The notes under the pieces are model-generated. The model was given only the letters and a program-made list of their open reading frames with translations. It did not search any database and had not been told where the DNA came from. Made by a program: the position numbers and the translations under genes. Shown here one piece after another: positions 1 to 33,548 of a stretch of 33,548 nt of DNA (its first letter is position 1; every line of letters begins with the position of its first letter). Source of the stretch: a virus; the IMG/VR virus record IMGVR_UViG_3300009700_000005, positions 1 to 33,548 of that record; one strand, 5' to 3'.

Positions 1-1
1 G

Positions 2-121
2 CCGCCCGCGCAGCTCCTCATCCCGCCGAGGGGAATGAGCGCCGCCACGGCCGCGGCAGCCGCACGGCAGAACGTCCCCGGTATTCCCGGCTACGCCGAG
101 CCCGCAGCATCACCCCGATGA
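2..121 (+). CDS. 3' end of an upstream gene (partial)
   Basis: Only the last 39 codons lie in the window, so the product cannot be named. The frame starting at base 2 is open from the window edge to a TGA at 119-121. It gives an Ala/Pro-rich tail ending in PGYAEPAASPR. The stop overlaps the ATG of the next gene in an ATGA arrangement, the same coupling seen at many junctions in this window. That is the main reason to believe it is the end of a real gene rather than noise. The composition resembles a flexible C-terminal tail. Confidence 0.55.
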   Translation, partial: PPAQLLIPPRGMSAATAAAAARQNVPGIPGYAEPAASPR

Positions 122-846
122 CCACCGAGCCTGGCGGCATCTGCATAGGGACGTGCAACTCGCAATGGCGCAAGGCTCACGCGCTCTACGCCGACGGCCT
201 CGCGAAGTACGACAAGGCGCTGGAGCAGCTGGCGGACGGCGACGATGTACCGAATCCCCCAGCGCCGCCGGATATCAGGCCCTGGTACGGGCAGCCCTAC
301 TGGTGCGGCAGGTGCATGGCCCTGATCAAGGCCGAGCTGGCGGAACTGGACGACCTGGCGTCGATGCTCGCCGCGCTCCCGCCCGGCATCCGCCCGGCCG
401 TGTCCGCCAAGCACGAGCGGGTCAAGGTGTCAGGCTCGCACGGCACCCCGTCTGCATCGCCGTCCGGCGACAGCCTCGAAGAGCTGGCGGCCTGGCTGAA
501 AAGCTGGGAGGCGATGGCCAAGGACGAGGACGACCCCACTCCCCGCCGCGGCCATCTCGCCACCGAGATCACGACCGTCCGTTCATGGCTCTACGCGCAC
601 TTCGACCTGCTGATGCTCAACCCTGATGTCGCTCAGCCGTTCGGCGAGGAAACGCGTGCCTGGCACCGCGAGCTGATCGCCCGGGCTCACGCCGCATCGG
701 CAGCCAAGCACGTCAAGCAGCCATGCCCCCGGTGCAAGCTCTTCACCCTCTGGGAAGAACTCGGCCAGGACTACCTGAAGTGCATCAACGTCGACTGCAA
801 CAGGCGCCTCACCCGAGCCGAGCTCGACGCCGAGACTGCTGCCTGA
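118..846 (+). CDS. zinc-ribbon phage protein, 242 aa
   Basis: I do not recognise a named function. The protein carries several cysteine pairs that could bind zinc: C9 and C13 near the start, the pair in WCGRC around residue 62-65, and a clear C-terminal zinc ribbon (CPRC, then a C-x4-C pair about 17 residues later, residues about 200-228). The middle is helical and charged. Start chosen at the ATG that overlaps the previous stop (ATGA), so translation is probably coupled. Proteins with a C-terminal zinc ribbon just upstream of terminase genes are common in actinobacterial phages and often bind nucleic acid; a DNA-binding or regulatory role here is inference only. Confidence 0.8.
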   Translation: MTTEPGGICIGTCNSQWRKAHALYADGLAKYDKALEQLADGDDVPNPPAPPDIRPWYGQPYWCGRCMALIKAELAELDDLASMLAALPPGIRPAVSAKHERVKVSGSHGTPSASPSGDSLEELAAWLKSWEAMAKDEDDPTPRRGHLATEITTVRSWLYAHFDLLMLNPDVAQPFGEETRAWHRELIARAHAASAAKHVKQPCPRCKLFTLWEELGQDYLKCINVDCNRRLTRAELDAETAA

Positions 847-853
847 CCCTGTG

Positions 854-883
854 TTGACCGTGCCGGAACGCTCTGTGTACAGT
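854..883 (+). promoter_or_regulatory. sigma70-type promoter candidate
   Basis: TTGACC at 854-859 and TACAGT at 878-883 are separated by 18 bases, close to the housekeeping -35/-10 consensus. They lie immediately after the stop of the preceding gene. The predicted transcription start is near 890, only about 14 bases before a terminator-like hairpin. This is the best plus-strand promoter I see in the window and may drive the late operon. Confidence 0.55.
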
Positions 884-903
884 CATGCCAGCAGCACACG
901 AAT

Positions 904-928
904 GCCCTGGCCACGGCCGGGGCTTTTT
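904..928 (+). terminator. intrinsic terminator / attenuator hairpin
   Basis: GCCCTGGC (904-911) pairs with GCCGGGGC (916-923), with one T-G wobble and a 4-base loop, and is followed directly by TTTTT (924-928). It sits about 14 bases after the predicted start of the upstream promoter. Most transcripts would therefore end after about 40 bases unless the signal is overridden. This arrangement fits an attenuator or a source of a very short RNA. Confidence 0.6.
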
Positions 929-940
929 GCATGTCCGGGG

Positions 941-1195
941 GTGGCCGCCCTGGACGTCACCGCCCGGTACTTCACCGAAGACGGACGGCCGCTTCTCAAC
1001 GCTGCGGAGTGCGCCGAGGTGTACGGCATCCGGGCTCGCACGATCTACGAGTGGCGCCGCCGCCGCTTCCTGACGGTCCGCGGACTTGATGCGGACGGCC
1101 GGGAGTTGTATGACGCCGCAGAGGTAGCCAGAGTGCAGGCGACACCCCGGAACCGTGAGCGTCAGGCACCAGATCCCGGCCGGATGGCGGCCTGA
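941..1195 (+). CDS. MerR/excisionase-like HTH protein, 84 aa
   Basis: Small DNA-binding protein. From about residue 15 it reads LLNAAECAEVYGIRARTIYE followed by a basic stretch, the pattern of a MerR/excisionase-type winged HTH (a recognition helix followed by a short beta wing). The start is uncertain. The frame is open from a GTG at 851, but that longer version would be translated through the promoter and terminator hairpin. I chose the GTG at 941, where conserved-looking sequence begins; ATG 902 is another option. The same fold forms the C-terminus of the GIY-YIG protein encoded next. The gene lies between two promoter/hairpin elements, which suggests a regulator of this region, but this is inference. 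Confidence 0.7.
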   Translation: MAALDVTARYFTEDGRPLLNAAECAEVYGIRARTIYEWRRRRFLTVRGLDADGRELYDAAEVARVQATPRNRERQAPDPGRMAA

Positions 1196-1200
1196 GCCGA

Positions 1201-1250
1201 TAGACTGTTCGCCATAAAGCGCCCCGACGATGTGTCACCATCGCCGGGGC
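1201..1250 (+). promoter_or_regulatory. -10 box followed by 12-position hairpin
   Basis: TAGACT at 1201-1206 resembles a -10 box; I find no good -35. It is followed by a strong hairpin: GCCCCG-A-CGATG (1221-1232), a 6-base loop, then CATCG-C-CGGGGC (1239-1250), with a single A/C mismatch. No T-run follows, so it is not a classic terminator. It fills the leader of the GIY-YIG gene and parallels the promoter-plus-hairpin layout at 854-928. Confidence 0.45.
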
Positions 1251-1277
1251 CAGCCGACCTGATGAGAGCAGATCGAC

Positions 1278-2192
1278 ATGACAGAGTTTACGATCCGCTG
1301 CGGATGCGGCCGGGCCATGACCCTGGACGCGCCGCGAGGCCGCTGTGCCTACCGATGCGGCTGCGGTGCCAGGGTCCGCGTTGAGGACGCGCCGAGCCAG
1401 GCGAAGATATGCGTCGCCGTTGAATCCGGGACCGCCTGCCGCTTCGCGCCAGTGACGGCCGAGCCGGTGGCACTCTGTAAAGGCCACGCCAGGGCGCTCC
1501 GCGAGCAGCTGATGGTTGCCAGCCTGGCATGCGCGCCGCTGGCCGAGGAAGACGCTACCGAGCTAGTTGCCGCGTGGCTTGACCGTACGGTGAGCGGCGG
1601 CATTGACCGCGATGCGCTCCGCAGGCAGCGCCGGGCCGATCACGCCAGGGCGGCCGCCCTGGCGCGCCGAGATCTTGAGGCAGCCAGTGTCGTCTACTAC
1701 ATCCAGTTCGGCGACCGCATCAAGATCGGTACCACCACGGACCTCGGCAAGCGGCTCGGCGCCCTCCCGCATGACTGCCTGCTGGCAACCGAACCCGGCG
1801 GGCCTCTCGTGGAACGCCAGCGTCACGAGCAGTTCGGGGCGCTGCGGATCAAGGGCGAATGGTTTGAGCCGGCCCCGGTTCTGCTCGGCCACATCCAGGC
1901 GCTTCCCCGCCACGCGAGCACAGCAACGCCACCCCGCCGCAGCATGCCCACCACCACATCGGACGGGCGCATCCTCATGGCCACGACGCTGGCTGCCGAC
2001 GTGCTCGGCGTGAATCCCTCCACAGTGTCCCGCTGGCGATCACTGGGCTACCTCTCGCCAGCCCCCGGCGGCACAGCGCGCAAGCCGCTCTATGCGTGGG
2101 ATGACGTGCTGGAGGCGCAGAGACTGGCCCGAGACGCGGCGATAGCCACATCGGGCAGTGACAAGCGCGTCCGGCGCAACATGGCCGCCTGA
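1278..2192 (+). CDS. zinc ribbon - GIY-YIG (T5orf172-like) - HTH fusion, 304 aa
   Basis: Three modules are visible. Residues 7-30 form a cysteine-rich ribbon (C8, C10, C23, C27, C29). Residues about 137-208 look like a GIY-YIG nuclease of the T5orf172/MUG113 type: VVYYIQF at 138-144, KIGTT at 149-153, an arginine at 159, a conserved ERQRHEQF segment and GEWF at 193-196. Residues about 234-290 are a MerR-like HTH similar to the small protein encoded upstream. GIY-YIG domains cut DNA, and this subfamily is frequent in phages and in DNA-interaction proteins. The start ATG has AGAGCAGA upstream. It sits next to the terminase genes, where a site-specific nuclease could act in packaging, homing or regulation; which of these is unknown. 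Confidence 0.8.
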   Translation: MTEFTIRCGCGRAMTLDAPRGRCAYRCGCGARVRVEDAPSQAKICVAVESGTACRFAPVTAEPVALCKGHARALREQLMVASLACAPLAEEDATELVAAWLDRTVSGGIDRDALRRQRRADHARAAALARRDLEAASVVYYIQFGDRIKIGTTTDLGKRLGALPHDCLLATEPGGPLVERQRHEQFGALRIKGEWFEPAPVLLGHIQALPRHASTATPPRRSMPTTTSDGRILMATTLAADVLGVNPSTVSRWRSLGYLSPAPGGTARKPLYAWDDVLEAQRLARDAAIATSGSDKRVRRNMAA

Positions 2193-2227
2193 CCCTTCCA
2201 TGACGAGCCGTGATCCGGGAGTGAAGC

Positions 2228-2794
2228 ATGACGACCCCGGCACCAGGCCCGAAGCGCAAAGGCCCGTACTGCGGCGGGAAACTCCACGGCCGCGACGGAA
2301 CATGCACCCAGGCTGCGGGGTGGGGAACGCCGCATCCTGGCCACGGCCGGTGCAAGCTTCACGGCGGCAGCGCCCCCTCGGGCCGGATCGCGGGTGCGCA
2401 GAAGCAGGCGCGGGCCGGGCTCGCGCAGCTCGGGGTAACGCCGGTTGACGATCCGCTGACGGAGCTGGCGAAGGTGACCGGCGAGGTCATTGCGTGGAAG
2501 AACGCCACGGCAGCCCTGGTCAACAAGCTCACGTCGGTTCGGTATGACGGCGAACTGACCGGCGAGCAACTGAGGTCCGAAGTCCTTTTGTGGGAGCGGG
2601 CGCTGGACCGGTGCGAGAAGTTCCTGACCGCGATGGCACGGTGCGACATCGATGAGCGGCTGGCCAGGGTGCAGCTCCGGCAGATCGAGCTCGTGAACGA
2701 GGCGCTGGCCAAGGCGCTGGCCGACATGGGGTTTGATCCAGCGAAGCAGAAGCAGGCGCAGCAGCTTGTCGCCCGGCACCTGCGGGCCGTCTAG
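2228..2794 (+). CDS. terS: terminase small subunit, 188 aa
   Basis: Likely the DNA-recognition subunit of the packaging motor. The N-terminus has a Cys/His-rich segment ending in CKLHGGSAPSG, the HGG-x-PSG signature of many actinophage small terminases. A mostly helical region follows, with a long charged helix around residues 95-160 that would allow ring assembly. It precedes the large terminase by 100 bases, the usual order. Start ATG follows GGGAGTG. The gene ends in TAG, so TAG works as a real stop in this genome. Confidence 0.8.
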   Translation: MTTPAPGPKRKGPYCGGKLHGRDGTCTQAAGWGTPHPGHGRCKLHGGSAPSGRIAGAQKQARAGLAQLGVTPVDDPLTELAKVTGEVIAWKNATAALVNKLTSVRYDGELTGEQLRSEVLLWERALDRCEKFLTAMARCDIDERLARVQLRQIELVNEALAKALADMGFDPAKQKQAQQLVARHLRAV

Positions 2795-2882
2795 CCTCCG
2801 CTTAGTGCCGTCGCGCTGGCCAGCGGGTTCTTACGTTCGCTCACCAGCCGGCAAGCGTGCCGCGCGGATTGAGCCTCCGCTT
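2793..2882 (+). repeat. direct repeat pair between terminase genes
   Basis: AGCCTCCGCTT occurs at 2793-2803 and again at 2872-2882, framing almost all of the gap between the two terminase genes. Between the copies are a perfect 12-base palindrome CGCTGGCCAGCG (2814-2825) and a small CGGCA/TGCCG hairpin (2849-2862). The right copy runs into the ribosome binding site of the large terminase. Such a framed, structured gap would suit a packaging site (cos or pac) or an operator; nothing in the sequence proves either. Confidence 0.4.
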
Positions 2883-2894
2883 TAGGAGTGCACG

Positions 2895-4484
2895 GTGGCG
2901 GCTGGCTTCGCGGCGATGCTGGCCGACCGGCTCGACCCGCCCGACCCGCCGGTCTTCGAGACCCTCGGCTACGAGCCGAACTGCAAGGTCCGCCACGACG
3001 CGCGGCAGCGAGGCGCGCTTGTCCTGCCAGAGCCGTGCGGCCAGTGCCCGCAGGAGCTGTTCCACGCGGCCACCGAGTTCGACCTTCTCTTCGGCGGAAG
3101 TTCCGGCGGGGGAAAGACCAGGGCTCTGACCTGCGAGGCGCTGCGGGCGTGCATGCGCTACCCCGGCATCCGGGTCGGGGCGTTCCGCCGCACCTATCCG
3201 GAACTGAAGGAGTCACTGCTCGCCGAGCTGGCGGACCTGGCCTACGCGTCGGCGCTGGGCGCGGTGTGGAACGGCACCGAGTACGAGCTGCGGTTCCCGA
3301 ACGGGTCGCTGATCATGTTCCGGTACGCGGAGACGATCAAGGACGCGACGAGGCGGCAGGGCGGCCAGTACCAGCTCCTGGTCTTCGACGAGAGGACGCT
3401 GACCCCTCCGGACGTGATCGCGTTCCTCGAGTCGAGGCTCCGGTCGGGCCGGGCTGACATCCCGGTGCTCGGCATCCGGTCATCGGCGAACCCGGGCGGC
3501 GCGGGGCACGGCGCGGTCAAGGCCCGGTACATCGTGCCCACGAACCACGGCGAGCGGGTCATCACCGACGAGCGCGGCCGGACTGTCCGTTTCATCCCCT
3601 CGCGGCTGTCGGACAACCCGCATGTGAATCCGGAGTACGCCGCCGACCTGCACGCCCTGCCGGCGAAGCTGCGGGCCGCCTTCCTGGACGGCAACTGGAA
3701 TGTCTTCAGCGGCCAGATGTACCCGGAACTAACGCGCGACCGCCACGTCATCGCGCCTATCTCGCTGCCAGAGTCGTGGCGCCGGTACAACGGCATCGAC
3801 TGGGGGTTCGGGAAGCCCTGGGGCGTGCTGTACGCGGCGGTCGATGAGGACGGCCGGGTCTGGTGGTACCGCGAGCTCTACTCCGCCGGGGTCGGCGAGG
3901 CGGAGCAGGCGCGGCGCATCCTCGAAGCCGAGGCCGGCGACGAGCGGGTGCTGATCCGCTACGCCGATGACGCCATGTGGGCTTCCCGCGGTGACCCCAA
4001 GACCATCGCCGACGTATACGCCGACAACGGCGTGCATCTGACCAGGGCGAACAAGGGCTCGCGGGTCATCGGCTGGCAGCGCCTGCGCTCCTACCTGGCC
4101 GAGAAGCCGGCGTGTTTCCTGCACCGGTCAATGGGCTGGGACACCTGCCCCGGCATGCACATGTTCTCCACGCTGGAGAACTTCTACCGCACCCTGTCGG
4201 ACCTGCCGCACGCCACCAAGGGCGATCCTGAGGACGCGGACACCAACGCCGAGGACCACCTGCCGGACTGCGCCCGGTACCTGCTGATCAACCTTGGCAC
4301 CGGCCCCGAGTTCGTCATCCTCGAAGACACGCCGAAGTCCCTGCTCGACGGCATGGAGATCCCGGAGCAGGTCGGGAACTTCGGATACCGCCGGGACGAC
4401 ACGGACGGCATGTTCGCCGCGGCAGCGCTGGCGAGGAACGGCAGCGACCAGGCCCACGGCACCCAGCGATCACCGTTCGCGTGA
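2895..4484 (+). CDS. terL: terminase large subunit, 529 aa
   Basis: ATPase-nuclease that drives DNA into the prohead and cuts it. Walker A is GGSSGGGKT (67-75) and Walker B is LLVFDE (161-166). The RNase H-like nuclease domain begins at GIDWGFG, with the likely first metal ligand D302. Other acidic candidates are in YADDA (about 356-360) and AEDHLPDCA (about 452-460). Length is typical for the family. The start is a GTG at 2895 with AGGAG at 2885-2889. The region between Walker A and the nuclease shows no frameshift or gap. It follows the small subunit and precedes the portal, with two inserted minus-strand genes in between. Confidence 0.95.
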   Translation: MAAGFAAMLADRLDPPDPPVFETLGYEPNCKVRHDARQRGALVLPEPCGQCPQELFHAATEFDLLFGGSSGGGKTRALTCEALRACMRYPGIRVGAFRRTYPELKESLLAELADLAYASALGAVWNGTEYELRFPNGSLIMFRYAETIKDATRRQGGQYQLLVFDERTLTPPDVIAFLESRLRSGRADIPVLGIRSSANPGGAGHGAVKARYIVPTNHGERVITDERGRTVRFIPSRLSDNPHVNPEYAADLHALPAKLRAAFLDGNWNVFSGQMYPELTRDRHVIAPISLPESWRRYNGIDWGFGKPWGVLYAAVDEDGRVWWYRELYSAGVGEAEQARRILEAEAGDERVLIRYADDAMWASRGDPKTIADVYADNGVHLTRANKGSRVIGWQRLRSYLAEKPACFLHRSMGWDTCPGMHMFSTLENFYRTLSDLPHATKGDPEDADTNAEDHLPDCARYLLINLGTGPEFVILEDTPKSLLDGMEIPEQVGNFGYRRDDTDGMFAAAALARNGSDQAHGTQRSPFA

Positions 4485-4499
4485 CGGAGGTGGGGGCCG

Positions 4500-4841
4500 A
4501 TGCCTGAGTACGCGCCGCCCGGCACCGTCCGCCGGTCCCCGTTCGCAGACGTCGGCGAGGATCTCGCCCTCGCCGACCTGATCATGCTCGCCCGCGAGCT
4601 ACGAGACCGACAGGAGCAGATCATGGCAGCTCAAGACGACGTGAACGCGGCAGCAGCGGCGATCAGCGCGGCGGCGGTGAGCCTGGGCGAGTCAGCGACC
4701 GCGATCCAGGCAGCGCTTGCGGCCGGGTCGCAGGTGGACACCTCCGCACTCGACGCGGGCGTGACCCAGCTCCAGGGCGCCGTGGCTCAGGTAGCGGCGC
4801 TCGCGCCATCCTCGGTGCCGCCTGCACCGGCCGCTGTCTAA
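4500..4841 (+). CDS. small Ala-rich helical phage protein, 113 aa
   Basis: Function not recognised. After a short Pro-containing N-terminus, residues about 20-105 are rich in Ala, Gln, Val and Leu with heptad-like spacing, so a coiled coil is likely. The tail is Pro/Ala-rich. The start ATG at 4500 has GGAGGTGGGGG upstream. A second in-frame ATG at 4623 also has a good AGGAG (about 6 bases away), so a shorter 72-residue form may be made. It is the last plus-strand gene before a convergent minus-strand pair, separated by only two bases from that pair's stop. Such short coiled-coil proteins are common beside terminase genes and are usually uncharacterised. Confidence 0.65.
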   Translation: MPEYAPPGTVRRSPFADVGEDLALADLIMLARELRDRQEQIMAAQDDVNAAAAAISAAAVSLGESATAIQAALAAGSQVDTSALDAGVTQLQGAVAQVAALAPSSVPPAPAAV

Positions 4842-4843
4842 GA

Positions 4844-5278
4844 TCACGGGCGGACTGGCCACGTCGCACCCTCGAACCGGAACACGATCACGCCACCTTC
4901 GGTGCAGTAGTGCGGCAGGCCCCGGTCGTCAGTTCCGTGCAGGTAATACATGCGGAAGACGCAGCGGGGGCACGCGAGTTCCAGCACGTCGCCGCGCCAG
5001 GTCGCTACCGCTACCGCGGGCTCGCCTGTTGCCACCTGGTCGCCCGTTGCCGCATCCACGACTGAGAGCGTAGACGGCTGCGCCCAGAATCCCGTGAAGT
5101 TGCGCACGAGTTCGCCGTCGTGCCACTTCACGTGCCCGGCCAGCGCCTCGGCGCTCTCAGGCACGGCGCAGAAGCAGGCAGGGCACTGGGCGAAGCCGCT
5201 GGTGATCGTGCCCCCGGCAACAGAGATGGCAGCCAGCCGCAGCCAGTCCCGCCGGATCGCGGACCGCCCGGTCGTCAC
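4844..5278 (-). CDS. minus-strand zinc-finger protein, 144 aa
   Basis: Unrecognised, but looks like a genuine zinc protein. The segment CPACFC (about residue 32-37) followed by H49 and H53 in GHVKWH resembles a C2H2-type finger, and a second CPRC lies about 50 residues later. The rest is beta-rich with aromatic residues (FRMYYLHG). It begins with GTG three bases after the stop of the membrane protein upstream on the same strand, so the two form a minus-strand operon. It faces against the late genes and meets the preceding plus-strand gene with almost no gap, the pattern of a cargo (moron) gene. Expression in the lysogenic state is possible but not shown. Confidence 0.7.
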   Translation of the reverse strand: MTTGRSAIRRDWLRLAAISVAGGTITSGFAQCPACFCAVPESAEALAGHVKWHDGELVRNFTGFWAQPSTLSVVDAATGDQVATGEPAVAVATWRGDVLELACPRCVFRMYYLHGTDDRGLPHYCTEGGVIVFRFEGATWPVRP

Positions 5279-5281
5279 CGC

Positions 5282-5548
5282 TCACAGCCACCGCCGCGTC
5301 CACTTCACCGCGTGCCACCTCCGGTACGGCCGCACCAGGACCACGTTCCCCGCGGTCAGGTCTGTCATGACCCGGCGGACCACGACCGTTTCCGTGCTCT
5401 CGCCGTGGTCGACGTCCAGCAGCTCCCCGGCGCTGGCGAACGGCCCTGCCAGCGTGATCGTCGCCGTCCGGCGCGCGGCCAGGACCATCACCCCCGCCAG
5501 GGCGGCGGCAGCGATCAGGAGCGCGCCGATGGCGATATCCGGGATCAC
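5282..5548 (-). CDS. minus-strand small membrane protein, 88 aa
   Basis: The N-terminal residues IPDIAIGALLIAAAALAG and onward form one clear transmembrane helix, then AARR marks the cytoplasmic side by the positive-inside rule. The rest is a beta-rich domain of about 60 residues ending in a basic WHAVKWTRRWL tail. The frame is open further upstream, but that part overlaps the portal gene in antisense and is low complexity, so I chose the GTG at 5548. There is no Shine-Dalgarno sequence. Instead TATGCT lies exactly 6 bases before the GTG, which suggests a leaderless mRNA. It is followed 3 bases later by the zinc-finger gene. Function unknown; a one-helix membrane protein beside a zinc protein is a plausible superinfection or stress cargo pair. 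Confidence 0.65.
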   Translation of the reverse strand: MIPDIAIGALLIAAAALAGVMVLAARRTATITLAGPFASAGELLDVDHGESTETVVVRRVMTDLTAGNVVLVRPYRRWHAVKWTRRWL

Positions 5549-5554
5549 GCGGAC

Positions 5555-5560
5555 AGCATA
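5555..5560 (-). promoter_or_regulatory. -10 box for the 5548-4844 minus-strand pair
   Basis: Read on the minus strand, TATGCT is followed by 6 bases and then the GTG start. A transcript would begin at or next to the start codon, as in leaderless mRNAs, which are frequent in actinobacteria. I see no convincing -35 hexamer. Confidence 0.45.
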
Positions 5561-5576
5561 AGGCCGGGAGGTCCGG

Positions 5577-7232
5577 GTGCCTCTCGCCGACTTGCTGACC
5601 GGCCGTCCCCGCGGGAAGCACCACGCCGCAGAGACGGCGCGGACGGTCACGGTGATCGAGGCCGGCCCGGTCAGGGCCATGTCAGCGGACCAGGCCGCCG
5701 CCGCCCGCACCGTCACCCGTTCCGGATTCGCGTACGGCATCGGGCCCGGCGGCATGGACGAAGTCCAGTCCGGTATCGGCGCGGCCACAGCCTCGGATCG
5801 CAAGAGCCTGCTGACCGAGCTGTGGGAAGCGTACCTGTGCTGCCCGTGGGCGTGGGTCGCCGTCCAGACCATCGCCCGCACCGTCACCGCCGGCGGCCTG
5901 GTCACGGACTGGGACGCCGACAGCGGCGAGGGCGATCAGGAGGCCCCGGACAAGCCGGCGAATGTCCTGGCGCTGGAAGCGCTGCTCGATTATGTCAACC
6001 CGGCGCAGAACATCCGCCAGCTCTGCCGCAACTTCATCGCCGACCTGCTCGTCTTCGGCGACGCCTACCTCGAGGTCGTCTGGATCGGGTCGCTGCCGGT
6101 CGCCCTGTACAACCAGGACTCGCCGACGACCACCCCGATCGCCGACTCCCACGGCGCGGTCTCCCGCTACGTGCAGGTGTCCGACTACGGGCAGCGGGCC
6201 GACTTCGAGCCGCACGAGATCATCCACGTATCCCTGGACGCGGCCCGCCCGTCGGTGCTCGGCATCTCCCCGATGCAGGCCGCCGTCGAGTCCGTGAAGG
6301 TGTGGCTGTTCGCCAACGGCACCGGCAAGGAGGCCGCGAAGAAAGGCCTGCCGCCGAACTTCCACGCCGACTTCCCGGCGGGCGCGGCCGACAAGGACAT
6401 GCGGACCTGGCGGGACCAGCACGCCACCAGGAACCTCGGCGCGAGGAACATCGGCGCGCCGATCATCACCAAGGGCGGCGTGAAGCTCAATGAGCTGCAG
6501 ACGGGGAAGATCGGCGACGTCATCGCGCTGAAGAACCAGGCGCGGGACGAGATCCTGTCCGACTTCGGCGTCCCCCCGGCCGAGGGCGGGGTGATCGAGG
6601 CGGGGAACCTCGGCGGCGGCACGGGCGATTCACAGCACCGGACATATCAGATCAATACGTGCGGCCCGATCGGCGAGCTCGTCATCGAGGCACTGAACTT
6701 CGCGCTCACCATCCAGGCGTTCAGGATCACGGACTGGAAGCTGAAGTTCGGCGAGGTCGACTACCGCGACTCGGTCATCGTGGAGGGCATCCGCTCGCAG
6801 CGGCTCCGCGACGGCGCCTGGACGCTGAACAAGTACCGGGCCGAGATCGGCGAGCCGCCGGTGCCCGGCGGGGATGACGCAGTGCTCGTGGACAGGCAGA
6901 ACCTGGTCCTGTGGGCCGACATGGCAGCGATGTCGAAGGCGGTCGTGGCAGGCAAGGGCGCGCCCGGTGTGGCCGCCGGGGAGCAGCCACCGGGAGGGGA
7001 GCCGGTCGCAGGCGACCCGTCGGCACCGGACGCGCCGCCGGGTGACGGCGACCCGGACCAGCCGGCGGGCAAGTCCGGCATGCCTAAGAGCCCGCGAGAG
7101 TCACTGCCGCCAGCGCCCCGGGAAGCGCTGCGGGCCACTCAGCTTGCCCTGTACCAGGCACGGCTTCGTGAGGCGATGGGACGCATGCCCATCGCCGGGT
7201 CAGCCTCATCGACGATCGGCGGGAACCGATGA
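5577..7232 (+). CDS. portal protein, HK97 type, 551 aa
   Basis: Forms the dodecameric ring at one capsid corner through which DNA passes and to which the tail attaches. Recognisable portal features include the helical segment NFIADLLVFGDAYLEVVW, the HEIIHVSLD segment followed by VLGISPMQAAVESV, and the clip/stem-like region ending in ARDEILSDFGVPP. The last hundred residues are Pro/Gly-rich and probably disordered. Start GTG with GGGAGGT at 5567-5573. It lies downstream of terminase as expected. Its 3' end overlaps the next gene by 4 bases (ATGA), so the two are translationally coupled. No break in the frame is seen. Confidence 0.9.
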   Translation: MPLADLLTGRPRGKHHAAETARTVTVIEAGPVRAMSADQAAAARTVTRSGFAYGIGPGGMDEVQSGIGAATASDRKSLLTELWEAYLCCPWAWVAVQTIARTVTAGGLVTDWDADSGEGDQEAPDKPANVLALEALLDYVNPAQNIRQLCRNFIADLLVFGDAYLEVVWIGSLPVALYNQDSPTTTPIADSHGAVSRYVQVSDYGQRADFEPHEIIHVSLDAARPSVLGISPMQAAVESVKVWLFANGTGKEAAKKGLPPNFHADFPAGAADKDMRTWRDQHATRNLGARNIGAPIITKGGVKLNELQTGKIGDVIALKNQARDEILSDFGVPPAEGGVIEAGNLGGGTGDSQHRTYQINTCGPIGELVIEALNFALTIQAFRITDWKLKFGEVDYRDSVIVEGIRSQRLRDGAWTLNKYRAEIGEPPVPGGDDAVLVDRQNLVLWADMAAMSKAVVAGKGAPGVAAGEQPPGGEPVAGDPSAPDAPPGDGDPDQPAGKSGMPKSPRESLPPAPREALRATQLALYQARLREAMGRMPIAGSASSTIGGNR

Positions 7233-7516
7233 CGACAGAAACTGGCGCCGGGACGACGGAAATTGGCGCGGCCGTGCTGGACGGGGCCGCCATCGAGGCG
7301 CTGCTGCGCGAGTGCGTGACCGTGGTGGAGCCTGGCCAGGTGCTCATCGTCCGGGTTCCGCTCAGCTTCAGCCAGAAGGATCTGCGCCTGGCGCAGGAGT
7401 GGCTGGACGCCCGCACCGAGCATCTCGGCTTCTCGGCCCTGGCGATCCCGTGCGAGGGCCTGGGCGTGATGGAGATCGCCAGCGGGCTCGGCCACGTCCT
7501 GGGACCGGGCGCATGA
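7229..7516 (+). CDS. small protein after portal, 95 aa
   Basis: Unrecognised by name. Residues about 35-80 read PGQVLIVRVPLSFSQKDLRL, then an amphipathic helix and LGFSALAIPCEG. This alternation of a strand, a helix and a strand fits a compact alpha/beta fold. Short proteins with a similar 'VLIVRVP...' core occur in actinobacterial phages and prophages without known function. The start overlaps the portal stop (ATGA) and its own stop overlaps the next start, so the three genes form one coupled unit. Nothing suggests an enzyme; no cysteine cluster or catalytic motif is visible. Confidence 0.7.
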   Translation: MTTETGAGTTEIGAAVLDGAAIEALLRECVTVVEPGQVLIVRVPLSFSQKDLRLAQEWLDARTEHLGFSALAIPCEGLGVMEIASGLGHVLGPGA

Positions 7517-7788
7517 GCACCCGCCGCGGCCGGGCAGTCGCCTCTGCTGAGGTCTCCCACGTCATCGTGCGGGCCTGCACCGAATGCCAGCACCGCCGGG
7601 TCACCGGCGAGCCGTGCGCGGGCTGCGGCAATCCCCGCGAGCCGCACGTCGACCGCGTCGGCGTGACCAACGCCAGCTACCGGAACCCGCTGCGCCAGAT
7701 GTGGTGGCGGATCGTCCGGCGGCACGTGGCCAACTGGCGGGTCCGGCGGGCCAACGCGGACGCCGCCACGCTGCGCCGGCCGTCCTGA
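7513..7788 (+). CDS. basic zinc-ribbon protein, 91 aa
   Basis: A zinc ribbon is visible: CTEC at about residues 23-26 and CAGC at about 35-38, with HRR between them. The second half is strongly basic and tryptophan-rich (MWWRIVRRHVANWRVRR), which would suit binding to nucleic acid or to a negatively charged surface. The ATG overlaps the previous stop as ATGA. A longer frame exists upstream, but it lies inside the portal and the previous gene and is rejected. Function unknown. Its position between portal and virion-type genes leaves open either a virion or a DNA-binding role. Confidence 0.65.
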   Translation: MSTRRGRAVASAEVSHVIVRACTECQHRRVTGEPCAGCGNPREPHVDRVGVTNASYRNPLRQMWWRIVRRHVANWRVRRANADAATLRRPS

Positions 7789-7838
7789 CAACCCCTCGCC
7801 GGGCGCTGGCCCGCTGCCGCCCTGGAAAGGGGTGACCT

Positions 7839-8501
7839 GTGGCCACAAATACGGTGGTGCTGACCGCCAAGGGCCGCGAGATCTACCAGAACAGGATCGG
7901 CGCGAACGGCGGGTCGTTCTCCGAGCCGAAGCAGCTCGGATGGGGCACCGGCGGCATCGCCGGCGGCCCCTTCACCGCCGCGGTGACCGACGTCGGCATG
8001 TTCCAGGAAGCGGCCGAGGCCAGGGTCGCCGGCACGCCGTCGGTGCAGACCACCACGACGACCAACGACACCTACCAGGTAGTCGGCACGATCACCTCCG
8101 CGTCAGCGCAGACGATCAGCGAGGTCGGGCTGTACCCGTCCGCGACGAAGCCGGCCACGAACACTGTGGCGGCAGGCGGCGTCGTCGGCTCGAGTTCGGC
8201 GACGACGCTGAACACCGGCAGCACCTTCAGCCCCGGCACCAACAGCTACGTGCAGGTCCGCACGGAGGTGATGGAGGTCACGGCCGGGTCCGGCACGACG
8301 GCGCTGACCGTGGTCCGCGGCGCGAACGGGTCCACGGCGATCGCCTCGATCGCGGCGGCTGACATCGTGACTGCCGGGAACGCCCCCGGCTCCGAGGTGG
8401 TCACCAACGGCGACATGTTCCTGCACGAATCAAGCGTGCCGGGCCTGGCGCTGAACAACGGGGACTCGCTGCAGTCCACGATCCAGCTCAAGATCACCTG
8501 A
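7839..8501 (+). CDS. beta-rich tail-fibre-like structural protein, 220 aa
   Basis: Begins MATNTVVLTAKGREIYQNRI, an opening I associate with a widespread phage family usually annotated as tail fibre or minor structural protein. The body is rich in Thr, Ser, Ala and Gly, including TTTTTNDTYQVVGTIT and a C-terminal GLALNNGDSLQSTIQLKIT, typical of beta-sandwich virion proteins. Start GTG 7839 with GGAAAGGGG upstream. It begins a block of three beta-rich genes between portal and MuF. The role (decoration or fibre) is inference from composition and family resemblance. Confidence 0.7.
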   Translation: MATNTVVLTAKGREIYQNRIGANGGSFSEPKQLGWGTGGIAGGPFTAAVTDVGMFQEAAEARVAGTPSVQTTTTTNDTYQVVGTITSASAQTISEVGLYPSATKPATNTVAAGGVVGSSSATTLNTGSTFSPGTNSYVQVRTEVMEVTAGSGTTALTVVRGANGSTAIASIAAADIVTAGNAPGSEVVTNGDMFLHESSVPGLALNNGDSLQSTIQLKIT

Positions 8502-8531
8502 ACCAGCGGGCTTTACCTGGGCGGGTGAGCC

Positions 8532-9221
8532 ATGCCGCCCGGCACGCCGTACCTGATCGGCACCAACACCCCAGCTTCCGCGATCAGCGAGAAGATCGCC
8601 GTCGCGACCGCGAACAGCCCCGGCGACCTGATCCTCGTGGCACTCGGCAGCACCAGCGCATCCGGGGCGACGATCACCGGCGTGGCCGACGACGCGGGCA
8701 ACACCTACGCCCAGGTGGCGGGCGCGCAGGTCACCAGCCACCAGTTCGCCGACTGCTGGGTGGCGCACAACTCCAGGGCGCTGACGACCAGCCAGTTCAT
8801 CACCGTCACCTGGTCCGGCACCAGCGGGACGAAGAACTGCGTCGCGGTCGGCGTCCCCGGCGCGAGGCGGCAGGCCGCGGTCGACGCGGCGGTCACGAAC
8901 AGCGCCAACCAGGGCTCCGGCACCAGCCCGTCAGTTACGTCGGGCACGCCGCAGCAGGCCGGCGAGATGCTCATCGCGATCTACAACAACGCGAGCGGCG
9001 GCGGCGCGCCGACCCTGGGCAACGGCTTCAGCCAGATCGGCCAGCTGCACACCAGCGCCAACACCTACACCACCGTCGGCTACCTGACCGGCGGCACATC
9101 CGCCCAGACAGTGTCGGCGACGATCCTGACCGCGACGGCGACGATCGTCGTGCTCGGCCTGCTGCCGCCCGCCCAGGCGCTGGCCCTGATGCAGGCCGTG
9201 AACCGGGCAGCCATCTACTAA
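8532..9221 (+). CDS. beta-sandwich virion protein, 229 aa
   Basis: Low-complexity Ser/Thr/Gly/Ala protein with regular beta-strand spacing. Residues about 28-115 (GDLILVALGS, then ITGVADDAGNTY and FITVTW) match, by eye, the N-terminal domain of the large tail-tip protein encoded at 29873 (GSWMVAFCGW, TVGVGDDAHNKW). The two probably share one fold, with this gene a stand-alone copy. No enzymatic motif is seen. ATG start, with the preceding GGGCGGGTGAG as ribosome site. It probably sits on the virion surface; whether on head or tail cannot be decided. Confidence 0.65.
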   Translation: MPPGTPYLIGTNTPASAISEKIAVATANSPGDLILVALGSTSASGATITGVADDAGNTYAQVAGAQVTSHQFADCWVAHNSRALTTSQFITVTWSGTSGTKNCVAVGVPGARRQAAVDAAVTNSANQGSGTSPSVTSGTPQQAGEMLIAIYNNASGGGAPTLGNGFSQIGQLHTSANTYTTVGYLTGGTSAQTVSATILTATATIVVLGLLPPAQALALMQAVNRAAIY

Positions 9222-9237
9222 CCCGGGGGTGGTCAGC

Positions 9238-9762
9238 GTGTCAGCGAAGACCTACCTCGTGCACAACAGCGCGATGGTCACCACCGCCGCCCCGGTGAAG
9301 CAGCCGACCGGCACCGCGATCCGCACCATGATGCAGCTGGCCCCGGGCGTGACGATCCGCATCGTCGAGTGGGGCTTCTCGCTCGACTCCTACGCGACAC
9401 CCGGCGAGGTCGAGCTGGTTGACACGGGCACCGTGTTCTGCACCGGCATGTCGGCGGCTTACGCGGTGGCGGACGTCCAGCCGCACGACGACCCGAACGC
9501 GCCGGCCAACACGTCAGGCTCGACGGGTGTGCCGCTGAATCTCGGCACCGGCCTGTCGGCGTTCGCCACCGGTGCCGGCACCGAGGGCACGGTCACTGCG
9601 GCGAAAATGAAGGATCTGTGCCTGAACCCGGTCGGCCCGTACTGCAAGCAGTGGCCGCTCGGCCGTGAGCCTGAAGTGGTGTCCGGCGACGCGCTGCGGG
9701 TGCGGATGACCTTCGCCACCTCGGTGAACGCTTACATCTACGCGATCTTCGAAACGTACTGA
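9238..9762 (+). CDS. beta-rich structural protein, 174 aa
   Basis: Function not recognised. It is beta-rich with few charged residues: TYLVHNSAMV, then VTIRIVEWGFSLDSYATPGE, and a C-terminal DALRVRMTFATSVNAYIYAI. This pattern is typical of small virion proteins. Two in-frame GTGs are available, 9229 and 9238. I chose 9238 because GGGGGTGG at 9225-9232 then sits 5 bases before it, whereas it would overlap a start at 9229. It follows the beta-sandwich gene closely and precedes the repeat protein, so the block may be made as one transcript. A decoration or tail-surface role is possible. Confidence 0.65.
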   Translation: MSAKTYLVHNSAMVTTAAPVKQPTGTAIRTMMQLAPGVTIRIVEWGFSLDSYATPGEVELVDTGTVFCTGMSAAYAVADVQPHDDPNAPANTSGSTGVPLNLGTGLSAFATGAGTEGTVTAAKMKDLCLNPVGPYCKQWPLGREPEVVSGDALRVRMTFATSVNAYIYAIFETY

Positions 9763-9775
9763 GAGCGGGTAGCCG

Positions 9776-10882
9776 ATGTCCCGGCTAGGCCGCAGCAGGC
9801 CAGCCGCGGCCTACCTGATCCTGCAGCAGCCGAAACCTTCCTCTGGCGGCGGCACGACGTACTTCCTGACGCTCACGATGACGGCGGCCACGACCGGATC
9901 ACTGGTCAGGCAGGCTGGCCGGTCGTGGGCTGGCACGGGAGCGACCGGCGGGGCACTCACGCGGGCAGCCTCGGAAGCCTTCGCCGGCGCGGCCAGCTCC
10001 GCAGGTTCGCTTGCCCGGCTGGCCGGCCGGACGCTGGGCGGCTCAGCTGCGACCACGGGGTCGGCAGCCCGCGCCGCCGGCCGGACGTTCGCCGGATCGG
10101 GGTCAGGCAGCGGCACCCTTGGCCGCGGCTGCGGGAGAAACCTGGCCGGCGCCTCGGCCACGTCAGGGGCCGTGACGCGGCAGGCAGCCCGGACGCTCGC
10201 GGCGACCGCGGCCACGTCGGGATCACTGACCAGGCAGGGTGCCAGGATCTTCGCAGGGACCGCCGCCACATCCGGGTCGCTGACCCGTCAGGCACGCATG
10301 ACGTTCGCCGGCACCGCGGCGACGTCAGCCAGCCTGATCCGCGATGTTGCCCGGGCCTGGGCGGCGACGGCGGCCACGGCGGCCAGCATGGTGCTCGGCC
10401 GGCTGCTGCACCTCACCCTGGCTGCTGTGGCGGCCACCGCTGGCGTGCTCAGCCGCGCGGCAGCCCGGACGTACGCCGCCTCATTGCCATCGGCCGGGAT
10501 GTGGCTCCGCGCGGCGTCAGTGACGTACGCCGGGCCGGTCGTGTCCGCGGGCAGCGTCAGCCGTGCCGTGGCCATGCGGTTCGCTGGCACGACGGCCGCG
10601 GCCGGCCGGTGGCTGCGGGGTGCTGCCCGCAGGTTCGCGGGGGCATGCGGGTCCGCCGGCGCCCTTCTGCTGCAGCTGCTGCCGGGTGCCCCGCCGATCG
10701 GGACGGCCGGCGCGTTCGACTGGGCCGTGTTCGGCGCCGGCGCGGCGGACTGGCCGGCGGCAACCACGGGAGCTGCGGACTGGCCGGTCATGACGGCCGC
10801 TGCGGCCGACTGGATGGCGGAGACGGTCACCGCCGCTGACTGGCCGGCGGCGACAGCGGGTGCCTACGACAGCGACCCGTGA
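9776..10882 (+). CDS. two-array tandem repeat protein, 368 aa
   Basis: Residues about 30-300 are about fifteen copies of an 18-residue unit with consensus close to GRTFAGTAATSGSLTRQA. The Gly/Ala-Arg pair recurs at 48, 84, 102, 120, 138, 156, 174 and 192, almost exactly every 18 residues; later copies are 18-19 long and more diverged. Residues about 312-364 are a different array: five copies of a 10-11-residue unit AADWPAATTG. There are almost no acidic residues in the first array, and every second unit ends in Arg, so it is positively charged. Regular short repeats like this suggest a solenoid or fibrous beta structure. Function is unknown. Location among beta-rich virion-type genes suggests a virion or tail-associated component. 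Frame and start (ATG after GAGCGGG) look sound. Confidence 0.75.
   Translation: MSRLGRSRPAAAYLILQQPKPSSGGGTTYFLTLTMTAATTGSLVRQAGRSWAGTGATGGALTRAASEAFAGAASSAGSLARLAGRTLGGSAATTGSAARAAGRTFAGSGSGSGTLGRGCGRNLAGASATSGAVTRQAARTLAATAATSGSLTRQGARIFAGTAATSGSLTRQARMTFAGTAATSASLIRDVARAWAATAATAASMVLGRLLHLTLAAVAATAGVLSRAAARTYAASLPSAGMWLRAASVTYAGPVVSAGSVSRAVAMRFAGTTAAAGRWLRGAARRFAGACGSAGALLLQLLPGAPPIGTAGAFDWAVFGAGAADWPAATTGAADWPVMTAAAADWMAETVTAADWPAATAGAYDSDP
9863..10675 (+). repeat. about 15 x 54-bp coding repeats
   Basis: DNA encoding the 18-residue units. The period is 54 bp and most units keep a GCC-GG-CGGACG-type core at the Gly-Arg-Thr position. Copies differ at many bases, so the array is old or under relaxed selection. 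The regularity allows slippage or recombination, so copy number may vary between relatives. Confidence 0.7.
10709..10876 (+). repeat. five x 30-bp coding repeats (DW units)
   Basis: Five units with the core GCGGACTGGCCGGCGG encode the AADWPAA-type decapeptides at the C-terminus of the repeat protein. The units are close to identical at the DNA level around the DW codons, so this array looks younger than the 54-bp array. Confidence 0.65.
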
Positions 10883-10895
10883 GCCGGGGGTGGCG

Positions 10896-11159
10896 GTGAA
10901 CTCCTACCTCGCCGGTTCCCTGGTCAGGGTCGCCACCTACTCCGGGCCGATCCTGTCGCCAGCGGGCGGCTTCCGCGACGTTAACGGCAACCTCGCTGAC
11001 CCGACCACGGTCACGCTGCAGTACCGGCCGGGAACAGGGCAGGCGGTCGTCACTGTCACCTACCCGTCGGCGCCGATCGTGAAGGACGGCGTCGGGCTGT
11101 ATCACGCGGACCTGGACACCACACCGGCGACGGCGACCGGTGTGTGGACATACGAGTAG
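10896..11159 (+). CDS. small phage protein ended by an in-frame amber, 87 aa
   Basis: Unnamed but recognisable type: short beta-rich virion or tail-associated protein (VTLQYRPGTGQAVVTVTYP, then DGVGLYHADLDTT and GVWTYE). The visible frame stops at TAG 11157-11159. Past it, the same frame continues for 21 codons as IGTGAVQAPARNAFAVDLPQ and L, to a TGA at 11223-11225. That gives the expected C-terminal pattern for this type of protein if TAG is read as Trp (one base from TGG). So this is probably a nonsense change or a readthrough point. Start chosen at GTG 10896, with GGGGG at 10886-10890; GTG 10890 is an alternative. Confidence 0.6.
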   Translation: MNSYLAGSLVRVATYSGPILSPAGGFRDVNGNLADPTTVTLQYRPGTGQAVVTVTYPSAPIVKDGVGLYHADLDTTPATATGVWTYE

Positions 11160-11225
11160 ATCGGCACCGGTGCTGTACAGGCACCGGCGCGGAATGCGTT
11201 CGCGGTGGACCTGCCGCAACTGTGA
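11157..11225 (+). other. readthrough or lost C-terminus after amber
   Basis: In-frame continuation of the preceding gene, beginning with TAG and ending with TGA at 11223-11225. The sequence after the amber reads like a normal beta-rich tail. The next gene starts 27 bases later with its own ribosome site (GAGGAGAAG, 11237-11245), so the space fits the longer form. Other genes here (for example the small terminase) end in TAG, so wholesale reassignment of TAG is unlikely. Confidence 0.5.
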
Positions 11226-11252
11226 GACCTATCAGCGAGGAGAAGTACGCAA

Positions 11253-11492
11253 ATGGGCCACTGGTCGATGCACATCGAGGGCGCGGGCATCCACGACAAC
11301 GAGCGGGATGACGACGCCGACGCGATGCTGAAGGAGTTCGCCGGCAAGCTGGCGGAGCACCACAAGGTGGACTCGGTCACCTTCACGGTGGGCAGCACGC
11401 GGGAGCTTCTGAACGAGGACGACACCACGCCGCTGGCGTCGGCGTCGGCGGAAGTGCCGCTGAAGCACGTCTACCGGCACCGGGCGCACTGA
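11253..11492 (+). CDS. small acidic His-rich phage protein, 79 aa
   Basis: Starts MGHWSMHIEGAGIHDNERDD with further Asp, so the N-terminus is rich in His and Asp. A helix (LKEFAGKLAEHHKV) and a strand (SVTFTVGSTREL) follow. I have seen this His/Asp-rich short form in actinophage genomes but know no function. Good ribosome site GAGGAGAAG at 11237-11245. The His/Asp clusters could bind metal, which is inference. It follows the amber-broken gene and precedes a run of very small overlapping genes. Confidence 0.7.
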   Translation: MGHWSMHIEGAGIHDNERDDDADAMLKEFAGKLAEHHKVDSVTFTVGSTRELLNEDDTTPLASASAEVPLKHVYRHRAH

Positions 11493-11497
11493 CCTGC

Positions 11498-11581
11498 ATG
11501 AGTACCACGAGCGACCCGCAGGGCGAGTTCACGTGGATGGGCCCGGACGGTCACGACACTGCGGAGCTGGTCGGCTGCTGA
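11498..11581 (+). CDS. 27-aa micro-ORF
   Basis: Reads MSTTSDPQGEFTWMGPDGHD and seven more residues, ending in a TGA whose last base is the A of the next ATG. The start follows the previous stop by 5 bases. There is no good Shine-Dalgarno site, so it would depend on re-initiation. It may be a real micro-protein or a leader that couples its neighbours. Similar tight junctions all along this run favour translation, but sequence alone cannot prove it. Confidence 0.35.
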   Translation: MSTTSDPQGEFTWMGPDGHDTAELVGC

Positions 11582-11814
11582 TGGCCCGCGATCCCCAGCT
11601 GGACCTCAGCGACGACGGCCGCTCGGTCGCCATCCGGGCAATGCCTGGCGATCCGATCACGGGCCTGTGGTGCGAGACCTGCTTCCTCCCCTCGGTGATC
11701 TCCGTGCCCGTCTACCTTCTCGGCGGCTCGGGCGTCACCTTGCACGGCTACGCTGAGCAGTGCCAGGCTTGCGAGGGCAAGCCGAGGCTGGTCAGGTACA
11801 CCGGGGAGGGCTGA
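11581..11814 (+). CDS. small zinc-binding protein, 77 aa
   Basis: Two cysteine pairs, CETC (about residues 31-34) and CQAC (about 61-64), are separated by a beta-rich segment (SVISVPVYLLGGSGVTLHGY), the layout of a treble-clef or zinc-ribbon domain. The ATG overlaps the stop of the micro-ORF by one base, and its own TGA overlaps the next ATG by one base. Function unknown; short treble-clef proteins occur in both DNA-binding and structural settings. A longer frame begins at 11533, but it would overlap the micro-ORF, so I prefer this start. Confidence 0.65.
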   Translation: MARDPQLDLSDDGRSVAIRAMPGDPITGLWCETCFLPSVISVPVYLLGGSGVTLHGYAEQCQACEGKPRLVRYTGEG

Positions 11815-12275
11815 TGGGAGAGACCGCACCGGGCCTGACTCACGTCGAGCTGACGGGCACCGTGTTCCCCAACCTGGCGCTGAAGGTCGGCGGCCACCTG
11901 CTCCCGTTCGCCCGGCTGGAGTTCGACAGCGGCAACGGGGAGACGGCACCTGAGCTGACAATCACACTGCCCGTCTATGAGGGCAGCGTCTGGACGCTCG
12001 AAGCCCGGTGCAGCCTGGAGGAAACCACCCGCGACGCATTGGTGGCGATGGGATGGACGCCGCCGGCGGATTGCAGGGAGCCGGCACCGCGTTACGACAC
12101 GGCCGCCACGGGCCTGCCTGAACCGGCTGTCGGCGCCATCGTTCAGGCCAGCAGCCCGGACGGCCTGGTCTACTACCGGGTAGCCAGCCGAACGCAGACC
12201 GGCATCGGCGAGTACTCCTGCGATCTGGAGCCGCTGGACGCTGCGGCGGTCCAGGCGATCGTGAGCCCGGCATGA
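11814..12275 (+). CDS. hypothetical phage protein, 153 aa
   Basis: Unrecognised. The first half is beta-rich (HVELTGTVFPNLALKVGGHL, then ELTITLPVYEG) and the middle has a helix with a conserved-looking TRDALVAMGWTPPADC. The C-terminal part (GLVYYRVASRTQTGIGEYSC, then acidic residues) is again beta-rich. Start is the ATG at 11814 that overlaps the previous stop; the stop overlaps the next start (ATGA). No enzyme motif or membrane segment is visible. The coupling at both ends shows it is part of a co-translated block, so it probably works in a shared process with its neighbours. Confidence 0.65.
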   Translation: MGETAPGLTHVELTGTVFPNLALKVGGHLLPFARLEFDSGNGETAPELTITLPVYEGSVWTLEARCSLEETTRDALVAMGWTPPADCREPAPRYDTAATGLPEPAVGAIVQASSPDGLVYYRVASRTQTGIGEYSCDLEPLDAAAVQAIVSPA

Positions 12276-12613
12276 GCGAGCCGCAACCGCACGTCTGCTA
12301 CTTCCAGATGACCGAGGGCGGCATGGCCTGCGCCTGCGGGGAGACAATCGAGGCCGAGCCAGTTCACATGGCAACTATGCTGCGAGTCGTTGAGCTGGCG
12401 ATGAGGCTGGAGGGCATTGGGCCGATAGCCCGCGAGCATGTGCTTAACAGGCTGCTCTACGGCGACCCGCGCGGCGCTGGCCCGAAGGCGATTCCCATCA
12501 CGGGGTTCACGATCACCGAACGTCCTTTGACCGGAGTCCAGAGGCAGGCGATAGCCCGGCTCGACCAACTCCGGGCGGCTTCGGTACGAGCCCACTTCGG
12601 ATTGCCGGTATGA
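12272..12613 (+). CDS. hypothetical protein with CAC motif, 113 aa
   Basis: Unrecognised. The N-terminus (HVCYFQM... MACACGETI) has a short Cys cluster, C8 and C20/C22, that could bind zinc. The middle is an amphipathic helix (TMLRVVELAMRLEGIGPI). The ending (ERPLTGVQRQAIARLDQLRA) is helical. The ATG overlaps the previous stop by 4 bases and the stop overlaps the next ATG in the same way. This is the fourth gene in an unbroken coupled run, so it is very likely expressed; its role is unknown. Confidence 0.6.
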   Translation: MSEPQPHVCYFQMTEGGMACACGETIEAEPVHMATMLRVVELAMRLEGIGPIAREHVLNRLLYGDPRGAGPKAIPITGFTITERPLTGVQRQAIARLDQLRAASVRAHFGLPV

Positions 12614-12747
12614 GCGATCCGCAGCCGCCGCCCGAGCAGCCCTACCAGCTACCGGGGACTACCGCCGCCTGGGAGCCGTCGACACTGCCGAACCAGCCGC
12701 TCACCGCTGCCGCCGCGAGCCCGTTCCTGCCGAAGCTGATCGGCTGA
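12610..12747 (+). CDS. 45-aa proline-rich micro-protein
   Basis: Reads MSDPQPPPEQPYQLPGTTAA and then a Pro/Ala-rich tail ending in FLPKLIG. It is too short for most gene finders. The ATG overlaps the preceding stop as ATGA and the next gene follows after 17 bases. Composition points to an unstructured peptide, possibly a linker or binding partner. Coupled position is the main evidence for translation. No homologous family comes to mind. Confidence 0.45.
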   Translation: MSDPQPPPEQPYQLPGTTAAWEPSTLPNQPLTAAAASPFLPKLIG

Positions 12748-12764
12748 CCTGTAGGATGCCGGGC

Positions 12765-13097
12765 ATGAAGCACGGACCCCCGCCAAGCGTGCCAGGACTC
12801 TCGCCACCGCCCGTTCAGGAGCGCGAGCCGGGCACATGGCGGTTCACGCTCGCCGACGGCCGCGAGCGCATCCTGCACGATGTCTACCCGTCCACCGACT
12901 CGGACCTGCCGGGCTGCGTGGTCATGCGGAACCGGAGCGTGTCGCCGACCGTCGTCGCGGTGCTGCCGGCAGGCAGCTACCTGTACCTGGAACGGGTCGC
13001 CGGCGATGACAGGGGCGAGCACGTCCCGCCGAAGCCCTTCGAGCCCACGTCCCAGGTGCTGGAGAACGCGGGCATGCCGATCGGGCCGCCAGCGTGA
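12765..13097 (+). CDS. hypothetical phage protein, 110 aa
   Basis: Unrecognised. After a Pro-rich start the body is beta-rich (GTWRFTLADGRERILHDVYP; SPTVVAVLPAGSYLYLERVA), typical of a compact beta-barrel or OB-like fold. Two ATGs are near the start, 12756 and 12765; I chose the second because TAGGA at 12752-12756 lies 8 bases ahead of it. The stop overlaps the next start (GTGA). No catalytic motif or transmembrane segment is visible. It continues the coupled run of small genes. Confidence 0.6.
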   Translation: MKHGPPPSVPGLSPPPVQEREPGTWRFTLADGRERILHDVYPSTDSDLPGCVVMRNRSVSPTVVAVLPAGSYLYLERVAGDDRGEHVPPKPFEPTSQVLENAGMPIGPPA

Positions 13098-13378
13098 TCC
13101 GCCACTGCGACGGCACCGATCCGAACCTCCTCGGCGAAGACCGCGCGCCCTGCGCCTGCGGTCTGACGTTCGACGGCGTGGACCACGTCGTGATCTGGCC
13201 GCACCAGCGGATACCGAGCCGCGAGGAACGGGCCGCGCTGCTGGCGGCGTACTCCGGTGATCGCGGCAGGCACTACGAGACCGACCAGATGCACGCGCCG
13301 ACCGGCTCGGTGATCGGTCGGCTGGCCACGCCCGAAGGTCTACCGGGTGCGCCGTCTCCGTCCGCCTACTGGCCGTGA
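13094..13378 (+). CDS. small Cys/His protein, 94 aa
   Basis: Unrecognised. Contains HCDGTDPN near the start and CACG about 20 residues later, giving a small potential zinc site (C5, C20, C22 and nearby His). DHVVIWPHQRIPSREERAAL follows. GTG start overlapping the preceding stop (GTGA). The last 39 bases overlap a minus-strand gene that ends at 13340. It is the final plus-strand gene of the small-gene run. Confidence 0.6.
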   Translation: MIRHCDGTDPNLLGEDRAPCACGLTFDGVDHVVIWPHQRIPSREERAALLAAYSGDRGRHYETDQMHAPTGSVIGRLATPEGLPGAPSPSAYWP

Positions 13379-13516
13379 CACGCTCGCCCACCCTCGCCTG
13401 CCGGTCCTGGTGCCCGCTGACACCCAGGTACGGCCCCGGCCGGACAGCGGTGTGCTGACCCGGAACCGGAACGGCCCTACCCGGATCGACTCGCTGATCC
13501 TGAGTGCCACGATCAT
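13340..13516 (-). CDS. minus-strand short DUF4236-like protein, 58 aa
   Basis: Starts MIVALRISESIRVGPFRFRV on the minus strand and continues STPLSGRGRTWVSAG, with a basic tail. The pattern of a basic strand, 'SIRVGPFRFRVS' and glycine-rich strand resembles small proteins of the DUF4236 type (a basic beta-barrel-like peptide found in bacteria and phages). The ribosome site is very good: AGGAGAG, 2-3 bases ahead of the ATG (GTG 13519 is a close alternative start). The 3' end overlaps the plus-strand gene by 39 bases in antisense. It lies 35 bases after the stop of the other minus-strand gene, so the two may form an operon. Function unknown. Confidence 0.55.
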   Translation of the reverse strand: MIVALRISESIRVGPFRFRVSTPLSGRGRTWVSAGTRTGRRGWASVSRPVGGRRRRTR

Positions 13517-13550
13517 CACTCTCCTATGAAGCCGGCTCCCGCCGGGCTGG

Positions 13551-13739
13551 TCACGGCGACGCCTCCCGCTGCCGCCTGCGCAGTTCTCTCTGGGCCACGA
13601 TCCGCGCGCACCGCTGCGAGCAGTAGACGGCATCGGCGCGGCGGAACCGGAACTCCCTGCCGCAGTCCGGCCGGACGCATGCCTTCGCCGGGGGCATGCG
13701 CTGCCCGCAGTGAGGGCAAAACTCCGTAGTGCGCTCCAC
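13551..13739 (-). CDS. minus-strand double zinc-finger protein, 62 aa
   Basis: Contains three cysteine pairs, FCPHCGQRM, then CVRPDCGREF, then YCSQRC, a compact treble-clef arrangement like the small zinc proteins often carried by actinophages. The C-terminus is basic (ARIVAQRELRRRQREAS). The start is a GTG at 13739 with no Shine-Dalgarno but with TACGCT exactly 6 bases ahead, the same layout as the minus-strand gene at 5548. A longer frame upstream is less convincing. Likely DNA or RNA binding; function unknown. It sits just before the MuF gene on the opposite strand, so its promoter and the MuF leader share about 65 bases. Confidence 0.7.
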   Translation of the reverse strand: MERTTEFCPHCGQRMPPAKACVRPDCGREFRFRRADAVYCSQRCARIVAQRELRRRQREASP

Positions 13740-13745
13740 GACCAG

Positions 13746-13751
13746 AGCGTA
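13746..13751 (-). promoter_or_regulatory. -10 box for the 13739 minus-strand gene
   Basis: Read on the minus strand, TACGCT is followed by 6 bases and the GTG start, so the mRNA would be leaderless. No convincing -35 is seen. The layout matches the TATGCT box ahead of the minus-strand gene at 5548. Confidence 0.45.
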
Positions 13752-13804
13752 TCACGGCTATACGGTACCGGCGACCTGAAATACTACGCGGCGGGAGGCC
13801 GGGC

Positions 13805-15316
13805 GTGGCGCAGCCGGACTACTCAGACGGCAGCATGCTCGCCCTCTACCCGCCGGCGGAACTGGCCGCCAGGCTCGCCGTCGATGATGGCCTCGAGCCA
13901 GCGGACATCCACCTGACCGTCTGCTACACGGGCAGCGCGGCGGACGTGGACGCCGGCGCGCTGAACGAGGTGGCGGGCAAGCTCGCGGCGAGCACGGGGC
14001 CGCTCACCGGGACGATCTCAGGGCACGCCCGCTTCACCGGCGGCGACTCCGATGTGATCGTCGCCCTGGCTGACTCGGCCGCGCTCGAAACGCTGCGCGC
14101 CGCGGCGCTGGACAAGCTCGCCGAAGCCGGGATCGACGTCCCCCGTGACCACGGGTACTGCCCGCATCTCACTTTGCGGTATATCGGCGCGGATGATGAC
14201 GACCCGGTAGGGCGCCTGCCGGCTGAGGATGTCAGCTTCGCCGAGCTTCGCGCGGTCCACGGCGAGGACGTAACCAGCTACCCGTTCGCCGGTGACATCA
14301 CCCAGGCGGCCGCCGAGGCGTACGCGGCCGGCTGGGCGCTCAGCGGAGGCCCGTGGACGGATCGTGTCGCCGCCGGCGCGGTCGCAGCAGCCGAGACAGC
14401 CCGCGAGCACGCCGGCGACCCGCACGTCCTGGAGACGACCCTGATTATCGGATCGCTCGAAGGCACCATGGCGCGGTTCTTCCAGCGGCGGCAGGATCTC
14501 ACCGAGGCGCACACCGCGACCGTGCTCAGGGCGTGGGAGACGGTCGCCCCGCACGAGCACGCCGGCCCGGTCATCGACCGGCTCCGCGCCGAGGTCGGCC
14601 CGTTCGGCCCGCTGAACCCGGAGCAGCGGGCCTACCTCCGGATGCTGACCGGCACAGCGGCAGGATCGCTCCTGGCCGGCGTCTACGCCCACGACAGGCA
14701 CAGCGACCTGCAAGCCGCCGTGGAAGACGCGCTCCGGTCGGCGATGGCCGAGGGCAAAGCCGGCGTGCTCGCGCTGAACGCCGAGAAGCACGGCCACACG
14801 GTCACCGAGTCAGACAGCAGGACGTACTCGTGGGACGCCGCCTACCAGGCCATCTACGACCGACTGGCCAACCTCCCCAGCCTGCCGCTCCTGGCGCAGC
14901 AGTGGATCCAGCGGATGCTCGCCGGATGCGCCGCCGACGTCGGCCGGCTCCTCGCCCGGCTCTTCGAGGAAGGCGCGTCGCGCGCCGAGATGGCCACGGC
15001 GGTCACGACCGCGATCGAGGCTGACGGGGAGACCTCGGCGGCCGTCCGCGCGGTGACCGCGTTCACGCAGCAGGCGATGGCACAGGCCATGTCCCAGGCA
15101 TCACTGGACCTGTACGCATCAGAGGGCCTGCCCGAATGCAGTTTCATCACAGCCGGCGACGACAGGGTCTGCCCGATCTGTGACGACTACGAGGAAAACA
15201 ACCCGTACTCGCTTTCTGACTGCCCCGTCCCGGCGATCCATCCAGGCTGCCGGTGCGTGGTCGTGCCGGCCGATGACGTGGCCCCGTTCAAGGCGCTAGC
15301 CGCCTTCCTCGCCTAG
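13805..15316 (+). CDS. 2H-phosphoesterase / MuF-like minor capsid fusion, 503 aa
   Basis: Two domains. The N-terminal about 165 residues match the 2H-phosphoesterase (2'-5' RNA ligase-like) fold, with two HxT catalytic motifs: H36-L-T38 in DIHLTVCYTG and H121-L-T123 in YCPHLTLRYIG. The C-terminal part has the MuF-like minor head motif: D-x-RVCPIC (about 453-459), then IHPGCRC (about 478-484). The middle (about 205-440) is helical. MuF proteins sit inside or at the head near the portal. Some 2H enzymes cut 2'-5' bonds or cyclic oligonucleotides, including anti-defence proteins of the Acb1 type. Start GTG with GGGAGG at 13793-13798. Domain calls are from motif recognition, and the substrate is inference. 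It ends in TAG, overlapping the next ribosome site. Confidence 0.85.
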   Translation: MAQPDYSDGSMLALYPPAELAARLAVDDGLEPADIHLTVCYTGSAADVDAGALNEVAGKLAASTGPLTGTISGHARFTGGDSDVIVALADSAALETLRAAALDKLAEAGIDVPRDHGYCPHLTLRYIGADDDDPVGRLPAEDVSFAELRAVHGEDVTSYPFAGDITQAAAEAYAAGWALSGGPWTDRVAAGAVAAAETAREHAGDPHVLETTLIIGSLEGTMARFFQRRQDLTEAHTATVLRAWETVAPHEHAGPVIDRLRAEVGPFGPLNPEQRAYLRMLTGTAAGSLLAGVYAHDRHSDLQAAVEDALRSAMAEGKAGVLALNAEKHGHTVTESDSRTYSWDAAYQAIYDRLANLPSLPLLAQQWIQRMLAGCAADVGRLLARLFEEGASRAEMATAVTTAIEADGETSAAVRAVTAFTQQAMAQAMSQASLDLYASEGLPECSFITAGDDRVCPICDDYEENNPYSLSDCPVPAIHPGCRCVVVPADDVAPFKALAAFLA

Positions 15317-15326
15317 GGAGGCAGCG

Positions 15327-15755
15327 ATGCCCGACCGCCACGGGCCGCCAGTCCGCCGCATCTGGTCCCTCACCGCCTCCGGGCTCGGCACCACCATCGC
15401 GGGCGCGGGGAACTCCGGGAACTGGCAGCCGGCGGCCGTCCCGCCGTGGGACCCCGACTTCGAGACGCCCGTCGACCTGCGGAATGTCACCGACCTGGCG
15501 CTGATGGTGTCCATCGCCGCGATCGTCTCCAGCCCGTCGCTGACGGTGAACCTGGACCTGTACGACGACCTGGGGAACCTGTACGCCGCGTTCCTGACCA
15601 CGGGCGCGCTTGTCGCCGCCGGGGCGACGGTGAAGTCCTGCGGCCTGCACGGGCCGACCACCTCCTACATAGTGCTGCCCGGCTGGGGCCGCGTGTCGTG
15701 GACCTGCACGGGCGGGTCGGTGACCGGCACCGAGATCTCGCTGATGGCCCGCTGA
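15327..15755 (+). CDS. small beta-rich head-region protein, 142 aa
   Basis: Unrecognised. After a short basic N-terminus (MPDRHGPPVRRIW) the protein is a beta-rich domain: LALMVSIAAIVSSPSLTVNL followed by DLYDDLGNLYAAF and a C-terminal CTGGSVTGTEISLMAR. Such proteins near MuF and capsid genes are often head decoration or accessory proteins. The start ATG follows AGGGAGG, which overlaps the TAG of the MuF gene, so the two are tightly spaced. No enzyme motif or transmembrane helix is seen. Role inferred only from position and beta content. Confidence 0.65.
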   Translation: MPDRHGPPVRRIWSLTASGLGTTIAGAGNSGNWQPAAVPPWDPDFETPVDLRNVTDLALMVSIAAIVSSPSLTVNLDLYDDLGNLYAAFLTTGALVAAGATVKSCGLHGPTTSYIVLPGWGRVSWTCTGGSVTGTEISLMAR

Positions 15756-15825
15756 CGACCTCCCAGGCCGCATGACGGCCGCCCTGATCACGCAACCACC
15801 CGAGCCCGGAAGGGGCGATTCCGCC

Positions 15826-16152
15826 ATGAGCAAGAACGCCAACTGGACCGAGTACGACGACCTCGGCTGGCCGATCCGCGCCAGCCTCGCCGCCGCCATC
15901 GCCGCATCGGCCGGCACCACCACGGTCAAGAACGCCGCAGGCCGGTGCATCAAGATCGTCGTCACCGCAGCGGGCACCAGCACCGACAACGCGACGATCT
16001 ACGACGGCCCTGCCGCGTCGGGCATCATCCTGGCGATCGTCCCCGGAGGCGGCACCATCGGCAACGTGATCGCCATCGACCTGCCGTTCGCCACGAACCT
16101 GACCGTCGTCAACGTCACCTCCGGGCCGGCTTTCACGATCGGCTACTGCTGA
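15826..16152 (+). CDS. small beta-rich virion protein, 108 aa
   Basis: Small beta-sandwich-like protein (SKNANWTEYDDLGWPIRA, then CIKIVVTAAGTSTDNATIYD and VIAIDLPFATNLTVVNVTSG). Pattern and size resemble the small actinophage proteins found near the capsid genes that often act as capsid decoration or accessory subunits. I prefer the ATG at 15826, with GGAAGGGG at 15809-15816. A longer frame from 15772 exists but lacks a ribosome site and begins in non-conserved sequence. It has no catalytic residues I can identify. Function is inference. Confidence 0.65.
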   Translation: MSKNANWTEYDDLGWPIRASLAAAIAASAGTTTVKNAAGRCIKIVVTAAGTSTDNATIYDGPAASGIILAIVPGGGTIGNVIAIDLPFATNLTVVNVTSGPAFTIGYC

Positions 16153-16155
16153 GCG

Positions 16156-16395
16156 TTGGCCCTTCCCAGGGCCGCGCGGGAGCGGGCGGCCGAGCACCAG
16201 GCGGCAGCCGGGGCGGACGCGTTCGCTGCCATGCTCATCGCAGCGCTCGACCGCCCCGACGTCCGTAAGGCCGTCGTCTCGGCACTGGCCGGTCACGAGT
16301 CCCGCAGGCCGCACCGCAACCCGCCCGCATCGGCCGCAGCCGCCCGCGACCTCAAGGCACGCCTGGTGACCGGCGGAAGGGGGAGCCGTGGCTAA
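16156..16395 (+). CDS. small Ala/Arg-rich protein, 79 aa
   Basis: Unrecognised. Helical and rich in Ala, Arg and Glu (PRAARERAAEHQAAAGADAF, then ALDRPDVRKAVVSALAG). The start is a TTG at 16156, three bases after the previous stop, with no strong ribosome site; ATG 16231 is an alternative shorter start. Its 3' end overlaps the protease gene by 8 bases, so the two may be coupled. The helical, arginine-rich tail might bind DNA or another head protein. Existence is supported by spacing and codon use, not by homology. Confidence 0.5.
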   Translation: MALPRAARERAAEHQAAAGADAFAAMLIAALDRPDVRKAVVSALAGHESRRPHRNPPASAAAARDLKARLVTGGRGSRG

Positions 16396-18283
16396 GGCCA
16401 TCGCGACCATCGGCGGAGTCGGGCTCGCGCCGGGGATCTCGAAAAACCGGCGACTCTACACCCCGGAGCACATCGTCGGAGCGGTCGCCCGGGCGCAGAA
16501 GCGCCTCAAGGACGGCACCGAGCCGATGGTCATGCTCACCCACCACGCGGCAGGCGATGACAGCCGCGAGATCAGCGGCTCCCTGACTGCGGTGAGCCTG
16601 GACGAGAACGGGCGGCTCCGCTTCGCCTCGGACCTCCCTGACACCCCGGCCGGATGGGACATCGCGAACCTGGCCAGCACCGCCGACGGGCAGCCGCCGT
16701 TCCTGCGGAACGTGTCGATCCGCGGCTACTGGACGGGCACCGTCCGCACGGTCAAGGGACCCGATGGCCAGCCCGTGGAAACTGCGGACGGGCTCATCAT
16801 CGACGGGCTGGACTTCACCCGGTCACCGGGCGTAGCCGACGCGCAGATCGACACGTTCGCCTGGACCGCAGACGGCACCCGCACCGAGACCGATGAGCGG
16901 GTGCCCATCACCGAGAGCGTCCAGGAGGCGCGCGTGACCGCGATCACCGAAGAGACAGCGACGGAGGCGGCACCGCAGATGACGGCTGAGGCGCGGGAAG
17001 CGCTGAGGGAGACACTGCGCGCTCTGCCGCCCGAGCCGCCGGTCATCCTCCGCAATGGCCTGTGCGAGGCGTCCAGTGCCGCGCTGCCGCTGTCGAAGCG
17101 GGGCAGCGGCCTGACCGGCGGGAGCAAGGTCTACGCCGATCCGGGCTATCAGGCCGATGGCAAGCAGAGGTATGACCTGACCACCAAGGCCCTGGCCAAG
17201 GCCGCCTGGTCATATGTGAACCAGAAGGACAACGCGGCCAAGTACACCGCGGCGCAGCTCAAGCGCGTCAAGGGCCGGATCATGAAGGCGCTGAAGGCCT
17301 TCGGCGTCAAGGTCGCCGCTGAGGGCTGGGTCATCGAGCCCGCGCGTCAGGTCACCGAGTCCGAGCTGCGGGAGTGGTACGGCGACTACGGCTCGCCGCA
17401 GACCTCCGGCTCCTGGTCGCTGAACGCGTCCAACGGCCCGATCAACCTGTGCCTGTCGTGCTACGGCATGGACCCGGCCGACCTTGACCTGATCCTCCGC
17501 GCCGCCGCTGACGCTGCGTGCAAGGCCCTGGCCGCGCTGGACCCGGACATGGACGGCGACATCGACGTGGACGGCGCCGGCTCCGAGGACACCGACCACG
17601 ACGGCGGCGCAGGCGAGACCGCGCCGGCAGACGGCCCGGCCAGCGTGGCCGAGGCAACCGATACCCCGGCACCGGAACCGGCCGCCGGCGAAACCACGGA
17701 AAGGACGGAATCCGCGATGCCGGAGACCACCGCCCCCGCGGCCGAGACCACCGCCCCGGCCGCTCCCGCCTACACCCAGGCGCAGCTCGACGCGATCATC
17801 GAGGCTGCCGCAAACCGGGCACTGGCGGCGTTCGCCGCAGCGCACCCGGCACCTGCGGCCGGGACCGCGGCCGCTGCACCGGCGGCTGAGGCTGCCCCGG
17901 CCGCGCCAGCGGCTCCCGCAGCCGTGACTGAGACCGAAGCCGAGAAGGTGCAGCGGATGGTCGACGCCGCGATCGCCGCGAAGTTCCCGCAGGAGACCGA
18001 CGAGCAGCGGATTACCCGCCTCGTGCAGGAAGGCGTCGATGCGGCCACCGCGCGGATGGTCCAGTCCGGGCAGCTCGCACCCGGCCGCAAGGGCATCGTC
18101 ATGACCGCCGAGCAGGCCGCCGCGGCGAACAGCGGAGCGGACGTCATCAGCGAGAAGACGAAGATGCCCGCGTCGTGGGGCGACAAGCCGCTGCACGAGA
18201 TGTCGCACGAGGACCTGATCGCCCGCACCGCCCCGGTCCTGGCCAACCACGTGTTCGGCGAGCGGGCCGCCAAGATCGCCTGA
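16388..18283 (+). CDS. capsid protease - DUF6582-like - scaffold fusion, 631 aa
   Basis: N-terminal residues 1-150 fit a prohead protease of the herpes/T4-type: NRRLY at 20-24, a His pair H52-H53 in THHAAG, and a likely catalytic Ser in NVSIRGY (S110). Residues about 248-312 (KVYADPGYQADGKQRYDL, then AAWSYV) match the short helical DUF6582-type domain found in phage and prophage head proteins. After a long acidic Ala/Pro linker (about 380-510) comes a helical C-terminus that fits an assembly scaffold. The protease would remove the scaffold and process the capsid. Start GTG 16388 with GGAAGGGGGA. It lies directly before the capsid gene, the usual order. Confidence 0.8.
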   Translation: MAKAIATIGGVGLAPGISKNRRLYTPEHIVGAVARAQKRLKDGTEPMVMLTHHAAGDDSREISGSLTAVSLDENGRLRFASDLPDTPAGWDIANLASTADGQPPFLRNVSIRGYWTGTVRTVKGPDGQPVETADGLIIDGLDFTRSPGVADAQIDTFAWTADGTRTETDERVPITESVQEARVTAITEETATEAAPQMTAEAREALRETLRALPPEPPVILRNGLCEASSAALPLSKRGSGLTGGSKVYADPGYQADGKQRYDLTTKALAKAAWSYVNQKDNAAKYTAAQLKRVKGRIMKALKAFGVKVAAEGWVIEPARQVTESELREWYGDYGSPQTSGSWSLNASNGPINLCLSCYGMDPADLDLILRAAADAACKALAALDPDMDGDIDVDGAGSEDTDHDGGAGETAPADGPASVAEATDTPAPEPAAGETTERTESAMPETTAPAAETTAPAAPAYTQAQLDAIIEAAANRALAAFAAAHPAPAAGTAAAAPAAEAAPAAPAAPAAVTETEAEKVQRMVDAAIAAKFPQETDEQRITRLVQEGVDAATARMVQSGQLAPGRKGIVMTAEQAAAANSGADVISEKTKMPASWGDKPLHEMSHEDLIARTAPVLANHVFGERAAKIA

Positions 18284-18289
18284 CCATTC

Positions 18290-18349
18290 CCGCCCGGCGC
18301 CGTTCTCGCGAGGCGCGGCGCCGGGCGGCAGCCCTTCCCGCCTCGCGAG
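18290..18349 (+). promoter_or_regulatory. predicted pseudoknot in the capsid gene leader
   Basis: Two long perfect stems interlock. Stem 1: CCGCCCGGCGCCG (18290-18302) with CGGCGCCGGGCGG (18316-18328), 13 pairs. Stem 2: CTCGCGAGGCG (18305-18315), inside the loop of stem 1, with CGCCTCGCGAG (18339-18349), 11 pairs. The stems share no bases, so an H-type pseudoknot or a switch between two folds is possible; loop 1 is only 2 bases, so full pairing of both is strained. Located just after the protease-scaffold stop, about 120 bases before the capsid start. Confidence 0.6.
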
Positions 18350-18421
18350 CCTGACCGCTCTACCTGACCGCCAGCGCCGCGCTGGTGCCGCATGGCCGCA
18401 ATGGTCGCCAATCCAACCGTG

Positions 18422-18445
18422 AGCCTTCGCCCGATGGCGGGGGCT
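18422..18445 (+). promoter_or_regulatory. hairpin before capsid ribosome site
   Basis: AGCCTTCGCC (18422-18431) pairs with GGCGGGGGCT (18436-18445) with two T-G wobbles and a CGAT loop. CTCTTCTC follows, T-rich but not a clean T-run. It lies 13 bases before the capsid ribosome site and 27 before the start, so it may protect mRNA, tune translation or act as a weak attenuator. It is the second structure in this leader after the pseudoknot. Confidence 0.45.
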
Positions 18446-18472
18446 CTTCTCGTTGAGAAAGGGGCTCCGGCC

Positions 18473-19855
18473 ATGTCCGAGCTTCGCGAGGCGCTCACCG
18501 CCGCTGGCGCAAGCGCCCTTATCCCCAAGATCATCGACCCGATCCTGGTCGAGTACCAGCGCCGTTTCGCCCCGCTGTGCCGGTCCGTTCCGACGCAGCC
18601 CTGGAAGGGCGACATCTACTACTTCAACCAGCGCACGACTGTCGCGAGCGGCGGCTTCGTCCCCGACGGCGGCGCCCGGCCCATCTCCACCTCGGTGTAC
18701 GTGCAGAACCAGTACCAGATGAAGCACGTCCTGACCGTGGGCGGCGTCACCGGGTACACCCAGGAAGTCACCCAGATGGTCATCGGTGACCTGCGGGCCA
18801 CTGAAATCATGGGCGCGATCCAGGGCTACTACTGGGACGTCGAGTGCGCCATGGTGTGGGGCTGCGCACTGGCGACCGCGAACCAGGCGCAGCCGCAGTT
18901 CGACGGCCTCGACATCCTCGTGTCCGACTTCACCACCGGCTACAAGAACTCGATCGACTTCGGCGGGAACTCGCTGTCGCTGGCGATGCTCGACCAGGTG
19001 ATCAACACCGTCTCCCGGAACTCCTCCCAGCCGGTGCGGGACTCGAGCTGGCAGTTCATCATGTCGACCACGGCGATCGCGAAGATCGAGCAGCTGCTGA
19101 CGAACCAGCAGCGGTTCACCCAGGTCGAGATCGCCCCCGGACTCCTGGTGTCCAGCTACAAGAACGTCCCGCTGGTGCCGACGTCGTTCCTGAGCCCGTA
19201 CGGCTACTCGATGGGCACCGTCACCGCGGCCACCGCGACCATCGGCGGGACGATCCCGCTGTCCACCACCTACAAGTACGTCCTCGCCCCGGTGATCGCG
19301 CGGCAGGGCGAGACGCTCCCGTCGGCCGAGGTGTCCCAGGCCACCGGCGGCGGCACCTCCACGAACACCATCACCCTGTCGTTCACCCCGCCCACCGGCC
19401 TGGACGGCCTGTCGCCGCAGTCGTACAAGGTGTACCGGACCGCGGCGGGCGGGCCGCCGGGGTCGGAGACGTTCCTCGGCTACGTCGACGCGACCGTGGG
19501 CCTGGCCGCCGACGGCGTCACGCCCGTCCTGACCAACCAGATCGTCGACACCGGCACCGCGCTGGTGCCGCAGAACTCGACCGGCCCGACCGTCCCGGCG
19601 ACCCTGCCGACCGTGTACTTCGGGACGAACGCGAGCCTGCTGCCCCTGGCAGCCGGCGAGGAGTCGTTCTACCTCATCAGCCGGGACCGGAACAACGTGG
19701 TCAGGCCGTACGTGAGGGAGGCACACCCGGTCGACGTGTATCCAACCACCGCAAGCCCGGACACACTTCCTTACGCAATCATAGGTGACACGGTGTTTGC
19801 CGTGCGGACCAGCCGATTTGTTGGCCGGGGCGCACGCATGAATCCGTCGCTGTAA
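18473..19855 (+). CDS. major capsid protein with inserted beta domain, 460 aa
   Basis: Main shell subunit. The start ATG follows AAAGGGG at 18458-18464; a frame open to 18392 exists but its product would be untypical and would contain the leader hairpin. Order (after protease-scaffold), length and the texture of the N-terminal half (TVGGVTGYTQEVTQM, FATANQAQ-type loops, QFIMSTTAIAKIEQLL) fit an HK97-fold capsid protein. Residues about 245-375 (TVTAATATIGG... TYKYVLAPVIARQGETLPSA, then SYKVYRTAAGGPPG) look like an inserted Ig/fibronectin-like domain, and the HK97 core then resumes (EESFYLISRDRNNVVRPY). Insertions of this sort decorate the outside of some capsids. No sign of a frameshift. Confidence 0.85.
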   Translation: MSELREALTAAGASALIPKIIDPILVEYQRRFAPLCRSVPTQPWKGDIYYFNQRTTVASGGFVPDGGARPISTSVYVQNQYQMKHVLTVGGVTGYTQEVTQMVIGDLRATEIMGAIQGYYWDVECAMVWGCALATANQAQPQFDGLDILVSDFTTGYKNSIDFGGNSLSLAMLDQVINTVSRNSSQPVRDSSWQFIMSTTAIAKIEQLLTNQQRFTQVEIAPGLLVSSYKNVPLVPTSFLSPYGYSMGTVTAATATIGGTIPLSTTYKYVLAPVIARQGETLPSAEVSQATGGGTSTNTITLSFTPPTGLDGLSPQSYKVYRTAAGGPPGSETFLGYVDATVGLAADGVTPVLTNQIVDTGTALVPQNSTGPTVPATLPTVYFGTNASLLPLAAGEESFYLISRDRNNVVRPYVREAHPVDVYPTTASPDTLPYAIIGDTVFAVRTSRFVGRGARMNPSL

Positions 19856-19861
19856 GCAAGC

Positions 19862-19903
19862 TCGCCGGTCCCGGCTCCGGTTCCCGCCGGCCGGGACCGG
19901 CGA
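19862..19903 (+). terminator. 14-pair hairpin after capsid gene
   Basis: TCGCCGGTCCCGGC (19862-19875) pairs perfectly with GCCGGGACCGGCGA (19890-19903) over a 14-base loop, beginning 7 bases after the capsid stop. There is no T-run, so in a high-GC host it could be a non-canonical terminator or a 3' end that stabilises the abundant capsid mRNA. Confidence 0.55.
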
Positions 19904-19943
19904 CCCAGTCCGGCCCAGGGCGTCACCAGGGAAGGCGGCTCTC

Positions 19944-20261
19944 ATGCTGCTCGCGAAGGACTCAGGCGGCACCACGATCATGCACGGCCGGGTGCCGTAC
20001 ACGTGGGAGAAAGACGGCGACGTCATCGAAGTGCCTGATGACCTCGGGGCGGAGCTGCTGGGCATCAGGGGAGGCGGGTACTCCGAGGCGGCGGCGACCC
20101 GCGCGGCGCTGAAGTCCGCCGCGGCGGCGAAGGCCAAGGCAGACGCCGATGCCGCGGCCGAGGCGGCCAGAGTTCAGGCTGAGGCCGACGCTGAAACCGC
20201 CAGGGACGATCCCGGCGCGGATGGTGACGGCCAGGACGCGCCGAAGGGCGACGGGGCGTAG
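19944..20261 (+). CDS. small head protein with charged helical tail, 105 aa
   Basis: First half (LAKDSGGTTIMHGRVPYTWE, then DVIEVPDDLGAELLGIRGGG) has the 'VPDDLGAELL' theme seen in small phage proteins coded after capsid genes. The second half is an Ala/Lys/Glu-rich helix (AAAKAKADADAAAEAARVQA), probably a coiled coil, ending in an acidic tail. The start ATG at 19944 has AGGGAAGGCGG. Probably a head accessory or connector-associated protein. No catalytic motif. The 3' neighbour is a 261-base non-coding stretch. Confidence 0.7.
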   Translation: MLLAKDSGGTTIMHGRVPYTWEKDGDVIEVPDDLGAELLGIRGGGYSEAAATRAALKSAAAAKAKADADAAAEAARVQAEADAETARDDPGADGDGQDAPKGDGA

Positions 20262-20344
20262 GCTCCGGCGCGAGGAGTCGCCCATGAGTGCTGGCTTACG
20301 GCCGCGCTGACCACGCGGACTGGATCGGCCAGCCGGATACGGGA

Positions 20345-20410
20345 TGCCGTGGCGCTCGCTCGCTGACCACACGCGAGCGTGGCGCAGTCGTTCGAATCGA
20401 CACAGGCGAC
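20345..20410 (+). other. tRNA-like fragment in 261-base gap
   Basis: The gap 20262-20522 has no convincing gene. It holds TGGCGCAGTCG (20380-20390), a string typical of a tRNA D-arm, fused directly to TTCGAATCGAC, where GTCG-TTCGAAT-CGAC forms a T-arm-like hairpin (20387-20401). A 7-pair stem (CGCTCGC 20353-20359 with GCGAGCG 20373-20379) lies just upstream. Acceptor and anticodon stems do not close, so it is not a complete tRNA. It may be a collapsed tRNA remnant. The rest of the gap is GC-rich with small inverted repeats of no clear meaning. Confidence 0.25.
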
Positions 20411-20522
20411 GCCCGGGTGCACGCGATGGGTCGCGCCGATGCCGGGAATGCGCGCGTCGCTACGTGCGCGAGCGCAGGAAGCGGTTGCGAGAAGCTGCGC
20501 CCTGACCATTTAAGGGGGGGCG

Positions 20523-21185
20523 ATGCCGGACAACGGAACGCCCCTTTGCAGCTACACCCAGTTCACCAGCGGGCCGTTCGCTGACCTCGCCAGCGCCTGC
20601 ACGCAGCCGTACGTCAACGACGTGCTGCTCGAGGCCACCCGGCAGTGCGAGGACGAGGTGGATCGCCGGCTCGCGCCGTTCACGGTCACGGAAACCCACC
20701 GGGCTGACGGGATCGACGCCGACGAGTACGGCGGCGCGGCCAACGTGCCCATGTCGATCACCTCCCAGCTCGGCATGTCCTACGCCCAGTCAATCGGCGG
20801 CCAGGATCTGGTCCGCCACTGCTGGCTTGATGAGAAGGCCAGCAAGTACCCCGACATGTGGCAGTACTCCGGCGTGTCGATCGAGATCATCCGCTCCTTC
20901 GGCGGCACACAGGCCGTCCCGGCGGCTGCGCTGCTGAACGGGCCCGAGAACGATACCGGCCACGTGTGGTTCATGCTGGGGACGTTCCTGCCCGTCGGCT
21001 CCCGCATCCAGGTCACCTACTCCGGCGGGTACGTCCTGGCGACCCCTGCGAGCCTGGTGCGGGCGTGCAAGTTCATGGCGGCGTACGACATCGTCCGCGA
21101 GCTCCAGCCGGGCACCACCCAGCACGACCCGGAGCAGCTGCACACCGACGCGCTGCTGATATTGAGCAACTGGGTTAAGGACTGA
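20523..21185 (+). CDS. head-tail connector protein, 220 aa
   Basis: Probably the adaptor that binds under the portal. The first part reads CSYTQFTSGPFADLASACTQ and helix LLEATRQCEDEVDRRLAPF, the Ad1/gp6-like four-helix pattern of connector proteins; a C-terminal helix (LVRACKFMAAYDIVRELQPG) closes it. Between them is a beta-rich insert. Position after the capsid and small head protein, before the tail-completion genes, agrees. The start ATG follows AAGGGGGGG at 20512-20520. No frameshift. Assignment rests on helix pattern and order rather than a single motif. Confidence 0.7.
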   Translation: MPDNGTPLCSYTQFTSGPFADLASACTQPYVNDVLLEATRQCEDEVDRRLAPFTVTETHRADGIDADEYGGAANVPMSITSQLGMSYAQSIGGQDLVRHCWLDEKASKYPDMWQYSGVSIEIIRSFGGTQAVPAAALLNGPENDTGHVWFMLGTFLPVGSRIQVTYSGGYVLATPASLVRACKFMAAYDIVRELQPGTTQHDPEQLHTDALLILSNWVKD

Positions 21186-21189
21186 GCGG

Positions 21190-21480
21190 GTGTTCCGGGC
21201 GCACCGGGCCAGGAGCGCCCGGACGTTCAAGGCCCACAAGGCCCGCACGGTCGCGCATTACAAGGCGCACGCCAAGAAGGCGCTCCGGCACAGGCGGACC
21301 CTGGCGCGGCCGTGGAAGCCGCCCCGGCCGGGCACGGCGAGGGCTTACCACTCGCTGCTGCATGTGCCGTCCGGGCGGAACGCGCGCACGGTGCGGCCGG
21401 GCGGGAAGCCGAAGCCGTACAAGTCGCAGCTCAAGGGCGTGCCGGCCGGGTGGAAGCCGCGCAGGCAGCGGAGGCGGTGA
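21190..21480 (+). CDS. very basic protein with no acidic residues, 96 aa
   Basis: Unrecognised and striking. Of 96 residues, 19 are Arg, 11 Lys and 7 His, and there is not one Asp or Glu. The first part has repeats of short motifs such as AHKARTVAHYKAHAKK; the tail is RRQRRR. This charge would bind nucleic acid or the acidic interior of a capsid. GTG start 5 bases after the connector stop; it ends 3 bases before the next GTG. The tight spacing and clean frame support a real gene. It could be a DNA-condensing virion protein or a connector accessory; no known family is recognised. Confidence 0.65.
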   Translation: MFRAHRARSARTFKAHKARTVAHYKAHAKKALRHRRTLARPWKPPRPGTARAYHSLLHVPSGRNARTVRPGGKPKPYKSQLKGVPAGWKPRRQRRR

Positions 21481-21483
21481 CCA

Positions 21484-22008
21484 GTGCCCGCTCCCTGGTA
21501 CCCGCAGCCCGACATCACCGCCGACGTCGAGGACCGCGAGGCGGCGTGGCTGAACACGACCGGCGACGGCGGCCCGCCGCTGAGCCAGTCCGCCGGCGGC
21601 CCGTGGGATGTGGTGCAGGCGTTCTGGCCGGGCAGCCGGCTCGGGCAGAAGAAACGCGGCGTCTACGTCACCCGCCGGGTCACCTCCGACGACCACGTGA
21701 ACGCCCAGCGGTACCGCGACCAGTACACGATCGTGCTGAAGCTCACCTGGCCGGTGAAGACGCCGAACCCGCCGATAGCGGAGAACGAGCAGCGGGCGTT
21801 CAGCGCCGCGATCGGGCTCCTGCTCCAGCGGATCCGCGGCCCGCTGGGCGACAAGTCCCACGGCGGCCGGTTCCTGTCCGTCGGCGAGGTCCCCGGCCAG
21901 GCGAGCGGGCTCGTGGAGTACGAGGACCCGGAGGTCACGATCCCAGCGGACGGCGAACTGCGCGCCACGATCACTTATCACGCCGATGAGAAGGAATTCA
22001 ACGGGTGA
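21484..22008 (+). CDS. tail completion / terminator protein, 174 aa
   Basis: Likely caps the tail tube and joins it to the head. The middle has a long beta-strand pair (RYRDQYTIVLKLTWPVKTPN) and a helix (RAFSAAIGLLLQRIRGPLGD), ending with strands (DGELRATITYHADEKEF), the layout of tail terminator proteins. Position after connector and before the major tail protein agrees. The start is GTG 21484, three bases after the preceding stop, with GGCGGTGA upstream. The stop overlaps the next tiny gene (GTGA). Assignment is moderate: no single diagnostic motif. Confidence 0.65.
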   Translation: MPAPWYPQPDITADVEDREAAWLNTTGDGGPPLSQSAGGPWDVVQAFWPGSRLGQKKRGVYVTRRVTSDDHVNAQRYRDQYTIVLKLTWPVKTPNPPIAENEQRAFSAAIGLLLQRIRGPLGDKSHGGRFLSVGEVPGQASGLVEYEDPEVTIPADGELRATITYHADEKEFNG

Positions 22009-22094
22009 GGAAGGGCCTGGGTCCGAGCGGCAGCCCGCACCGGGCGCAGCAGGGCTCCGGTATCCAGCCAGGGCCGTACCAGCGCTCCTCGTAG
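22005..22094 (+). CDS. 29-aa micro-ORF
   Basis: Reads MRKGLGPSGSPHRAQQGSGI and 9 more residues, ending in TAG at 22092-22094. The GTG overlaps the previous stop (GTGA) as at other junctions here. The Gly/Ser/Gln-rich composition is low complexity. Translation is possible by coupling, but there is no other support. Confidence 0.3.
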   Translation: MRKGLGPSGSPHRAQQGSGIQPGPYQRSS

Positions 22095-22149
22095 CCGCCC
22101 CGGACGGCCTGTCTGTGGCCCAGGACGCGGCAGATGACGCGGCTCATGG

Positions 22150-22356
22150 TCATCGCCGCAGTCCGGCGCTCACGACGCTCGCAGCCTCACCCGGCGTCCG
22201 CGCTGACGATCGTCTGGCGAATGGCAGCCGGTCACGCCAGAGGCGGCGCGCAACGAAGCCCGCGAACTCGGCCGATGAGCCTATGACGGGACCCCACTGG
22301 TCGCCGCGCTCCACGTAGACGTTCCAGCCGATCGGCCGGGCCTTTCTGCGCATCAT
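22150..22356 (-). CDS. minus-strand small protein, 68 aa
   Basis: The product starts MMRRKARPIGWNVYVERGDQ and continues WGPVIGSSAEFAGFVARRLW, a plausible compact fold with a strand, turn and helix, followed by an Arg/Ala-rich tail. Codon third positions are weakly GC-biased. It stands alone on the minus strand within late genes, with a promoter-like TGACC...GAGACT pair ahead of it, so it is probably a moron gene with its own expression. The two ATGs at 22356 and 22353 give a possible choice of start. Function not recognised. Confidence 0.6.
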   Translation of the reverse strand: MMRRKARPIGWNVYVERGDQWGPVIGSSAEFAGFVARRLWRDRLPFARRSSARTPGEAASVVSAGLRR

Positions 22357-22362
22357 CCCGCC

Positions 22363-22392
22363 AGTCTCCCACCCACCACGCCAGGAGGTCAG
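22363..22392 (-). promoter_or_regulatory. promoter candidate for the 22356 minus-strand gene
   Basis: On the minus strand, CTGACC (22392-22387), 18 bases, then GAGACT (22368-22363), then 6 bases and the ATG. The 18-base spacing equals that of the plus-strand promoter at 854, and the 6-base distance to the start equals the two other minus-strand boxes. The -10 is weak (first T missing). Confidence 0.35.
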
Positions 22393-22394
22393 CC

Positions 22395-22751
22395 GTGTGG
22401 TTCCGCAACATCTCCGGCGAGGTCCTGCACCTGTTCGACCGCGGCCTCAGCGTCGGCCCGGGCGGGGAGTTCGAGTGGCCCGGCTGGGACCGCGCCGGGC
22501 ACGGCGTCATCACCGGCTTCGTCCCGGTCGACGGGCCGGGCGGTGAGGTGACCGGCTACCCGGAGCCGTCCGCTGAGCCCGCAGCCGGGACGCCGCCCGG
22601 CAGCGGCGAAGACCCGCCGCCCGCAGCAGGCACAGGCACGCCGAAGCCGGTCCCGGTCATCGCCGCGCCGGGCAAGCCACCGGGCGCCAGCCCGGCACCT
22701 GACAGCACCGGCACTCCGGCCGGGACCAAGCCCGCAGGGGAGACGGCATGA
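22395..22751 (+). CDS. small tail-region protein with Pro-rich tail, 118 aa
   Basis: The first part (WFRNISGEVLHLFDRGLSVG, then EFEWPGWDRAGHGVITGFVP) is a compact beta-rich unit; from residue 55 on it is a Pro/Gly/Ala-rich linker (GTPPGSGEDPPPAAG). GTG start with CCAGGAGGTCAG upstream, the strongest ribosome site nearby. The stop overlaps the major tail gene start (ATGA). Function unknown; it may be a tail-tube accessory or small decoration protein carrying a flexible tail. Confidence 0.6.
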   Translation: MWFRNISGEVLHLFDRGLSVGPGGEFEWPGWDRAGHGVITGFVPVDGPGGEVTGYPEPSAEPAAGTPPGSGEDPPPAAGTGTPKPVPVIAAPGKPPGASPAPDSTGTPAGTKPAGETA

Positions 22752-23917
22752 GCGGCATCCTTTCCCGGCTCGTCAAACTCGGCCTCGCCAAGGAAGCCAC
22801 CCCCTACACCTACACGGTGCCCACCGTTTCCATCCCGTTCAACACCGGCACCAAATACGTCGACTCGATCATCCCGCTGCGCGACGAGTCGTACCGGAAC
22901 AACGACGTCATCCTCCAGGGCCTCGTCCAGGGCCCGGCGCAGGACGACTGGTCCATCGGCGTCAACGGCTACTCCGACCTGGCAGGCCACTGGTTCCGCG
23001 CCATGATCGGCCCGGATGTGGTCACCGCCGGGGTGTCCACCACCCTGGCGTCCAACAGCGCGGCCAACGCGACCTCCCTGACCCTGACCGCGACCGTGCC
23101 GACCGGCTCGGTCATCCAGATCTCCGACTCCGCCGGCGCGAACCTGGAGTACGTGAAGGTCACCACCATCGGGACGGCCGCGACCGTGGTGGTCGGCGGC
23201 GGCACGGGCGGCAACTCGACGAAGTTCGCCCACACCGCGGCCGGCGGGACCGTGCTCAGCCCGACGCTGCACACGTTCAAGCAGAACCGGTCGTTCTTCA
23301 CCGTCTGGCCCACCTACAGCCTGACGACTGACGACGGCGTGGACCAGCTCGGCTGGGCCGGGTGCGTCATGTCCGAGCTGGGCATCAAGATCGACCCGAA
23401 GTCGTTCATCACGTTCGCGCCGAAGTACACCGGCATGCCGTCGTCGGTGCAGTCCACGTTCGCCTACGCGGCGTCCGGCGTGCAGCCGCAGGTCGGCTGG
23501 GGCTGGACCGTCACCAACGCCGGCGCGGCGTCCACCAGGGGACTCACCGCGGACCTGACGCTCAAGCGGCCCCTCGAGGTCGTCCAGTCCTCCGACGGCA
23601 CGCAGGCGCCGCGGGAGCTGTTCGCCGGGGCGATGGAAATCGACGGCACGTACAAGGCGATCTTCGAGTCAGACGCCGACCTGAGCCTCTTCAAGTCCTA
23701 CGTCCAGTCGCCGACCGTTCACACCCTCACCCAGCCGGTGCTGCTCGGCGGCCAGATCCTGGCCATCACCATGACCAGCTCCGGCTACACCACCGGCGAG
23801 AAGGACGTCTCGACGCCGTACCTGCAGCTCGCGCAGGCGTTCTCGGGCATCGGCAACACCACGGACGGCGGCGTAGCATCGGTCGCGCTGACCAACTGGG
23901 TCACCACCCAGTACTGA
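22748..23917 (+). CDS. major tail protein, 389 aa
   Basis: Likely forms the stacked hexameric rings of the tail tube. The N-terminal VPTVSIPFNTGTKYVDSII and the core (QDDWSIGVNGYSDLAGHWFR) are followed by an inserted beta domain at about residues 105-175 (ATSLTLTATVPTGSVIQISD) and then a typical tube core (FFTVWPTYSLTTDDGVDQLG; CVMSELGIKIDPKSFITFAP). Insertion of an Ig-like domain in tail tube proteins is common and exposes it on the surface. Order before the tail assembly chaperones supports this. The start ATG overlaps the preceding stop (ATGA). No frameshift is apparent. Confidence 0.85.
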   Translation: MSGILSRLVKLGLAKEATPYTYTVPTVSIPFNTGTKYVDSIIPLRDESYRNNDVILQGLVQGPAQDDWSIGVNGYSDLAGHWFRAMIGPDVVTAGVSTTLASNSAANATSLTLTATVPTGSVIQISDSAGANLEYVKVTTIGTAATVVVGGGTGGNSTKFAHTAAGGTVLSPTLHTFKQNRSFFTVWPTYSLTTDDGVDQLGWAGCVMSELGIKIDPKSFITFAPKYTGMPSSVQSTFAYAASGVQPQVGWGWTVTNAGAASTRGLTADLTLKRPLEVVQSSDGTQAPRELFAGAMEIDGTYKAIFESDADLSLFKSYVQSPTVHTLTQPVLLGGQILAITMTSSGYTTGEKDVSTPYLQLAQAFSGIGNTTDGGVASVALTNWVTTQY

Positions 23918-23960
23918 GGTATCCGCACCATCCAGGTAACTACAGGCGGGAACAAGAACA

Positions 23961-24437
23961 ATGGCGGGATACGCGAACAGGGTCATCAAGAAGTCGTTTC
24001 CCGAGCTGGCGGAAGACGGTGACTACATAGAGGTCATCATCCGCAACCCGAAGACCGTGCCCCTTCCCCGGCTCATGCCGCCCGAGGCTGAGGCGCTGGT
24101 GGGCGAAGATGGCGCCGGCGTGGCCTCGGCGTCGACCGTGCAGAAGCTCGGCGCGATGGACGGTTTCCTGGCCGGCCTGGTCATCGGGTGGCACGTGTAC
24201 GACGCCACCAGCGACGATGAGGACGACCAGCCGCTGCTGCCGCTGCCCGCCACGGCGGACAGCGTCGCGAAGCTCCCCTCGGTGATCAAGTCGTGGATGG
24301 TCGATGAGGTGGGAAAAGCCATGTCACCGAAGCAGACCGCGAGCCCGGCGGCTGGTACTTCGAGCACCTCCTCGCCGTCGCCGAATCCGTCTACGACGGA
24401 ACCTGGTCCGGATCCGAGCCTCTCCCGGCCGAGCTGA
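23961..24437 (+). CDS. tail assembly chaperone (G product), 158 aa
   Basis: Needed to fold or load the tape measure; usually made in two forms by a -1 frameshift. The first 119 residues (FPELAEDGDYIEVIIRNPKT, then LGAMDGFLAGLVIGWHVYD and LPSVIKSWMVDEVGK) are shared by both products. The 0-frame product continues with a Ser/Thr/Pro-rich tail. ATG 23961 has a weak ribosome site (GGCGGGA). The gene precedes the tape measure by one gene, as typical. The slippery site is at 24311-24317. Confidence 0.85.
   Translation: MAGYANRVIKKSFPELAEDGDYIEVIIRNPKTVPLPRLMPPEAEALVGEDGAGVASASTVQKLGAMDGFLAGLVIGWHVYDATSDDEDDQPLLPLPATADSVAKLPSVIKSWMVDEVGKAMSPKQTASPAAGTSSTSSPSPNPSTTEPGPDPSLSRPS
24311..24317 (+). other. 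-1 frameshift slippery heptamer G GGA AAA
   Basis: GGGAAAA reads as G|GGA|AAA in the frame of the chaperone gene, the exact X-XXY-YYZ layout for -1 slippage. Shifting here moves translation into a second open frame that continues for 88 codons. No strong downstream hairpin is clear; a small AGCC/GGCT stem lies 25 bases later. Confidence 0.85.
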
Positions 24438-24583
24438 CCGACTTCGAGCTGATGCAGGGGATGGGCTGGTCCTGGAGGCAGCTCGCCGAGGAGACGCCGC
24501 CGTACGTGAGGCGGTTCTGCCTGGATCTCCTGTCGGTGAAGCGGCGGATCGCGAAGGAGAACGCTGACCGGCCGCCTGGCTGA
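24317..24583 (+). CDS. tail assembly chaperone T extension (after -1 shift)
   Basis: No independent start codon. Reading the -1 frame after the heptamer gives 88 residues: SHVTEADREPGGWYFEHLLA, then VAESVYDGTWSGSEPLPAEL, TDFELMQGMGWSWRQLAEET and a basic helical end, with a TGA at 24581-24583. The GT fusion would be about 207 residues (119 shared plus 88). The sequence is clearly protein-like (aromatic-rich, helical), whereas the 0-frame tail is low complexity. In lambda, G and GT are both needed in a fixed ratio for tail assembly. The next gene begins 13 bases after the stop. Confidence 0.8.
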   Translation, partial: SHVTEADREPGGWYFEHLLAVAESVYDGTWSGSEPLPAELTDFELMQGMGWSWRQLAEETPPYVRRFCLDLLSVKRRIAKENADRPPG

Positions 24584-24595
24584 GCGGGAGGGCCG

Positions 24596-25087
24596 GTGGC
24601 CGTCAACGCAGCCGCGGACGCAGCGGCCCGGCTCCGCGTCATCCGCGACAGGGCCGCGACCACGGCACCGGTCGCGGCTGCGACGGCAGCGGGGCGTGCG
24701 GGCGAGACGATGGTCAAGATGACGCTCCAGCTGCGCACCCACGCGCTGGGAACGCCGACTCCGTCGCCGAGAGGGTCGCCGCCGGCGAAGATCTCCGGTG
24801 ACCTGGCCAGGTCCGTGCAGCGCACCCCGGCCGTGCTGACGGGACCCGGCCGGGCGATGACGGCCTGGGGGCCGACCCTGTTCTACGGCACCGTCCAGGA
24901 ATTCGGGTACCCGGACATCACCGCTAAGAACTTCCCGGTGCTCGGCAACCCGGCGGCGGGGTTCTTCGGCAAGTCGGTCACGATCCCGGCCCGGCCGTTC
25001 ATGCGGCCGTCTGCGGTGAAGCTGATTGAGTCCGGGACGTTCGGCAAGGTCACCGGTAAGGCGTTCCTGGCCGCACTCGAAGCCTGA
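24596..25087 (+). CDS. HK97 gp10-like tail completion protein, 163 aa
   Basis: Probably a head-tail joining or tail-completion subunit of the HK97 gp10 type: N-terminal helices (AAARLRVIRDRAATTAPVAA), then YGTVQEFGYPDI and the conserved ending PARPFMRPSAVKLIESG, where the 'PARPFMRPA' element is characteristic of that family. GTG start 24596 with GGAGGGCC. Normally a gp10-like gene sits before the major tail gene; here it is after the chaperones and just before the tape measure, an unusual order worth noting. Family assignment is fairly secure; the exact role is inferred. Confidence 0.75.
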   Translation: MAVNAAADAAARLRVIRDRAATTAPVAAATAAGRAGETMVKMTLQLRTHALGTPTPSPRGSPPAKISGDLARSVQRTPAVLTGPGRAMTAWGPTLFYGTVQEFGYPDITAKNFPVLGNPAAGFFGKSVTIPARPFMRPSAVKLIESGTFGKVTGKAFLAALEA

Positions 25088-25101
25088 GCCCAGCGGCGGG
25101 G

Positions 25102-28100
25102 GTGAGGGCAACGCCTCTCCTGCCGCCGGTGAATCAGGAATTTACGCTTTCGGCGGAAAGCTTCCTGGCCGGGCTCGACGAGATGCTCGGCGGCCTGGAC
25201 CGGGTCGCCGCGGCGATCAACGACGTCGCGGACTCAGCGGCGCGGCTGTCCGGGGTCACGGCCAGCACCGCTGAGGCGGACACCGGGCTTGCCGACGCCA
25301 TCGGACAGCTCCTGACCGCGATCGATGACCAGACCGTGGCCACGAACGAGCTGGCCGCATCCCAGGACCGGGCCATCGGCTCCGTTGATGCCCTGTCGGC
25401 GTCCCTGGACGCCCAGGTCGGCTCGGCTGACGCGGCCGCGGCCGCGACCGGGAAGGCTGACGCTTCCACCGGGCTGCTCGGCACCCACGGGAAGACCGCG
25501 TTCCTCGCGATCGCCGCCGGGATGGCGTACAGCGTCGTCGAAGCCGCGAAGTTCCAGGCGGAGGTCACGCGCCTGTACACCGCTGCGGGCCTCGTCGGCG
25601 TCAGGGCGCAGAAGGTCTCGCAGGATCTGCTGCAGCTCGGGGACCGGGCCGGCTACTCGGGCACGCAGATGGCCGAGGCGATGTACCACCCGATCTCGGC
25701 CGGGCTGTCCTACGCCGCGGCCCTCCGTGTCGTTGCCTACTCCGCGGAGCTGGCCCGCATCCACGGCGCGAACCTCGAGGACACCACCTACGCCCTGTCG
25801 TCGGTGATGAAGGCCTACGACGTGTCCGCCGGCGGGGTGGCGAAGACGTCGGCGCTGCTCAACGCCATCGTCGGCCAGGGCGACATGCGGTTCCAGGACT
25901 TCGTCGAGTCGATCAAGAACTGGACGCCGACCGGCGCCGCGATGGGCATCTCCATCCAGTCGATGGGCGCCGCGATCGCGTACCTCACCGACCGGGGCAA
26001 CTCGGCCGAGGTCGCGTCGACCCGGCTGACCATGGGCCTGTCCATGGTCACCTCGGGCAGCAAGGCGGCGAACACCTACCTGTCGGCGCTCGGCCTGACC
26101 ACCGGGACGCTGACCCTGCGGAACAAGACCCTGCAGGAAGTCATGCTCTCCGCCGGGCTGACGACGAACAAGATCGCCGCGGACCTGCGGCGGCCTGACG
26201 GCATCTACGTGGCGCTCACCCAGATCCAGGACGCGTTCCGCAAGGCCGGGCTGTCCGCCTCCCAGGCCGACGAGGTTATGGCGAAGATCTTCGGCGGCGG
26301 CCGGTCGGACAAGGCGATGCTCTCGCTGATGTCCAACCTGCCGAACCTGCGGGCGAAGTACGAGGACATCGGCCGGGCCGTCGGCGACTACGGCAAGTCC
26401 TGGGAGAAGACCCAGGCCACCGTGGCGCAGCAGTGGCACGAGGCCCTCGCCGGGATCCAGAACCTCGCGATCTCCTTCGGCCAGATCCTGCTGCCCGCCG
26501 TGACGAAGGTTCTGTCCGTGCTGGCCCGGCTGTTCGCGTACATCCAGGCCAACCCGGTCCTCCGGATCCTCGCCGGGCTCATCCTGTCCCTGGCCGTGGC
26601 CATGGGAGTGGCGGCCACCGCGACGGCGGCACTCAGCGTGGCCATGGACGCCAACCCGGTCATGCTCGTCGTCCTCGCGGTCATCGCCCTGATCGCGGGC
26701 CTGTACGAGCTGTACAAGCACTGCGCCCTCGTCCGCCGGATCGTCGCCGACGTCGCGCATTTCTTCGCCGGCGTCTGGCGTGACGCGGTCCGGCTCGCGG
26801 GCGACGTCGTGCACTGGTTCGTCACCGGGCCGCTGGCCTGGATCAAGGCGCAGCTCGCCGTTTTCGCCGCGTTCTGGAAGGCGCACGGCGCCGAGATCAT
26901 GAAGATAGCGAAGGCGGTCTGGGATTTCGTCGCCGTCGCCATCCAGGCCGACTGGGACATCATCAAGACCGTCGTCCGGGTCGCGGCTGCCCTGGTCGTG
27001 GGGGTGGTCAAGGCCGCGTGGGATGTGGTCTGGGGCGTCACGAAAATGGCGTGGAATCTGGTCGCAACGGTCATAAGCACCACAATTCGTGTTATACTGG
27101 ATATAGTGGGTGCCGTTCTCGACATAATCCAGGGCAAATGGTCACAAGCAGGCCGGGAGCTGTCAAACGCGACATCCGCGATCTGGCACGGAATCGTGCA
27201 CATCATCGAGAACATCGCGTCCGGGTTCGGCACGATCCTGATCCAGGCCGGAAATGCCCTGGTCAGGGGCCTGATCGGCGGCATAAAGTCCGCTCTGGGC
27301 GGCCTGTGGAGCACCATCACCGGCATCGGCCACGGCATCGCGTCCGCGTTCTCCTCCGTGATGCACATCTTCTCCCCGTCCAAGGTCATGGAACGGCTCG
27401 GCCTCCTGGTCGGCGAGGGCATCATCGTCGGCCTTGAGGGGACCGCCTCGCAGGTGCGGTCCGCTGCGGGCAAGCTGGCCACGGCGGTGAAGGACGCGCT
27501 CACAGCCGGGCTGATCACCGACCGGACCGCGGTCACCCTGACGAACTGGATCGAGCGGGACAACCTGCGGATCCAGGCCGACGCCACCAGGCGGGCCGCG
27601 ATCCTGAAGACCATCGCCACGGCGGAGAAGTACGCGACCTCCACCGCGTCCTCGGTCACCTCATGGGCCGGCCTGTCGAACGTCGTGTCCGGCATGCCCT
27701 CGGGCTCCGTCATCACCAGCCAGGGCCTGGAAGCCGGGCTGCAGGCCGACCTGGCGAAGATCCAGAAATTCAACGCCGACATCCGCAGGCTGTCCCGCCT
27801 CGGCCTGAACCGGAACCTGCTCAACCAGATCATCCAGGCCGGCCCGGACAGCGGCATGCAGATCGCCGAAGCGCTCCTCAACGGCCCGGTGTCGGAGATC
27901 GGGCAGCTGAACAAGACCGAGACGCAGATCACCGCCGGCGCGACCGCGCTCGGGCAGCAGGCCGCGAACGCGATGTACGACAGCGGGAAGTACGCCGGGC
28001 AGGGATTCCTGTCCGGCCTGGAGCACCAGCAGAAAGCCATCGAGGCGCTGATGGCGCGGATCGCGAAGGCGATGGTCGACCGGATCCGCCGCGAGCTGGG

Positions 28101-28449
28101 CATCCACTCGGAGTCCACCGTGGCGCACTGGCACGGCCTGATGTTCGCCCAGGGCCTCGCCAGCGGGATGGACGCCGGCCGGCCGCTCGTCGACGCCGCG
28201 GCGAAGCGGCTCGCCGGCGCCGCCGGCTTCGCCCTGGCCGGCCGCAGCGGCGCCGCAGCCGGTTCCGGCGGCACCGTGACGATCGAGAACCACTACCACG
28301 TCGGCCCGTTCAACCTCGCGTCCGGGTTCGCGCTGGCCAACGACGCGCACCTGCTCACCATGCTCGAGCCCGTCGTGCAGAAGGCCGTCCTGCAGCTGGA
28401 GCAGCGGAACCCGACGTCGCAGACCACAACCCGCGCCGGCCGCCGGTAA
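25102..28449 (+). CDS. tail tape measure protein, 1115 aa
   Basis: Sets tail length and is ejected with DNA. After a helical N-terminus, residues about 150-380 match a TP901-type phage tail tape measure domain (FQAEVTRLYTAAGLVGVRAQ, GYSGTQMAEAMYHPISAGLS, VMKAYDVSAGGVAKTSALLN). Residues about 485-545 contain two or three hydrophobic helices (LAGLILSLAVAMGVAATATA, VMLVVLAVIALIAGLYELY) typical of these proteins. A long helical region follows and the C-terminus is globular. It is the largest gene of the tail block apart from the tip protein. GTG start 25102 with GGCGGGGG; GTG 25129 is a possible alternative. A stretch around 27043-27180 has A/T-ending codons unlike its surroundings. Confidence 0.9.
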   Translation: MRATPLLPPVNQEFTLSAESFLAGLDEMLGGLDRVAAAINDVADSAARLSGVTASTAEADTGLADAIGQLLTAIDDQTVATNELAASQDRAIGSVDALSASLDAQVGSADAAAAATGKADASTGLLGTHGKTAFLAIAAGMAYSVVEAAKFQAEVTRLYTAAGLVGVRAQKVSQDLLQLGDRAGYSGTQMAEAMYHPISAGLSYAAALRVVAYSAELARIHGANLEDTTYALSSVMKAYDVSAGGVAKTSALLNAIVGQGDMRFQDFVESIKNWTPTGAAMGISIQSMGAAIAYLTDRGNSAEVASTRLTMGLSMVTSGSKAANTYLSALGLTTGTLTLRNKTLQEVMLSAGLTTNKIAADLRRPDGIYVALTQIQDAFRKAGLSASQADEVMAKIFGGGRSDKAMLSLMSNLPNLRAKYEDIGRAVGDYGKSWEKTQATVAQQWHEALAGIQNLAISFGQILLPAVTKVLSVLARLFAYIQANPVLRILAGLILSLAVAMGVAATATAALSVAMDANPVMLVVLAVIALIAGLYELYKHCALVRRIVADVAHFFAGVWRDAVRLAGDVVHWFVTGPLAWIKAQLAVFAAFWKAHGAEIMKIAKAVWDFVAVAIQADWDIIKTVVRVAAALVVGVVKAAWDVVWGVTKMAWNLVATVISTTIRVILDIVGAVLDIIQGKWSQAGRELSNATSAIWHGIVHIIENIASGFGTILIQAGNALVRGLIGGIKSALGGLWSTITGIGHGIASAFSSVMHIFSPSKVMERLGLLVGEGIIVGLEGTASQVRSAAGKLATAVKDALTAGLITDRTAVTLTNWIERDNLRIQADATRRAAILKTIATAEKYATSTASSVTSWAGLSNVVSGMPSGSVITSQGLEAGLQADLAKIQKFNADIRRLSRLGLNRNLLNQIIQAGPDSGMQIAEALLNGPVSEIGQLNKTETQITAGATALGQQAANAMYDSGKYAGQGFLSGLEHQQKAIEALMARIAKAMVDRIRRELGIHSESTVAHWHGLMFAQGLASGMDAGRPLVDAAAKRLAGAAGFALAGRSGAAAGSGGTVTIENHYHVGPFNLASGFALANDAHLLTMLEPVVQKAVLQLEQRNPTSQTTTRAGRR
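27090..27098 (+). promoter_or_regulatory. extended -10 promoter-like site inside tape measure
   Basis: TG-T-TATACT (27090-27098) matches the extended -10 consensus (TGnTATAAT) at all but one base. It lies in the AT-rich patch of the tape measure gene. No -35 is needed for this class. It may start an internal sense transcript or be a by-product of the local composition. Confidence 0.3.
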
Positions 28450-28471
28450 ACACCCTGACGGAGGAGGCCCG

Positions 28472-29857
28472 GTGCTGCACTACTCCTCCGGCGCGGTCCT
28501 CACTACCCTGTCGGCCAGCCTCGGCTCGGTCTCGCCGGGAACCGTCGCGTCCGTCCAGGTCGCCTCGGTGACCGGGTTCCCGCCGTACTACCCGTACACC
28601 CTGCTGCTTGAGTACTTCACCGCGAACCAGGAAGTCGTGACCGTCACCCAGGCACCGACCGGCACCGGGCCCTACACGTTCGCGAACTGCGTCCGCGGCG
28701 ACGACGGGTCACCCGCGCCGGCGCACAGTTCCGGGACGGCCGCAGTGGTGCACGGCACCTCGGCCCGCGACTTCTATACGGGCGCCCAGGGCTGGATCAA
28801 CGTCCTGTCCCACGCCTATGGCGCCGACCCGACCGGGGTGGCCGACTCCACCGCCGCGTTCACCGCGGCGATCGCGGCGCTGCCATCAGGCGGCGGGACG
28901 ATCTACGTGCCGGCCGGGACGTACAAGACGAGCTCGGCGCTCACGCCGGTCTCCGGCATGCGGCTCACCGGCGACGGGTGGGGCTCGACGACGATCACGA
29001 ACGCGGCGTCGGCGCTGTTCAATATGCAGCCGGCCGGGCTGCTCGAGACCGTCGAGATCGACCACCTGACCCTGCAGTCCGCCAGCGGCGGAAGCGACAT
29101 CTTCTCCGGTGCCAACTGCAGCCGCGCACGCGTCCACGACTGCCAGCTGGACCAGAAGAACGCGGGCGGCGCGATCTGGAACGCCCAGGGCCTCACCCAG
29201 ATGATCGAGTGCCAGTTCGACCACAACCGCGAGAACCTGAACGGCGCGACGCGGACGATCGAAGGCTGGATCCTCACCGGCAACGGCTCCCTGATCAACC
29301 AGAACACCTGGGAGCACAACCACACCTTCAACGCCGGCCAGGACAACACCCGCTACCACTACCGGATCGCCTCGACGAACTCCGGCACCGACGTGCGGGC
29401 GAGGGCGAACGAGTTCTCCGACATCTCGATGGAGTATCCCGCCGGCGGCGCGATCCGGATCGAGAGCGCGAGCGGCACCGTGATCCGCCGGGTGGTGATC
29501 TGGGACCTGGCCGCGCTGACGGTCGGAAACGACCTGGTCAGCATCGGCAAGAACGCCTCCGCGGGATCCGGGTCGGCGGCGACGTCCATCTACGACTACC
29601 AGCGGCTCGGCGGCTCCGGCATGGGCAGCCACTACGACATCGCCCTGGAGTCCACGACGATCCTCACCAAGATCGACTCCCCGTCCTGGCTGGGCAGCGG
29701 GGCGAGCACCGCGAAGATCAACGTCGGCAGCTCGGCCACGGCCATCGTGATCCAGCCGCAGTGCCCGATCGGCAACATTGCGAACCAGTCCGCCGACACG
29801 CTCGTGATCGGGAACGGCAGCTACTACGTCAACGCCACCGCGATCACAGTGCCCTGA
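28472..29857 (+). CDS. beta-helix tail spike / depolymerase, 461 aa
   Basis: Likely a receptor-binding spike that may cut surface polysaccharide. Residues about 110-160 (NVLSHAYGADPTGVADSTAA, then ALPSGGGTIYVPAGTYKTSS) match the start of the pectate-lyase-3-type beta-helix that opens many phage spikes and depolymerases. A repeated strand pattern follows to about residue 380 (for example MRLTGDGWGSTTITNAAS, VEIDHLTLQSASGGSDIF and FDHNRENLNG). The N-terminal about 95 residues are an Ig-like attachment domain. GTG start with ACGGAGGAGG. No definite catalytic residues can be named by eye. Located after the tape measure, as usual for tail-tip genes. Confidence 0.8.
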   Translation: MLHYSSGAVLTTLSASLGSVSPGTVASVQVASVTGFPPYYPYTLLLEYFTANQEVVTVTQAPTGTGPYTFANCVRGDDGSPAPAHSSGTAAVVHGTSARDFYTGAQGWINVLSHAYGADPTGVADSTAAFTAAIAALPSGGGTIYVPAGTYKTSSALTPVSGMRLTGDGWGSTTITNAASALFNMQPAGLLETVEIDHLTLQSASGGSDIFSGANCSRARVHDCQLDQKNAGGAIWNAQGLTQMIECQFDHNRENLNGATRTIEGWILTGNGSLINQNTWEHNHTFNAGQDNTRYHYRIASTNSGTDVRARANEFSDISMEYPAGGAIRIESASGTVIRRVVIWDLAALTVGNDLVSIGKNASAGSGSAATSIYDYQRLGGSGMGSHYDIALESTTILTKIDSPSWLGSGASTAKINVGSSATAIVIQPQCPIGNIANQSADTLVIGNGSYYVNATAITVP

Positions 29858-29872
29858 CCGGAGGGCCGGACC

Positions 29873-32800
29873 GTGCCGATCCTGAGCGCCCCCGTCACAG
29901 CCCCGTTCTCGGCCCTGCTGGCGCCCCTCACGCCGTTCCGGTCATGGTCCGGCAGCCTGGCCGCGCCGGCCGGGTTCACCGCGCCGCTTCCGCCCGCGCC
30001 GACCCTGCAGATCCCGGTCGCGAACTCCGGCGCGCCGGGCTCGTGGATGGTGGCGTTCTGCGGCTGGAAATCCCCGGCCGGGCTCGCGCCGACGGTCGGC
30101 GTCGGCGACGACGCGCACAACAAGTGGGACCCGGTCGGCACCCCTGCCGGAACCGCGGCCAGCACATCCGGGCTCGCCGGCGCGTCGATCTGGGCGACCG
30201 CCAACCCGCGGCAGGCCGGCAACGTCTACGTCTCGCCCAACGGCCTCACCCCGTCCCTCGCGGCCCTGGTCGCCGAGTTCACCGGCCTGTCACCATGGCA
30301 GACCCTCGCCGGGATCGTCACCGGCCTGGCCAGCGGCGCGACGTCGCTGCCCGCGATGGCCCTCGGCCAGTCCCCGGCCGGAACGCCGCTGAACGCCAAC
30401 CCGTCGTTCGCCGCGGGCGTAACGCCCTGGACCGGGCTCGGGAACGCCGCCCTCGCCGCCGTCTCCTGCTGGGGCTACCAGGCCGACTTCTCCCTGCAGA
30501 TCACCCCCGACGGCGTCACCGCCAGCCCCGGCGCATCGAGCGAGAAGACGGTGCCGGTCACCGCCGGGCAGCCCTGCACCGCGTCGTCGTGGGCCGTGTC
30601 GCCGCAGGGCTGGCCCTCCGTCCAGGCCGGGATCACCTGGTACAGCTCCGGCGGCTCCCCGATCTCCTCAGCCACGGCCGCCGCTGTCCCGGCTGACGCC
30701 GGGGAAGCCCTGTTCCTGACCGTCTCCGGCACCGCCCCGGCCGCCGCGGTCGCGGCGGCGATGACGGTCGTGATGACGGGCACCCCGGCCGCCAGCACGC
30801 TGCTGTACGTGTCGGACGCGATCATCGGCGTCCCGGCCCAGGCGCTGCTGCTGACCCTGCTCGCCTCCGACAGCACCGCCGCGCTGATCAGCGGCCCCGG
30901 CTCGGGGTGGAACGCGCTGCCCCCGGTCGTGTCATCCAACGGCACGGACCACGCCGCGGATTGCGTCATCACCCCCGCCTGGCAGCTCGCCAGCGCCGGG
31001 GCGACCGCGAGCTACAGCGCCAGCGTGGCCGCGGACCTCGCGGGCGTCGCCGCGGCCGTCCTCGTCCAGGGGATAGCACCGGTGGCGCCGAACCCGAACT
31101 GGCCGCTGGTGCAGGCCCAGGCCGCGTTCGGCTCCGGCGCCACCACACCCTGGGATCAGCAGTCCTGGTGGGGCATGACGTCCAGGTTCCGCGGCATGAA
31201 CACCGGCCGCGGGAAGCAGTACGAGCTCGACTCCAACCAGGCCGGGCAGGGCAACTGGACGCTGGCCAACAACGACGGGAACCTCACCCCCGAGTACGCC
31301 GCCGGCCTGTACTACCCGTCCGTCCGGGTCTACACCCCGGTCCGGCTGCTGGTGACCTGGCCACCGCCACCCGCGGCGAACTCCCGCACCTACCCGGTCA
31401 CGCGGACCTTCATGGAACGGTGGCCGAAAGCACTCACCTCAGCCAGATACCAGGTCACCAACGCCGTATCGGCGGACGTGTGGTCCGTGCTGACCACGCA
31501 GCTGAAGACGCTGCCGCGGGCCGAGGTGCTGCAGGAACCGGGCCTGTTCGCGTACTGGCCGCTGGACGACCCCGCCGGGTCGGTCTCCGGGGCGAACCTC
31601 GCGCCGACCGCCGCGGGCCCGATCCAGGTCGCCGTCTCCAAGTACGGCCCCGCCGGCGCGGTCTCGGCGTTCGGCGTCTCCGCCCCCTACCTCGCCGGCG
31701 ACGGCTCCGCAAGCTCGTGGCAGCAGTCCGGGCTGACCGCGGCGCTGAACGGCTACAGCCTGTACTACCAGGACAGCAACCTGCCGCCGGTCCCTGGCGG
31801 CGTTACCGCCGAGGGCTGGTTCAACGTCTCGACCGCAGCACCGGCGCAGGGCCAGCGGCTGATCTCCGTCGTGAACTCCAAGGCCATCCTCATCGCGGTC
31901 CTGCTGGTCATGGCCACCGGCCAGATGCAGGTCGTGACGGTCGACAAGACCACCGGCACGCCGACCTACACCACCGTGTCGACCGTCGACTGGCAGTCGG
32001 GCAGCTGGTTCCACGTCGCGCTGGAATTCACCCAGACGACGTGGAGGATCTACGTCAACGCCGGGTCCGCCGTCGTCGCCTCCGGGACGTGCAACCTGGC
32101 GGCCACGCCGTACTGGCTGTCATTCTGCGGGCAGGCTGACCGGCAGGCGACCGGCACGTTCTTCGACGGCCAGGTAGCCCACTGCGCGGTCTACGCGGGC
32201 ACTCTGACCCAGTCCCGGCTGGTCACCCACTACCTGTCGATGCTCACCGGCCTGTACGGCGACGACCTGACGGGGCAGCGGATCGACCGGCTCCTGTCGG
32301 CCGGGAACTGCGCGTTCCCGCGGTGCATCCCGCCCGGCATCGACACGGTCGTCGGCGCGACCGATGTCGCCGGGCAGGCCGTCGGCCAGAACCTGGTCAA
32401 CATCGCCGAGTCCGATTCGTCGCTGCTGATGGTGGACGGGCCGGGCTACCTGTTCGTCCTCGGCCGCCAGGCCGGGTGGGACCTGCCCGTCAGCTGGACG
32501 TTCGGCGGCCTGGTGGCGGCGCAGCTCAACGCCAACTCGGGCTTCGAGTCCGGTGTCAGCCCGTGGACGGCGCAGAACTCCGCCGCGCTCAGCCAGTCGG
32601 CGCTGTGGTCTTACGGCGGCCAGCACTCCGCGCTGTTCACCGGCAGCGGCACGACTGCGGTGCCGGGCATCGCGAGCGAGAGCATCCCGGTCATACCCGG
32701 CGACTCGTACACCACCGGCCCGTGGCTGTACTCGCCGCAGGGCTGGGCGTCCGGCGTCACCGTCACCATCTCCTGGTACACCTCGGGCGGCAGCCTCATC

Positions 32801-33508
32801 TCGTCCAGCCCGTCCGCCACGACGGCGCTCACCGCGGGGCTGCCGGCCGAGATCACCGCGGCCGGGCAGGCGCCGGCCGCAGCGGACCACGCCATCGTCA
32901 CGATCGCCGCGGCGGGAACGCCGGCCAGCTCGGTGCAGTTCTTCGCCGACGCCGCCGCATTCACCGCGTCGGCGACCGAGCAGCCGTTCCTCGCCGACAT
33001 CGCGACGGACTACGACCCGACGCAGATCTTCAACGACCTCACGATGACCCAGCTCGCCGGGCCGAAGGTCATCGGCGGCGCGGCGGCCGGGGTCACGGTC
33101 GCGCTCACCAATCCCACGTCGATGGGCCAGTACGGCGACCTGACGCTGCAGCAGACGGTGTACCTGTCCGACCCGGCCGTGATCATGGACACGGCGCAGT
33201 GGATCGCGAACCAGTACGGCGACCCGGCCACGAGGATCGCGCAGCTCACCCTCGACCCGTCGGCGAACCCGGCACTGTGGCCCGTCGTCCTGTCACTGGA
33301 GAGCGGCCAGGTCGCATTTCTGAACCTGCGCCTGGCGGGCACCCAGCTCGAAATCACGGGGCAATTTCAAATCATGACCTTGAGTCATAACACGCAGCCC
33401 GGTAGCTGGCGGACCGTGGTCTCCTTGGTGCGCTACCTCGGCAACGTCTTGACGGCGGACGATACGGTCAGAGGGCTCCTAAACGGGACAAACCCGCTCG
33501 GGTATTGA
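29873..33508 (+). CDS. large multi-domain tail-tip protein, 1211 aa
   Basis: Several domains can be separated. Residues about 45-165: a beta-sandwich related to the stand-alone protein at 8532. About 173-315: a carbohydrate-binding (CBM4/9-like) domain, LNANPSFAAGVTPWTG ... ITWYSSGGSP. About 400-520: a baseplate-hub-type segment (GRGKQYELDSNQAGQGNWTL). About 555-790: a LamG/concanavalin-like domain (FAYWPLDDP, then ITAEGWF-type strand and WFHVALEFTQTTWRIYVNAG). About 885-1025: a second CBM-like domain (LNANSGFESGVSPWTA ... ISWYTSGGSL). The C-terminus resumes a hub-like structure. It probably forms the tail tip and binds cell-wall or surface sugars. GTG start with CCGGAGGGCC. It ends 40 bases before the window end, where I see nothing. 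Confidence 0.75.
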   Translation: MPILSAPVTAPFSALLAPLTPFRSWSGSLAAPAGFTAPLPPAPTLQIPVANSGAPGSWMVAFCGWKSPAGLAPTVGVGDDAHNKWDPVGTPAGTAASTSGLAGASIWATANPRQAGNVYVSPNGLTPSLAALVAEFTGLSPWQTLAGIVTGLASGATSLPAMALGQSPAGTPLNANPSFAAGVTPWTGLGNAALAAVSCWGYQADFSLQITPDGVTASPGASSEKTVPVTAGQPCTASSWAVSPQGWPSVQAGITWYSSGGSPISSATAAAVPADAGEALFLTVSGTAPAAAVAAAMTVVMTGTPAASTLLYVSDAIIGVPAQALLLTLLASDSTAALISGPGSGWNALPPVVSSNGTDHAADCVITPAWQLASAGATASYSASVAADLAGVAAAVLVQGIAPVAPNPNWPLVQAQAAFGSGATTPWDQQSWWGMTSRFRGMNTGRGKQYELDSNQAGQGNWTLANNDGNLTPEYAAGLYYPSVRVYTPVRLLVTWPPPPAANSRTYPVTRTFMERWPKALTSARYQVTNAVSADVWSVLTTQLKTLPRAEVLQEPGLFAYWPLDDPAGSVSGANLAPTAAGPIQVAVSKYGPAGAVSAFGVSAPYLAGDGSASSWQQSGLTAALNGYSLYYQDSNLPPVPGGVTAEGWFNVSTAAPAQGQRLISVVNSKAILIAVLLVMATGQMQVVTVDKTTGTPTYTTVSTVDWQSGSWFHVALEFTQTTWRIYVNAGSAVVASGTCNLAATPYWLSFCGQADRQATGTFFDGQVAHCAVYAGTLTQSRLVTHYLSMLTGLYGDDLTGQRIDRLLSAGNCAFPRCIPPGIDTVVGATDVAGQAVGQNLVNIAESDSSLLMVDGPGYLFVLGRQAGWDLPVSWTFGGLVAAQLNANSGFESGVSPWTAQNSAALSQSALWSYGGQHSALFTGSGTTAVPGIASESIPVIPGDSYTTGPWLYSPQGWASGVTVTISWYTSGGSLISSSPSATTALTAGLPAEITAAGQAPAAADHAIVTIAAAGTPASSVQFFADAAAFTASATEQPFLADIATDYDPTQIFNDLTMTQLAGPKVIGGAAAGVTVALTNPTSMGQYGDLTLQQTVYLSDPAVIMDTAQWIANQYGDPATRIAQLTLDPSANPALWPVVLSLESGQVAFLNLRLAGTQLEITGQFQIMTLSHNTQPGSWRTVVSLVRYLGNVLTADDTVRGLLNGTNPLGY

Positions 33509-33548
33509 CCTTCAGGTCCGCCGTCGCCGGGCACTTTGCGTCCCACCA

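Follow-up and report, generated by a model that had tools for sequence, protein, structure and literature searches.

Introduction

Why would a phage encode the same kind of DNA-binding domain twice in succession, once as a free protein and once as the tail of a nuclease? The question is raised by a locus near the left end of a 33,548-nt virus record (IMGVR_UViG_3300009700_000005, positions 1 to 33,548), the whole of which we call the window, where a small helix-turn-helix protein (HTH#1) is encoded side by side with a GIY-YIG nuclease that ends in a second HTH (HTH#2). The virus probably infects actinobacteria; relatives of its large terminase (TerL) are found in Streptomyces, Catenulispora, and other actinomycete genomes. 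A sequence-only reading of the window had proposed that the two proteins could form a nuclease/regulator pair beside the terminase, with one of them acting as a repressor or competitor at the nuclease's binding site. We find that the free HTH goes mainly with the gene upstream of it, and we give about even credence to the view that the nuclease gene is a free-standing homing-type cassette retargeted through capture of a regulator's HTH.

Results

Layout of the locus and identity of the nuclease

The genes of interest all lie on the + strand, in the order UP (the upstream partner of HTH#1), HTH#1, the GIY-YIG gene, a candidate small terminase (TerS), and TerL (Table 1). Both HTH-encoding frames are open and match protein profiles, which bears out the side-by-side arrangement first described, and the terminase neighborhood is as had been claimed; the candidate TerS reaches E 0.12 against the HGG_STG profile, under the cut-off. 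The GIY-YIG ORF sits among other ORFs, and an Rfam scan of locus L001 spanning it returned no intron match at E≤1; a tRNA scan of the whole 33.5 kb window found none.

Table 1. Positions of the features discussed, numbered from the first base of the window
Feature	Positions	Strand	Description or basis
UP protein gene	118..846	+	242 aa; phrog_1568 7.4e-16
Promoter-like site TTGACC-18-TACAGT	854..883	+	sequence scan
Terminator-like hairpin and TTTTT, ahead of the HTH#1 start	904..928	+	sequence scan
Free MerR/BldC-like HTH (HTH#1)	941..1195	+	84 aa from GTG at 941
Structured RNA leader	1216..1277	+	covariance model, folding, covariation
Zinc ribbon, zinc knuckle, GIY-YIG (MUG113/T5orf172 type), HTH: predicted nuclease gene	1278..2192	+	304 aa
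N-terminal zinc ribbon	1299..1364	+	aa 8-29 of the nuclease
Zinc knuckle C45/C54/C67/H70	1410..1487	+	nuclease residue pattern
GIY-YIG domain	1686..1907	+	aa 137-210; Y140, K149-I-G151, R159, E179
HTH#2	1944..2189	+	aa 223-304 of the nuclease; phrog_2474 4.6e-8
Allelic exchange boundary against sister contig L052	2124..2192	+	identity comparison
Candidate small terminase (TerS), HGGxSTG motif	2228..2794	+	phrog_9231 7.8e-4
Large terminase (TerL)	2895..4484	+	phrog_979 5.3e-36

By domain match and structural model, the protein encoded at 1278-2192 appears to be a GIY-YIG nuclease of the MUG113/T5orf172 type. It scores 24.5 bits against MUG113 (PF13455; cut-off 22.3) and matches phrog_8604 at 2.5e-24, while PF10544 gives 14.7 bits, short of its cut-off of 20, and PF01541 (GIY-YIG) gives no match at E≤1. 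The zinc ribbon noticed earlier at its N-terminus is present (C8-x-C10...C27-x-C29), with a zinc knuckle behind it whose residue pattern is matched by 16 of 20 family proteins with an identified domain (contig L088 not counted), and the double zinc N-terminus occurs also in a Streptomyces plasmid protein (NBC_01334).

The GIY-YIG family residues are in place: Y140, K149-I-G151, R159, and E179 are invariant across an alignment of 13 sequences (the window plus 12 relatives), together with G174, H183, F186, and E194, and Y140, K149, I150, G151, R159, and E179 are invariant also in a second alignment of 11 sequences, window included. Since lysine replaces the tyrosine of the YIG motif in all 13, the substitution is a family trait and not a sign of decay. 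An AF2 model of the protein has block-mean pLDDT of 95-98 for residues 141-210. The full model found nothing in the PDB at E≤0.001 with Foldseek, and the nuclease sequence had no PDB match at E≤1; in a structural re-alignment the top five rows, at Z 4.5 or less, were entries for the GIY-YIG proteins Slx1 and UPF0213, and MerR-type proteins fell on the nuclease tail. A single-protein scan of genome contigs with the nuclease returned no relative.

The free HTH goes with UP

HTH#1 matches phrog_2474, a "MerR-like transcriptional regulator," at 2.6e-12; matches to Pfam HTH_17 and MerR_1 both stay under the Pfam cut-offs, and the nearest solved relative of the HTH family profile is 6amk (BldC complex; 1.1e-8). 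Its reading frame is open from 851 to 1195 in the ORF list, and the start at GTG 941, internal to that frame, is a choice on our part: this codon follows a G-rich site and lies downstream of the terminator-like hairpin. A single-protein scan of viral contigs with HTH#1 found no relative.

UP is mostly helical, with zinc-type cysteine sites at its N- and C-terminus, and C203, C206, C222, and C227 are invariant among 21 aligned sequences. Its AF2 model (mean pLDDT 87) found nothing in the PDB at E≤0.001 with Foldseek; against viral structures there were five matches at E≤0.001, with TM scores of only 0.30-0.40, three of the five being named actinophage proteins.

The relation between UP and HTH#1 becomes apparent from other phages. 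The HTH forms the C-terminal part of a UP-related gene in Archis, MissRona, Denise, Sarge, Bauer, BENtherdunthat, and Cornie; PHROG 908 covers both parts, and its members Archis79, Denise71, and Cornie90 hold UP and HTH in one chain. In Suerte, REQ2, and KristaRAM the HTH is a gene of its own, adjoining the UP gene in Suerte and REQ2, and the UP-only proteins of these three phages match PHROG 1467 best. Among 80 TerL-related viral loci, we counted the 41 that extend 4 kb or more upstream of TerL, near-duplicates kept in: UP was present in 24, the HTH in 26, both in 23, GIY-YIG in 3, and none of the three in 13. Where both UP and HTH occur, the HTH lies no more than 1.2 kb behind UP in 21 of the 23 loci and farther away in L063 and L076. 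UP and HTH were together in 8 of 13 genome loci and GIY-YIG in none, a count made on the + strand only and in which at least L168, L173, and L165 repeat, judging from their contig ranges, the prophages of L091, L082, and L072. From these co-occurrence counts, UP and HTH seem to be two halves of one DNA-binding protein to which the nuclease is optional. As judged from sequence, HTH#1 would thus look like mainly the split-off DNA-binding half of the UP protein (118-846), and UP like a phage DNA-binding regulator without its HTH half.

The proposed nuclease/regulator pair therefore stands only in part. A free HTH and a GIY-YIG gene do share a locus in Suerte, REQ2, and the viral contig L088 as well as in the window, but the main partner of the HTH is UP, and GIY-YIG accompanies it in few loci.

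The gap between UP and HTH#1 carries the only promoter-like site between 600 and 3000 (TTGACC-18-TACAGT; shuffles average 0.1) and the only terminator-like site in the same interval, though shuffles average 0.7 of the latter. A terminator-like hairpin exceeds the threshold in 21 of 26 distinct UP-HTH gaps, where mononucleotide shuffles lead one to expect 7.6; the five below it are L007, L011, L052, L055, and L124. Palindromes including GTTACGCGTAAC, TCACGCGTGA, and GTCATGCATGAC lie 5' of the HTH in several TerL relatives, and none of that kind was spotted by eye in the UP-HTH gap of the window. UP and HTH thus occupy a conserved phage regulator locus with a promoter/terminator-like gap and the terminase genes later. 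On the basis of position, we infer that this gap may hold a regulated promoter and an early terminator heading a late operon, with UP and HTH#1 as the halves of one regulator of the downstream (late) genes.

The nuclease tail and a sister allele without the nuclease

That the two HTHs of the window are of the same MerR-like type, as had been claimed, holds up well: both match phrog_2474, and HTH#1 aligns to the C-terminal part of the nuclease with a score of 65, against a mean of 25.6 (sd 4.8, maximum 51) in shuffled sequences, none of 1000 scoring as high. HTH#2 scores 15 bits against the BldC model NF033787 of NCBIfam, whose curated score is 77, a structural kinship only. The HTH helices read RARTIYEW in HTH#1 and NPSTVSRW in HTH#2 and differ at 6 of 8 positions.

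Two further contigs bear on the origin of the tail. Contig L051, from another metagenome, has 7 mismatches to the window over 10,677 bases and carries the last 128 codons of the nuclease in one open frame, so that the fusion is unlikely to be an assembly error. The sister contig L052 matches the window at 98.9% identity from 2124 to 6173 and diverges upstream of 2124 (66% to window 559-854), where it has a UP homologue, a promoter-like gap, and a single free HTH; no GIY-YIG match was found in this upstream region. The last 22 residues of the L052 HTH and of the nuclease are identical at all but one position, and Met 223 of the nuclease, the first methionine of HTH#2, lines up with a codon that could start the L052 HTH. 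With the tail left out, the alignment score of HTH#2 is 102 with the L052 HTH and 62 with HTH#1, and the L052 HTH scores 73 with HTH#1.

Because HTH#2 is nearer to the L052 HTH than to HTH#1 and the helices differ, it is doubtful that the two HTHs of the window compete for one site as a repressor pair, all the more as the free HTH goes with UP. Instead, as L052 has only a free HTH at the position of the nuclease tail, the fusion looks like a recombination product; the difference from L052 runs upstream through UP, which indicates a wider exchange and not a clean empty site. The simplest history consistent with these alignments would be a crossover between a donor carrying a UP-HTH-GIY block, as in Suerte, and a UP-HTH-TerS recipient, which would have joined the nuclease to the recipient's resident HTH.

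A recombination product need not be a functional one. The fusion could be an accident, its HTH tail a functionless by-product on a nuclease gene that is being lost. The tail was found in this virus only (two contigs) and in none of the other GIY-YIG relatives examined, which also counts against the homing reading; in the AF2 model, moreover, it has block means of only about 40-70 and is attached through a linker of low confidence (pLDDT under 50 at 213-227 and 229-233). The frame, the family residues, and the HTH core are nonetheless intact, and the second assembly is open through its 128 codons; we judge an accidental fusion quite unlikely.

The same similarities admit a more pointed use. In phage ICP1, the T5orf172 nuclease Odn has a RepA_N domain that resembles the one in its target, whose origin it cuts, and Odn retains Arg and Glu and cuts DNA (PMC8263062, in the portion available). 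By that precedent the window nuclease would be an exclusion weapon, bearing the regulator domain of a rival (an L052-like virus or satellite) and destroying the rival's control region while the divergent HTH#1 spares the carrier. The closeness of HTH#2 to the L052 HTH and the nearly identical 22-residue tail agree with this, but the satellite and the target site are putative and the tail may just mark a recombination junction, and we regard such a weapon as improbable. The inverted repeat of the L052 promoter (TGTTGNCAACA, at most 2 mismatches) has two weak matches in the window where five are expected, a match no better than chance that speaks against the homing reading.

Position of the GIY-YIG gene in other phages

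In the ten named actinophage GIY-YIG loci that we read, a subset of the records found by search, the GIY-YIG gene is never more than two genes away from a UP-type or UP::HTH gene. It comes before that gene in REQ2 and BENtherdunthat and after it in Archis, MissRona, Sarge, Bauer, Cornie, Denise, and phi16 (whose family assignment rests only on shared PHROG 12885); in the Gordonia phage Suerte the free HTH is followed by GIY-YIG, the order seen in the window, and in L088 the GIY-YIG gene stands between UP and HTH. Other contexts exist: the gene adjoins TerL in the Microcystis phage MinS1, and matches in Mx8, P7869, and two Streptomyces plasmids lie elsewhere. The GIY-YIG gene is, then, an optional resident of the regulator locus. 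That the gene is repeatedly found next to one regulator might just as well reflect a useful function, and the 4-base overlap of the GIY-YIG gene with the end of UP::HTH in Cornie and Denise is what would be expected of a co-regulated partner; both observations weigh against homing.

One such function would be domesticated service to the phage itself, in which the GIY-YIG enzyme acts in packaging or recombination in place of the HNH nuclease encoded near the genome end and HTH#2 anchors it at the packaging site in the manner of gpNu1 or TerS. In nine of the ten named loci (phi16 being the exception) the final or penultimate annotated gene encodes HNH, many related phages have an HNH near the genome end, and the 35 bases between the GIY-YIG gene and the candidate TerS leave no HNH between them in the window, which is a fragment whose HNH may be elsewhere. 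The MinS1 arrangement and weak matches of the HTH family profile to TerS domains (1j9i 0.021) and to RppC (6hlk 0.0013) point the same way. Nine phages, however, carry GIY-YIG and HNH together, so that no replacement has occurred there; 38 of the 41 TerL-related loci have no detected GIY-YIG; and the leader described below is common to HNH and EndoVII genes as well. Domestication of this kind is, in our estimate, unlikely.

A structured RNA leader shared by several nuclease families

Between HTH#1 and the nuclease start codon (ATG 1278) lies an RNA leader composed of a hairpin, P1 (1221-1250), and a smaller predicted hairpin (1255-1275) with an SD-like GAGAG in its loop. A covariance model matches 1216-1281 at 50.1 bits (2e-11), the window itself being in the training set, and the leader of the window folds with a z of -3.5, none of 200 shuffles doing as well. 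Across 27 aligned leaders, 8 of the 11 P1 pairs have changed on both sides, the double-sided changes filling 22 cells where shuffles give 3.3 (none of 500 reaches 22), and sliding the P1 partner by 1-3 columns lowers pairing from 97.6% to 57.1% or less. The DNA pattern that supplied 18 of the 27 leaders constrains part of P1, so the weight of this covariation is carried mainly by the inner stem and by the other nine leaders. The second hairpin is predicted in most of the 27 leaders, with a mean of -5.9 kcal/mol against -4.3 in shuffles; in these short segments the evidence is weak, just 3 of the 27 having p under 0.05, and L030 (a partial segment), L150, and L160 fold worse than their own shuffles. 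Of the leader structure, P1 alone is supported, and the SD hairpin is a prediction. No Rfam family matched at the leader at E≤1 (10 loci) or E≤5 (6 loci).

The P1 pattern was set up without regard to proteins and found 32 viral contigs, behind which stand 27 distinct proteins after removal of four duplicates and of L141, which has no ORF there. Their Pfam matches were Endonuclease_7 (12), HNH (5), HNH_5 (3), HNH_3 (2), NUMOD3 (1), and MUG113 (1), models that may overlap. As controls we took the first downstream ATG/GTG ORF of at least 80 codons (26 found; 22 used, four beside removed duplicates being dropped), and none of the 22 belonged to a nuclease family, while four matched Terminase_3. 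Strong model matches (E<1e-5) outside the training alignment numbered eight distinct cases, not counting L168, from the prophage already represented by L091, or L021, which duplicates Archis; six of the eight precede a Pfam nuclease family, L020 among them having itself been fetched by the GIY-YIG search. The leader model matches also where no Pfam nuclease family follows, in L067 (zinc-finger match only) and in L108 at 552 (no match; an apparent membrane protein), and it has no match before the GIY-YIG genes of Cornie and Denise. Judged from these alignments, one leader type appears to precede Endonuclease VII, HNH, and GIY-YIG genes in other phages, mainly though not always nucleases; that not every leader precedes a nuclease is a further point against homing.

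Paired elements ahead of start codons have a parallel in SAS/ESAS of the cluster K mycobacteriophages, where an inverted repeat, followed by an SD motif with symmetric ends, lies 5' of the start codons of non-structural genes (PMC3203893, available portion). P1 differs in its compensatory changes, none having been found for ESAS in that account, and in standing mainly before nuclease genes; the SAS 13-mer GGGATAGGAGCCC has eight matches in the window, each with 3 mismatches, fewer than chance, and none at the leader.

Discussion

We favor the homing reading for several reasons: the intact GIY-YIG core and its confident model, the varying placement of the gene, which was not found in 38 of the 41 TerL-related loci, the L052 allele without the nuclease and the identity boundary inside the HTH, the leader common to other nuclease families, and the precedents of T5orf172 and T4. 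On this reading, the GIY-YIG gene with its structured leader would be a homing-type cassette residing in the UP/HTH regulator locus; after the exchange, HTH#2 would guide the nuclease to operators of this type of regulator, and cutting of related phages without the cassette would bias inheritance of the locus. Where no cut site is in reach, the nuclease might act as a repressor, as I-TevI does, and the hairpin leader may limit or time its translation.

The precedents, as far as the available text of each source goes, are close without being exact. T5orf172 homing endonuclease genes lie near terminase in 35% of neighborhoods and at exchange boundaries (PMC10448857), and those of T4 have RBS-sequestering hairpins, I-TevI being autorepressed (PMC2988022). 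The window nuclease resembles I-TevI and the T4 seg enzymes in being a free-standing GIY-YIG nuclease with hairpins at the RBS and residence by essential genes, and I-TevI in particular in its zinc finger, its C-terminal HTH, and a possible role as transcriptional repressor (PMC10448857; PMC2988022). It differs from them in its MUG113/T5orf172 type, with KIG for YIG and no PF01541 match, in zinc modules that lie N-terminal to the nuclease domain, in not having been seen in an intron, in a MerR/BldC-like HTH common to a phage regulator, and in a leader common to several nuclease families. With Odn it has in common a GIY-YIG-type nuclease joined to a DNA-binding domain resembling another element's control protein (PMC8263062), whereas its tail is a phrog_2474/MerR-like regulator HTH, there is no RepA_N match in Pfam at E≤1, and the nuclease comes first and the HTH second. 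Like the T5orf172 homing genes it has zinc DNA-binding modules, lies near terminase, and coincides with an exchange boundary; unlike them it has an HTH tail and a leader RNA, and their modules DUF723 and DUF4397 are not among its Pfam matches, CapR being outside the scan (PMC10448857). By analogy, the best reading is that the window nuclease would work like I-TevI and Odn while being a member of neither.

UP and HTH#1 belong, in split form, with the proteins of phrog_908, phrog_1467, and phrog_1568 and the phrog_2474 HTH. For two of those three families no function is on record, and the third is labelled only as "DNA binding protein"; the window departs from them in having two HTH copies, one of them on a nuclease.

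A more far-reaching proposal would see in the leader a previously undescribed RNA element tagging and jointly regulating a network of mobile nuclease cassettes of phages (EndoVII, HNH, GIY-YIG, and MUG113; the named phages are all actinobacterial), one of which has here captured a late-regulator HTH aimed at the control region of sibling phages, the carrier's own HTH having diverged. We offer this version tentatively, as an unlikely one. In the open-licence literature we recognized no report of the leader, of the capture of a regulator's HTH by a nuclease, of this nuclease type, or of a matching late regulator, and the available portions of PMC1564403 and PMC11855218 describe no arrangement like this one.

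Each component of the locus has relatives; what appears new is the capture of a resident regulator's HTH and a leader common to unrelated nuclease families. The locus would thus offer a natural example of a mobile-type phage nuclease gaining a DNA-binding domain from its own locus, with L052 displaying the state without the nuclease. If the leader controls translation, nuclease genes of unrelated families would share one switch, which could also help to locate mobile nucleases in phage genomes. For late-gene control in these phages, the UP/HTH locus and the promoter-terminator gap inside it offer a specific candidate.

Relatives of the nuclease and its leader

The GIY-YIG nuclease of the window has a relative on the Streptomyces sp. 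NBC_01334 plasmid, which matches it at 31% over residues 1-209 and shares both the double-zinc N-terminus and the GIY-YIG domain; the HTH tail is absent from this plasmid protein. The start annotated for gp81 of Gordonia phage Archis looks too far downstream, because its frame is open from an ATG immediately 3' of the leader, the structured RNA element that precedes the nuclease genes, and the longer version takes in the zinc knuckle. Suerte gp70 has a comparable upstream extension with a knuckle. The leader is not strictly confined to nuclease genes, since a strong match on one contig (L108) precedes an apparent membrane protein that has no Pfam match.

Coordinates of features in the window and in related loci
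Feature	Locus	Position	Strand	Remarks
Plasmid protein	L009 (Streptomyces sp. NBC_01334 plasmid)	6001-6624		annotated "hypothetical" only
Archis gp81	L003 (Gordonia phage Archis)	3743-4240		annotated start 3869
Strong leader match	L108	552-615		65 bits; 5' of 138-aa apparent membrane protein
11-base exact direct repeat AGCCTCCGCTT	window	2793-2803, 2872-2882		flanks gap, candidate TerS to TerL
144-aa ORF with Cys pairs	window	4844-5278	-	between TerL and portal

Intergenic elements

The direct repeat that brackets the gap between the candidate TerS and TerL has 0 occurrences expected by chance, and the predicted folding of 2795-2895 has a raw energy of -40.8 kcal/mol. Possible readings of this arrangement are duplication of a ribosome-site region, a scar left by an insertion, or a site used in packaging. 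Beyond TerL, the 144-aa ORF is oriented opposite to its neighbouring genes.

Perfect or near-perfect palindromes (GTTACGCGTAAC, TCACGCGTGA, GTCATGCATGAC and similar) occupy the gaps between the genes for the regulator-type protein UP and the MerR/BldC-like HTH in six relatives (L071, L077, L082, L096, L118 and L128). They lie 5' of the HTH gene, where its promoter would be expected, and are candidate operators of the UP/HTH regulator.
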